Shown here: piece after piece, positions 1-64,000 of the stretch
Layout of the letters: every line of letters starts with the position of its first letter
How positions within the stretch are numbered: position 1 is the first letter of the stretch
Assembly (NCBI GenBank): GCA_036320915.1
Contig: JAXBDG010000009.1
Span: 1,922,001 to 1,986,000, forward strand
DNA length: 64,000 bases
Origin: Linnemannia elongata
Taxonomy: Eukaryota; Mortierellomycota; Mortierellomycetes; Mortierellales; Mortierellaceae
Direction of reading: 5' to 3'
The notes under the pieces: model-generated
Told to the model about the DNA's origin: nothing
Database searches by the model: none
What the model saw: only the letters and a program-made list of their open reading frames with translations
Made by a program: the position numbers and the translations under genes

Positions 1-1505
1 AACTTTTCCAGTGGTACTTTGGGTAGCTTGGCGGCAAAGAGATCGATCTTGTTCATGAAGAGGATGATGGATGTCCGGAGGAACCACCGACTGTTGATGA
101 CCGACTCGAAAAGGACTAGACTCTCTGCCATACGGTTCTAAGAGCAGGATCAAATTCAAATCCAAATTATTAGAACAAATTATCGCCTTTCCCTTTTGTC
201 TCCGCCAACAGGTTGGAGTTTGATCCCTTGCTTTTTTGACCTTTCATCAACATGGGCTGTGCTAAGTCTTCTTACCTGTCCAGACTCTTCAAGCAATACT
301 TGATCGTACTCGCTGAGCGCCACGCAAAAGATGATGGATGTGACAGCCTCGAAGCAATGAATCCACTTCTTTCGCTCAGATCGCTGGCCACCAACGTCAA
401 ACATACTATTTGTCACAAAAAAAAAAGAGGAGTTAAAAAATTATGAGCCGATACAGACGCGTAAGACAGGCCGATGACGCGTTACGGCCAGATCGAAAAA
501 TACAAGTGCACAGTTGTTGATCGGATATGGTATGGCTGGGTGAGACGACTTACTGTATACTGAGCTGACCCATGTTGAATCTTGTTTCTGAGATGCCTGT
601 TGTTTTCGAACGTGCGCGCAGGACATCCTGGACGCTCGGTGTATAGTCCTCTGCGCCGAGTCGCCGTACTTGGCTAAAGAAGCTGTTGATGTCATGGTAT
701 GCCGATAAGTGTTCGTTAGCACCTTGCATCGATCGTTCTTTTTTTTTTCTCTTGGGTTCTGCATTGAACTCCAGCCAGAAGAATAGAAATGGACAGTCAC
801 TTTTTTTTTCCCTATCTTTCTTTAGTTCTCCCTAGAGCTTCATGAAAAATATACGATCGACTTACTAGGGAGCAGAGTCCATGATATAAAACTCGCTTGA
901 GCGTTCCATACAGGTGGAGGTGATGGGGTCGTGGTAGAGAGAGTCGATCGCGTTGACAATGTCTGCGCTGAGGGTAAAGTAAGGGTCGGCCTCGACGCGA
1001 TAGTCCAGAATGCGATCCGCGTTCGCCTTGTTCTCCGGTAGGGTGGGTTCGAGTCGCAATTTTTCCATAGCCAGCACAAGTGACTGTGCAGAATCTACAA
1101 GGTTCTTGTACACCGTCAGTCGGTAGGTCGCAAGTTCCTCTGTGCTGTAGCCTCCCTGGTGAATGACCTTCATCTGCTTCACAATCGTCGACTTCCCAGA
1201 CTCTCCACTTCCTGGAAAATAAAAGAAAAAAAAATAAAACGCCCATTGGAGGATGTTATTGGTCAGATCGATTCGACACTCGGGTAAATTCACATGGTCT
1301 CCATCCGAACAGAAAAAAAAAGCGGGGATTAACAAAGAATTAGCTCATAGGCAGGAGAAGTGAGTTATAGAAGCCTCTTTCTCTTACCTAGAAGAAGGAT
1401 TTTACATTCCTTCTTGAGTCGACGGTTATCTTCTTCGAGGCCCTTGTCAATGGTTTGACTGATATTCCTCTCGTCCCGTTCCTCGACAGAGAGACACAAG
1501 CCCAT
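1..1505 (-). CDS. Heterotrimeric G-protein alpha subunit (group III, GNA-3/Gpa2-like), 3' end cut off by window edge
   Basis: GTP-binding alpha subunit relaying receptor signals at the plasma membrane; this fungal group usually acts on adenylyl cyclase/cAMP. Five exons are readable on the minus strand: 1505-1388, 1211-866, 682-554, 405-276 and 137-1, all with GT-AG introns, giving about 287 of the usual ~355 residues. Seen: N-terminal MGLCLS, an N-myristoylation/palmitoylation signal; P-loop GSGESGKST (residues 40-48); switch [12 protein letters not shown] with Arg179; DVGGQ at 201-205; NKID at 270-273. The C-terminal receptor-binding helix and TCAT box lie outside the window. The start ATG at 1505 is chosen because it makes the lipidation signal. 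The [20 protein letters not shown] stretch resembles GNA-3 rather than GNA-1. Family assignment is secure; subgroup is inferred. Confidence 0.95.
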
Positions 1506-2826
1506 GACGCAGATAAATGCTCAGAGATTGGTAGAAACCGGCTGTGCGGGAGAGTGGGTGGTGAGCGTGGACAGAAGGGGGGGGGGGGGGGGGGGGGGAC
1601 AATGCTCGTTCTAAAAGTAGAGCGAGGTATTTTTTGGTGAACAGAGCCTTTTGGGCGAGAGAGATAGGTAGGAGGTAGTTGTAATAGAAAGAGACCGACG
1701 GGGAAGGGGTAGGATGAGTTGATATGCGCGCCTGTCGAATGTACGGATTGAAATTGGGGTGTCGATAAAATAGAGACAGTGTATGAGAGGAGAGAGAGAG
1801 GATGCGAGGGAGGGGGGGGAGAACGTATGAGCGTACGAATGGACGAGAGGGCGAGGGTGCGCGTAGTTGGGTTGAGTTGTGTTGAGTTGGGTGGGCGAGT
1901 TGTGGAGGAATTGTCGATGGGTTGGCGAGTAAGAGAGGAGTGAGTGGAGAGGAAGACAAAGGAAGGGAGGAGGGAGGAGGAAGAGAAGGAAAAAGGAAGG
2001 AGAGAGAATAAGTGAGAGGAGAGAAAGAGAGAGTAAGGGTTAATGAATGTTACGGAATGAGAATATGGGATTCGACTGAGCAATTGAGAACGAATATAGA
2101 AAAGCGGAAAAAGGGAAGGAGAAAGAAGGAAGAGAAATGTTGATGTTTGTTGTTGTGGTTATTGTTGTTGCTGTTGCTCTTTATGCGTTTGTAAGATTAT
2201 GCGAGGTAGGTGAGTGGGATGGCAAAGAATACCACTGTGGAACAGTTTTGAAGAGGAAGGGAAGGGAAGGGAAGGAAGGGAAGGTCGTACCACTGACTGC
2301 TTAATATGGTTCTGTATATGCGTGAGTATGAGTGAGTGTGGAGGAGAGGGAGAGAGAGAAAGAGGCTGTGGTCAAGTCAAGAGAGAGAGAAAGACAGAGA
2401 GAGAGAAGAGAGGGTGGATGTAGGTGGTGTGTACAAGGGTGGTGTGTTGAAGAAAGAGATATGAGAGGAAAGGAGGAAAGTGATGACAGGGAGTGAGTGA
2501 GTGACTGAATGAGTGAGTAAGTGGGTGATGGGTGAAGAATTGGTAAAAGAAAAGAAGTGGTAAAAGAAGAAGAAGAAGAAGAAGAAGAAGAAGAACAGGA
2601 AGGAAGGAAGGGAAGGGAAGGGAAGGGAAGGAAAGGGAAGGAGTGACAAAGAAAATACAAAGGTCGTGTTTTAAAAGAAAGAGAGAGAGGGAGAAAGAGT
2701 GCGAGTGAAGGTGAATAAAATAATATTTTTTCTGAGCAAAGAAGGGGCAAAGGGAGTAGAGTGAGTTAAGAGAGTAAAGTGAGAGGATGAATATATGAGA
2801 GCGCGAAGTGAAAAAGGATAAAAGGG

Positions 2827-2863
<37 letters not shown>
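2827..2863. repeat. 37-nt poly(A) tract
   Basis: Uninterrupted run of 37 A on the plus strand, the longest homopolymer in the window, flanked by GA-rich sequence upstream of the G-alpha gene. A length this exact is prone to assembly or slippage error. Confidence 0.9.
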
Positions 2864-2866
<3 letters not shown>

Positions 2867-3204
2867 AGAAAGGGAGAAGTGAGAGAGAGAGAGAGAGAAA
2901 GGAGGTGAAGAAAGAAGACGACCAAGAAAAAGGGAGCAATTTTGTGCACATGAAGTAGAAAAAGTTTTCCTTTGAATTCAATCCATCACTCTCTCTCTCA
3001 CTCACTCTCTCACTCTCTGACAATGCACTAACACTTCAGTAGTCAATTAGAGAAATATGCTTCCAATTATTGAACTGTGAGGAGGTGAGCATGATAGAAC
3101 CAAGGTGCCACATACACAAACGCTACACACGAGTGAGATCCTGTCGTTTATCAACCAACGCAAGAAGGAATCATCATCGATTTCTCTTCACTTCTTTTTC
3201 TCTA

Positions 3205-3251
3205 CACCTTCTTCACCTTCTTCACCTTCTTCACCTTCTTCACCTTCTTCA
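3205..3251. repeat. 9-nt tandem repeat (CTTCTTCAC)n
   Basis: About five copies of a 9-nt unit CTTCTTCAC in tandem, within a CT-rich stretch that reads as Ser/Pro repeats in one frame. No gene support around it. Confidence 0.85.
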
Positions 3252-4598
3252 TCATTTCTCTCCTACTCTCTTTCTCTCTCTCTCCTCTGTCGTCTCCCCT
3301 CCCGATCGTTGCCTGCTTTTCTTCGCCAAAATCGGACAACATGATCGAAAAGGGAAACGACAAAAAATAGAAAATAGAGACACAAGGCGACGAAGAAAAG
3401 GTTAGCATCCTTTCGTGTTTGACGCAAGATTTTTTCTTTTTTGTCTTTGAATTGGCAAGCCAGGGGAGGGAACAACCTTCGTTTCGTTGCACACTCACTT
3501 TTCACCTCACCCTTATAGACACTCACCCTTGCCTTTGAGGTTTCCTCTTAACCATCTATGCACAAATATCACGAGTGCACAAGTTACAACACTAAAATAA
3601 CATGCATTCGCAGAAACAAAGAGAAGGCGATTCCCTGTTGAAAAAGCACGTTTTTCCAATTCAGACATGCATGGGAGTTACGTTGGAAGAAGGGAAGGAC
3701 GGACAGAGAGACGGATGAAGGGAAGAAGAGCGAAGAACAATCAAAAAAGACACAGGCTAAAACTACTACTTCACACATACACGGGAGAAAACCAATTGCT
3801 TCGGGAAGGGATGAACCCAAACTTTTATGCAAAAGGAAATCTACTCCTTTCTACCCAAACAACACAGACATTACCATTCGATCCCTCGGAATGGAGGAGT
3901 ACATAGGACGTTCTGTTTTCGACTAACGATAAGAGAATTATAACGACTTTCCAGCATGCACCCATTCTTGAACGCCGATCTGGCTTTTTTTTGGCATATT
4001 TGGCGCAAACAAGAGGCTTGCGTCGGGATCCCTGTCGCCATCGCGGAGATACGCAACCAAAAGACAGGCATTTTCACTTTGGTGGCAAAGCGACCTGACA
4101 ACAAAGCGAAAATGGCGCAAAGAACATAATGGCAAATACTGAAAACAAGGGCTGCAACTGGGGCCGAAAGGATATGGGAATGGACGGGATGAAAAGTGGG
4201 GAAGGAAGAAGAGAAGAGAGAGATGTAGCATGTAAAATAGTTTGTTTGGTATTTTTACCATGCGTATTCTTATGCATTGGATGGAGGGAAAAATAAGTGA
4301 CAAACGAGGGGTGAGGGGGGCGACAGGGAAGTGGGATGATGCAAAGAGGGAAATAAAAAAAGCATGGAATAGCCAACCGTTGTTGTCTGTTGAGGACCTA
4401 CTATTGTTGTGCTTGTTGTTTGTTGTTATTCGTGCTCTGGGAAGAAACTGCCTCTCTTCCCTCTTCCTCCCTTTCCATTATGCATGCAACCATGCCACGA
4501 TTTCTCTATTCTTTCCTCGTTTGCATTGCAGATTGAAGTGTGACTTCTTGTATCAATTTTTTTAAGCGCCACCAACATTGGACCGTCATAAGTCGTTC

Positions 4599-4620
4599 GA
4601 CCTATATAGGTCAATTGACC
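4599..4620. promoter_or_regulatory. Overlapping palindromes with TATA-like core upstream of the XPA gene
   Basis: A perfect 14-bp palindrome GACCTATATAGGTC (4599-4612) overlaps a perfect 12-bp palindrome GGTCAATTGACC (4609-4620). Together they give GACC/GGTC half-sites in alternating orientation around a TATATA core (4603-4608), about 80-100 bp upstream of the XPA start. The layout fits a core promoter with a dimeric factor site; the factor is unknown. Confidence 0.45.
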
Positions 4621-4699
4621 ATCCATATTTCCATTTTTTTTTTCTCTTGTTCTTCCTTTTGTTCCTTCACATTTCATGCTCGCAGACATCCTTGTCACC

Positions 4700-5931
4700 A
4701 TGGCATCGCCACCACCAGCAAACTCGGACTTAACAGTTCCTTCAACCTCAACAACTAGCAGCGGCGATAGCACAGCTAAATCTGATTCTCATTCAACAAC
4801 GACAACGAATGCACCCTCAATACCGTACGAAGAGTCTGTCGGTCGACACGTTTCAAGGAAAGAGCTCCCCGCTGACGTCCAAGCCAGGATCGAACGGAAC
4901 CGGCTAGCCGCTCTTGAACGACGAGCTAAATACCAAAAGCGACTCGATTCTGAACGATCCATCGCCCAACAGTTCGGAGAAGTCCTTCCTTTACCATCTT
5001 TGGCTTCAGCTGGCGGAGAGAGCGGCGCTGGATATTTGACGTCGGCGATTATCGAAAAGAATGCGGCAGAAATCCATAAGGCCATGGAGGAGGTCGAGCC
5101 TTTGCCCAAGAACGAGTGGACAAAGTTTTACGACTATGATCTTTCCAAGATGAAGGACACCAGGGCGGGATTTATTCAGGTTATAGATGATGATAAGAAG
5201 CGAGATGCAGAGGATGAGAACTCCAAGAAGCGTAAATGGGAACCAACCCTCGCACAACCCGATCCATGTATGTATCTTTTTTTATTATTTTATGCTTTGC
5301 ATATGCATACTCGTGAACATTCTCACGGTGTACTAATCAAGAGGCTTACCATTAACTTGACGATATAACAGCAATCTTCCTGGGAGCAGATGACAATTAC
5401 GAATGCCAGGACTGCACATCAATCGACGTCGATTTCCAACTCTTGCGCTACTTCCACGTCCCAGTCTGCATCGGCTGCCGAGACGCCCAACCCGAGAAAT
5501 ACTCCCTCCTCACAAAGACAGAATGTCGAGCCGATTACCTCCTCACAGACCCGGAACTGCGCGACACCGACCTGTTCTCGTTTTGGGAACGCCCCAACCC
5601 CAAGAAATCAACTTGGAACAACATGATGCTCTACCTGCGCTGTCAGGTCGAAGAGTTTGCATTCAAGAAGTGGGGTGGTCCTGAGGGGTTAGACAAGGAG
5701 TTTGAGAAGCGGGAGCGGGAAAAGGAGGCGAGGAAGGAGGTCAAGTTTAAGAAGGAGTTGAGGGATCTAAGAAACAAGACGAGGACGTCCGTCTGGCAGG
5801 ACAAGAGAATGCAACAGCGGCCCAAGATTCATAAGCATAACTTTGGTACGGCCCTTGTCGATCCGGAATCGGGCGCCTCGGTCCAAACCTGTGTTGAATG
5901 CGGTATCCAAGTCGAATGTGAAGAGTTCTGA
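4700..5931 (+). CDS. RAD14: XPA/Rad14 nucleotide excision repair damage-verification protein
   Basis: Scaffold of the pre-incision complex in nucleotide excision repair; binds kinked damaged DNA, RPA and the XPF-ERCC1 nuclease in the nucleus. Two exons: 4700-5267 and 5372-5931 (GT-AG, phase 1), giving 375 residues. A Ser/Thr-rich disordered N-terminus is followed by a basic helix. The zinc finger has Cys201, Cys204, Cys222 and Cys225. After it comes the near-universal XPA block KYSLLTKTE, DYLLTDPELRDTDL, RPNPKKSTWNNMMLYLRCQV and VEEFAFKKWGG, then a charged helix and a second C-terminal CxxC pair (CVECG). The ATG at 4700 (caccATGG context) is preferred. Upstream in-frame sequence from 4676 is open, but a TAG/CAG acceptor-like site at 4681-4685 suggests a 5' UTR intron. 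Confidence 0.95.
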
Positions 5932-6074
5932 TACACATAGCATTTGCAGCCTAGTTGCTCCACAATTAAAAAGCTGGTATGGCATAGAAGCACTAATTAA
6001 CCAATGGAATGTTATGATAATGGCAGGTTGTGATTTAATGAATGTAAATGATGCAAAAAAAAAGGTTGTTATAT

Positions 6075-7429
6075 CTATGCAATTCTCTTCTCGAGATCAG
6101 CCCAAGACGCCTTGTCGAGGATATAGTCGGCATATTTCTCTTTCGCCTCCAGAACCTGAGGACGGATCAAGGCGAGCGTTGCTGATGGAACAGGGGTCGA
6201 GGTAATGTCAAAGAAGGTCTTCAAGGCAACCAAGGTCTTTTCAACAAGATCTTCGTCGTCCATGTGCTTTTTCAAGAGCGCGCCAAATGTCTGAATGAGC
6301 TCCAAGTCGGCCAACGCTGAGCTGCTGGTGGGGTCCTGAATTAGAAGTGTGTTCATCAAGAAAACAATCTTGCGGACCAATGTGAGGTCTATTATGAGAA
6401 CAGGGAAGCGGAGGAGGAAAGTGGTACCGCGTGGTTAGTCGATTGATTTCTCGTACGCTCCATGTTCAAGCCGCTTCAAAGACATCCTTGACTTGCTGTT
6501 CTGATTGACTTACTGGAGTCGACCTTCAAGATGTCGACCAAGGTCTTGTATCCTTCGACAGCCTTGAACTCATTCAATGCTGGCTCAAAGTGCTTGATGG
6601 CTCCCGACAATGCATAGACGGCCTTGGCGCGAACATATGGCTCAGGATCGGCCAACAAGCCAATGACGGGCTGGATACCACCCTCTTTCAAGAACTATTT
6701 GGAATTTAAAGGAACATTTTTGGGTTAGGAAACAGTAACCATGGTTCCTAGGGCGCAGCAAATCCGATCCAATGATCCTGGGTTCTCCATGATCTGCAAG
6801 GTAGAGGATAGTAAACGTACAGCAGCCTGTGCCTTGGGGTTGTTCTGAGTGGCGGTTCCGCAGACCCATGCAGCCTGTTCTCTGAATTTGGGGTTGGTGT
6901 TCTTCAATTCCTCCAAGATTGGGGGCCACATCTTCATGTTCTCAATGTCTATTTTTGACAAGGCAATTGCGAGAGAATGAGATTAGTTATTGAAAGGCGT
7001 GAAAAGGATATCAACAAATTCCACTGATAAAAAAGAACGTACTAGAAGCGTTGTCGATCTGCTGGATCAACATCTCGAAATCCTCCCAGGCCAAATCCTT
7101 CTCGTCGTCAGTCGAGTGAGGGTTCTTAATGACCTGAAGAGCCTCAAGCATCATCTGCGATTCGCTCTTTCCGAGAATGGCATCGATAAGACCGGGATCC
7201 TATCAGGTGTACAAATTAAAATGGTGGTGGCAAGTGTTAAGATATACGTCCTCTATTGATCCTTATCAGCGGTCAGTTCTAAACGCTGAGTGGTATGTGT
7301 TAATAAAGGCGTTACCAGCTTCTCCATGGGCTTGATGGGGGCTTTTGAGGGGGAGGCATCCTCCTTCTCGGTGGCCTGGTTAATGATAGACCACTTGAGC
7401 AATTCGTTGAGAGACTTTTGTTCTGCCAT
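6075..7429 (-). CDS. FES1: Fes1/HspBP1-type Hsp70 nucleotide exchange factor (armadillo repeats)
   Basis: Cytosolic armadillo protein that promotes ADP release from Hsp70 and helps route misfolded clients to degradation. Five exons: 7429-7316, 7199-7043, 6948-6821, 6694-6514 and 6388-6075; 297 residues. The N-terminus contains LNELLKWSIINQA, the Fes1 signature. It is followed by EDFEMLIQQIDNASNIENMK and the ARM core with REQAAWVCGTATQNNPKAQA, FLKEGGIQPVIGLLAD, VRAKAVYALSGAIKH and LVRKIVFLMNTLL. The intron at 6820-6695 is placed because it restores AQAA-FLKEGG; reading straight through gives a non-homologous stretch and a stop. A perfect heat-shock element lies upstream, in keeping with Hsf1 control known for yeast FES1. 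It is arranged head-to-head with the kinase gene at 8545. Confidence 0.93.
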
Positions 7430-7552
7430 TGTCGTTGTTGAAGGCGATTTGATGAATGTGTTGAAAGTTAAGAGGTGAAAAGCAGGGAGTGTGAAGAGGT
7501 ATATATGTAAGCAAACGGTGAATGGAAACGAGTAGAACGGCCCAGCAGAAAA

Positions 7553-7567
7553 AAGAAAGTTCAAGAA
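7553..7567. promoter_or_regulatory. Perfect three-unit heat-shock element upstream of Fes1
   Basis: GAA at 7554-7556, TTC at 7559-7561 and GAA at 7564-7566 are spaced by exactly two bases (nGAAnnTTCnnGAAn), the consensus for trimeric Hsf1. The site is about 125 bp upstream of the Fes1 start. Proximity to a chaperone-cofactor gene makes function plausible. Confidence 0.6.
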
Positions 7568-8544
7568 GTAAAATACACAAAGAAAAAAAGAGCAAGTCAC
7601 CTAACAATGATCTGGGTCACGTGTGAAAACGCGAACGAAACGCGCTTACAAGGGGATGGCTGCAAGGTGCAAGAGGAGAAGGGTGACATAGAAAGAACAC
7701 ACAAGAATGGCTACAGTCATGTCCTGCACTGTACTGTATATCCCAATATCCTTTTTACAGATGTGGATGTCCACAGTCGTGAGATGAAGGGAACTCAGTC
7801 GAACCTGAATTGCTCAAGCGCCTGGACTCGATAACAATGAACACTCAACAAACCCACTAATGTGGCAACCATGACCGAACAGATGCAGTGCGCAATTGAC
7901 TAGCCCTCGTAGTTGTTCTTTCAATAGCAAAAGGACGACAGTGCAACAAGAAGGAGCCCGATCCAAGAATCAACCACGCAGAATGCAAACACAACGAAAA
8001 ATAGACAACTACTATTTTCAAAGAAGAAACGCGTTCCAACCAGAACTGAAAGATTCATTACGGTCGGACGGTGCAGAGTGACATGGACACGAACGTTAGC
8101 GTGCATGCATCGAACACTTGAACGTCTGTCCAGACTTCTCCTTTGTTTTTTCTACTTGCTCCCTACTTCTTTTTGCTCTTTTTGATACGGAGGGTTATTT
8201 TTGTCTGTTTGCCTTCTTTCCGTTGTCATTGCCACCTTTCATTTTTTTCCTTCCCCTCCACCTGTATGCATCTCTGAATGCATAATACCGATATTCCTAA
8301 CTTCTGCGACGTTTATCCTTCTAGCCATTGACATCCCTCAACTTTCTCTCTTTTTTACACCCCATTCCCTACTCTTTCAACATTACAAACCATTCTCCAT
8401 ACCTCCACACTCAAGCCTACTTCATCCCTCTTTTCTACGCGTACACCTCCAACACGCAGCACCCCCCACCGATCTGCAAAAACCACAGCAGCAAATAGCC
8501 TCTCCTTTTCTCATAAACCACCACCCTTACTCCCTTCCAACACA
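7568..8544. other. Intergenic region between Fes1 and the kinase gene
   Basis: Divergent spacer of about 1 kb. The right half (from about 8150) becomes CT/CA-rich, as seen in front of most plus-strand genes here, and probably forms the kinase 5' leader. No RNA gene or conserved reading frame was recognised. Confidence 0.6.
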
Positions 8545-11500
8545 ATGGCTGGTCAAGCAACCGTCGTATCGGATGCTGCATCACCGCTACGACCACGCAA
8601 AGTCTCCAGTCACTTCATCGCCCGTACATCCCTCGTTTTTGAGAAGGCCGCAAACCTTTACTCCCAAGACTCTGACCTGTTCTCCCACGGCGACAGTCCC
8701 ATCCTAAGCAACTACCGAACAGCGCCTAGCAGTCGTCGTGGCAGCTTCACCTTCAGCAACGCGGCCCTCAACAACTACAACAATAATGTCATCGCGTCCA
8801 ACAAATCCAACGCCAGCATCAACAACACAAACTCAATTCGAAACAGCTTCTCGATGGCGGACCTGTCCAACCTTGCGAACAGGAATCGTCCCTTTGAGGA
8901 GGGGAAGGTGCGCAAGCTGGTCACCTCTTTCTCTAATCCGGCGTTTCATCTCAGCAACAACAATAATGGACACCAGTCGGTATTGAAGCCTGTTCTTTCG
9001 CAAAGTGTCATCATGGAGTGCCCCTCTGCTGAATTGATAGCGTCCCATCAACATTTGGACGTTCTCAAATCGGCAGCTATCGTAGTAGACCCACCAGCAC
9101 TACCAGTATCACAACAACAGGAGGAGGAGGAAGATGAGGATGTAATGGTGGAAGAGGTGGTTGTGGAGGTAACCGAAATCGTCAAGATGCCTGCTGAGAT
9201 CCCCAAGGCGATGGTGGAGGTCCCCAAGATTGCGATAGGGTCTATATCATCCCTCACCCATCTCCCGATCGGCCCGATAGCGCGCATGAACTGTCGAGAG
9301 CAGACAAGCACAGATGAGGACGGAAGCTTCTACCAGTCCAATCAGCTCCTCGCTGTCCCGTTCAAGGAGCGAGTCCGGTCGCATATCAAGGACTCGGGCG
9401 ACGGTGCACCCTGTTTGGAGTTGAACCCCTTCTCTCCTTACTCACCTGGGATCCTCAATCTCGAGCCCACAGTCGCCTTCAACCACCAGACCGAGAATCA
9501 CAAGTCCGTGGATCTGAATGACTTTATTGAGACGGTCGATTTTGGGGGAGAGGGAGGGACATTCGACTATATCGGGCAGGCGCTTGGGTCCTCTCAGATG
9601 TCAGTTGAAGAGTCCTTGACAATGGAGCAGATCCTGTCCGACGTCGTCGAGGAAATCAGCGAGAAGGAGCCGATAGCAGCGGAGGAGAAAGAAGCGCCGA
9701 TGCAGCTTGACACTCACGAGGATAATGTCTTGGTGGTCCATCTGGAGGAGACCTTGGCAACAGTGGAGCCAGTTGAACCAACGGTCGACAGTTACGCTGC
9801 TGAAGAGACGATCATCGATGACACGCCCGAGGCCCACCAACTACCGACGCAGGAAACGGTCCCAGAATCCCCTCAAGCATATGAAGCAGCGTCTGTCGAC
9901 AGTGCCTCGCCTGTCATTCTCCCCAAGGCCGTCTCTGAGGCACCTCCTGTCTCCACCTCCGCTTCAACTGACACCTTTGAGTGCAAGGACGTCCCCCCAG
10001 CTTCCCAGAGCCACCAGTCGTCTGGTCAGTTGAACCAGCGCCATGATGGATCTAGGGTGATGCACCGCTTCCCTCACGAGTCCCTCCGCGAATCTCAGCT
10101 CTTGGAGAAGGGGCAGCAACGGCACAACAGCTATCTAAAGCTGAACGGGTCCAGTTTGTTGCACTTGACGACATCCAGATATTCGAACCACAGCGGACCT
10201 TCATCGATGCTCGCCTCATCTTCGACCTCCGGATCAACTGCTTCTTCCTCAACCCGTCTCCAGACCCCTCAGACCAGCAATGGATCGACATTTGAGCGAA
10301 ACACCGTCATGTCCGAGGATGACATCTCGATGCCCTCAGCCTCCGTTCAGTCAAGCGACCACGACCACGACCGGTCCTCTATCCAGTCCTCCTCTGCAGA
10401 TACCGACGCAGTCGCAGGAGGAGCAGCGGCCTCATCCCCCGCAGCAGCTCCTTTGACGACATCGGGCAGCAAGAAGCCTGCCAAAATCGTGACTCGCCCC
10501 ACGAGAGGTGGTCTATCGATGGCGCTTGGCCGGACGTTTTCGATGATGCTCGATATCACCTCTGCCGCAACGACGGTTGGGTTTGAAGATGGGTCGCTTG
10601 AAAATGTTGTCTCATCCAAGGTCTCTCGCACGGGCAAGCTGTTTGCGCAAAAGATCAAGACGATTGCCAACTTTGAGTACAATACCTCCAACAAGCTGGG
10701 CAAGGGCAACTTTGGGGTTGTTTATCAAGGCAAATCAACCCAAGACGATGAGGATGTGGCGATCAAGAAGATTACAAGGAAACTCCCTGGAGAGATCGAG
10801 AAGCTAGGCTTAGTCCAGCGCGAAATGAAAGTCTGTCGGCTCTTCCGTAACAAGGTACAGTCACTTTTTCATCTGTGCCCCTGTTCCCTTACCTTTGTCG
10901 ACTGGTACCTAACTCTCCTTTTTTTTGTAATTCTTTATTGACAAATAGACTGGTATCGTGCCATTGTTGGATATTATAACAACGAACAAGCACCACTACC
11001 TGGTCTTTGAAAAGGCCGAGGGCGACCTGGCAGAGATGATCAAGGCCCGGTGCAAGGATGCGACAGGCATCGATAGGATTAACCGAGACTCATACCAGCA
11101 ACCTATGTCGCCCTCCTGCACCCTCGGCGCAATCTTCAACATCCACGAGATCCGGTCCATCATGCGCACAGTTGTCCTGGGTGTCCAGACCCTCCACCAC
11201 GAAGGATTCAGTCACAAGGACATCAAGCCCGCCAACATTCTCTTCCGTGAAGGCCAGGGTCTCCTCTGCGATTTCGGTCTTTGTAGTCAGCGCGAAGAAC
11301 TGCCCGACAACCAATTCTTTGGCACACAGGACTATGCCAGTCCTGAGGCCCGACGCGTCGGCGGGTCCAAGAAGTGCGACTACATCCAGGGGGATGTCTA
11401 CAGTCTGGGCGCAGTTCTGTACGAACTCGCGACGGGGTCGGTACTGTCGAAGGTGATCAGTCAGGGGATCAATTGGCAGAAGCTGGCGCTGTTTGGAGGT

Positions 11501-11767
11501 AGAGCGTTCAGCGAGTTGATTCAAGGGATGGTGGATGATCTGGAGAAGCGATGGACGATTGATCGGGTGGTGAGCAGTCAGTTCTGGGATGAACCTCAGT
11601 CGGACTCTGCCTCGGCTATGACCGCCGTCTCGGACTCGTTGCCTTTCTCTCCACTCTCGGCGACGACTGCTGCCAAGTTGATGCGACAGGGCGTTGTAGG
11701 TGGTAGTAGTGGAATCGATGTGGTTGCGGTTCGAGCGACGGGTGCAGAGGATTCGTCTACACCTTGA
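8545..11767 (+). CDS. Large serine/threonine protein kinase with a ~700-residue disordered N-terminus
   Basis: Two exons, 8545-10854 and 10949-11767 (phase 0), 1042 residues. Residues 1 to about 700 are Ser/Thr/Asn-rich and acidic with many short stretches, and no fold is recognised. The kinase domain runs from about 710 to 985: glycine loop GKGNFGVV (719 on), catalytic lysine in VAIKKI (Lys741), alpha-C REMKV, catalytic loop SHKDIKPANIL (Asp861), DFG (878-880), GTQDYASPE in the activation segment, and DVYSLGAVLYELATG. The usual HRD arginine is Lys860, and APE is SPE; both occur in active kinases. Catalytic Lys, Asp and DFG are all present, so activity is likely. A polyadenylation-like AATAAA lies at 11927. 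No orthologue was recognised and the substrate is unknown. Confidence 0.85.
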
Positions 11768-12754
11768 ACAACTGATGCATAGAACCTCTATCGTGCAAGG
11801 AGACAGGATGGACGATAAGATTTCTACTTTTACGAACATACACCTTTGTTTCTGTTGCTGCTGGTCTTTGTTGATTTTTTTCTGCAAAAGCGCTATGAGG
11901 TTTAAATGTCGAGGATACGATGCTAAAATAAAAACATACACTAATGTCCCCGTCATGATTACATTACAAGCAAGTGCAGAACAGGGACCAACGTTTTTTT
12001 TTAGTGGATGAATGTATTTTTCAGGGCTTGAGCACAGATGGCCATTGCTTGCACACCGTTTCTCTTTTTTTTTTTTTTTTTTTGTGCCTGAGGGGTATAA
12101 ATACCATGAGCATCCGGGCAGGGTATGGGTACGGATGGAGTTGTAAAAAAAGAGGTGAAAAGATAGGCTTATGAAGAGCCAAAAAACGTAATCTTGTCAA
12201 TCAGGCACCACCACCACCACTATTCATGGTTTTCTTTCTGTTGCTTGAACTCAAAACACAAAAGGTCGAATAATGACATCACTTGAAAATCACACCTTCG
12301 TTGAGAGGGGGTTTAGGAGAAAGAGGTGACCTGCACCGACCCAGTACGACAAGTCAAAACAAACAAAGAGCAAGGAGGGGTAGGAGGACCAAGCATCAAA
12401 AGGAGGGGAAACAGGCACACGGATGAATATGTGTATGTATGTGTCGAGTGGTCAATTATCAATCGCAATTGGGGTGGACACCCTGACCATTTACTGCAAA
12501 AAAGGTATGGCGTAGAAAAAGGGATGACTATGACTGCATTGGCGATTGTCAAGTAGAGAGTGGTGAACAGCAAGAGGGTCAACGCCCTTTCTCTCTCATT
12601 TTTATTTCGTGCTCTTTTTCTTTGGAGGTCGTTTCTTTTCATCATTTTCTTCTGCACAATTTTTTCTTTCTACTTTTCGCCGCTTTTTTTTCTTCTTCTT
12701 TTCTCTTTTCCCCCCACACGCCACCCTCACACCTCTTCCTCTTACTTACTTACT

Positions 12755-12811
<57 letters not shown>

Positions 12812-12862
12812 CTCCTTGCCTCACCCAGTCTCCTTCTGCGTAAAGATCCACATCCCTTCACC
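11768..12862. other. Intergenic region with homopolymer T and the MAPK leader
   Basis: Holds the kinase 3' end, a 19-nt T run (12065-12083), then a CT-rich leader ending in four TTAC repeats (about 12742-12757). A (CT)n tract follows to about 12790 and then (CA)n to about 12808, just ahead of the MAPK start. No other gene is supported. Confidence 0.65.
12757..12808. repeat. Compound microsatellite (CT)n(CA)n
   Basis: About 17 CT dinucleotides followed by about 9 CA dinucleotides, ending 54 bp before the Hog1 start codon. It most likely lies in the transcribed 5' leader, so its length may vary between strains. Confidence 0.9.
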
Positions 12863-15720
<2,858 letters not shown>

Positions 15721-16162
15721 ACGATGAAAGCTTTTCGTTTGGCGTTGAGGCTGTTTGTCCGCCGCGCATTCTTTGACGAGAAGAGAGAAGGCAAAATCGA
15801 CGCCACTCGCCCCATACTGCATGTAGATTGGAGTTGCTCTGTCTTGTTCTCCTCCTTCGTCTTCAACCTTCTCACGTTATCTCTATGCTCATTCCCTTCC
15901 CGTTTTCATTCACACTTCAATATTATTTTGTACATGTCATTAGCTTTATTAAAAAAGACATAAAAACATAAAGACATAGTATGTTGTTTACAGGATCCGA
16001 AGAAGAAGGGTAAGGACAAAGAGTAGAAGAAACGCCACCGCTCATCGCATTTCGGCAACCAAATTGGTGGCAAATTACGGAGATATGGTGAAACAAAACA
16101 AGGCGAATGTACAGTTTTGCAGTGGTTATTGTTTTGCTGCAGTCTGTTGAACAGCTATAGGA
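15721..16162. other. Convergent spacer between Hog1 and the AT-hook frame
   Basis: Holds the two 3' ends of convergent genes, including an A-rich stretch near 15950. No gene or structured element was seen. Confidence 0.6.
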
Positions 16163-17371
16163 CTAGAGACTACTGGAGAGCGAGCGAGAGTTATTAATGC
16201 TCAGTAGTGCGCACCAACGGCTTTTCGAACCCTTGGGTCTGCCTGGTCCTTGTCTGTTGGGCATCAGCGTCACCGGCAGGACAGGGCGCAAGGCCTGAAT
16301 TGAAGCTGCATTAACAGCTTTAGTCGCGGTTGCATTCGCGTTGGAAAATGATGATGCCGAAGCGAGAGAAGGATCGGTGACTCGGAGTCGTATTTGACGG
16401 ACGGATTGGGCCATGGCTCTAGCACGGGTTGTAACGGTGGGTGTGATGATCGACGAGATCGAGGTGGATCGGTTCTTGAAGAATAGGGAGCCCTTGGGTC
16501 AACCTGGGCCTCGCTTCACCGTGACAACATTAGTATCAGGCGGATAAGGTAAAGGAGAATGGTATCGGCTCCTGGACGACAGGGAAGCCTTCTTGGATCG
16601 ACCAGAACGTTGCTTAACCGTGACGGCATCAGTAACGGGAAGATGAGACGGAGGAATGGGTCGTGTATTACAGGAGGAGGAGAGGAAACTTTTGGGTTGA
16701 CGAGGGCCTCTTCTCACCTCCACAACAGCATCGGATGGTGGAGGTGAAGGAGGAGGAGGAAGAACATTTGAGTCGCCAGGGCCTCGCTTCGCTGCATCAA
16801 TAACGTTAGGAGGATGAGGAGACGGAAGTTGTTTCTTGGAGTAACTTCTGGGCCGGCCGAGACCTCTCTTCAATGCAGTAACATCTGGTGGTGGCGATGG
16901 AAGAGTAGCGGAGGGAGACGTCAGAAGAGAAGGAGGAAGAGTGGCCATGAAGGGTCTTTGGACTTGTGGATCGACATGTAGATCGCTCTCGTCTTTGTTC
17001 CCGCCGATGCTGTTGATGTTGGTGGCATCGCAATGCTGGCGGTAGCGAGCAACAAAAGAAGACGAAGAACGGGAAAGGTGGTGCCTGAAGATGTCTTCGT
17101 TACTGAAGATGTTGTAGTCGTCCTCTTGCAGCCAAGGCGGAGTAGATATGTCGTCTCAGTTGCCCAGGTTGTCGTCGTTGTGGTCGGCGTTGTTGCTGTT
17201 GCTGATGTAGTCGTTGTAGCTGTCACCAAAGAGGAGTGCGATATGGTTAAGGACTCGGATTTGGCGATAATGTAACAAGTTCTCCTCTTCGTCTTCATAG
17301 TGAGGTCGAGACTCAAACCTGTCTGGCTCTTCAGAGATGTGTTGTCGGTAGCTGTGGCGATCCATAGTCAT
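16163..17371 (-). pseudogene. AT-hook repeat protein reading frame interrupted by two in-frame TGA codons
   Basis: One reading frame of 403 codons is open across the whole interval except for TGA at 17158-17156 (codon 72) and TGA at 16501-16499 (codon 291). The C-terminal two thirds repeat, every 25-35 residues, an AT-hook-like core after a Pro-rich spacer. KRGLGRPRS near 16860 and QGPGRPKGSKSR near 16240 are good AT-hooks (minor-groove DNA binding). RRGPRQPKS, KQRSGRSKK and KRGPGDSN are eroded. The second TGA falls exactly where the hook arginine is expected (KRGPG-stop-PKGS), so it looks like CGA to TGA. The N-terminal part (MDRHSYRQHISEEPDRFE) has no recognised domain. Alternatives are a spliced gene whose introns remove the stops, though no good donor/acceptor pairs are seen, or readthrough. 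The protein may be a chromatin factor; function is not assigned. Confidence 0.5.
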
Positions 17372-17823
17372 GTTTTTGTTTTTGTGGAGCGTTCATGTAT
17401 ATGCTTATTGGTACTGAGTAGATTTGAGAGTGTGCTTGGCGATGATGAAGAAAGAAGAAAGCAAGCTGGGTGGGGAAGATCTGTCTTCGAACGACCTTTT
17501 GTACAGAACGAAAACAAAGGAGGCTTTGCTTTGTCTGATCAAAAAGAAAAGCCAGTTTCATGAACAACACAGCAAAAAAAAAAAAAAAGACAGAACAAGC
17601 CCGAAGCGAATGCACTATTATCGAAACCGTTATAATGGTTCCTACGCTTTTTTTTTTTGAAAAGTTATCAAATAGCAATACTGCAGGCTAAACAAATATG
17701 CGCGAATCCTCTTCCTCCAATGTGCGTGTGGTGTATGTGTGTCCTGACGAAGAGTTGGTAGATGCGAGAACAGCTTCCTCACAGAAGAAACTCCTTGTCC
17801 TGATAAAAAAAAGGGTGATGGCT
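17372..17823. other. Spacer between the AT-hook frame and the p24 gene
   Basis: A-rich, with a run of about 15 A near 17573-17588. No gene was recognised. Confidence 0.55.
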
Positions 17824-19281
17824 TTAGATCATCTTTCTGGCCTCAAAGAAGCCACGGAGATGACGCATCTGCCAGGCGCAGGTGATGGCCAAGACCACCA
17901 ACTGAACAATAGTCCATGTCACGGTGTGTCCGTTGGTCGCCTCACTCTTGTCACGGAACTCTCTCTCGTGGTCCTATTGACATTCATTGGGATAGATAGA
18001 CTTGTCAGCGAAAATGTGTTTCATCAAATAGGAATAAAATAAGCTTGGCTTTACATCCACGACATCCTTGCTCATTAATATTGAGGTGCTTACACGAAGG
18101 TATGACTGCTCGCGTCTGATATCGTTGACCTTGTGGTTCAAATCACGGACACGCTGGGCCAAGTCTAATCATCAAATTAGTGAGTTCACGTAACGAAAAC
18201 GACAATCGTTAGCATTACTCCCTTCCGACTTTCTGCGGGATAAAGACATAGAGCGCTTTCGCTATGCCTTCGTCCTTGCTGCGATTAAATTGAAAGGTTC
18301 CTCACCACTCAAGGTACCCTCAGAAGCCTCGGTAGCGTCATCCATAATGTCGCGAATCGCCAAGTCCAAGTTAAGTCTCTGTTTTCGATAGACGCCATAG
18401 GTAAAGGGTTATGGTTAGCAAGAGGATACGTGAGAGAAAGACAGATCGGCGAGGTAAGGAGAAAAAACGCGTAAGATAGCACACATCTGATCCAACGAAA
18501 CGGAAAAACAGCAAACTTACGATCTTGGTGGAACTGAACCATCCGGCGGTCGAGGTGAAGAGGCAGATCGCGTGCTGACCAGACTCGGCAGAGGTGAACT
18601 TGAACTGGCCCTTGGGGCTCAACTTTTGGCTGTAAATCCTGTTACCCGATGGCAATTCCTATCAATGGTTAGGAAGGGGAGAGGATGGTCCTTTAAGGTT
18701 AGAGAACAGGGCTGTGGGGAAACAGAACAAGCGACGCCCAAGTATGCCATAAAAACAAGAAAAAGATGAAAGATGGAGGGCACTCACATCGACGATGACC
18801 TCGATTCCGACCTCCTTGTTGTGAATAAACTTGTTGTGCTCCTCGCTCCACTCCTCGGCGGTATATTCACCTAAGCAGTACAAGGAAGCAACGGGGAAGG
18901 GTCTTGTCAATAGCCGTTCATCTTGTGGTTATGAATGCGAGCCTTCCTGGCCACATCATCTTGCCAACACGCGCCTCTTTGTGGACAGATCCTATGCATG
19001 TATTGCTGGCTGGCGTCCAGCTGTATTCCTTGCTTCGTCTCCATCACGTTCTTATTGTGATCGCTGTATTGCTAAGGCTGGTTGTTGCCACATCCTCGCC
19101 TCATAACGCCCTGGACAAGTCGAGTGGTCGGTTTACCTATGACCATGGTCTCCTTGGGGAGCTCCTCGGTGAAGCACTTTTGCTCGGAACCCTCGAGGTA
19201 GAAGTAGAGTCCAAACACGGAAGGGAGGATGCTAAGGAGCACCAGCAGGCAGATGCTCCAGCGGGTGACGTTGATGGCCAT
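17824..19281 (-). CDS. p24/EMP24-GP25L-Erp family cargo receptor (alpha/Erp-like)
   Basis: Type I membrane protein that cycles in COPII/COPI vesicles between ER and Golgi and selects cargo such as GPI-anchored proteins. Six exons: 19281-19137, 18870-18788, 18658-18521, 18378-18306, 18164-18094 and 17973-17824; 219 residues. Seen: signal peptide (residues 1-24, WSICLLVLLSILPSVFG), GOLD-domain start LYFYLEGSEQKCFTEELPKE, a long coiled-coil neck (LAQRVRDLNHKVNDIRREQ), one transmembrane helix (WTIVQLVVLAITCAW) and a cytosolic tail RHLRGFFEARKMI with the FF motif and basic residues typical of p24 sorting tails. The ATG at 19281 is chosen because it starts the signal peptide. A UPRE-like TGACGTGG lies 140 bp upstream. 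Confidence 0.94.
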
Positions 19282-19419
19282 GGCTGCGTTGTGTGTGTGA
19301 TTGGTGTAAAGGTTAAGTTGAAGCAAGTGAGTGAGTTGATGAGTATGAGAGAGGATGTGAAATAGGAGTGTGTGGGCTGAAGGGGCCTGAAACGAAAGCC
19401 GTCCGTCCAAATGGATCAA

Positions 19420-19427
19420 CCACGTCA
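19420..19427 (-). promoter_or_regulatory. UPRE-like TGACGTGG upstream of p24
   Basis: On the minus strand this reads TGACGTGG, the core bound by Hac1/XBP1-type bZIP factors. It lies about 140 bp upstream of an ER-Golgi transport gene. A single 8-mer, so only suggestive. Confidence 0.3.
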
Positions 19428-19613
19428 CACACACAATCGGGTGCAGGACAATGGACGCCATAATTCTCTTATTGGCTGAAGCTAACCATGAAATCTTTCC
19501 TAATATGGATTAATTTTTACAGTCAATTGACACCATAATACAATGAAAATAGGCACAATGAGATCATTTGACACAATACATTTATTCGCTGGCATTTTCG
19601 CAAAGCACTGCTC

Positions 19614-19817
19614 TCATTCGGGCCTTTGACTTGAAGATAGACGCTGTATAGCAAAGCTACTGTTTCTTGGAGGTACTGTAAGAGGCTTTCTTTTCTTTTT
19701 AGCCTCAAGCACATGGTACATCTTCTCAAGAAATGCTTGGGCATTCTCGCCCTCATTGGCCAATAAATCAGCCTGTCTCTTTTCAGCCCTCTGAAAAATA
19801 GCTCTTTGACAACTCAT
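19614..19817 (-). CDS. Unrecognised small charged reading frame (tentative)
   Basis: 67 codons starting MSCQRAIFQRAEKRQADLL with an amphipathic, charged N-terminal half. A possible 47-nt intron (donor after the LEKM codons, acceptor CTTACAG) would shorten it to about 38 residues ending in KITSKKQ. No family recognised. It may be a real short protein or chance. Confidence 0.2.
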   Translation of the reverse strand: MSCQRAIFQRAEKRQADLLANEGENAQAFLEKMYHVLEAKKKRKPLTVPPRNSSFAIQRLSSSQRPE

Positions 19818-20480
19818 TTGATGGACTCAAGTTTTCGGTTGATTTGACATATTTTATATCGCTCTATTCACTAATATATACGGCCGGCAGCCACTGCGTT
19901 GAGACCTTTGACTCCAAGCTGTTAAGTGGGAGTGCGGGGAGTAACGAAAAGAATGAGTTGACTTTATTCATATCACACGAAGGATGAAAGCTATAAAATA
20001 GCACCTGATCCGTGCTCAAGTCCTGTCACCACGGTTTACATGTATTGGAGGTACACTTCTCTTTTTTCGGGCTCTTATCTCATGGAATACTTCGACAGTG
20101 ATCAGCGCTTGTTCTCGCTAGCCTCGAACGCCAAGGTGTTTGCGACTTCCCGTTCTAACTTCTCTCGTTCTCATTCTTCTGCCCGATGCTTTTTGAAGGT
20201 GAAGACGGATATGCGGTGAAATACTATTCTCCACAGTCAATTAGATTGATATCACAACTGGTTAACTCTTGCACGAGAGTAAAGTCTCCACAAAAGCAAA
20301 CTTCCATGCACAGTTACATAAGCTTCCGTTATCTGGCCTATAACGCTTTTCTCGCCGTCGCGGCCCCTTAAACGCATGATCCTCACTCAATCACCCTTGT
20401 CCCAACAGCTTCACCCATCGTTCCCCTCTTCTCAATTCCTCACATCACCCCCACTCTCATCTCATCCGCCACTAGCCAAT

Positions 20481-23400
20481 ATGGGACTGAAGGGGTTCTA
20501 TCCTTGGCTCCGCAAGAAGAAAGGCTACCATCCCACGCTTCGTCACCCCATGCACCACCACCTGCCTGACGACGCCATTATTCGCGTGGATGTTTTGTCT
20601 TTCTTCACCAAAATTCGCGGAATCTACACCAAGCATGCAGACGACAAAACAAAGGCGCAAGCTATCCTATTCGAGCATCTCAAGAAATACGGCGACCCCT
20701 CGCACATGATGTTCTATATCGACGGCGCCCCTGCTCTCGAGAAGAAGGAGACTCACCGTGAGCGAAATGAGAAGCGAGCTAAGGCCCTCAAGAATGCCAA
20801 GGTTGCCATTGAGACGCTCGGGGACCGCATCAATCAAGGCAAGCCGCCCACCAAGCAGATGTTCAAGAATGTAGAGAGGAGTCTCCGTGGAGGATTCAAG
20901 TGGTCTCTTCAAGATCGGGAAGACTTCGTTCATTTTCTGCAGGCTCAAGAGCTCGATGCGCACCTTTGCAGGACCGAGGCCGACATTGATATCGCTGCAG
21001 AGTGCCAACCCAAAGACATTGTTCTGACTCAAGACTCGGATTTCTTCGCTTACGATTCAGTTACAACGATCTGGCGTCCTGTAGGCAAGTGGGACGACGT
21101 CAAGGTCTTAGAATACAGTAGAGAGGCGGTGCTGGCCCAGATACGACTGTCAACCACCAAGCTTACTGCCCTGGCATGCGTCTCGAGTAACGACCAGAAC
21201 AAGAACATTCCATCGATGGGGATTGCCACCAACTACAGCATTATAAAGGATCTACCCGACACAGGTAAGAACAAATAATTTGACAGCATGCCCATACCGC
21301 CTCTATTCTTTGTGGATATGGCCAGACTCATCATTACTCCTTTGGACCCTTTCTCTATTAGACGTGCCATCCCTGGTGAAGGAGTATCTCGAGAGTCCAC
21401 GCGTGGTCTGCCGCGATCAGGAAGGAATCGATTTCACGGCCTCTATTCTCGTGTTTACCACAATGACCCAGGAGATTGCTGCTCCAGCGGGCGTATCCTC
21501 TGTTCCGTCGCCGTCATCACAGTCAGTAACGCCTTTGACGGCCTCTCCTGCATCCATCTTATCGTACGAACTGCTCTGTCATCAGTACAAGCTGATCAAG
21601 GATCAGCATGCCAGAGCCAAGGAACAGAAGCGCCAAGGGAACTCGAGCAGCGAGAGGTAACACGTTAGGTGCTATGTGATTCTCTCACATGACACCTGAT
21701 ATGCTTTCCATGGCTTTCCCATCACTTACAATCAGTCTAACATGCTGTTTGCCTATTGCCGCACCCTTCGATATGCTCTAGCAACGCTAAACCCAATCGG
21801 CAGGGCAAGCACAGGGAATTTAGAAGGCATCGCGTGATCGATCGGCCTGCTCACCAGCCTCGAGTCTCGCAACAGGTGCACCGGCCGCGGCAGTCGTACA
21901 AGTCACGCGCAGAACCACAGCAACACGAACAGCCATCGATCTGTAAGCAATATGAACGAAAGCCCTACACGGCGGAGCAAGAGGCACGGTACCGGGAGTC
22001 GACAGCTGAGGCCAAGGGAAAGAAGGCGAAGAAGAAGCGACATCGTGAGACTCAGCGACTCAAAAAGGAAAAGGAGGTAGCCAAGAAGCCGCCGCCCAAG
22101 ATCGACGAGATGAACAAGGCTCAACTTATCAACGCTATGGTGTACGAGCATCCCCTTGTTTCCCTTCAAGTCGGCACAGTCAATGCCAACAGTAAGCGGG
22201 CAGCGGCAGCAACAACCACCAACGCCAATCAACTCCCCTCGTCTGAACAGCAAAAGCAACAACAGCAACAAGAGGTTTCTGCCTGCATTTTGGACATTGT
22301 TGGGCAAGTTCGCGCGACGAAGAGACATGCACAAGAGTTTTTGGGCACGTTCATCGAGACCGTCTTTGAGAGCGGTCTGACCGAGAATGACCGTATCATT
22401 CTGTACTCTTTGTGTCCCGTCGTCGAGTCCAAAATCCGTACGGTGCCTCAACCCAAGCAGGATTCTCAGGCACGCAGCAGCAGTTCCGCTGGCACTCCCA
22501 CGAAGGCTGAAGGCAACAAAGACACGGAGGATGAAGGCGACGAAGACGCGGAGGATGAAGGCGACGAAGATGCCGAGCCGTCTGCAATGGACAAACCCTT
22601 CTTTGCCTTTTACCAGATCCTTCTGGCGCATATCTACTCCCGCAAGATCAAGTTCAAGACGGTTGCCGAGCGGCAAGTTGGCCAGCTGCTTACACGTGCC
22701 ACCTCATTGGGCATCACTTTGCCCTCTGTTCCTCCACGCGACATTTCCTACCGAACCAACGGGTTGCTCGAGTCGACCACCAAGCAACTTTATCTTTCCA
22801 TCAAGAAGATGTATCGCAACGGCTCGGTCGCTCTTGAAAAGAAGGTAATGTGAAAGTTGTCAGTCAAAGCTTTGTCACGGACGAAATACAAAGAGAATAG
22901 CATTTATCAAAACATATTCCAAAACTAACGCTTTTCTTTCCCTCTACATTAGATCAACTCACAAGCGGATGTCCAACCTGGCACGGTACTTCCCAAAATC
23001 GACCCCAAGCTACCTGCCATTGAGAACTACCTACTTTTGAACAAGGCCACCGGCGGATCGAGGCGTATTGCGCCTCTCTCACCCCTGGCGCCTCGCTACG
23101 TTAGCTTCTCTGAGCGGCAGTTGCTTCCACTGTTCTGGTCTTGGCCAACCCTCAAGGACAAGATCCGACGGATGATGAACGAGGATCGCTACTTTCAGGA
23201 TCCGGCCATAGTTCCCTCGCAGGCTGACGCTTTGGACTGGTTAGCCAGGACGACGCCTGGTCGCCTTATAACCTCTTTCCTGTCGGATGTCGGTCTCCCG
23301 CCAGACAAGCACGACAAGGGCTATCGCAAAACAACAACTGTCATGGACATGGACGGCAAGGACGGCAAGGAAGGGCTTCGGGAACACCTCAAATGTCTGC

Positions 23401-24919
23401 GGGCTGAGACATTTAACCCCAGGGATTGACACAACAAGGTTTATGTCCTGAAGGGCTCGATCCGGACAAATGGACGTCTGCTGCAGCTGCTGGCCTACAA
23501 GCTGAAGGAACTCCAGTCTGTTCGGTACCTTCGTATTCCCGAGAACAAGGCCCCAAACCCACTCCTTACGACCATTGGTGGTACAAACCGTTATCTGACC
23601 GAAGCTCGAAATATCTTCTTCTCAGCTGCTGATGTGGAGAATCTGTTGGCTACTGATCCCAGTCAGGTCACGGTGTTGTCACTTGATTTGGGTACCTCCT
23701 GCATCGTTGGTGCCACCGCTTCGTTCCCACCTGGCCAAAGCCCTACCACGTTGGCGCGTCCCCTGTGTCAGGATGGCGGCCAAAAGAAGAGGAAGAAGAA
23801 GAGAAGGCGTGCCAAGCTGAAGCCTGGTGATAGAAAGCGGCAGAGGAAGAGGCAGAAGGCGCGCAAGCTGGGCGGGCGGTCTCTGGCGATTCGGTGCTTT
23901 GATCTGGTGGTCAAGCGAAAGGCCGTGTCGCGGCCCACAGACAGCTTTTCCAACTGGCTCGAGGACCGGCGGGAGAACACCATTGGACCATCTACCGGCA
24001 GAACTATTCAGAAGATTGAAACCGCCCTACCGCCTCTCAAGGGAGAGGGTGCCTCGTTTTGCGAGTATGTAGCAATGCGTCGAGCGTCGGAGGAAGACCT
24101 GGACACCTTTTACAACAACACCAACTTCTGGAAGCACAAATGGGATTCCAACATTTGCCGAAAGGAAGAGTACTACAAGGTTGCTGAGGGTTTGCTAAAC
24201 ATGATTGGTGGATCTGTCGGTAGGCCGAGATTGCCACACCAAAACGTCGTGATCGCGATTGGGCTAGCCAAGTTCACTGCTGTTCATGGCCCACCAGCCC
24301 TCAATGGCACGTTCCAGGCGTTTTTCATCAATCTGGTAGGGCATACTGTTGCAACGACTGTTCAGCAAGGTCATTTCTTTACAGGGACATGCTAATGTTG
24401 CTTTTATTTTTTTTTTTTGTCTTGACTTAGGCTCGTTCGTTGGGCTACCTTGTGGTTGGAATCAACGAATATTATTCCTCCAAACGATGCCCTCGCTGCC
24501 ATGCATTTGTCTGTGCGACGTCGGACTGGCGGACCCTTTACTGCACAACTTGCAAACGGTTCCTTCAGCGAGATGTTATGGCCTCCGAAAACATGAACAA
24601 TGCAACCAAGGGTCACCTGATCCACCAGCAGCGGCCGCACTACCTTCAGCCTCGGCGTCAAGACGGATCTTACCCGTGGATGGATGTTGCTGCTGGTGAC
24701 GGTAGTGGGGGTGGAGGAGGAGAAGCAGCTGGACCATCGGCTGTGGCCATGGACAGCAATGGAGACGAAGCAGGTGGTGGTGGTGGCGGAGGGGCAGTAA
24801 CAGCCAGAAAGAGGCGCGCCGCTTCGATCGTCTCAGTCGAGGTCCCCGACACCGGCATCTATCCCATGACTGACGCCCTCAGTTCTTCGTCCAGCCACAT
24901 GGGGAAAAAAGCGAAATGA
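20481..24919 (+). CDS. FEN1/XPG-like nuclease fused to a Fanzor (TnpB-like) RuvC nuclease; one in-frame TGA
   Basis: Five exons in one continuous frame: 20481-21264, 21362-21656, 21782-22844, 22953-24335 and 24431-24919; 1338 codons. The N-terminus (about 1-260) is a FEN1/XPG-type PIN nuclease: MGLKGFYPWL start, Asp37 (RVDVLSF), Asp81 (YIDGAP), Glu166/Asp168 (EADID) and Asp185/Asp187 (TQDSDFF). The middle has a basic helix and DEGDEDAE repeats (22508-22575). The C-terminus is Fanzor: a WED-like block RYVSFSERQLLPLFW, VYVLKGSIRTNG, RuvC-I SLDLGTS (Asp959), a Lys/Arg-rich stretch, RuvC-II INEYYSSKRC (Glu1188), zinc ribbon CPRC...CTTC, and RuvC-III QRDVMASENM (Asp1223). All six PIN acids and three RuvC acids are present. 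TGA at 23427-23429 (codon 873) interrupts the Fanzor part; the frame is open on both sides. Fanzors are eukaryotic RNA-guided nucleases; the role of the fused PIN domain is unknown. Confidence 0.8.
22508..22575. repeat. 18-21-nt coding repeat (acidic DEGDEDAE units)
   Basis: Tandem units encoding (E)DEGDEDAE three times within the linker between the PIN and Fanzor parts of the fusion protein; a flexible acidic spacer. Confidence 0.8.
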
Positions 24920-25060
24920 CCATAGCAGTTTCACAATGTAGGATGCTCCATAGCGTCTGTAGTTAGATATACATGCCTGTACGCATGTTCCATAGTGTAG
25001 GGTCACGTGAGCTCGGCTACTTCATCGTGGCCGAGGCGCAGCGATTACTCACCTCGGTGA
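24920..25060 (+). ncRNA. Candidate structured 3' element (possible omega-RNA region) behind the Fanzor gene
   Basis: Directly after the stop codon lie several complementary segments. ACATGC (24971-24976) pairs with GCATGT (24983-24988). CTCGGCTAC (25012-25020) pairs with GTGGCCGAG (25027-25035) with one G-T wobble. An outer pair, GTCAC (25002-25006) with GTGAC (25047-25051), encloses the second hairpin. Fanzor guide RNAs are typically encoded at the 3' end of the gene, so position and foldability are suggestive. No transcript evidence is available. Confidence 0.3.
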
Positions 25061-25852
25061 CGTAATTTAAGCGCCAATTGTTCTGTGACCATACTCACAC
25101 AATGTTTAACCTTTTGCTGCCCAAAATTATCCTAAGCATGCAACGGACTTGAACTAGCAAACCAGCGACCTCTCTGGGTTCCCAAGCAGGCAGACAGACA
25201 GGACTTGGCTGCAACTTTCAACAACCCCCTCTCATGTCTTTCATACACCGCCTAGTGTGCCGCGACATACTATATCCAGGTTCAATTGGCCATCGATCCC
25301 CTAGAAGGCACGCCTTCATTGGCGAAAAGGTGCCAGGATCTCAGAATCAGGATGATCGCGGTAGATCGATAAAAAAAAAATGAAACGAAACGATCGACTC
25401 GCTGATATCGACCTTCCTGATGGACAATAACATAAAGCATACCAAAGGAAGACCTGATCCTAGATATGCTGGTTGGTGGCGCCTGTCCTCAATGGCGTAG
25501 AATGTGCGACCATTAACGTTGCCGGTGACATCATCATCCGACCTTTGGAAAAGGGGCCAAAAAACTGGGCACATTCATTTCGCGCGCGTTATGTTGGGGG
25601 TTGGTTGCACATGAATTTCATTTTTCTGTCGCCGCTGACTCTTCTTTCACTTACTCTTGTCGGCTCACGCCCCTCTTTCTTTTTTGCCTCCTTCTTTCTC
25701 GACCGAACTGTTCACACCCTCTTTATCACACTCACGGTCTCCTTCCGCCTCGCAACCTCACCCTTCACTTCTCTTCATTTTCTCCTATCTTCGCCAATTA
25801 AACACCCAACTAAACAACCAACCAACCAACAGCCCAACTCAACCAGAGAAGA
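25061..25852. other. Intergenic region before the hydrolase-phosphatase gene
   Basis: Mixed-composition spacer becoming CT-rich from about 25600, the likely leader of the next gene. No gene recognised; a tRNA-like string near 25150 was examined and rejected. Confidence 0.55.
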
Positions 25853-28120
25853 ATGGTGTCGCACGCTATATCAAGGTGGACACAACCCACCGCAGTGCTC
25901 TCAACTGTCCTTGCGCTCTACCTCGGCTACAAAGCACTTCGGCTCCTCGGCAACCAACGCAGGCAGAGGGCCATCGAACCTTCCCCCGCAAGCCCTGTTC
26001 TCGTCAGCCACTTTCAATTCGTCAAAGTCAATGGCAAGCAATTGCGAATCGTTCACATCCCTCATGCCCTTGGTTCAAAAGTACCTTTATTAGTCTTTAT
26101 TCATGGCGTCGGTGGACAGGTAAAGAACAAGAAGCAGAAGCAGCAGACAGCCTGACCATATAGCTCCAAAAATATTATTTATGTGTCAGCCAAGACGTTT
26201 TTCCGTATCGTAACACATACTCCTCTCTCCATCATGCTCCCACTTGGTATAGCTGGAGCAATTCGAGAAGCAGATCGAGTATTTCAGCCTAAGCACACAC
26301 ATCCTGGCCATTGATCTGTGCGGATATGGTGGCAGCGACGTACCTGAAAGGTAAGCACCCCCCTCGCATCGATGCTTTGTCTCCCAACGCCTTATCGAAT
26401 TAAAGCGCTCAGGAAAATGAGATTTATGTTTGCCAAGCATACTGTTTTTCTCACACTCCTTCCATTTCCAACTCTTTTTTTTTTCTTCATTCTAGTTTTG
26501 ACAATTACACGACTAGCGCCTATGTGGAGGATGTGGTGACTTTACTCCAGCGCTACAAGAGCGAAGACACAGTCGTGATTTGCCATTCGTACGGTTGCAC
26601 CATTGGGACACATCTCTACTCTCGTCTGGAGGCCTCGGAAGCCCTGAACAACTCGATCAAGGCCATGGTTATGATCGGACCCAAGGCTGTGATTACCGAG
26701 CACGAAAGAAAGGGGCGGGCTCAGTTGACAAAGACGCCGGATTGGGTTGTGGATTTTGCACGGAAGCTGGATCGAATGGGCGGGATCCACTCTAAATCCG
26801 TCAACCGTCTCCTTCATGCGAGCGCAGGTGACGATCTGAGGCGGAAGCAGCTTCGATGGAACAAGGCATCGAGGACTTTTGTTTTGAGGCGACTGATGGC
26901 AGGTCTACAATGGCCATCTCCAGACCACTTTCAAAGGATCCAATGTCCACTTTTGCTCATGTCCGGAGAAGATGTAAGTTATGCTGTGAGTACATGGAAT
27001 ACAGGACTTGAGTGTTAATTCAATGGGACAAATACTAACACAAGTGCATATTTTTGGCGGTATAGGATCAAGTGTGCCCGGCAGTCAATGCGGAACAGAT
27101 TTATGCATGGTGCAGAGCGAATAACGACAGGATACAGTCACCGTTCATCATCCCCAATGCAGGACACCAAACCATGTTGGAGAAATGGGAGCACGTTACG
27201 CCTATTATCAGCTCGTTTTTAATCAAGGACTGTGGCATGACTACCATGGATCCCGCCTGGCAGATCACTAAAAAGTGTCAAAAGGAGAACAAGTGGAGTC
27301 TCAAGAACACGGAAAAGGTTACATGCTCGCTTTCCTTTTTTCCCCACCTCAATTTACGTTGGCTACTGTCAGACGATTGACTTGATCTCCAATTGTTTTT
27401 CTAATAGTGGATGAATACACCCATCATGTCATCACCTCTCGGGAGAGGACCAGGAAAATTCAGGGCAATGAAAGTGCTACGACAAACTGACCCCGACCAC
27501 TCTCCTTCGGCATTTTTGGCCAAACATCCAGAAGTGGGCTTTATTGTTGACATGTCAAAGGATGAGCCCCCATATCGGACCACAGACTTTGAAGCTACAT
27601 CGATCACATATACCAAACTCCCTACAGTCAGCAAGATCCCACCCTCCAAGGCGGATGTTGAACGGTTCATCGCTCATTGCAACGCCTGTTGGAAAGAAAA
27701 GCCAGGCGTCGATATTGCCGTTCATTGTCACTACGGGCAAGGATAAAGGATTATTGTGCCAGTGTGTTGTGCTTGAGGGTGTGTGTGCACTTGAACTGAC
27801 GCAAACCACTCGTCGATCTTCAAATTCAAACTCAATAGGTTCAACCGGACTGGATTTATGCTGTGCTCATACCTAATTCAGGAGCAAGGCTACTCAGTCG
27901 CCGAAGCACTGCACCACTTTGAACTCGCACGGCCACCCCGCGGCATCAGGTTCGTGAATATCGTGTTCTCGGCTGTTCTCTTTCGAGGTCAATTCACGCT
28001 TCTAGACGCGTCATTTAATATTTTATCATTTCCTCTTCCTTTGATGCGCGAAATAGACACGATCATTTCAAAGGAGAACTCTATCTTCGCTATGAACCCC
28101 CCAAGCAGCTCAGGGCGTGA
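25853..28120 (+). CDS. Alpha/beta hydrolase fused to a dual-specificity/tyrosine phosphatase
   Basis: Seven exons: 25853-26119, 26253-26350, 26496-26973, 27066-27317, 27408-27736, 27839-27949 and 28057-28120; 532 residues. An N-terminal hydrophobic segment (about 13-33) may anchor it to a membrane. The hydrolase part has the oxyanion HGVGGQ, DLCGYGGSD, nucleophile elbow CHSYGC, a candidate acid near SGEDDQV and catalytic His in NAGHQTMLEKWE. The C-terminal part carries the phosphatase loop HCHYGFNRTGF (CX5R) and ends GIRHDHFKGELYLRY, as in mRNA-capping-enzyme-like and other atypical dual-specificity phosphatases. The phosphatase motif only appears if the intron at 27737-27838 is spliced from a GC donor (GG|GCAAGG); read through, the frame stops. 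AATAAA lies 16 nt after the stop. Substrates are unknown. Confidence 0.85.
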
Positions 28121-28585
28121 AAGTTCTCAACATTTAATAAAAGCATTAATACTTTATCATAGCATGTTGCCCTGTGTATCGTAGATGGTTGTGACGGATT
28201 GCAGAATTGAGATTTTAAAGCGCAAGAGAACATGGCTGATGAGACAAATGATCACGCACAGGATATGATCAGCGAGTGATAACTGATGTGACTGAAATTC
28301 AAAACGACTTTGCCCATTGTAGCGCAGACCGAGAAAGTGTGCCAGCAATCGCAATGAAAATCTTTTTGATCGTCTTCAATGTTACCTTGCATAAAAACAA
28401 AGTCGGAACGCTCATCCTTTCTCGATCAATAAATAAAATACCAAACATGCGCATGCTTGTCCTCCCAAAAAAAAGTGAAACTAGGACGCGTTGATGTAAC
28501 ACATCCTATCCACACCACCTCCCTTACACCGTCGGAAGAAAAAGCAACATCCATCCCCTTCAAAAGAAGGGGAAAAAGAGAAGCA
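28121..28585. other. Spacer between the hydrolase-phosphatase and tRNA-Asn
   Basis: AT-richer than neighbouring coding sequence. It holds the upstream gene's polyadenylation region and a T5 tract on the minus strand (28576-28572) suited to Pol III termination of the tRNA. Nothing else seen. Confidence 0.55.
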
Positions 28586-28659
28586 CGCTCCTGGGTGGGC
28601 TTGAACCACCAACCTCCTGATTAACAGTCAGACGCGCTAACCAATTGCGCCACAGAAGC
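28586..28659 (-). tRNA. tRNA-Asn: tRNA-Asn (anticodon GTT)
   Basis: Minus-strand cloverleaf of 74 nt without intron. The acceptor stem GCTTCTG pairs with CAGGAGC (one G-T). The D-arm has TGGCGCAATTGGTTAGCGCG, which contains the A-box. The anticodon loop CTGTTAA has GTT at 28625-28623. The T-arm GGTGGTTCAAGCCCACC contains the B-box. A T-run follows 10 nt downstream. All features match eukaryotic elongator tRNA-Asn. Confidence 0.96.
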
Positions 28660-28937
28660 TCGTTGTTGACCAAAATCTCTTTACATTGATATTACACAAG
28701 CTCACTCTAGCGTTTGTCACCTGATCCAATATGTAATGTGTCTTAAAATCTGGTACACGTGATAAGGCGGCGTTGGGCGAAGTTGCAGTGGAAAACAAAC
28801 AGATGTGAGGGAGAGAGGAGAAGAAAGCGTCCAGGTGGATGTCATAGTTCGCCGCGATAGGTAGACTATTCTCCTCTCACTCGCAGGCTGAGCGAATGTG
28901 GTTTATTTTTGGTAATGCAAGAAAAGGTGTTAGTAGC

Positions 28938-31520
28938 TCAGAGACTGGGGGTCTCGGTGGTGGGGGAGGTAGGAGGGATACCAATGGGAGACGAAGGCAA
29001 CTTGGCAGTCGCCGCAGTTGAAGTTTGTCGCAATCCAAGAGCCATGCCTGCCGGAATTGGATGTACAGGCGGCAGAATATCTGGACTCGCAGATACCGCA
29101 GCGGAGGCAGCAAGAGGACCCTTCTTGAGCTGGAGCGACGAAAGAGCATCGACATTGCATTCATCCATCAACTCGTTCACAAAGACGTCAACTTCGGCCT
29201 GCATCTCCTCATCAACCTCAGGGAAATTCTCGGGGTGGTCATCGTTACGGTAGAGGGAGAGGTATGAGTCTGTACCATACCCTTCCATCGAGATGAGCGA
29301 CAAGTCTCCGCCAAAGTACCGAGCGATTAAGCGAGCCAGCGGTAGGCCATGACCCGACCCGTGGAGAGGCGAGTCCAAGTAATCCTTGGCCTCACTGGCA
29401 ACACCACCCATTGCGGCCAACGAGTCGGCGGCAGTAGCTGACATGGTTGGGCTGGCGATATTTTGAGAAGGAGGAGATGGTCGAGACTTAACAGGGTTGA
29501 CATAGCTCCAGATGTTTTCCATGTCGGACAAGGCCAGCCCGCCTCCTTGGTCCATAATCTTAATCGTCACATCCTCACCGCCATCAACAAGCGTCAGCGT
29601 CACCGGCGGCATCGCAGACCGAGCAGCCGTTCCTCTCTCTTTCTCCGTCGACAACCCAATGGTCACAGGAGACCCATCACGAAGGTGGGCATCACAAGTC
29701 GCGCGCATAGAGTTCTTGAGCAACTCATAAATATTCCGATGCAAGAACTCGTCGACATAGGTGGCCGAGATGTCAGGGTTGGGTGTTTGAATCAAGACCG
29801 AGGGTGCTGACTGGCCATAGTGGGCTGCACAGACTCGCTGGGCGTCACGAATGGCTGATTTGGAGATTGAGAGGGGATTCACGCGTTGGACTAGGTTCAG
29901 GCCTCTGTCATGCAGTGCCAGATGCTCTCCTGTTGAATGCAATGAGAAAGAAAGAGGGATGGTTTATACGGTAAGTTGTGATGTCATGATACTCCCTCCA
30001 GGGCGCGTGGTTGTGAAAAAAAAATGCGACGATAGGACAGAAGGCCCGAAACCTCAGGAACAATACGGCATTAGTGCATGAGGGAAATAAGAAAAAATAG
30101 CGCATGCGCTAGTCGACACACTCATTGCACCACATTGCTACTACAATACATAAAGTACCTTTCTGTGTCCATTTTTACCACAGACCTGCAAGCAGGAAGA
30201 AAGGAGGAACCCAGACAAAAAAAACGTGGTGTATAAAACAAGACTTACCGATCAACAGCCGGGTACCAAGGTTGATAGTATAGAACCGGTTAAAGAAGGA
30301 TTGGATGGCTTTGTCGGTCTCTGGATCAATGAGTCGACCGTTATTGCCATCTTGCGTGCTACTGAAGCCAGAGAGAGAGAGAACTTGATCCTGTTTGGTA
30401 GCACATTGGCCTTGGACAGAAGCGACCAGCTCTCTGAAGCCTTGACTGATGGCCAGCATCTTGACCTTATGTCGTTGTTCCAGGTTTCTGAGCAGGGCCG
30501 TGAATTCTTCTTCTAGCTTGGGTGTGGATGGCTTTGGCATCTGCGTCACCAAGCTATGAGGGGTCCAATAGAATGGTTTTTCAGGAAGGTCAATTGGAAG
30601 GTCATAATAAAAAATATTATAGTAGACCGAGAGTGAGGAAGAAGATGGGACGACATTGTCGGTGTTAATTGGGTTCCCTTTTGGCGAATGTGGAGGCCCC
30701 TCCCTTCTCTTTTGGAGTAACAGTGTCATGAAAGAAAAAGGGATGATCTTTGACCGTGTTGGCGAGAGAATGGGCTACTTTTCCTTTCTTTTTTCTTTCT
30801 ATCCCTTTCACTCTAGAATGAGATCATAGGGACAACTTTAGCCTGTTATGAAAGACAAAATTATGGAGGTGGCACTGAGGAAAGGGTCTCTTCCTTTCTG
30901 TTAGCTTTCATCATACCTGATGTCTTCCACATACGATCGGGCGACCTGTTGGAAGGTCGGCATGTCCGTCATGTTAACCGGCAACAGCGTCGAGTTGAGC
31001 AGCTTGAGTGCGTGCGACAGCCGAATGGGGAGTTCTTGGTACAGGAAAACTGCCGGGATCACTAAAGCGCCCTGGTTCTTGGACTCGAGAACATGTCTGA
31101 AGAATCATAGTCAATTGGAAGTTGTGTAGAAGGTAGACCTGTAGTTAGAGAAAGGGATATCATAGAAGAAAAAGAGCAGATACGGATATCCTCGAGCAGA
31201 GGAGGGACGATATTTACCTTCCGAGGCTGTACATTTGCTTAAGCTACGTAGAGTAGAAAGAAGAGATGGACGTGGAGGTGAGTTGTTCCAGCGTTCTTAA
31301 AGGAAAAGACGTTCACTTTAGGTCGATAATGCCTGTTCAACTGAAGAGCATTGGCGGTGTCGTTTTAATGGGTGTTAATGGGTGTTAATGGGTGTTAATG
31401 GGTGTTAATGGGTGTTAATGGGAAGGAGCTGCTTACAGAGAGTCTTGTCGCCTTTGTGCGACATAGCTTGGAGACCAGGTCGGTCGGTAAAGCATTAAAG
31501 GCTGCCTGAGTCTTATTCAT
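28938..31520 (-). CDS. Mitochondrial 2-oxoacid (pyruvate/branched-chain) dehydrogenase kinase
   Basis: GHKL-family kinase that phosphorylates the E1-alpha subunit of the pyruvate or branched-chain complex and switches it off in the mitochondrial matrix. Five exons: 31520-31437, 31243-31218, 31096-30917, 30553-30249 and 29929-28938; 528 residues. Seen: TRLSLKQMYSLGR and FLYQELPIRLSHALKLL (helical BCDHK domain), LGTRLLIGEHLALHD, N-box ELLKNSMRA, G1 DQGGG, G2 GSGHGLPLARLIARYFGG and EGYGTDSYLSL. A long Ala/Pro/Ser-rich C-terminal tail extends beyond the usual end. The ATG at 31520 follows an in-frame stop. The first exon is Lys/Arg-containing and could serve as a targeting sequence, though prediction was not possible. 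An out-of-frame upstream ATG begins a 66-codon uORF-like frame (31724-31524). Confidence 0.93.
31371..31420. repeat. Five perfect copies of a 10-nt tandem repeat
   Basis: GGTGTTAATG repeated five times without a mismatch, plus a partial sixth copy to the left, inside the first intron of the dehydrogenase kinase gene, about 16 nt from its donor on the minus strand. Confidence 0.95.
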
Positions 31521-32517
31521 TGTTCAAGGAAGGTGAAGCTGAGGTTGGCGTGAGTTGTTGTTGATGCAAGGTATGTAGTAAGAAATAGGTAGAGTGCTGT
31601 TATTATTGATATTGCTGGATGTGAGAGTAATTGTTGGATGTGATGGCAAAGAAGAAGAGGACAGGGACGTGGGTGAGGAGGACGAGGGAGTGTCGAGGAT
31701 GGATTTAAAGGACGACAGGGCCATGGCACTGTGGAAGAGAACGAGTGCCGGGTGAGGGGTGAATGGTTTTATTGCAAGGGCTATCTGTCAGGAGGGGAGG
31801 GGACTTGGCCGACTTTTATGAATAGGCAATTTGATTTGAGAGGATGGCAAAGAGCAAAGAAGAAAGAAGTAGAAAGAGCAAACAAGTGCGGTGCTAAAGA
31901 AGGAAGAAAAACGATCTGATTCCACCTCCATCTGGTCCGTCTCCTCATTGTTCATCTCAACTCGCCCATCGTCATCATCTCTCCCTCACCCTCGTGTCCA
32001 GGCCTAGTTTCTGTTGTCTTTCAATGCCTTGCATTTTGGTATTTTTGATTCGTTGGTCAAGGAAGGCGAAAGAGTGACCTTTTCTGTCCTGCATCCGCTA
32101 ACCAAAACAAGAGTGCAAGACAGACATAAGGAAGGACGCTAGCAATGAGATTGTTCTGCCAGACAAACATCGTCATCGAGCACTCTCCTTTCTTTTCTTC
32201 TTTTCATCATTCATTTCCTATGCGACCCTCACAGTGAACCCTCTCGATGTCTCTTTGCGGCAAGATGTCATATCCGTTGTTGTCGTGGCTGGCAAAACAT
32301 CGTTCTTTCTCAACAGTCCTTCCTGAATATGCTCTGTGCGCGACTCCATTGCTTTTTCCTATGACCTGAATGACTCTAGTCCTCAACTATGTTTGTGCAG
32401 GTTGTTCCAGCATTATGTAGATTGCATATATGGTAATGGGTTTATTAGGAGAGATCTATATTACAAGAGGATGTGGTAGTAGTAAAAACAGGGCTGTAAG
32501 GAAAGAGTGCGAGTTCT
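31521..32517. other. Intergenic region
   Basis: Holds the dehydrogenase-kinase leader (CT-rich on the minus strand, with a short upstream open frame) and the 3' flank of the next minus-strand gene. No further gene supported. Confidence 0.55.
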
Positions 32518-33321
32518 TTACATGACCAAGGAGGAGATACTGGCGGCAATGACAGCCAAGGCCGAGACCATGGTCATGGATCCAGCAAGGGAGGAAGCAG
32601 CGTTCTGACCGCCGTGGCCAGAGTGATCGCCACCGGTGGGCTTGGGGTCAGCAGATCCCGAGGTGGTAGCGGGGGCAGCGGGGGCCTTGTAGGTGGCGTT
32701 ACAGAAGGGAGCAAAGGTGGTGTTCTTGCACATGGCGTTGAACGAGGGGCACTGGGTCATGTCGGGCATGTCCAAGCACAATCCCTTCCATGCAGAGACC
32801 TCATCGCACTGGCTGTATCCAGAAGCATCGGGGGCGGGGCAGATCTTGCAGTCGGTCATACCGGGCATCTCCTGGCAGACAGAGTAGATGGCGCCGGTGA
32901 CGATCTTGCCCGAAGGGAGACCAGGGAAGGCGCCCTGGGTCTTGCAGTTGGGGATCAAGGAGGTGGCGCTGCAGAAGACGGAGTAGGACTTTGCGCAAGC
33001 AGCTTGAGTGACGGCGGTGTCCTCCTTGGCCGTGCAGAGGGTGGCGAGGATGGTCAGGGGAGCACAGTAAGTGGGGTTGAGGGACTTGTCGGCGGTACAG
33101 GCGACATTGAGCGAGCATCCGGGGAGGTACTTGTTGGCCGTGCAGATCTCGGTAATGGCGCTGGTGATGTTGGCGGCGGGGATGGAGTAATTGGCGCAGG
33201 AGGCGTCGGCAGGGTTGGTCAAGCAGACCGAGGGAGTGGCATCGCCGTGGTCGTGGCCCTCGTGGGCAGAGACGGTGGCGACAAGGGCGGTAGCGACGGC
33301 GAGGAACAATGAGGTACGCAT
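32518..33321 (-). CDS. Anchored secreted Cys/Met/His-rich protein sharing the Ctr-neighbour ectodomain
   Basis: Single exon, 267 residues. Signal peptide MRTSLFLAVATALVATVSA is followed at once by the metal-binding-like HEGHDHGD. The body has regularly spaced cysteines with Met-Pro pairs (MPGMTDC, MPDMTQC). Then come a Thr/Ser/Pro-rich stalk, HSGHGG, and a C-terminal hydrophobic segment typical of a GPI-anchor signal. The body aligns block by block with the ectodomain of the Ctr protein at 34830: a CLTNPADASC-type start, YLPGCSL versus YMPGCSL, then CxxCP. It lacks the transporter helices. Head-to-head with the Ctr gene across 1.5 kb, with a TATA-like CATAAAAG 100 bp upstream. Inference: cell-surface copper-binding partner or scavenger. 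Confidence 0.8.
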   Translation of the reverse strand: MRTSLFLAVATALVATVSAHEGHDHGDATPSVCLTNPADASCANYSIPAANITSAITEICTANKYLPGCSLNVACTADKSLNPTYCAPLTILATLCTAKEDTAVTQAACAKSYSVFCSATSLIPNCKTQGAFPGLPSGKIVTGAIYSVCQEMPGMTDCKICPAPDASGYSQCDEVSAWKGLCLDMPDMTQCPSFNAMCKNTTFAPFCNATYKAPAAPATTSGSADPKPTGGDHSGHGGQNAASSLAGSMTMVSALAVIAASISSLVM

Positions 33322-34829
33322 CTTGAGTTGGTGGTAGTGTTGGTTGGTGTCGAAAGGGAGGTTGTTGAGGTTGTAGTTAGAGTGAAGAAAGAAGAGTGGG
33401 AAAGAAGTGGGGGGCCAGGCCTTTTATGTATTGGAACTGACAGGAAAGGGGGGGGGGGGGGGAGGAACAAGTTTGACAGGTAGAAAAGTGAAGGGGACCT
33501 CGCTGGCCATGGTGGTTAAAGAACAGCATATGTTGATTGATTGGATTGGATTGATACAAACAAACAAATATGTGAATATGTGGGAAACCGGGGAAAAGCA
33601 AAAAAAGAGAGAATTACAGGGGGCACAAAGTCAACAGGTCTTCGTCGTCATCTGGTGTGAGAGCGTGTAAGTGTGAAAGCAGGTGGTGAATGAATCAGAC
33701 TCAATACTCTGAACATATGAAAAAAAAAAATGTTTAAACTCAAATAAAAGAAATAAAAATGACATTCTCTGAGTGTCTTTGGTTTTTGACAACCTTTTTC
33801 CTGTTTGTGTCTGGCGTCGGAACTCGATTCCATCAAATCGTCAGGCAAGCGAACCCAGCATTGACAATGTCTGTCTGGTAGCCTACTTTTCATCCACCCA
33901 CCTGTGCACATTCATTCTTTTCTCTTTGATCTTATCTCCTCGGCGTTGTTACCCATGTTGGCGATGGGTGAAGGAACTTGAAGGGCGCGCTGTACTTTTT
34001 AAAAAGTAACATACAAGACATGGCAAACGGAGGTCTTGACAGACCCCGAAAGGTACTCTCTCCCTCTTCCATCTAAGGGGTCGATTTTCTCTCCTTCTTC
34101 GTCTTCCCCAATTCAATCAGCGACAGACAGACTTGCAGACAAACAACAAAAAGTGATTCACACATAAAGACACAGACACACACATTTTTCATCTCTGATG
34201 ATGTTGGATCCAGACACCGCTGATGGGCGCATCCCATCACCCACTTTATCAGTCTTGATTCTGGTTTGAATGTCTTGTTTGTCATCACTTCTATTCCCTC
34301 CGGTCTGCCCTGACTGCCCTGTCACTTTTATCCTTCTCTTCTTCTCCCTTCACTCTCTCATACATACACTCTTCTCTCTCTCCTTACACATACTCATACA
34401 CCTTCACCCTCTCCTTCACATTTACCCGCTTCCTTCCTTCTCACCCACCCACCCCTTGCACTTGCACCCTCCTCCTCTCCTCCTCACCCCCTCGCGGCTA
34501 AAAAAAAGTCTGTCAAACTTGACAGCTCATCTACTTTCGGCGCATTCATCTTCGCTCATTCCGCATCGCAGTTTTCTTTTTTGACATTCTTTTTTGACGT
34601 TCTCGATTCATAAGACAACTCCCGACGCCCGCTTCAACCCACACCGACTTGGCGTTCTTCCTCTCTCTTTCCTTTAGTTTTTCCATTACTGACAGTTCTC
34701 AATTGATATAAACCAGCAGGGTCATCGTCCTTTTTTCCCACTTTTTTTTTCTACTTTTTTTTACTCACTTCGATCATTCGATTTCACACCTACATCCCCT
34801 GAAATCTTCTCCCTTCCCTCCCCTTTGGA
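33322..34829. promoter_or_regulatory. Divergent promoter region of the copper gene pair
   Basis: Shared 1.5-kb spacer between two divergently transcribed genes. It contains TTTGACA or TTGACA/TGTCAA sites at 33472, 33786, 34036, 34511-34524, 34579 and 34592 (the last ends in TTGACG). The site at 34511-34524 is a perfect inverted repeat TGTCAA-AC-TTGACA. TATA boxes lie near each start (33421-33428 minus, 34707-34712 plus). A 15-nt G run sits at 33448-33462. CT-rich leader sequence precedes the Ctr start. Confidence 0.5.
34707..34712 (+). promoter_or_regulatory. TATA box of the Ctr gene
   Basis: TATAAA 118 bp upstream of the Ctr start codon. The two neighbouring copper-locus genes have TATA-like elements at nearly the same distance. 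Confidence 0.5.
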
Positions 34830-36044
34830 ATGATGCTGCAATCGCTCGTTCCTTCCAAGGCTTCGGCCTTCCTCGTCGTCCTCCTGGCCCTTACCGTAGG
34901 AAGCCAAGTCCAAGCCCAGGCAGTCGACTGTCTGGTCACCCCCTCAGACCCCTCCTGCGTCTCCTTCGTTCTCCCTCCCGCAACAGTCACGGCTGATCTC
35001 GAGGCACTCTGCACGCAGATGCCCTACATGCCCGGTTGCTCCCTCTACAGCTCCTGCAAGGCCGCCTCCAAGACCGACCAGTGGTGCACCCCCTTCTCCG
35101 TCCTCGCCGACATCTGCTCGGTCGACATGCCCATGATGAAGGACTGCAAAAACTATGTCGCCCTCTGCGGCGCCGCGGCCAACCAGACCGCCACCTCAAG
35201 ACCCTCTGTCTGCAAGTCTGCTCCTATGATCGAAGCCTTCCCGACCACCAAGAACGCCTCGGCCCTTGTCATCGACATCTGCACTGAGATGGATATGGCT
35301 GGCTGCGAGCGCTGCCCCAAGCCTCCACCAGGTGCCTATGCCGCCAACTGCGACACCCTCGGCACTTACGCGATCCTCTGCAAGGCCATGCCCGAGATGT
35401 CTCAATGCGCGACCTGGAAGTCGATGTGCTCGGCTTCTTCTGCCACCGCCTCGTCCTTGAGCTTCCAGTCGTCCGAGTACTGCGCCGCCGGTGTGGGTAG
35501 TCCCGACATGAACCCTCCCGCCATGCGCATGTATTTCCACTTGGGTTTTGCCGACTATGTCCTCTTCGAAAAGTGGGTCCCCCGCAACCAGGGCCAGTAC
35601 GTTGGTACATGGTTCGCCCTCTTCTTCTTGACCCTCTTCTTCCAGACCATCTCGACTTACCGTACCTGCCTCGAGGCTCGCTGGGCTGAGGAACAGGCAG
35701 CCGAGAACGAAAACTCCAAGTCCGATTCCTCTGAGCGTCTTACCTCCCTCGGCGGAGATGGCAAGCACCGATCGTCGATTTTCATGCACTGGATCCAGCT
35801 CTGGCGCCAACCCTGGTCCCTGAAGGAGGTCAAGCAGAACGTCATCCGCGCCCTCTTGACCTTTGTCGAGACCACGCTTGGCTATGCATTGATGTTGGTT
35901 ACCATGACCTTCAACGTGCCTCTGTTCTTTGCCGTCATTGCCGGTCTGACCGTTGGATCTGTTGTCTTTTCGAGACAGCGTTCGGCCGGAGTTGCCCGGG
36001 GTGACAGCAACTCCAGCGCCACCGGATGCGCAGGCTGTGGATAA
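34830..36044 (+). CDS. Ctr-family copper transporter with a Cys/Met-rich ectodomain
   Basis: High-affinity Cu(I) importer acting as a trimer in the plasma or vacuolar membrane. Single exon, 404 residues. Signal peptide (about 1-29), then a roughly 200-residue ectodomain with paired cysteines and Met-rich copper-motif-like clusters (MPYMPGC, MPMMKDC, MDMAGC, MPEMSQC). The Ctr core follows: MRMYFHLGFADYVLFEKW, TM1 YVGTWFALFFLTLFFQTIS, a cytosolic loop, TM2 with MxxxM (LMLVTM) and TM3 with GxxxG (GLTVG). The C-terminus CAGCG is a cytosolic Cys cluster typical for copper hand-off. The ectodomain is homologous to the neighbouring protein at 32518-33321, so one probably arose from the other by duplication. 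AATAAA lies at 36089. The start at 34830 is the first ATG of the pair MM. Confidence 0.92.
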   Translation: MMLQSLVPSKASAFLVVLLALTVGSQVQAQAVDCLVTPSDPSCVSFVLPPATVTADLEALCTQMPYMPGCSLYSSCKAASKTDQWCTPFSVLADICSVDMPMMKDCKNYVALCGAAANQTATSRPSVCKSAPMIEAFPTTKNASALVIDICTEMDMAGCERCPKPPPGAYAANCDTLGTYAILCKAMPEMSQCATWKSMCSASSATASSLSFQSSEYCAAGVGSPDMNPPAMRMYFHLGFADYVLFEKWVPRNQGQYVGTWFALFFLTLFFQTISTYRTCLEARWAEEQAAENENSKSDSSERLTSLGGDGKHRSSIFMHWIQLWRQPWSLKEVKQNVIRALLTFVETTLGYALMLVTMTFNVPLFFAVIAGLTVGSVVFSRQRSAGVARGDSNSSATGCAGCG

Positions 36045-37060
36045 GCTATGTCCACAATATCTTCTTCATATACCACCCATCACTTCACAATAAATGCATA
36101 CTTCCTTGAACAACAACTCTTGTGCTTTTCAGTGACATGTACTCCAGAGAAGAAAAAGGAACGTACGTAGTGTAATAACAAGGATCTAGAACCACTCATT
36201 CTACGATAGTCTAGATACTTCATGCTTTTTTTTTGTGTTATATTAGCTGTAAAGATAAATCCTCACAAATCGATTGTTGTTAGTATATGCTGGTTTAGAT
36301 TTTTTGACAAGGTCAACAAGGTACCCACTTTGAGATTGTCAACAATAGTGCACCCTCCCCCTTTTTTTCCATCTTTTACTGACCATCAACAAGAGCGCTC
36401 TTTGATCGCATGGCAGGGGGTGGTCGGCGACTTTCCAATAAAAAAAAAGCGAAAAGAGCAGACTTGACATTTCCGACCAGCAGATGGATGCAAGGCGAGG
36501 GGGTAGGAGGTAATGCTCTCACACCTGTCAAAAAGATGTCAAAAAAGAAAACAAGGAACGTTTGCCTTTTGACAACGTGCGTTTGTGATTTTGTTCAATT
36601 CTGTTCTGTCCACCCCTGAGAGCAATTGGCCCGGGTAACCCTTTTTGATGAGGAGTTTTTTTGACAGGCGAGTAGCAAAAAAAAAAAAAAAGCCATCAAT
36701 TTCTTTAGTTTATGAAGGTTGACTGACTTACTGGAGCGCTGATATCAAACTCAGGCGTGGCCCATTGCAGCACTAGCCCTTTGACCATTTTCTTTTTGGC
36801 GTGTCAATTTCGCGTTATGTTTTAACCCTCTTCCCTTTGACACCCGTATAATCCGCTACTACTATCAACAACTTCCATTGTAATAACAAGCAAATGTGTC
36901 GATAAAAGTACATAGTCTCTTTGCCTCTCAACACGAAAAAAGCGAATGAGCCATTCTTCCTTTTCTTTTGTTTCCTCTGGCAATCAAGGTTCTCATTTTT
37001 GTTTGTTCTGATAGTTTTGAAGATGCTAGACAACATAAAAATGCAACTGTATTGCTACCT
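36045..37060. promoter_or_regulatory. Intergenic region dense in TTGACA/TGTCAA sites
   Basis: Downstream of Ctr. Sites at about 36304 (TTGACAAGGTCAA, an everted pair), 36464, 36527, 36537, 36569, 36661 and 36837 (the last as TTTGACAC). Several read TTTTGACA or TGTCAAAA. An A run of about 15 lies near 36680. No gene is recognised, so the cluster may serve either the Ctr gene or the degenerate frame to its right. Confidence 0.35.
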
Positions 37061-38975
37061 ATTTGACCGCTTATCAAGGAAATCGACATGCCAGCCCTCG
37101 CGCCCTATGGAAGTCTCGAAATGGCGACAGCATGATTCTGTTCGGTGTCCCTGGCTCTCCACCGATGAAAGGATGGGGTAAGTCTGCTCGAAAGCGCTCC
37201 AAAAAATTATTCTTTTCAGCACTGCCTATCGAGGCCCCTCCTCAAGTAATTCGATCCAGCCCGGGGTCACCTATGAGGCCATTATCGTTACATGTTGATA
37301 GTGTTCGTGTTCGCTATCGGACGCCTCCTTCAGAACCAAGAACACCCTGCAGCTCTCAATATCGACCGCACCAAAAGCGACATAATCTTCAACCGCTCCG
37401 TTTATCTCGACCCTGCTTCTGCAGCACAAGTGCCTATCAACACCCAGCAGCCTCGTTTCAGGAACCAACAAAAAAATATATATATTCGCAGCGCCAAGTG
37501 AAATAATAAAAAGAGATCCGCCTATATGTAGCACGAGCTCAGAATACGGAAAAGACGGTGAAAATGACATTGCTCACACTATGGTATCAGCTTGTCGCTA
37601 TTCCTACAAGATCGTAAATGTTCTGGCGGTTGGCGGTTTACAGGATGTCAGTATAAAGGATATGGACACGGTTGATTGGGGATCGGATGCTGGCGGAGAA
37701 GTACCGTCTATTGCTGCAGCATGAAAGATGGCCTACGCCAGAGTTCAACCCATCATTCTGGTACTCAAGGCCATCTACCTACACACACAGATCCACTAGT
37801 CGGCCGCGTAAGTGAAGCGCTTCTTTTTTTTCCTCGCTTTTTTTTGGAATTCTTGTCAATACTTCAATTACATACCATTTCTCACTCAGCATCCCCTTTT
37901 CACTTGATCTTTGTATGTTTTGCTACTACCACTGACACGGTTTTGTTTTCTTTTCATTTGTTGGTGGTTGTCCAGTACAAAATGAAGAATGTCCATCCAG
38001 TGTTGAACCGAGCAACATCGTCTTTTTTTCTCATGGATACAAGAGCCATCAATATGTCAATTCTTCAATGAATATCCTGCAGGAACACATTCGCCTATGG
38101 TGGATAGGCCTAGTTGTTTCTGTCATTTGTGCGGCCAGGTTCATACTCATACACGACGCTCGATCCGATGAATATTCTATTCACCATTCAAAATACGGCG
38201 CTGGAGCTGCGAACCCGAACGCTTTGTCGCGTGAGTCCACCAAAGAAATGACACGAAATCGTCGGAGCAAACCGCCAACTACATCAATCTGCAAAACCAC
38301 CGTGGACGCCAATCAACAATCGGAAAGTTACAAGAGCATGTCCTACTCGAAACGCACAGTGTCCATAACAAAACCATCCAAAAATCACTCGTCACAAAAC
38401 TACAGCATCACCTGCAGGATCATTTCAACTACTCACTACATCGTCGAGAATGTTTCTTCGAGTCCTACTCAACTAAGGAACGATCTCCCGTTCGCTTACC
38501 GAGATTGTTACATTCTGAACATCCAGATCAATATTCGACCGCTTTCAACTTCAGAAACTCGTTTTCGATGCCCTTGTCCGCCTCTCATGTTTATCGATCG
38601 ATCAACAAGTTTGAGAATCGACACCAAGGTAGCGTAGCGAAACAAGACTGGAAAATTACAAGCATGGATCAACGATCGATGTATGGGGAAGTTGATCCAG
38701 GAAAGAAAAAACTTCCGCTGCCTTCTGTCGTCAATTGTAGTACCAACCTATCAAGAAAGAGAGAAAACTTGACCCTCGTAAATACAAGTTCTTTCCTCAT
38801 TGCACTGAATACGCCGCATAGTCCTTGTTATAGTTGTCTTCGAGGTCTGGCCAAAATCGATCTTTTACGACTCGAAAACAGATATCTTTTATATTTCTTT
38901 TGCTCTGTACTGTACTGTACTGTGCAAGTCTTGACTAAGTCCCAAGAATGCCAGTTGAATGAGATGTCGATTTGA
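37061..38975 (+). pseudogene. Degenerate or unrecognised coding-like region
   Basis: Several plus-strand blocks look protein-coding but sit in different frames and are broken mainly by TGA. One block near 37300-37480 reads NIDRTKSDIIFNRSVYLDPA. A block at 37491-37800 contains VSIKDMDTVDWGSDAGGEVP, then TGA, then MAYARVQPIILVLKAIYL. A block at 38115-38975 starts with a zinc-finger-like CFCHLCGQVHTHTRRS, is broken by two TGA, then stays open for about 240 codons. Splice-like sites are present (CCTGCAG at about 38081, GTGAGT at about 38232), so a multi-exon gene is possible. No family recognised; the function is unassigned. Confidence 0.3.
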
Positions 38976-40491
38976 ACCCATCGGGCGCCGCCAATCGCTA
39001 CGAGAAAGCTTTGTTGAATGAAGGATACCATTCATTTGTGGGCTTTTCTTGTGTTCTGGTGCCTTTTGTGATAAGCGGTGCATTTACTTGCAGCCTTCAC
39101 TGCGTTTGCAGCAGCAATTTTTTTTTTTTTTTTTTTTTTTTTTGCATCCCGCTCGTTCGTCCTGCAGGCCAGAGAGACAGACAGACAAACAGACTAACCC
39201 AGACCAAATCCCTGTCAAAATTGACAAGGCTGTCAAAAGAGAAGTGCGATGGACCCGAGTCAGAAATGTGTCAAGACACTGACATTACAGAAACTTCCAA
39301 CCAAAATAAAGTTTACTTTTGACAACCATCTTTGCTGCTTAACCAATTCGTATTTTTTTGACGTATCCCCACTAGTTGAGTGGATGACTCGGGACCAATC
39401 TGCTTTTCTGTCATGCATGATGGCCGTTCAGTGCAGTTCAACAAAAAGCGGACTAAAAAGGCGCCGATCGATTGTTGTGTTGAGGCTATTGATGAGCTAC
39501 ATCTCCCTACTTTACAGCAAACACTTGTTCTTCTACTGAATGTGGCAATGGCAAAGGTACGGTACATGCAGACCATACGTGTGGATCTGAGTTTTGGCAA
39601 AACAGATGGAGTGCAAAAGATGAGGTGGGTGTCGATTCCTCAATTGGGAGGTAGATCCGAACAGCACAGTTGACAAAGGGAAGAGTGAGGAGGTACAAGT
39701 CTCGTGGCCACACATACCCTTCTCATTTTATTTTATTTCCTTTGATGTGGGCCATATTCTTATCATCTGTAAGCAAACAAAGCCTCTCGGTCGCAGTTTG
39801 TCACACTCACTCGGTCATCTTTTTTTTTCTTCATCTTCAACTCGATCTTAATTCTCCTCCCTCTCTCTCCCCTTACAGCGTCGCCTCAATCCTTCTGTCG
39901 TTTTTTATTTTTTCATTTAGAGGAAATCTGATTAGCGTGTGAACGAAGGGGGTTATTGTGGTTTACCGAGGAGGCTCGAGGAAGGGTTGAAAATAAAGTT
40001 GTATTTTGACAGGCCTGCCATTGGTGAGTTGCTCACACACCTCAACGGTACTCAATTTTTACGTCTTTGTTTGTGTGTGCTTGGTTTAGTGCTCTCCTAT
40101 CGACTCAATCAGCCATCGCAAGGCAAGGCAAGGCGAAGGGATGGGTACCCTCTTCGTATTCGTCCTCTTTGTTTTCCATTCTGACTTCCGCTCAACCGTC
40201 AGCCATCTCATGGACTGAGGCGTAAAAACCTAAAGGAAAAGAGGGCATCTGTCAATTCCGACAAGCACACCAGCACTGATCTTGGGAGACCAGACCCCTC
40301 AGCCTCGACCCCCGCCAGCCAGGGGCAAGAAAAACAATAACAAACGGCAAGGCTCCCTTCACCCCCCTAGCTTCGATATAAAAGCGGTCGCTTCCTTTCG
40401 TTTCACTTTCTTTTTTCTCCCTTCTTTATCTTCGATCCACACTCATCCCCTTCCAACCGTCTCGCCCTTTTACATCCTCACATAACCAACA
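38976..40491. promoter_or_regulatory. Upstream region of the YcnI-like gene with inverted TTGACA repeats
   Basis: Contains a perfect inverted repeat TGTCAA-AA-TTGACA (39213-39226), immediately followed by TGTCAAAAG (39231). Further sites: TTTTGACAACC (about 39318), TTTTGACAGGC (about 40005) and TGTCAATTCCGACA (40250-40263). A 26-nt T run lies at 39118-39143, and a TATA box TATAAAAG at 40377-40384, 108 bp before the start. No gene is supported within. Confidence 0.45.
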
Positions 40492-41130
40492 ATGAAGTTC
40501 CTCGCTGTCGCCACCGCTGTCGTCTCGACCCTCCTCTTGGCCGCCTCCAACGTTGAGGCCCACGTTACCGCCAACCCCTCCGTCGGTGTCTCTGGCGCTT
40601 ACTTCCAGACCAACTTCCGTGTCCCCCACGGCTGTGAAGGCAACGCCACCGACCTCGTTATCGTCGAGATCCCCAAGAACGTCACCTCGGTCAAGCCCCG
40701 CGCCACCTACCCCTGGAACACCACCATCAACATGATTCCCCTTGCCGTCCCAATCGTCACCCCCACCGGCACCGTCAACATGACCGTCGGCTCCGTCACC
40801 TGGTCAAACGGCAACCTCGCCGATAACATGTACGAGGATTTCGGCCTTCAGTTCAAGCTCCCCCAGATCATTGGACCCCTCTACTGGAGCGTTTACCAGC
40901 ACTGCGTCAACGGTGGCTGGCAAAACTGGACCAACATCCCCGATGCCAAGGGTGCCACTGCCGGCTTCCCCGCTGCCGTCATCACCATCTCTAACACCAC
41001 CACTACTGCCCCCGGAGCCAGCCCTTCCACCGGTGGTGACAACAAGAGCGCCGCCGTTGCCTCCCAGATCTTTGGTCTTGGCCAGGTTGCCCTCATCGGT
41101 GCCGGTGCCTTGATGTTGGCCATGCTCTAA
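40492..41130 (+). CDS. YcnI-like (DUF1775) secreted, probably GPI-anchored copper-binding protein
   Basis: Single exon, 212 residues. The signal peptide ends VEA, leaving His24 as the mature N-terminus (HVTANPSVGVSGAYFQTNFR). In YcnI proteins this N-terminal His takes part in copper binding. The next block, FRVPHGCEGNATDLVIVEIP, is the family signature. The domain carries many N-glycosylation sequons and ends with a Ser/Thr/Gly stalk and hydrophobic tail consistent with a GPI anchor. In bacteria ycnI lies beside copper uptake genes; here it lies 4.4 kb from a Ctr transporter gene. A TATA box and TTGACA sites lie upstream, AATAAA at 41267. Family call is strong; the fungal role is inferred. 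Confidence 0.85.
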   Translation: MKFLAVATAVVSTLLLAASNVEAHVTANPSVGVSGAYFQTNFRVPHGCEGNATDLVIVEIPKNVTSVKPRATYPWNTTINMIPLAVPIVTPTGTVNMTVGSVTWSNGNLADNMYEDFGLQFKLPQIIGPLYWSVYQHCVNGGWQNWTNIPDAKGATAGFPAAVITISNTTTTAPGASPSTGGDNKSAAVASQIFGLGQVALIGAGALMLAML

Positions 41131-41704
41131 AGCAAACTACCCAGTTTGTCGTCGGTTCTGCGGTTTGAGGAGACATAGAGAAAGAGAGGAGTAACAAAAA
41201 CCTGCATGTTCCTTTTGCAACACATACATACACTTCCTAATCACCCACCCACCACCATTAATCATTAATAAACCTAGCCCTGTATATACTACTTTGAAAG
41301 CAATAACGTTTGCCTTTTTGTGTCTGTGTTCATTGTCAACCAAGATGCATGCAAGTAAGAAAAAGGATGCATACCGCCAAAACACTAGTAGTCCAATCGA
41401 ACACTGTGCGTGTATGTGTGCACGTCGAGTTCAGATTCGTGCTCTTCTGCCTGGGTATATGTTCCATCCAGCTTGAACACCTTGGGAAACAGTAAAAGTA
41501 AGGCTGGTAATGGCAAAAGGTCGCGTCAAGGGTACGTTATATTGTGTGTTTGCTTTTTTCGCGTCCACGCGTGCAAACAGCGATTACCACATGAATCCAC
41601 TTGCCACCAAATAATTTTGACTCTTTGTTTCCATTTCTTCCTTTCCTTCTCTTTCTCTTACTCTTCCTGCATACTGCTTGCTTCTTTTTACTCCGTCACT
41701 CAAC
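41131..41704. other. Spacer between YcnI-like gene and coiled-coil gene
   Basis: Contains the YcnI-like 3' UTR and a CT-rich leader for the following gene. No other feature seen. Confidence 0.55.
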
Positions 41705-44264
41705 ATGCATCCACCTACACCTACTGTCGCCAGATCCAGGGATCAGCCCTCTTCGTCCTCCTCCCGTGCAGCTCCGTTGTCCCAGTACCCAATACGAACT
41801 ACTTCAACAGCATATGTCTCATCCTTGCCATACAAAGCTCCACAAACAACGGCTACTCTCTTTCCCACTCAACGACCGCCCTGTCACTGTGACCTTGAGT
41901 CTGAGCGGCAGAGGCACTTGAGGCAGAACCAGGACATCATTCGCCTTCTATCCCTCAAGTCTATCCAGATCCGTCGATCCGACGCAGAGATATCCCAACT
42001 CGAACGGACAAATCTGGAACTCACCGTTGCACTACACAGAGCGCAAAGAGAACTGGAGGAGAAGTCAACAGCCAACACAGCTTCTCTCCACTACCTCACA
42101 TGTTCACCCACTACAGCAAACCTTCAGGAAGAATGGATCCAGTTGAGCCAGACGCAGCAGGCTATTACTTACCTCCAACAGCACATCGAGCCGGGGTTGC
42201 CACCACACCATACGCAACCTAACCGAGACTGCTCTGACTGTGAACGAGACTACGCTAGTGACGCCGATCTCATGTTGTCGTTGACGCCTCGAAGCAAGAA
42301 ACGAAAACTGGAGTCACTTACAGTCTCGAGGGATCACCCTCGAGACTTGGCTATGATCAAGCTGGAGCATATTCGTGCCATCTATCAGGTACATTTTGTT
42401 TTTCCATTTTCTCGTGAGTATAATTATTTCCACCATATTCTAACACTACGTTTTTTTTTATCTTCTTGACAAACAATTTCAAACAGCATGAACAGAATGC
42501 TCTCGTCGAGGTGATGCGGTCGCACCGGTCTACAACTGAACTCTACAAGGAGACTCTCAGGATCTTGAGCGAGGATCGAGAATGCTCCAACAGCAATGAG
42601 TACACCAGCATCAGCGGAAGAAGTCACACCAGTCAGCCCGATCAAAGATTCGATCAGCTACTGGACCCATCTCGTTACTTTTCAGAGGCGCTGTTGCTTC
42701 CATCAGACCGCTCAGCTCAGCCGTCCACTGCACTTGTGACACCACCACATGTCAAGCGAGCACGAGTGCAGCAGACGCCCTCCCCTCTGCCATTCTTCAA
42801 TATGGATACAGAAACTGATGAGGTTGAAAGTGACCTCACTAACCCGACACCGGATTTCTCGCGACCACTTCTCACTGAACCAGCGCAAGTTAGATGTGAA
42901 CGAGCGTTCACGTCATGTTTGACCAGTTTGATTGCAGAGGGGGTAGGTAGTGAGAGCCAACGATCGATCTTCCACGCGTCAACCGAACCAGCTCCTCAGA
43001 TATCAAACAATTCTCGCGAGTCAGCGCGACGATTAAAACGACCTGTAAGTGGCTAGATTGGTAGAGTACTTCATTGTTTTTTTTCTTCGGTACAGAACTC
43101 TATCTAATTCTTCACCACTTCACTAACTTGCAGGTATCTGGGGTCGGGGCAAGCATTTTGTCTAATATATCCGAACAGGTTGAACACTTCGTTCACGTCA
43201 TCGCGGACACTATCATGTCGGAGTCATCACAATCAGAATCATCTCTCGATGTACCTCTGCCAGCGCCAAGGCAATCGATTGATCCTCAAGACTTAATTGT
43301 CGGTAACCAGAAACCTCAGACAACCCCAGCGACACCCAGGACACCGAAGAGACAGTTGATGACAAGTCCCTATCGCCGCCAGGAAACTTCGTCCACTATA
43401 AAAGTGTCGCCTTCTGCCGCAGCGAGAAGGGATAGTTACTTACGGGAGCTCGCCAAGGCCAAGGCTCAGTCCAAGAAGCTTGTTGCCATGTTCAAAAAAA
43501 AGGGTGCAGGTGCCAAAGCGAGCACATCGTCAGAGACCTCCTTTGCAGCCAAGAGCGAGGATACAGGCGCAGTGGCCCAGCCTGGCCTCGGCAACCACGC
43601 CAATAAGACACCGAGCAGCACAGAGACGGAATCTATGAACTTGACGATGACGACATCGCCGACTGATACAAAAACGGCTGCTGCCTTAGGAAAGAACACC
43701 AGTCGCTCGCCCTCACGCATCCCTCGCGCCATCGGACAGCAGCGTCGATCGGGAAGCACTAGATCGTTAGTCATTCATCGGTCTGGTATCCAACCCGACA
43801 AGCTCAAGTCGCTCACCGCGGGTCAGCTCCTTCGCCGGATGAACAAGTCTCTCTTAGGTTCTACACGGCTTCCTGTTCTGCCAAGAAAGATTGTCCAAAA
43901 AGGAGTGTCATCGAATGTCCACCTTGCGCCGCTGACACTAACAGCTAAAGGACTATCGTCAACAATCTCCGCTATCACCATCAAGTCCTCGACTCCGGCC
44001 TCGACTCCGGCCTCGACTCCAAATATGGCCTCATCTCCTTTGGACGCACCCCCACCCTCGACAGCTGCGACGGCGATGAATGCCGAAGCAGCAGCAAACC
44101 ATGTGATACACCCTCCAGTGAAAACAATGACGAAGGCAAAGGCGACCCCTAAACCCTCGCCTGCAGTCGCTGTCAAGTCCCGACGGGTGACCAGGTCCAT
44201 TCTTTCTGACAACTTTAGACGTGTAACCCGGTCAGCAACAGCGGCTGCCTCACAGATATTATGA
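41705..44264 (+). CDS. Coiled-coil basic nuclear protein, possibly shugoshin-like
   Basis: Three exons: 41705-42388, 42487-43044 and 43134-44264; 790 residues. An N-terminal coiled coil at about 70-118 (RQNQDIIRLLSLKSIQIRRS, ISQLERTNLELTVALHRAQR) is followed by long Ser/Thr/Pro-rich disordered sequence with basic patches such as SKKRKLE and HVKRAR. The C-terminal end has repeated RRVTRS blocks. A short N-terminal coiled coil plus a basic C-terminal box is the shugoshin layout (protects centromeric cohesin via PP2A), but the conserved SGO C-box is not clearly seen. Other chromosomal coiled-coil proteins are possible. The 12-nt repeat GACTCCGGCCTC occurs at 43990-44020. The ATG at 41705 is the first in frame. 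Confidence 0.6.
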
Positions 44265-44819
44265 GTTGAAGCGAAAGCCCGTATCTGAACGTCACAACGA
44301 CTATCAGCACTGATTACTTCACGGAATGACTTCATAGGAATGGATGATATACTAGGGCGAGCGAGTGGATTTGTTACGTTGCCTTCTTTGCTTTTAGAAA
44401 ATAGAACACATACACCCTTTTACACATTAAATGCACGATCGATTTACTAGCACTGCCCAAAACGATAAGAAGAAAAAAATAGGATGAGGTGGTGGGCGAC
44501 AACATTGAGCTTGCATGAAGAGGTATTTCGAATGGAGAAGGACAAACACATGTAGAAAAATAACGACAATGGAGGGAAAGAAGGAGTTGCGACTAAGGGC
44601 TTCGTCACACCACCAGTCCTCAAACGACTTCCAGTGCAGCAACCGCCTCAGCGAACCAGCCAGCTTGTAGGTGACTGAGATAGACTTACGTCGACAAGGA
44701 TGGGATTTTCATTTTACAAATATGCCTGCTAATCGCCATCGTCCGTGCGTATGCCAAAATAGGCGATCGCGATCGACGCCACTCCACCTCCTCATTCGCC
44801 CGAACAACAGAGTAACACC
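44265..44819. other. Spacer after the coiled-coil gene
   Basis: About 550 bp of mixed sequence. Short open frames occur but none has family motifs. Confidence 0.5.
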
Positions 44820-45669
44820 ATGGGCGACACGTCCGCCGCCAGTGACCCTGCTCCTTCACGAAACCATTCAGGACCAAATCTCCGCGCGCAGCAACAGCAA
44901 CAGTGTCAACAGACAATCACTGTTAACCCTCAGGAGTTGATCAACATGAACCAATCTCAGTGCCTCCACCAAAGCGCCACAAGACCGCCACTTATGACTC
45001 CTCCAAGGAAAACTCCAACAGGATTAACGACATTGTCGCCTTTTCACCTAAAGCTTCAGAATATCTCGAGAATACCCAAAAAGATCACGACCTTCGTTAC
45101 AGCCTCCGGCCGCCACCGAGACGACAAGCAATGGCACCAGGCGGTGTGGGCAGGAGCGCGTTAAAGTCAAAAGAGAAGACTGATAGCCTCATCATCAGCT
45201 TCAAGAACCTGCCTAGTCGTACCGATGGTGCCAGTACAAAAGAGCCTTGCAGCGGTCAAGATTTGATGACACGAAGCCGATGCAGCCGACTCCCTGTTCT
45301 AACGACCGCTCACTCTTCCACAACTCAACAATAGCAACAGCAACAAGACGAAAAACTCTGGAACCTGACGTTATTACAATATTGGGGTCTGAGCCTGAAC
45401 CAGATATTGAGTCTAACACAGAACCGGGCATTGAATCTGACCCAGAGCCCGAGATTGAGTCAGAGGTTGAGACGGGGCTGGAGACCGAGGAGTCGGGAGG
45501 CCAAGGGGGGCGGGCACGCGTGGAGGGGTGGCCGAGCGCTGGATTGTGGATGCTATGGTCATCCCCATCCCTAGGTGGCTCCGATACTATAAGCGCCGTT
45601 GATTGGGTTGGGAGGAGATTTAACAAACGCGGCGAAGGGGGGTCTTGTCTGATGTTGCTTCTACAATGA
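44820..45669 (+). CDS. Unassigned gene with KEN box and acidic repeats (model uncertain)
   Basis: Two coding-like frames overlap. From about 44934 one frame reads PPPKRHKTATYDSSKENSNR with a KEN degron-like motif, then DLRYSLRPPPRRQ, to a stop at 45334. It could be joined to the ATG at 44820 by an intron at 44842-44933, though that donor is weak. A second frame (about 45247-45669) contains the acidic repeat EPEPDIESNTEPGIESDPEP. A splice linking the two is likely but was not resolved; a pseudogene or a sequence indel is also possible. No family is recognised. It lies 0.56 kb after the shugoshin-like gene. Confidence 0.35.
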
Positions 45670-46843
45670 ATTGCATGAGAGCGGAATTGCGAATCGAATG
45701 TGTGCTTGACTCGACACGCGCTTCAAGTACTTTGTTCACGCTTGTTATTGTACCGACCCGATTTATATTCTGTGCTCAAAGAGCAGACAACAGAAACGGA
45801 GACAATGCTAGATCCTACTTCCTTCTTTCTCCCCCTCTCGACCGATTCATGTACAGGAAAAAGAACAAACATAACCATAGAACCTCCGCACAGGCCATCA
45901 TCCAAAGACAACTCTAAATAAATAAAAAAATGAAAAAACAACAGAAGGAAAAAAAAAAAAAATTGGGCGTAGTGCAAACAAGAAAAAAAAAAAAAGGAGG
46001 TCGAAGCAAGGAGAAGGCGATGTTCAGTTCATTTCTTATTGTTGTTTCCTCTCCTCGAATCGATTTTCCATCCTCGTCCCTTTTTTTTTCTTTTGTTTGC
46101 ATCCATTGTTCAGATGCATTCATCTACTTGTTCAACACCAGATCATCCATCAATCGGTTATTGTTCTGTTTTATTTTTTATTCAATGTGCTACAAGAAAT
46201 TCCTGCCTATATGCGCTCCTTGAGCTCTTTTGATGTCGAAAAAGACGCCTGTAACCAGCGAAGAGGAGAATGAGTAGTACCAGATGTGTGAAAAAGGTCA
46301 ATGCAAGGGAGAAAACAAGCTAACAAGTATGTGAGTGTCAAAAGTCTAAGTAAGAAAAGCAAAGAAAACAATAAAAGTGTTGTGCCGACCTGAGTTTGCC
46401 TTATCTGCTGCCGCAAAGGCGAATCGCCTGTGGGAGAGAGGGGTTCTGGCTAGTTGCTGGCCGTCGATGTCGCAAGTGCTCCTGATGTCGATTTTTGTTG
46501 TTGCTGTTGTCGGTTCATCCACCAAAGCAAATAAGATGCAATTAGGATGAAACAAAAGAACGAAAAAAAAGGCGACTAAAGCAGTCTGGTGAAAGAAATG
46601 AACGAAGGGGTTGCCACAAGTCAACAGATCAAAAGCAGGAAAAAAGGAAAGAAAACGAAGGAACTGAAAGTGGATATTGCTGGGTTATTTTCTTTTGTCA
46701 ATAGATCTTATCGATGGATGGATGTTGGAGTACTGAAAGAAAAAAAAAATGGGATTCATTCCATGGGATCGCCTTCGCCCACACATACAGTCAGTAAGGG
46801 GTTGATGTGATTGATCCCGATGTTCCTGTCCTGGTCCTGTCCT
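45670..46843. other. Spacer before the Yippee gene 3' end
   Basis: Rich in short A and T runs (about 45950, 45990, 46080, 46740). Contains AATAAATAAA-like sequence at 45914-45923, a plausible polyadenylation signal for the plus-strand gene. No gene is supported. Confidence 0.5.
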
Positions 46844-48112
46844 TTATGCGCCCGAGACATAGTGGAGGAGCGTTCTTTCCAGGATGAAGCGCCCTTCCTT
46901 GTATTGTTCCGTTTGCTCATAGGCCACAAGCTAATTGCATCGATAATAATAGGTTCAAGAAACAAATTAATAAGAAAAAAAGTAGGAAAAACTCGTGACA
47001 AGGTAAAAAAACAAGTGAGGATATCATGGTCGTTATCGAATGATCTAGTCACGTTTTGGGAGAGGAAGAAGTGGACAAGTAGCAGTAAAGTGAATGACTT
47101 ACATATTTCCAGCCGACAACGGTGGCACATTCGGCGCAATGGATGTCCTGGACCGTATGCAGACCTGTCCTCATATTCCGGTCCTCTGCTTCGCCCGTAT
47201 AGACATTGATCCTATGAAATTCTCAAGAGCATGAAAGTTGTCTGTAAGTATGGAAAGGAGAGAGAGAGAGTTCGAGGGGAGTGGCCATGTATGAAGAATG
47301 GGCCAAGGGAAATCGCATTGAGGGTGGTTGCTGAGCCATATGGTGATACTTACACGTTTGAGAAGAGGTAAGCTCTTCCGAACTGGCCATGGAATTGCTA
47401 CGCAAAAGGAAAATGAGTAAAGGCGGTCAAGTGTCAGTCGAAGGGTGAAAAGGGTCAGATGTGTGAGAAAGAGGAGCAACGATACTGGCTAGACCGAACA
47501 ACAGAATGTATTTCCTTTCTCCTTCTCCCTACTCTCTCCTGTGGCTATTGTTCTTGATGCTATTGTTGTTGTTTGTTCTTCCATCCTCTCCTTTGTTTTC
47601 ATGTGTGTGTGTGTGTGTGTGTGCGTGGGGACAATTTGCATGTTTCATCGCACGGAGTCACTCTTCCGTCGTCACCCTTTTACTCTCTCTCTCTCTGTAC
47701 CCCTCACTACCCTTCCCCTCACCTCCGCCCCTCGGATGTCATCCATGTACGAGGATTGGAGGGTCAGGTAATGATGTCGAAGTCAAGAGGATGTATACGT
47801 GAGAAATTTCCACAACCAATCTTTTGTTTCTCTCCACCCTTACTTTCCCCCATGGCCTGCCACGAGGACATCACCAGTCAGCCTTTCTCGCTGATTAATC
47901 TCCACCAGCGACAAGCGCAGAGTAGTTAGTCGGGCAGAAGGGTATCTGGAAAGGAGCAATGCCCTTGGGGTTTAGAGTAAAAAGAAGACAGTGGGAGCGG
48001 TGTGTGGATTTACCCTAGAGATGATATGATCGTGTGTAGCAAAGTGGGTCTTGCAGGCGTTGCAGCCCAGGATCTTTTCTCCGTGGAGGTATTTCTTGTA
48101 GACGATTCCCAT
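46844..48112 (-). CDS. Yippee-like zinc-binding protein (Moh1/YPEL family)
   Basis: Four exons: 48112-48014, 47397-47354, 47211-47103 and 46930-46844; 112 residues, the usual Yippee length. Seen: [79 protein letters not shown] and [20 protein letters not shown]. The two CxxC pairs (CNAC, CAEC) bind one zinc ion, and [10 protein letters not shown] is the family hallmark. YPEL proteins are linked to the CTLH/GID ubiquitin ligase and to stress survival in yeast (Moh1). The large first intron (48013-47398) includes a TG microsatellite near 47600-47622. AATAAA was not searched for on this strand. Confidence 0.95.
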
Positions 48113-49412
48113 CGAAAGGGGCCCTTAGTCTTGACGATAGGTGAGGTGGAGTTGGAGTAGCGGTAGGAGTGGGAGTAGGAGGAGGAAGAGGAAGAGCCTG
48201 TGGCTGTTGTTACTGTTCTTGGTTGTGTGTAGTTGAAAGACTGTTGGCTCGGCACGGCAGAATTCGGCTTGTTGGTTATTTGTGTGAGTAGGTGATGGAA
48301 AGGGAAGTAGGGCGAGAGGGGTGTTTGTTGGTTGTTGAAAAGGGGAAGAGAGGAAGTTAGAGAGACGGGTACGGATGACTGTGGTATTGGGGTGTTGGAC
48401 TGTGGTTGACTATAATGTGGGTGGGTGGATGTTGGTTGTTCTTTGTATGTAAGAGAGAGGTAGACAAGGAAGGAAGGAAGGAAGGAAGGAAGGAAGGAAG
48501 GAAGGAAAGAAAGAGAAAAAAGTAACGAAGGAAGGTGGAGGAGAGGAAGAGGAAGAAAAAAAGAAGCAAAGAGAGATAGAGGGAGAAAGAGGATAAGCCC
48601 ACGGCCAAGCCCGATGGTTGTTGCTGTCACTGGTACTGGTGGTCTGCGGAGAGAGCAGTCGAAAAGGAAAGGCGGGCGTCGGTCGGAAGGGGACAGGGGG
48701 AACGTGAGTGACAAGAGTGAGGACTGAGAAGGAAAGGAGACTGGTTGAGGGTAAAGTGGGGCGAGGGAGAGGGAGGAGGAAGAAGAGGAGGATGAGAGGA
48801 AGAGGCAGGAGTGGTAGAGCGTGAGAGTGGAAAATGACTGGGTGCGAATTGAGTGAGTGAGTTGAGTGAGTAAACGTGAAAAAAAAAAAAAAAAAAAAAA
48901 AAAGAACCATGGCCGAGCGAACCCCTTTGCCCAACTTATATGGACTGCTTTTTTCTGTGCTCTTCGAGCAAATGATGGCGAAATGGACGAGGGACAAGGG
49001 AAGCAAAGAGGAAGGGCTGTCTGTCGCTCATTGCACACAAAGGAGGAAGCGCAAGCAAGGCACATCCTATTGGCTAATGAGCACACTCCTCATATCATAT
49101 GGCAAATGAAAGAAAAGCGAGGTGGCTTGAGTCCTTGTGGTTGACCCTTACCTTGAAAAAGACAAAGAAGAAGAGTGTGAATCGTGGCAGAATGAAAGAT
49201 AAAAGAAGAACGACGAAACTAACAGTCGCGCGATACAAGATGAATGAAGTCATCATTCATCTCTCTTCTTCCTTCTCTTTCCCCCTTTACCACAACAAAT
49301 AAAAACCCCCAATCGACTCCCACGCACACTCTCTCACTCACACTCACTCCCACACACACACGCACACTCTCACTTACATACCACTTTCACACATACCTCA
49401 TTTACATTCACC
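48113..49412. other. Divergent low-complexity region between Yippee and BAP31 genes
   Basis: Read on the minus strand, 48113-48860 is an extended CT-rich leader for Yippee. It includes a GGAA tetranucleotide repeat (48467-48507) and a 25-nt A run (48879-48903). The right end (49250-49400) is CT/CA-rich and leads into the BAP31 gene. No gene is supported. Confidence 0.6.
48467..48507. repeat. Tetranucleotide microsatellite (GGAA)n
   Basis: About ten tandem GGAA units in the leader region upstream of the Yippee gene. Confidence 0.9.
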
Positions 49413-50608
49413 ATGTCGCTGCCTTACACCATGGTCTTCACTCTACTGATGACCGAGGCAAGTCTCGTTGTCGTTGTTGTTTCTCACTGCTCAAACAAAA
49501 GAAGAAAAACGTTTTACTTACCCTATCCATTGACACGCTTACTTTACTATTTTAGATGCTCGTCTTTATCGCGCTCATCGTAAGTGCACGCCTTCCTATC
49601 AAAGTCATTGCAATTGCGATCTGGAGGTCTATGCGACAGGATGCAAGGACTTTCAATGCCTTCAGGTGATCCTCAGGAAAGACACGGAGAGACAATGGAA
49701 CATCCTCACTCATATATTACCTTGCTCTTGTTGTTTCCACCGATGATCGTAGCTTCCTTTGCCTCACAACTGGAGAAGGGGCACGCTCAAGTTCTTATCA
49801 CAGTCACCGCTGATGGGTCAAGTCCAGCACATCATGAAGATTGTCTTTGTGTAAGTTATGGTCCCTGCTTCATATTTGTAGTTGCATGCCATGCAGCCGG
49901 ACCCCGATCTAACCCACGAGTACCTTCTTTTACCTTCAATGCCGTGCACAGGGGTGTGTTTATCCTTTTTGTGGGTAGGTGAGCTTACGAATAATACAGG
50001 CGTACTACATACCTTGGAAATCGGAGTAGAGAATGTGGTCATAGCAATAGGAGTAAAAGCTAGAGGAGAACGAGAAAAAGGAGAGATAATGCTCACACGA
50101 TTTGTCAATAATTGCTCTCTGCTGTCCTTGTTTGATAGATTCTGTGAACCGTGTTGCCAAGGTTGAGGAGGTCAGTGAGCACTCGCACCACCACCACGAC
50201 CATATGGCCCAGTCCAACGTCGCCGCCCGCCGATTCTACGCTCAGCGAAACATGTAACCAGCACAGCCATACCTTTCCTTGTCATTGTTGTTCTCGGTCT
50301 TGGAAGGGCTTGACACAAGACCTCGACGAAAGTGACCAAGCCTCACTCATTCATTCTCTATACTGAATATTTTTTTTCTTGAATGTGTCGTATAGGTATC
50401 TGACTGGCTTCACATTGTTTCTGTCGCTTATCTTAAACCGCTCGTTCTTTATGATCCTGGATCTTCTTCAAAGCGAAGAAAAGATGGAGACCATCAGAAA
50501 CGAGGTACGTACGACGGAAGGAGATCAATGCATGTTCACACGGACATACGCCAATAACTTTCTTTGTGTTACACCATTTTCCCAGGTTGCTAACAATGAC
50601 CTATTCCC

Positions 50609-50639
<31 letters not shown>

Positions 50640-50897
50640 GATTGTAAAAAGGCATCGGTGCAGAGCAAAGAATATGAGCGAGCATTGGAGTCGGAGACCA
50701 AACTGAAGAAAGAGGTCAAGGAATTGAGCGACATTGTGTCCACCCATGCGTCAGCCAAGCGTGATCTCGACAACCTCAAGAAGCAGGCCAAGCAGCAGCA
50801 GGAAGAGTATGTCCGCCTTGCTGATGCTAATACTGAGATGGAGAAGAAACTCCAAGGGGTCGAGTTGAAGAACTTGGAGGGCAAAAAGGACATTTGA
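49413..50897 (+). CDS. BAP31-like ER membrane chaperone/sorting protein
   Basis: ER membrane protein that assists export and quality control of membrane proteins (yeast Yet family). Seven exons: 49413-49457, 49556-49579, 49753-49850, 49952-49974, 50139-50253, 50396-50504 and 50652-50897; 219 residues. Seen after splicing: TM1 in MSLPYTMVFTLLMTEMLVFI, LPLPHNWRR, TM2 IMKIVFVGVFILFVDSVNRV, a His-rich loop (SHHHHDHM), TM3 YLTGFTLFLSLILNRSFFMI and a long C-terminal coiled coil. The C-terminus KKDI is a KKxx ER-retrieval signal. Intron 1 uses a GC donor (GAG|GCAAGT). Intron 6 contains 26 T (50609-50634) and an unusual AAG acceptor. Exons of only 23 and 24 nt are required for the family match. Confidence 0.92.
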
Positions 50898-53800
50898 TCT
50901 GGTATTTTTATTTTTTATTTTTGTGCGTGGTTGCTAGCTTATCGGGAATTGTTTTTCTTGCAGCCATGGTATGGCGTGTATTTTGCCAATAAAAAGAGAC
51001 ACATACAGTAGAGCAGGTCCCAACAGAGTGTATGGCGATAATGTTGTAGTTGCAAAGGATGGGAGGATGGGAGGATGGGAAGCGGACAAGAAAAAAAAAG
51101 AAGAGTACAACAAGAGAGGAGGAAGGTTCACCCATCTTGTGGAGGACCTCAAAAAGGTGAGGAAACAAAAAAGTTTTTTTCCCCGACAGCAGCATGACCA
51201 TGCGATGCAGCTGAGCAATGGTCGACCACATCGAGGAAGGACAAGGGGAGGGATGGATGGAAAAAAAAATAAGATTTGCGTACGTGTGTACGTATGAAAT
51301 GATTTTCTTATGTGCTCAACGGTCGAGTGGGACCCGGTCCCTGTCGAGAAAAAGAAAAGAGACAAAAAAAACGACATACATGTACGCAAACACACAAACA
51401 AACGACACATGGGAATAAGGTCCACGGGGGGGGGGGGAGAGGGGATAGAAAGAGCAGCATCAACATCAACAAAAGAAAGAAAGAAAAAAATAACGCTAGC
51501 GTACAAACATACCCTCGTTTGCATGCTCATTTTGTTATTTGCCGTTGGAGTCACGGCCATATTGCAGGCGGAATAGGACTGACAGGACAAAGAGAGAAGG
51601 CCAGAACCAACCAATGCAATTGAATAGAAGGGACAGGAAAGAGAGAGGAGGGGGTTCGAATTCATTCGTCTGTTGATTGATTGATTGATTGAAAGACAGG
51701 GACCACACATTGAAGCGAGACCGTTCAGGAACAAGGGGACATGGATAAAAGGAGTAAAATGGAAAGAGAACGGTGAGGATGAGGATAGATAACAAACGAA
51801 CGGTCAACAGATGTAGAACTGTTTGTTCACTTCACTTTCAAAAAGAAAGAACGTTGACGACGACGACGACGACGGTGATCCTTTCTTTCGAATGAAAGAC
51901 GGGGACGAAGAGGTCAGGTACCAAAAGGACAGAAGGAGACAAATGGGGATCGATCCTGTCTGTCGGCACTAGTCCAGTCAGGTCTGGCATGAGCATCCAT
52001 CAACAGTGAACGGCAAGGAAGGAAGGCAGGGATCTTGCCTTCAAAAAAAAAAAAAGAGCCAAAAAAAAAAAGCTTCTTTTTTTTCTCCCCTCTTGTCCGC
52101 TCGTTTCTGTTGCTGTTTGTTGTTATTCGACCACCACTGTGTGTGCGTCCTCTTATCCTCGTCCCTATTCCCCTTCCCTTTCCCTTTCCCTTTTCCTTTT
52201 TCCCTTTTCCCCTTTTCTGTTTCTTCCTTTTTCTTCTTCTCTTCTCTTCCCTCCTCACCCCTCTCGCCCGCCACCATTTTTTTTTCTTCCCCTCACCCTC
52301 CTCCCTTCATCCTTCCTCCCTTCCCTTCCCTCCATCTTTCTCCCTTTCCACCCATCCTCATCAGTTTGCTTCCGACTCTTGGTGTGGTTTCTTTTTTTTA
52401 TATATATATATTCCCTTTTATTCTCCCCCCGGTTCTCATCTCGTCGAAGAAACGTGGGTCCTGACTCATCTCAAGAAGAACACACACACAAAAGGACAAT
52501 AGGTAAGAAACGACAATCAAGTCTGTTTTGTTTTTGTTTCTCTTGTTATCCTGTTTCAACACCGAACGGTGCACAAAGAAAAAAAAAACGAGGGGGGCGG
52601 CAACATGGAGCATGGACCTTGACAACGTGGGTGCATGCTCTCGATATTCTTCCCTTTTTTTTGTCCCTTTTGCCTGTCTATCTGCACATACTTCGCCTGA
52701 AGCCCATGGTGTTCCCTATCTTTTTATTCTGAGCACAAAAGCGAAACACACCCACGCCCGTTCGCACATCGTTTATCTTATACCTACTTTTGACCGAGAT
52801 GCTCATCATCCGAGAAAAAAAATAATACTTGTCCTCCTTTGAATGGGCTCCATCTCCCGAGGTCGAGGTGACGGTACTTCAGGGCATACTGTCAGCAAAG
52901 TGTCAGTCACTCCTAAAGTGATGATGATGAAAGTTAACGATGAAGAGGGTTCTCATTCTATTCTGGATTCTGTTTCCTCCGGGGAGGGCTTCCCTTTTCC
53001 TCCTTCACGCCCTTTGTGCTCTTTTTACTTGAATTTTCTCGCTCTCTAATGCGGTTTTCTTGACAGTGACATGGACAGAACGATAAGTGGTCAACTGGGT
53101 TGGTTTTTTTCGTTCTTGTATATATAAGGGTCGGTAGGATTGGACCAATTGCCCATTGGTCATTTTGCAGCCACATTCGATGCATATTCCAGTTTCCTTC
53201 TCCTTTTCTCATCATCCCTTTCAGGCTGCTTGCTTTACTGTTCATTTATCCTCTCGTCTGTTTTGCATTCCAGGTTCACCCCCTCATATGACAGGAGACA
53301 ACAGACAGAACAGAGAGGAAGAAAAAAAAATAGCTATACGAGAGGGGAAGGAAGGGAAAGGGACAGGATGCAATGCTGCGTTCTTTTACTTTCCAATGTC
53401 ATTTTTCATGCGAGAGTTGGGAAGGGCGTATGTACGTATGTGGCCGGGAGTGAGTGGTCTTGATCCCGTCTCTTTTTCTTTATATTCCTTTGCATTGCCT
53501 TGCGCCTCTGCCAATTGCCCCGTCCCTCTCTGTGCTGCCTCTGCCATTCTCCTCATGATCATCCCCTTCCCCCTTTGGAACTCTCCCAGCACATCACTGC
53601 ATGTTATCTGCCCATTTTCGCACCTCGCTTCGTTCTCTGTCGCTGCCCTGTGTCAATGGATCGTGGTTGCACAGGAAAACAGTTAGTTTCCTTGCCTTTT
53701 TGTTTGTCTGCCAGTCTGCCTACAAAAAGAGAAAACGACCAAACACCGCCTTCTCCTTTCTATTTTTCTTTTTCTTTTCTCCCCAAACTCTCCTTTCTCC

Positions 53801-54101
53801 CGTTGAGTTCTCCCTTCCCGTTCCTTGTTTTTACTCTCCCTTTCTCTCTCCCTCTCTTCATACACTCATGTATATTCTCCGCCCCTACGATTCTTCACGA
53901 CCTTCTATTAACTTCTTTACGCCCTCATGATCTGACGCTTTAACGATCTTTACCATCTTTACGATCTCACGACCCTTTTAACGCGTTCAACTCCCCTAAC
54001 GTATGAAAAAAGAGCACACAGCACCATTCTCATTTGCAATGACTAAAGTATTTTCATGCCCCCAACTATCGTTTGCTTGTAGACCAATCGCCACCTAAAT
54101 A
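50898..54101. other. Long low-complexity intergenic region upstream of the myosin gene
   Basis: About 3.2 kb without credible genes. Composition switches from purine-rich (50.9-52.0 kb, with a 12-nt G run at 51426-51437) to strongly CT-rich (52.0-54.0 kb), as expected for a long promoter and 5' leader of the myosin gene. A GAC triplet run lies near 51857-51873 and a TA run near 52400. Open frames here are Ser/Phe/Leu/Pro low complexity. Confidence 0.6.
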
Positions 54102-57100
54102 ATGTCTTTGGATACCTATGTCAAGGGTACCAAGTGCTGGTTCACAGATGTCCAAGAGGGCTGGATCAGCGCCACCCTCAGCACCACAGATGTTGCTGCC
54201 GACGGAAAAGTCACCCTGACTTTTGTGGACGATAACGGAAAGGTATGTCTCAGGAACACCTGCTGCGAGACACAGAATGGTCTGCTTTTTGATCCCATGA
54301 CTGTATTTTTACTTACCAGAACGTGCCTTTTTTTTTTATCTTTGTTGACAACTATAGGACCATGTCTTCTCGTCCACACTCGCCAAGATTGAAGAATCCA
54401 ATGGTGCCAACCTCCCTCCCATGCGCAACCCTCCGCTCTTGGAAGGCACAGAGGATTTGACCAACCTTTCATATCTCAACGAACCCGCTGGTAAGAGAAT
54501 CGAAATCAAAACTAATGATGTGGTTTAAATGCATGCTGTTGATCCAATAACTCCCTTCTAATCTGCTCGTGCCTTTCCACCCCTTTAATTGTCAATGCTA
54601 GTTCTGAGCAATATCAAGACGCGTTACTCTCACTGCAACATCTACACATACTCTGGAATTGTGCTTATCGCTGCCAATCCCTTTGCCCGTGTCAACCTGT
54701 ACACCCAGGACATCATTCAGGCCTACTCTGGCAGGAGACGTGGTGAATTGGAGCCCCATTTGTTCGCCATTGCCGAGGATGCCTACCGCTGCATGATCCG
54801 CGACGAGAAGAACCAGACTATCGTCGTCTCTGGAGAGTCTGGAGCTGGTAAAACCGTCAGTGCAAAGTTCATTATGCGTTACTTCGCCACTGCCGACGAT
54901 AGCGAGCGCGGCACCGATTCGTCTAAGACCGGTATGAGTGAGACTGAGGAGCAGATTTTGGCCACCAACCCTATCATGGAAGCCTTCGGTAACGCCAAGA
55001 CCACCCGTAACGATAACTCTTCCCGCTTCGGAAAGTTCACCGAGATTCAGTTCGACAAGGAGCGCAACATTATCGGAGCCAAGATCAGGACATACCTGTT
55101 GGAGCGTTCAAGATTGGTCTATCAGCCCGAGCTCGAGCGTAACTACCATATTTTCTACCAGTTGGTCGCTGGTGCCCCTCCATCCGAGAAAAAGGAGTTG
55201 GATCTCCAGTCCATCCAGCAGTTCAACTACTTGAAGCAGGGAGGTGTCCAGACCATCAACGGCGTCGACGATGCTGCCGAGTTCGAGATCACACAGCGCG
55301 CCCTTTCAACGATCGGTATCTCAGTCCAGGCTCAGTGGGATATTTTCCGTCTCTTGGCTGCCTTGCTCCACATCGGTAACATCCAGGTCACTGGTCGTAA
55401 CGATGCCATGATTTCCGATGAGGATCCTTCCTTGATCACTGCTTCCCGCGTCCTCGGCATTCCCCTCTCAGAGTTCAAGAAGTGGCTCGTCAAGAAGCAG
55501 ATCACCACCCGCTCCGAGAAGATTGTCTCCAACTTGAAGCCCGACCAGGCCTTGGTTGTCCGTGACTCCGTTGCTAAGTATATCTACTCGTCTCTCTTCG
55601 ACTGGTTGGTTAACAACATCAACGCCAGTCTTTCCAGCGAGGCCATCGCCAGCAAGATCCATTCCTTCATCGGTGTCCTCGATATCTACGGTTTCGAGCA
55701 CTTCAAGAAGAACTCGTTCGAACAGTTCTGCATCAACTACGCCAATGAGAAGCTCCAGCAAGAATTCAACCAGCACGTCTTCAAGTTGGAGCAGGAGGAG
55801 TACGTCCGTGAGAAGATTGACTGGAAGTTTATCGAGTTCAGCGACAACCAGCCTTGTATCGAGATGATTGAAGGTCGCTTGGGTGTCCTTTCCCTTCTTG
55901 ACGAGGAGGCTCGCATGCCCTCTGGTTCCGATCAAGGATGGTGCAACAAGCTTTTCACTCAGCTCGGCACTGAGAAGCACAAGAAGTGGTTCACCAAGCC
56001 CCGTTTCTCCAACTCTGCCTTCACCATTTCCCACTATGCCCACGATGTCACCTATGACTGCGATGGATTCCTCGAAAAGAATCGCGATACCCTTCCCGAC
56101 GAACTGTTGAACTTGATCAAGAACTCTGACAACGAGTTCTTGGAGGAGGTTCTCATGACCAGTGCTACCCTCGGCGCCGGAGGAAGCGTAAGTTGAACTT
56201 TGTGATTTCTTTGTTGCCCTTTTTGCCACAATTCCTTATCTACAATACAAGACGCTAACACCGACTTTACTACTTATATTTTTTTATACCATAGTTGACT
56301 GAGGACAAGCGCAAGAGTGTCATCAACAGAAAGCCTACTCTCGGATCCATCTTCAAGGGCTCTCTCATCCAGCTCATGGACACCATCAACTCGACTAACG
56401 TCCACTATATCCGCTGTCTCAAGCCCAACGAGGCTAAGCAGCCTTGGGTCTTCGATGCTCCCATGGTCCTCGGTCAGTTGCGTGCCTGCGGTGTTTTGGA
56501 GACCATTCGTATCAGTTGTGCCGGTTACCCCTCCCGCTGGTCCTTCCCCGAGTTCGTCGAGCGTTACTACATGTTGGTCAACTCTGAGCACTGGGGCTTT
56601 GACACCCAGAAGATGTGCTCTGCCATTCTTGAGGCCACCATTAAAGAAGCCGACAAGTACCAGGTCGGTCTCACCAAGATCTTCTTCCGTGCCGGTCTGC
56701 TCGCCTACATGGAGAAGCTTCGTACCGAGAAGTTGAACGGCTACGCCACCTTGATCCAGAAGAACGTCCGCCGCTTCGTTGCCCAGAAGCAGTACCAGCG
56801 CATTCGCAGTGCCGCCATCAAGATCCAGTGCTTTGCCCGCAAGGTCATTGCCCAGAAGGCCGCCCGCGCCCTTCGCGAGGAGCGCTCCGCTGTCTTGCTC
56901 CAGACCTTCTTGCGCGGTTACGTTCAGCGCAAGAAGTACGTCGAGACCCGCAACCACATCCTCCGCGTCCAGTGCCTCGTTCGTGCCAAGCAGGCCCGCA
57001 ACGCCTTCCAGAACATGCGCGAGACCAACGGCGCAACCAAGATTCAGCAGATCTGGCGTGGAGCTGTCGCCCGTCGCCAGTTCAAGAAGGAGTTGCACGC

Positions 57101-59279
57101 CATTGTTCTCGTCCAGTCGTGCATTCGTCGCAACAAGGCTCGCAAGGCTCTCTTGGCTCTCAAGGCCGAGGCCCGCTCTGTGAACCATCTGAAGGAAGTC
57201 TCTTATCGCCTCGAGGGAAAAGTGGTGGAGCTGACGCGAGCTCTGGACTTGGCGCATCAGCAGAACAAATCTTTCGACGCCCAGGTGGCGAGCCTCGAAA
57301 CCCAGGTCCGGTTGTGGAAAGAAAAGTACGAATTATCACAACATACCAAGTCGAAGGAGATTGCTCTTGCTGCGGAGAACCCCACTGTGCCCAAGAACGA
57401 GTTCGAGACTCTGAAGGCCGCCAACGTGGAGCTTCAGTCCAAGTACAACGAGTCGATCGAGAAGGTCAGGACACTCGACCAAGAGATCGCAAAGCTCACC
57501 GAGTCTCTGGCAAAGACCAAGGAGGAGATCCACAAGCTGGCCGCTCAAGCCAAGGTCAAGCCCGAGGACTCGGAGACGGTGACGGCCCTCAAGCGCGAAA
57601 ACCAGTACGTCCGCGAGCAGTTAGCTCAACTGTCAAAGGCTACTGGACGCGACACCTCAAGCTTCCCAGTTACGTCGAAGGTCCACTCCCCCCCATCCAG
57701 CAATAACAACGCCTCTCAGCCCCATTCGGTCCCCTCGATCCATAGTCAGCTTGCCCAGGGCACTATCGACAAGTACGAGAACTCGTACTCCTTTGCTAAG
57801 GAGACCCCTCACAAGATCGTCACCACTCTTCCCGCCGCCGTCCCCATCCCCCACAACGCCAAGGCCGCCCCCAAGGCCACTCGTAACCGCAGCAACAGCA
57901 CCCCCGACATTGCTGCTCTCGAGAACGGTACCCTCTTCAAGCCCCAGAAGACCACCAACAGTGTCTTTGACAACCTCGACAACCACAGCCGCACCGCCAA
58001 GACCATGTCGGGCGATGACTGGTCTCGCCGCCTTCCCCGCTCTCGCCCTAGCATTCACAGCCTGATCGAGCAGCCCGAGGTCGAGATCATGCGCATCCTC
58101 GAGGACGAGGAGGGTCTCCAGGAGGAGATCTTGAGCGGATTGATCAAGAACATGAAGATCCCCTCGCCCAGTCTGTCAAACCTGCCTTTGATCAAGGAGA
58201 TCATGTTCCCCGCTCACTTGATTGGTCTCTTGACTACACAGATGTGGAAGTACGGCTACATCAAAGAGTCCGAGCGTCTGATGATCAACGTCATGCAGGC
58301 TATCCAGCAGCAATCGATGGCCATTGTCGGCGACGATACCATCATCCCCTGTGCCTACTGGTTGTCGAACGTGCACGAGCTCTTGTCTTTGATCTGCATT
58401 AGCGAACAGGAGATTACTCGTGAGGAGTTGATGGCCCGTTGCGGAGACGACTACGACTGGACCGAGTACGAGCAGTTGGTTTCGACCGTCAAGTATGAGT
58501 TGGAGTGCCTCGAGTACAACATCTTCCACGTCTGGATGAAGTCGCTCAAGAAGCAGTTGAACAAGATGATCATCCCCGCCATCATTGAGAGCCAGGCCCT
58601 TCCCGGATTCATCACCAACGACTCTGGACGCTTCTTCAACAAGTTGATCGGATCCGGCCCCACCTTCAGCATGGACGACCTCCTGATGTTGTTCAACAAG
58701 ATCTGGAAGGCCATGAGCTGCTACTATGTTGAGCACTCTGTCGTCCGCCAGGTCATGACCGAGTTGCTTAAGATGGTCGGCGTCACTGGTTTCAATGACT
58801 TGTTGATGCGCCGCAACTTCTGCACCTGGAAGCGCGCCATGCAGATCCAGTACAACATCACCCGTATTGAGGAGTGGTGCAAGGGACACGATCTGCCCGA
58901 GGGCACCCTCCAACTCGAGCACCTCATGCAAGCCACCAAGCTGTTGCAGCTCAAGAAGGCCTCGCACAACGATATCGAGATCATCTACGACGTCTGCTGG
59001 ATGTTGACCCCTACGCAGGTGCAGAAGTTGGTCCAGAACTACATGATCGCCGACTACGAGGTCCCTGTCAGCCCTGACCTGATCAAGGCCATTGCCCAGC
59101 GTGTTGCCGCCAACGAGAAGAATGATACCCTGATGCTGGACGCCATCTCCCTCGAGGATGCCGGCTCGTTCGAGACCCCCGAGATCCGTGATGTTGACCT
59201 GGATGGTGAGCGCTACCTGCCCGGTTGGCTCGTCAACCTCAGCCGCCTCAAATCGTTGATGCACTTGGTCGTCGTTTAA
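54102..59279 (+). CDS. Class V myosin heavy chain (Myo2/Myo4-like)
   Basis: Actin motor carrying secretory vesicles and organelles toward growth sites. Four exons: 54102-54242, 54358-54490, 54602-56187 and 56295-59279; 1614 residues. An SH3-like N-domain (WFTDVQEGWISATL) precedes the motor with P-loop GESGAGKT, switch I NDNSSRFGKF, switch II DIYGFEHF, HYIRCLKPNE and LRACGVLETIRIS. Six IQ motifs follow (from about LIQKNVRRFVAQ to IRRNKARKA), then a coiled coil, a Ser-rich linker and the DIL/dilute cargo-binding domain (MFPAHLIGLLTTQMWKYGY, FNDLLMRRNFCTWKRAMQIQ, RIEEWCKG). Length matches class V. Exon 1 starts at the ATG at 54102. Codon use is strongly biased toward C-ending codons, which suggests high expression. 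Confidence 0.97.
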
Positions 59280-59752
59280 TCCAGATGACTGTCCAGGCAA
59301 GATGAGTCAGTCCATGATGAGTAACCAATCTCTGAGGATCGCTTCATGTCTTTCGTTCTTTTTATATCTTTCTTTGCTTTTTTATTTGCTTTGTTTGCCA
59401 TTGTTTGTTAGTCCTTTTTTCTTTCTTTACCTTACACCTTTTTGTTCGATACCTTCCTTTCTCCCAAAAAGAACCCGAAAAAAACACCTTTCGAGGTCGT
59501 TTTTTTGTTTGAAGTCCTTAAAAATACCACTTCACCACCTTGTAGATTCATTTCCACTACGAAAATAAAAAAAAGTAGAAAATTTCACAATACCCATTGC
59601 TTCTTGACACTGTTTTCTGATGCAAGCTGGTATGACTCTAAGTTTATTTTACGAGTGAAATAGTAATGCAAGGGCGAATGATGGGATGATAGGATGCAAA
59701 GAAAAAAATATGGTAAAAGATGGCAAAGACAAAGGTAGAAACGTAAAAATGA
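59280..59752. other. Convergent spacer between myosin V and Utp7
   Basis: T-rich 3' flank of myosin meeting the A-rich 3' flank of the minus-strand Utp7 gene. No gene or structured element seen. Confidence 0.55.
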
Positions 59753-61856
59753 TTAATCCATTTTCCTCCTCTTGCCGGTGAAGCGATCCAGGGCAGTGAC
59801 AGGCTCTTCTGGATTGCCTGCTCTCTTCTTGGCGCGTTCCTTCTTGTCCTTTTCGATCCTCTCCAAAAGATCGACCTATCGATATCATGGTTCAAGTTGA
59901 TATGGGTATGGTTAGGATGCAGTTTTGTAGAGATACAAAATACATGCAAGAGATCGTGCGGTATAAAAAAATGGGTATATAGTAACAAAAAAAGCTTACC
60001 TTCTTTTGGTCGACGATGTTCTTGGCCTTCTTTCGGAGGTGACGACGGGAGGATGAGTTCTTGCCACGGGCGCGGTACTTGAGTTCTGTCCACTCGACAG
60101 GGTGAGCAGCGGCCCAGGCCTCCTTCTTCTCCTTGTTGAGGACCTGAATAGGAGCCTTGTCCATCTGACCGACATGGTTGACGTCGAGGGTAATCATCTC
60201 TGGCTGGATCTTCTCCAACAGCGAATGGACCTCCATTTCCTGTCTCTGCTTCTTTGTCTGGAAAGGGTTGGCCTCGAGCGCATCAAAGTTGGCCTCTCCA
60301 GCACCAGGCACAATAATACTCGAGATTCCTCCACGGTGTCCGAAACCCAGCACATCCTCAAAGGGCACAAACTCGACATCTTCAACCGCTGACCCGGCCT
60401 GGAGATGGTTCATGTAAGGCGAAGTCTGCTTGGTCTTGAAGGGGTCCTTCCAGATGCTGACATGAGGCCCAAATCCAACAGCCAACAGACCACGCTGCGA
60501 GACCGAAAGCGACGAAGCTGGCGTAGGTGTGAAATATTCCTGCATAGGTTTATAACTCCGGAGATCCCACAGCTTGAGTTGTCCGTCCAACCCTGCAGTC
60601 GCCATGTAGGTTCCCGAATGGCCTATTGCCATCGCCGTGACGGGGCCACGATGACACTGCATCTTGACCAGGGGGGTTGACATGTTGGGAGACCAGAGGG
60701 TCACTGTTCCGTTGCCGTGTCCCAAATGCATGATGGCTGTGGCGGGGTTCTGGGTCATCACATCGCATTTTCCGAGCTTTGTGCGGTGTTCTGCAACTAC
60801 GTTTCCTGTTGATGTATCCTGGTACTTCAAAAATCCTGAGTTTCCCTGCACATTTCAGTTGTAAATTATGAGTGATAGTAATATGTTAGAAAAACATATC
60901 AAGGATGAGAAGTTGATAAAATGATGTTGCACAATGGGATTCCAAGAGGGGAAACTTACGACGGAGGTGAGCAAGAAGTGGTATGGCAAAAAGTCCAGCT
61001 TGTTGACCTCGATATGGTTCCGTAAGCAATGAATCTCGGTTCCCTGCTTGTCATAGATGTACACGTATTTCTTTTGCGCAACCGCAAACATAGTCTCATT
61101 ATGCAACCAGCTAGTATGAACCAAGTGTGAAAGACACCAAGCATGTCAGCAAATTCACTTGTTGCTAACAAACCCACCCTTCAATAGCAACCACAACGTC
61201 CTTCGTGCACAAAACGCAATCAAAAGGGAACTTACGTGACATCACGAACAGTCTCCCGGAGCTGCATCTCACAACCCAACCGTCCTGCCTGCCAATCAAA
61301 GGCCGCAACATGACCCTTGCGTCCACCGATCAACAAATGTCGTCCGTTGCGGGTATAATCGAGCGCATAGGGTCCAAACTTGAGGTCAAGGTTAAACATC
61401 TTGTGCGTAGTAGAAATATCGACCTCCTTGGCAAGACTCCTCTGAGAAAGTTGGTATGTCTTTTCGATCCCCTCGGGTTCCAGAAATCCGGCTTCCTCGG
61501 TGAGAAGGATCTCCGAGGATGCGGCCTTGTATGCTGCCTCCTTGTATGTCTTTTCCCGTCGCTTGATCGTACCCTTTAGTTTCTTGTCCGTGAGTTTCTG
61601 TTGTTGTTGTATGGTTCCATTTTTGATGAGATGCACGTATCATAATATAGAGGAAAATAAGAGGATGGCGGTGACGAGTAAGTAAGGAGTATGTTTGAAA
61701 GTGCCACAAGTATGCGAAAGTCGAGAAGTGTGTGTAGTGGAAAGACAAGGGGCCTGTTGACGTTACGTTAACACCCTCGACGGCCTTGTTGGCGTCACCA
61801 CGGGCATATTTGGGCACGAGTGCCAAGACGGGGTCCTTCTTCTTCTTCTCAGACAT
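59753..61856 (-). CDS. UTP7: Utp7/WDR46 (BING4) small-subunit processome WD40 protein
   Basis: Component of the U3-containing 90S pre-ribosome needed for 18S rRNA maturation in the nucleolus. Five exons: 61856-61767, 61597-61236, 61110-60960, 60845-60000 and 59875-59753; 523 residues. A Lys-rich start (MSEKKKKDP) is followed by the family linker [20 protein letters not shown] and WD40 blades ([51 protein letters not shown]). The BING4 C-terminal block comes next ([58 protein letters not shown]), then a basic tail KRRKMD. All introns are GT-AG. Length and domain order match the family. Confidence 0.95.
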
Positions 61857-62499
61857 GGTGCTGATGTGGGTCTGTGAGTGTCGGCTGGGAGAGATGGGGG
61901 TTGGTTGCTGAGACAAAAAGAAACAACAATGGTTCATTAACCGTCTACTAGGTTGTGTGCCTTGCAGCTCAAAAAAAAGAAAAAAAATGTTTACGTTTGT
62001 GGCTTGTTTGACCTAACGTCACGTGTAACATATGGCATTTTTGTTTGGTTTCGATGCCAACCCTTCTGCAGGATACTGGGATCGTCAAAATGGGTGGTTG
62101 TATCATTCGATATTATTGAAAAAAAAAAGAACAAAGAACAAGAAGAAACAAAAGACATTACAAAGAACAACCTAACTATGTGCTAGTCGGACCAACAAGT
62201 GTATTTTCCTCATCGTCATCCCCAAGGTCCTCGCCGCAAGAGGACATCCTCCCTACTCCCTCCCCGCTAATCCTCGTCCTCCAAGTAATAGGGTTTTTGT
62301 AGAACAGTGTCCCAAAGCACTTGCTCGTGTAGAAAATGTGGGGGTGGCATCGGCGAAAGAGATAAAAAAAATGTAGAAGAACAAAAACAATAGAAAAAGA
62401 AGAAGGATCGAACTTATCGAATCTCAACCCTCTCCTGGACGGACGTGTTTCGCTCTTTCTCTTTTTTTTTTACTCCTTGGGAACTTCGCTGCCATAAAT
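61857..62499. other. Spacer between Utp7 and the GCK III kinase gene
   Basis: Promoter side of Utp7 and 3' flank of the kinase gene, both on the minus strand. Contains short A-runs only. Confidence 0.55.
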
Positions 62500-63970
62500 T
62501 CATGCGACAATCGGCCATTTGGAGCGCAAATGTTCAATCCATCGCGCATAAAGAGCCTCAGCAACAGGACTAGCAGCACTGCGAACCTCTGGGTTGGTCT
62601 CTGCTGCCGGTTTCGTGGGCTCTGCCTCCTTCGTCGTTGTAGTCGTCTCTGATTCAACAGCCGTCGAATCGGTTCCTACTGTCGACGATGACGAGGCCGT
62701 ATCGCTCTCTGTGACAATCACATCCGAGCTTCCAAGTACACCAATCACTTCGGACACGGCCGTCTTTCCGTGCGCCTCGATTTGCTTCACCAGATCAGGG
62801 TCGTTCTTGATCTGAGTGAGTGCTTGGGTGAAGAAGGCCAGGAGCAGCGAAGGGTTGATGTCGTTCAAGTCTGAGATACCGTGCTCCAGCACACTGAGCG
62901 CCTCCAGATCCTCTGCACTATGCTCTCCACTCTTAAGCTGATAATCGAAATATCAAAAGTAGTGAGTGTTAGACATTGAACCGATTCTATTGTATTGCAA
63001 TGTAGTCATTGAAAGGGCAGTGATGAGAGGAAAACTTACAGTGCTGAGCACGGGCAAGAGTGCGACCTTGGTGAGCTGCCGTCCGGCCTGAGCCTGTGGA
63101 CTGCCTTCAAAGGTCTCCTCGCTAACCACCTTCTTTGCTGGAGGTGCAGCCTTGATAGTCTCAAAGCTATAAATGGATAGAGAAAGTAATGTTTAGCTAG
63201 TTGTATGGGACTGAAGTATGATATGAATTGTTAAGTAAGGAAGATGTGAAACAAATAATAGTCGTACCCATCCTCAATGGTCATGTCACCAGGACCTGGG
63301 CCAGGGTGACGCTTGATTGTATCTATGCCCGAGTTGGATGCCGTAGGGACTATGCTCCCATTCTCAACCTAAACATTCAATCGTCGCGAAATAGGTTAGT
63401 ACCTTTGTCGATAAAAAAAAAGCTGTCAGTCACTGTCATTGCTTTAAAACACGTAATGTCATCGTACCTTGAGATTGGCGAGATCGACTATGCTGCCGTG
63501 GTCATAAGCAGGTTTCTATCAATTTAGTGCGAATGTCTCATATGGTTAGAATGTGTCCACGCGTTTATAACGAAGCAGCGGCAAATACAACCAAATGAGA
63601 AGTACTTACAGCTGCTCTGATGGTAGAGTTGATGGGCAATGCCCTTCGGACCGTTGATGCAGCTGAGCTCAGGCCAGGAATGCGAACAGTGCCAAAGTCC
63701 CATGGCAAGTCATCATCATTCGTGTTGAATGTGCTGAAACTGTAGGGTGAAAGTAGTGTATAAGGTTAGTCATATGTTCTACAACCTTTAACACCGAAAC
63801 TTGAGCGGCAACAAAAAAAAAAAGACGTACGTCTTGGTCAAGGATGAGGCGGCGCGCTGATGAGCAGCCAGTTTCCAGACATCGTATCTCTCCACGAGCT
63901 CCTGAAGGTCAGCCTTGCGCTTAGCCATCTTGATAAATCGGTGCTTCAAAAGTTCCTTGGCAGTTGGTCT
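62500..63970 (-). CDS. Germinal-centre (group III) Ste20-family kinase, C-terminal part; 5' end outside window
   Basis: Six exons are visible: 63970-63831, 63739-63610, 63515-63468, 63368-63268, 63166-63040 and 62937-62500. The first encodes the last part of the kinase domain and the hallmark RPTAKELLKHRFIKMAKRKA, followed by LQELVERYDVWKLAAHQR, as in Sps1/MST/Nak1/Kic1-type kinases. These act with Mo25/Hym1 in the RAM/MOR network for polarity and septation. After a Ser/Pro linker comes a helical segment (LEALSVLEHGISDLNDINPS), an acidic and Thr-rich stretch, and a C-terminal helix EALYARWIEHLRSKWPIVA. Introns are GT-AG. The catalytic lobe lies beyond position 64000. Confidence 0.9.
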
Positions 63971-64000
63971 CTACAAGTGTACCAATTTCCACAAAAGGCT

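Follow-up and report, generated by a model that had tools for sequence, protein, structure and literature searches.

Does a single gene of the fungus Linnemannia elongata join a FEN1/XPG-type nuclease to a Fanzor RuvC nuclease, and what would such a protein do for the DNA that carries it? The question arises from a 64,000-nucleotide stretch of contig JAXBDG010000009.1 (assembly GCA_036320915.1, positions 1,922,001 to 1,986,000 of the forward strand; hereafter the window, whose own numbering is used throughout), in which a first-pass annotation had proposed this fusion. We examined the locus, its copies in the genome (51.1 Mb searched, 32 contigs) and related proteins of other fungi. The proposal is supported by domain profiles, a structure prediction for the N-terminal half, the catalytic acids and recurrence, the Fanzor half being recognized from motifs and profiles. 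The copy in the window is interrupted and belongs to a family of fusion-bearing transposons, and the fusion almost certainly exists as a family in Mortierella-type fungi.

Gene model of the window copy

The gene has four introns, each with GT-AG borders (intron 3 spans 22845-22952), and its five exons join without a frameshift (Table 1). The first-pass annotation had described a single five-exon frame; the exons and introns hold up, but an in-frame TGA breaks the frame just upstream of the Fanzor T(D/N)G and RuvC-I motifs, so the full protein could not be made from the window copy without read-through. The catalytic residues of both halves are present in the translation exactly where that annotation had placed them: D37, D81, E166, D168, D185 and D187 in the XPG half, and D959, E1188 and D1223 together with CPRC and CTTC in the Fanzor half. 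The nonsense codon, the surrounding transposon and the candidate RNA at its right end had been absent from it.

Table 1. Features of the fusion gene and of the element that carries it, in window coordinates
Feature	Position	Strand	Remarks
Whole transposable element, 5.65 kb	19439..25090	+	Sister-copy identity ends there
ACGTCAC target motif, predicted TAM core	19422..19428	+	Left flank, outside element
Left terminal inverted repeat	19439..19459	+	Copy comparison
Exon 1	20481-21264	+	Most of XPG/FEN1-fold nuclease, residues 1-261; fold/profile basis from relatives
Exon 2	21362-21656	+	XPG-like domain end, linker start
Exon 3	21782-22844	+	Linker with low-complexity and predicted helical stretches
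Exon 4	22953-24335	+	Fanzor part up to RuvC; TAG of intron acceptor (22950-22952) opens frame
In-frame TGA	23427-23429	+	Exon 4, codon 873 of 1337; interrupts window copy
RuvC-I Asp D959 in LDLG	23685-23687	+	Translation of exon 4
Exon 5	24431-24919	+	RuvC-II Glu, zinc ribbon, RuvC-III Asp, tail, stop
RuvC-II Glu E1188	24467-24469	+	Exon 5
Zinc ribbon	24488-24553	+	Exon 5; Pfam TNB E 2e-9
RuvC-III Asp D1223	24572-24574	+	Exon 5
Candidate omega-RNA scaffold, three-stem junction	25001..25090	+	Folding, covariation; ends at element's last base
Right terminal inverted repeat	25071..25090	-	Imperfect complement of left
Predicted guide, insertion flank	25091..25106	+	Layout analogy with SpuFz1

Copies, relatives and selection

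The window gene is not a chance assembly, since seven further copies in the same genome are 97-98% identical to it over exon 1 and every splice site is kept in the aligned copies. Exon 1 has at least 39 matches in the genome, including at least eight at 97-100% identity (the window among them) and at least three at 89%; at least 21 of the remaining 28 have 35-43% identity. Four of the eight close copies are open to the final stop and two are frameshifted; in one the sole defect is a stop that comes four codons too early, and the window copy is broken by the TGA. The TNB zinc domain has 54 matches in the genome, 53 of them above its cut-off. A same-strand TNB match lies 2.9-4.3 kb downstream of 35 of the 39 exon 1 matches and is missing from the other four; the 35 pairs use 34 distinct TNB matches, leaving 20 over.

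A protein search returned 23 relatives, of which 21 match the window protein in both the XPG and the Fanzor parts, some of them briefly; P0014 has no XPG match and P0023 no Fanzor match. The same domain pair, which the first-pass annotation had suggested seeking in other fungal genomes, is thus found in many copies and in several species. The genera of the named relatives presumably all belong to Mortierellaceae, the family in which L. elongata is placed. These searches reached sequences with short shared words and scored roughly the 8,000 best candidates, so that a wider occurrence is possible; with the patterns used, no relative was confirmed in viral or prokaryote contigs. Between the window's subfamily and the next (four pairs), dN/dS is about 0.14 for the XPG part, 0.27-0.31 for the linker and 0.17 for the Fanzor part, so selection has kept both halves.

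One gene or two

The locus might instead hold two adjacent genes, the fusion being a mere guess of the gene model. The link between the halves is predicted from sequence, and in Mortierella claussenii the halves are covered separately by two consecutively tagged models, EDD11_009077 (P0044) and EDD11_009078 (P0052), which both lie on a contig with a listed length of 7,952 and match residues 1-603 and 682-1243 of P0017, respectively. In diverged copies an in-frame Met also comes early in exon 4, in some of them at residues 716-746. Against this, the first in-frame Met of the exon 4 part in the window copy is residue 788, inside the conserved part. Of the 21 copies whose exon 4 was matched, 20 have an acceptor-fitting TAG that opens the Fanzor frame, the exception (L013) being damaged. 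The spacing between XPG and TNB is similar in all 35 pairs, and fused annotations exist in several species. In the diverged copies L023 and L025-L028, the XPG part and linker match in a single frame over residues 1-715. Distances in the XPG half track those in the Fanzor half across the 231 pairs formed by 22 proteins (r 0.92; Mantel p 2e-4), as expected of a single old fusion. We conclude that the two frames are most likely joined by splicing, and regard a pair of separate genes as extremely improbable.

The XPG/FEN1-fold half

The first-pass annotation had staked its proposal beforehand on a PIN/FEN1 fold of the N-terminal part, and the AlphaFold2 prediction for the relative P0006 bears this fold out, EXO1 and FEN1 tying as its nearest neighbors over about 280 residues at about 15% identity. 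Seven active-site acids, counted by the FEN1 numbering, are kept in the family, including members at about 30-40% identity. The arch Lys (19 of 19) and the arch Arg (21 of 21) are always kept, and 15 of 20 sequences have the N-terminal Gly. Pfam XPG_I scores 17.1 bits in the window copy, below its curated cut-off of 24.9, and 9 of 18 relatives give a match with E no higher than 0.1 (2e-6 for the best). Five proteins were tried against the NCBIfam archaeal FEN1 and TnpB models; P0017, P0024, P0025 and P0006 match both, all below the curated cut-offs, and P0002 matches neither. The fold, the acids, the arch Lys and Arg and the MG start are shared with EXO1, FEN1 and XPG (RAD2), from which this half differs in its low sequence identity, its sub-threshold XPG_I score in the window and its fusion to a Fanzor-type nuclease. 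Together these results support a FEN1/EXO1/XPG-fold nuclease of predicted activity.

The Fanzor half

The TNB match in the window lies above the curated cut-off, and among aligned relatives, counting truncated proteins too, TNB is found in 14 of 18 and in 24 of 43. The three RuvC acids are kept in 26 of 26, 19 of 20 and 17 of 19 aligned proteins. According to the accessible text of Yoon 2023, DPG plus Ealt is the fingerprint of Fanzors and a TDG motif marks Fanzor1. Ealt (a Glu, six residues, then CxxC) is found in the window as EYYSSKRCPRC; with the zinc pattern it occurs in 16 of 83 collected proteins, fragments included, and in 14 of the 33 that have at least 900 amino acids, the long proteins without it including P0001, P0003 and P0019. 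The T(D/N)G motif, which lies in WED, is TNG in the window, and its middle residue is D in 19, N in seven and Q in one of 27 aligned proteins. RuvC-I of the window's subfamily is DLG (DGG in some relatives) in contrast to the DPG of Fanzor1, which is present in the relatives P0024, P0025, P0053 and P0063. The distance from the RuvC-I Asp to the RuvC-II Glu is 229 residues in the window, above the published 120-160. Chains of solved Fanzors gave no profile match at E up to 10, and in the P0006 structure model the Fanzor half is weaker, the matches of its fold search being filled by the XPG half. The TNB domain, the RuvC triad, the Glu that precedes the first CxxC by six residues and the T(D/N)G motif are those of Fanzor1 (SpuFz1, GtFz1, PpFz1), and these motifs and profiles support the assignment of the second half as a Fanzor1-type RuvC nuclease.

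The element, its ends and its target motif

The element ends in imperfect inverted repeats of about 20 bp. Among the 15 copies in which both ends are readable, ten have an exact, in-register 8-bp target site duplication (TSD); of the other five, L015 agrees in seven of eight bases, L016 has nine bases shifted by one position, and the remaining three (L011, L024 and the window copy) differ. The left flanks carry ACGTCAC (up to two mismatches) at -17 to -11, two bp before the TSD, in 14 of 21 cases; allowing it to move by one base brings in L049 and L050, and five sites are without the motif. Elsewhere in the same flanks the motif occurs at a rate of 18 of 996 (binomial 2e-22, assuming independent sites), and no conserved motif was found in the right flanks. 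Left out of this count were L054 and L057, whose ends are seen without a match to the anchor pattern, and L009, L013, L018-L021, L048, L051-L053 and L058, in which the left end is missing, chimeric or too diverged. A preference for promoters was considered as well, 14 of 15 sites having an ATG frame of at least 60 amino acids that starts within 500 bp; 358 of 400 random points do too, so this proximity is not discriminating.

The fusion is the sole gene recognized in the element, and its exons match only XPG and TNB in Pfam at E<0.01. No transposase was recognized in the element, and PF12762, the Merlin-type transposase, gave no match. With inverted repeats and 8-bp TSDs in a fungus, the element has the eukaryotic, non-IS607 setting of Fanzor1; as an autonomous cut-and-paste transposon is one that encodes a transposase, its sequence does not appear to qualify it as such. 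In the places read, which covered part of the matches resembling the inverted repeats, no partner element that combines these ends with a transposase was identified, and hAT and MULE domains are present in the genome. Several candidates for a partner were rejected. C5:1163342 and C27:513322 look like remnants without a transposase, and 1.2 kb of L062, read by eye, shows an integrase-like stretch of the retroelement type. A hAT match precedes the diverged XPG match C12:1106938 by 1.6 kb, and the intervening stretch shows no end resembling those of the element; another, C9:202412, stands between the two ends of a degenerate copy, where nesting is likelier because eight matches like it by score lie elsewhere or nearby. 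A minus-strand frame at 19617-19817, considered as a transposase remnant, is not whole in the sister copies, and its 25 genome matches are partial except for itself.

A candidate omega-RNA at the right end

The 90 bases that close the element have a folding energy of -45.9 kcal/mol (z -6.5), equalled by none of 200 shuffles and lower than that of all 2132 90-mers sampled from the window, and the outer stem pairs the final bases of the element; the first 90 bases, used as a control, have a z of -0.6. A search with a model of 11 right ends recovers, at the element ends, those of families with about 40% protein identity in exon 1 (L021 at E 1e-4; L020/22/24 and L023/25-28 at E 0.01-0.015), and gives a match in L045 (E 2e-7) not tied to an element end. 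Across 13 distinct sequences, both sides of the pair vary at 8 of 34 pairs, a value reached by none of 500 shuffles and compared with 0-2 in slid versions, on an alignment that was itself fitted to the model, and with one of five measures, further pair types, not above the shuffles (412/500). The right ends of two diverged families have z-scores of -2.7 and -2.2 and lack one stem. An Rfam scan of the window returned a tRNA only. In SpuFz1, as laid out in the accessible part of Saito 2023 (PMC10432273), the scaffold lies at the right end, the guide derives from the flank, and conserved bases precede the left end; the element follows this layout. We consider the structured right end a likely omega-RNA scaffold, still a candidate, with the adjoining flank as the predicted guide.

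Proposed mechanism and its alternatives

We propose that a transcript of the right end, scaffold plus flank, would guide the Fanzor half to a matching empty site. There the order would be ACGTCAC-NN-target, and ACGTCAC, upstream of the 8-bp target, would serve as the TAM; the predicted TAM sequence is ACGTCACNN, or part of it. An occupied site would be spared because there the element stands between the motif and the sequence matching the guide. The Fanzor half would cut, and the joined 5' nuclease would trim the 5' ends or flaps, which would steer repair away from end joining and towards homologous copying of the element (homing). Since EXO1 makes 3' tails for homologous repair (available text of the review PMC12071731), the role that we think most likely for this nuclease is to bias the repair of the cut empty site towards copying of the element. 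That resection promotes such copying is argued by analogy, and the guide, TAM, cutting, repair and cooperative function are inferred; we give the whole mechanism of guided cut, 5' trimming and homing a nearly even chance.

Several observations speak against this mechanism. Instead of a TAM, ACGTCAC may mark what a transposase or a host bZIP factor prefers. It is separated from the TSD by two bases and is missing at 5 of 21 sites even when shifted by one base, as is an exact in-register TSD at 5 of 15. In other Fanzor1s the TSD lies within the scaffold, according to the sections of Yoon 2023 available to us, which would be a misfit with a variable 8-bp TSD as guide. The stop in the window, the DLG, the spacing of 229, the lack of a match to solved Fanzors and that of P0002 to the NCBIfam models also count against it, as do the less striking right-end folds of the two diverged families and the limits of the covariation result.

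The main rival to a role in resection and homing is flap trimming, with the 5' nuclease acting at the R-loop or on RNA (the displaced strand, flaps left after RuvC cutting, or omega-RNA maturation) without steering repair. FEN1-family enzymes act at junctions of single and double strands, the conserved arch Lys and Arg and N-terminal Gly suit a threading flap nuclease, and the predicted fold does not separate EXO1 from FEN1. The present data serve resection equally well, however, and an active site of the DNA type is no evidence of RNA processing; we consider this reading unlikely.

The fusion could also be the mobility enzyme itself, its XPG and RuvC halves excising and/or integrating the element beside ACGTCAC. 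Consistent with this, the element has no other recognized gene, its one-sided target motif at fixed spacing is unusual for transposons with inverted repeats, and neither a same-ended transposase partner, in the places read, nor a PF12762 match turned up. Yet 8-bp TSDs with inverted repeats are typical of DDE transposases, the hAT or MULE domains of the genome could act in trans, and the partner search covered part of the matches that resemble the inverted repeats. Elements with Fanzor alone are also described, e.g. SPu-1 and the SfAV element, in the literature text accessible to us, and we hold a mobility function to be improbable. That the XPG fold is a non-catalytic passenger that only binds DNA junctions, with the Fanzor half working as in other elements, is quite improbable: domain fusions can be structural and the linker is less conserved, but the seven acids and the arch residues persist at about 30-40% identity and the dN/dS of the XPG half is the lowest of all.

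Relation to known systems

Like Fanzor1 elements, the one described here has inverted repeats, a structured right-end RNA that ends with the element and conserved bases beside its left end. In contrast to them, its protein has an EXO1/FEN1-fold domain and a linker in front, and reaches about 1340 amino acids versus the usual 600-700 of Fanzor1 (Xu 2024, available text). It differs from SpuFz1 in its 8-bp TSD and in a target motif longer than CA + TA (CATA). PpFz1, as far as described in the same part of Xu 2024, likewise comes from an early-diverging fungus and is a Fanzor1 that has gained a domain; its addition, FRI, is a small RuvC insertion that binds cyclophilin, whereas that of the fusion is an N-terminal nuclease fold. 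For bacterial TnpB of IS200/IS605, a guide from the flank, a TAM equal to the insertion motif, cutting of the empty site and copying back have been proposed (Mears 2025 preprint, PMC11870625, in the portion available). TnpB systems are prokaryotic and have no 5' nuclease domain, inverted repeats or TSD. The engineered Cas9-CtIP also ties a guided nuclease to a factor that promotes resection (accessible text of PMC12071731), but it is man-made, whereas the Mortierella-type fusion is natural and its effect on repair is a predicted one.

In a literature search that took in few subscription papers, no paper was found that mentions Fanzor together with XPG or with Mortierell-, and the accessible parts of Bao and Jurka, Saito, Yoon and Xu name no such fusion. 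The sole co-mention of Fanzor and FEN1 that we found concerns, in the text available, the integration of cargo. XPG nuclease domains occur in Academ transposons; Academ and XPG did not appear together among the matches listed in the literature search. Jiang et al. 2023 is reportedly a survey of Fanzors.

The novelty is that one polypeptide would carry a 5' nuclease along with a guided one. Genome engineers combine guided nucleases with end processing to bias repair, and a natural version of this combination seems to be present, with both halves under selection; the family may yield editors whose end processing is built in. As many of its copies have a predicted guide RNA and TAM, it would also provide a direct test of what use a Fanzor is to its transposon. 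A possible but distinctly tentative reading is that Mortierella-type fungi carry a natural, built-in gene-drive enzyme, a single ancient Fanzor1-EXO1/FEN1 fusion that would cut and resect the empty site beside ACGTCAC and thereby let homologous repair copy the element into it.

Element ends and insertion site

The octamer CACACAAT flanks the window element on both sides (19430-19437 and 25096-25103), yet the two copies are out of register, so the duplication must have changed, either as the element inserted or later. Neighbouring features in the window look like ordinary host genes (see table).

The left 300 bp of the element (19439-19732) share ~85% identity with the left 300 bp of copies L022 and L024, against only ~40% in common between the exon-1 proteins of these copies and the window. 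They have no intact frame in common, and the first 90 bases of the window element have no strong structure. The alike left ends may mean that families have swapped ends, or that this stretch has a role at the DNA level. In another copy, L009, the right end and gene tail are present a second time, inverted, next to the left end (L009:1501-1924).

The right-end hairpin, the candidate omega-RNA scaffold, also holds a form of the target motif (25057-25065), as it does in the L022 and L025 families; this form is GTGACGTAA, or TGACGTCA in other families. The insertion point of copy L012 adjoins such a motif; another stretch resembling Fanzor lies next to this copy, as does a sequence that matches the right-end model in part.

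Fanzor gene models and matches near contig ends

The public L. elongata gene model P0001 omits a zinc-ribbon stretch encoded in the DNA, and the annotated protein therefore lacks the TNB zinc domain.

Features around the element and TNB domain matches near contig ends of genome G000
Feature	Location	Strand	Remark
emp24/p24	window 19072-19509	-	weak match
tRNA	window 28586-28659	-	
Ctr copper transporter	window 34803-36041	+	
Myosin with IQ and DIL domains	window 54589-59276	+	
TNB	C2:8289	+	
TNB	C3:12111	+	
TNB	C6:6338	+	
TNB	C32:6152	+	
TNB	C9:1447465	-	
TNB	C27:2931747	-	
TNB	C31:2724769	-	

Seven TNB (Fanzor) matches in the same genome lie 6-15 kb from contig ends, all facing inwards. None of the seven has an XPG-exon match as its partner. 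They may represent a subtelomeric Fanzor family.
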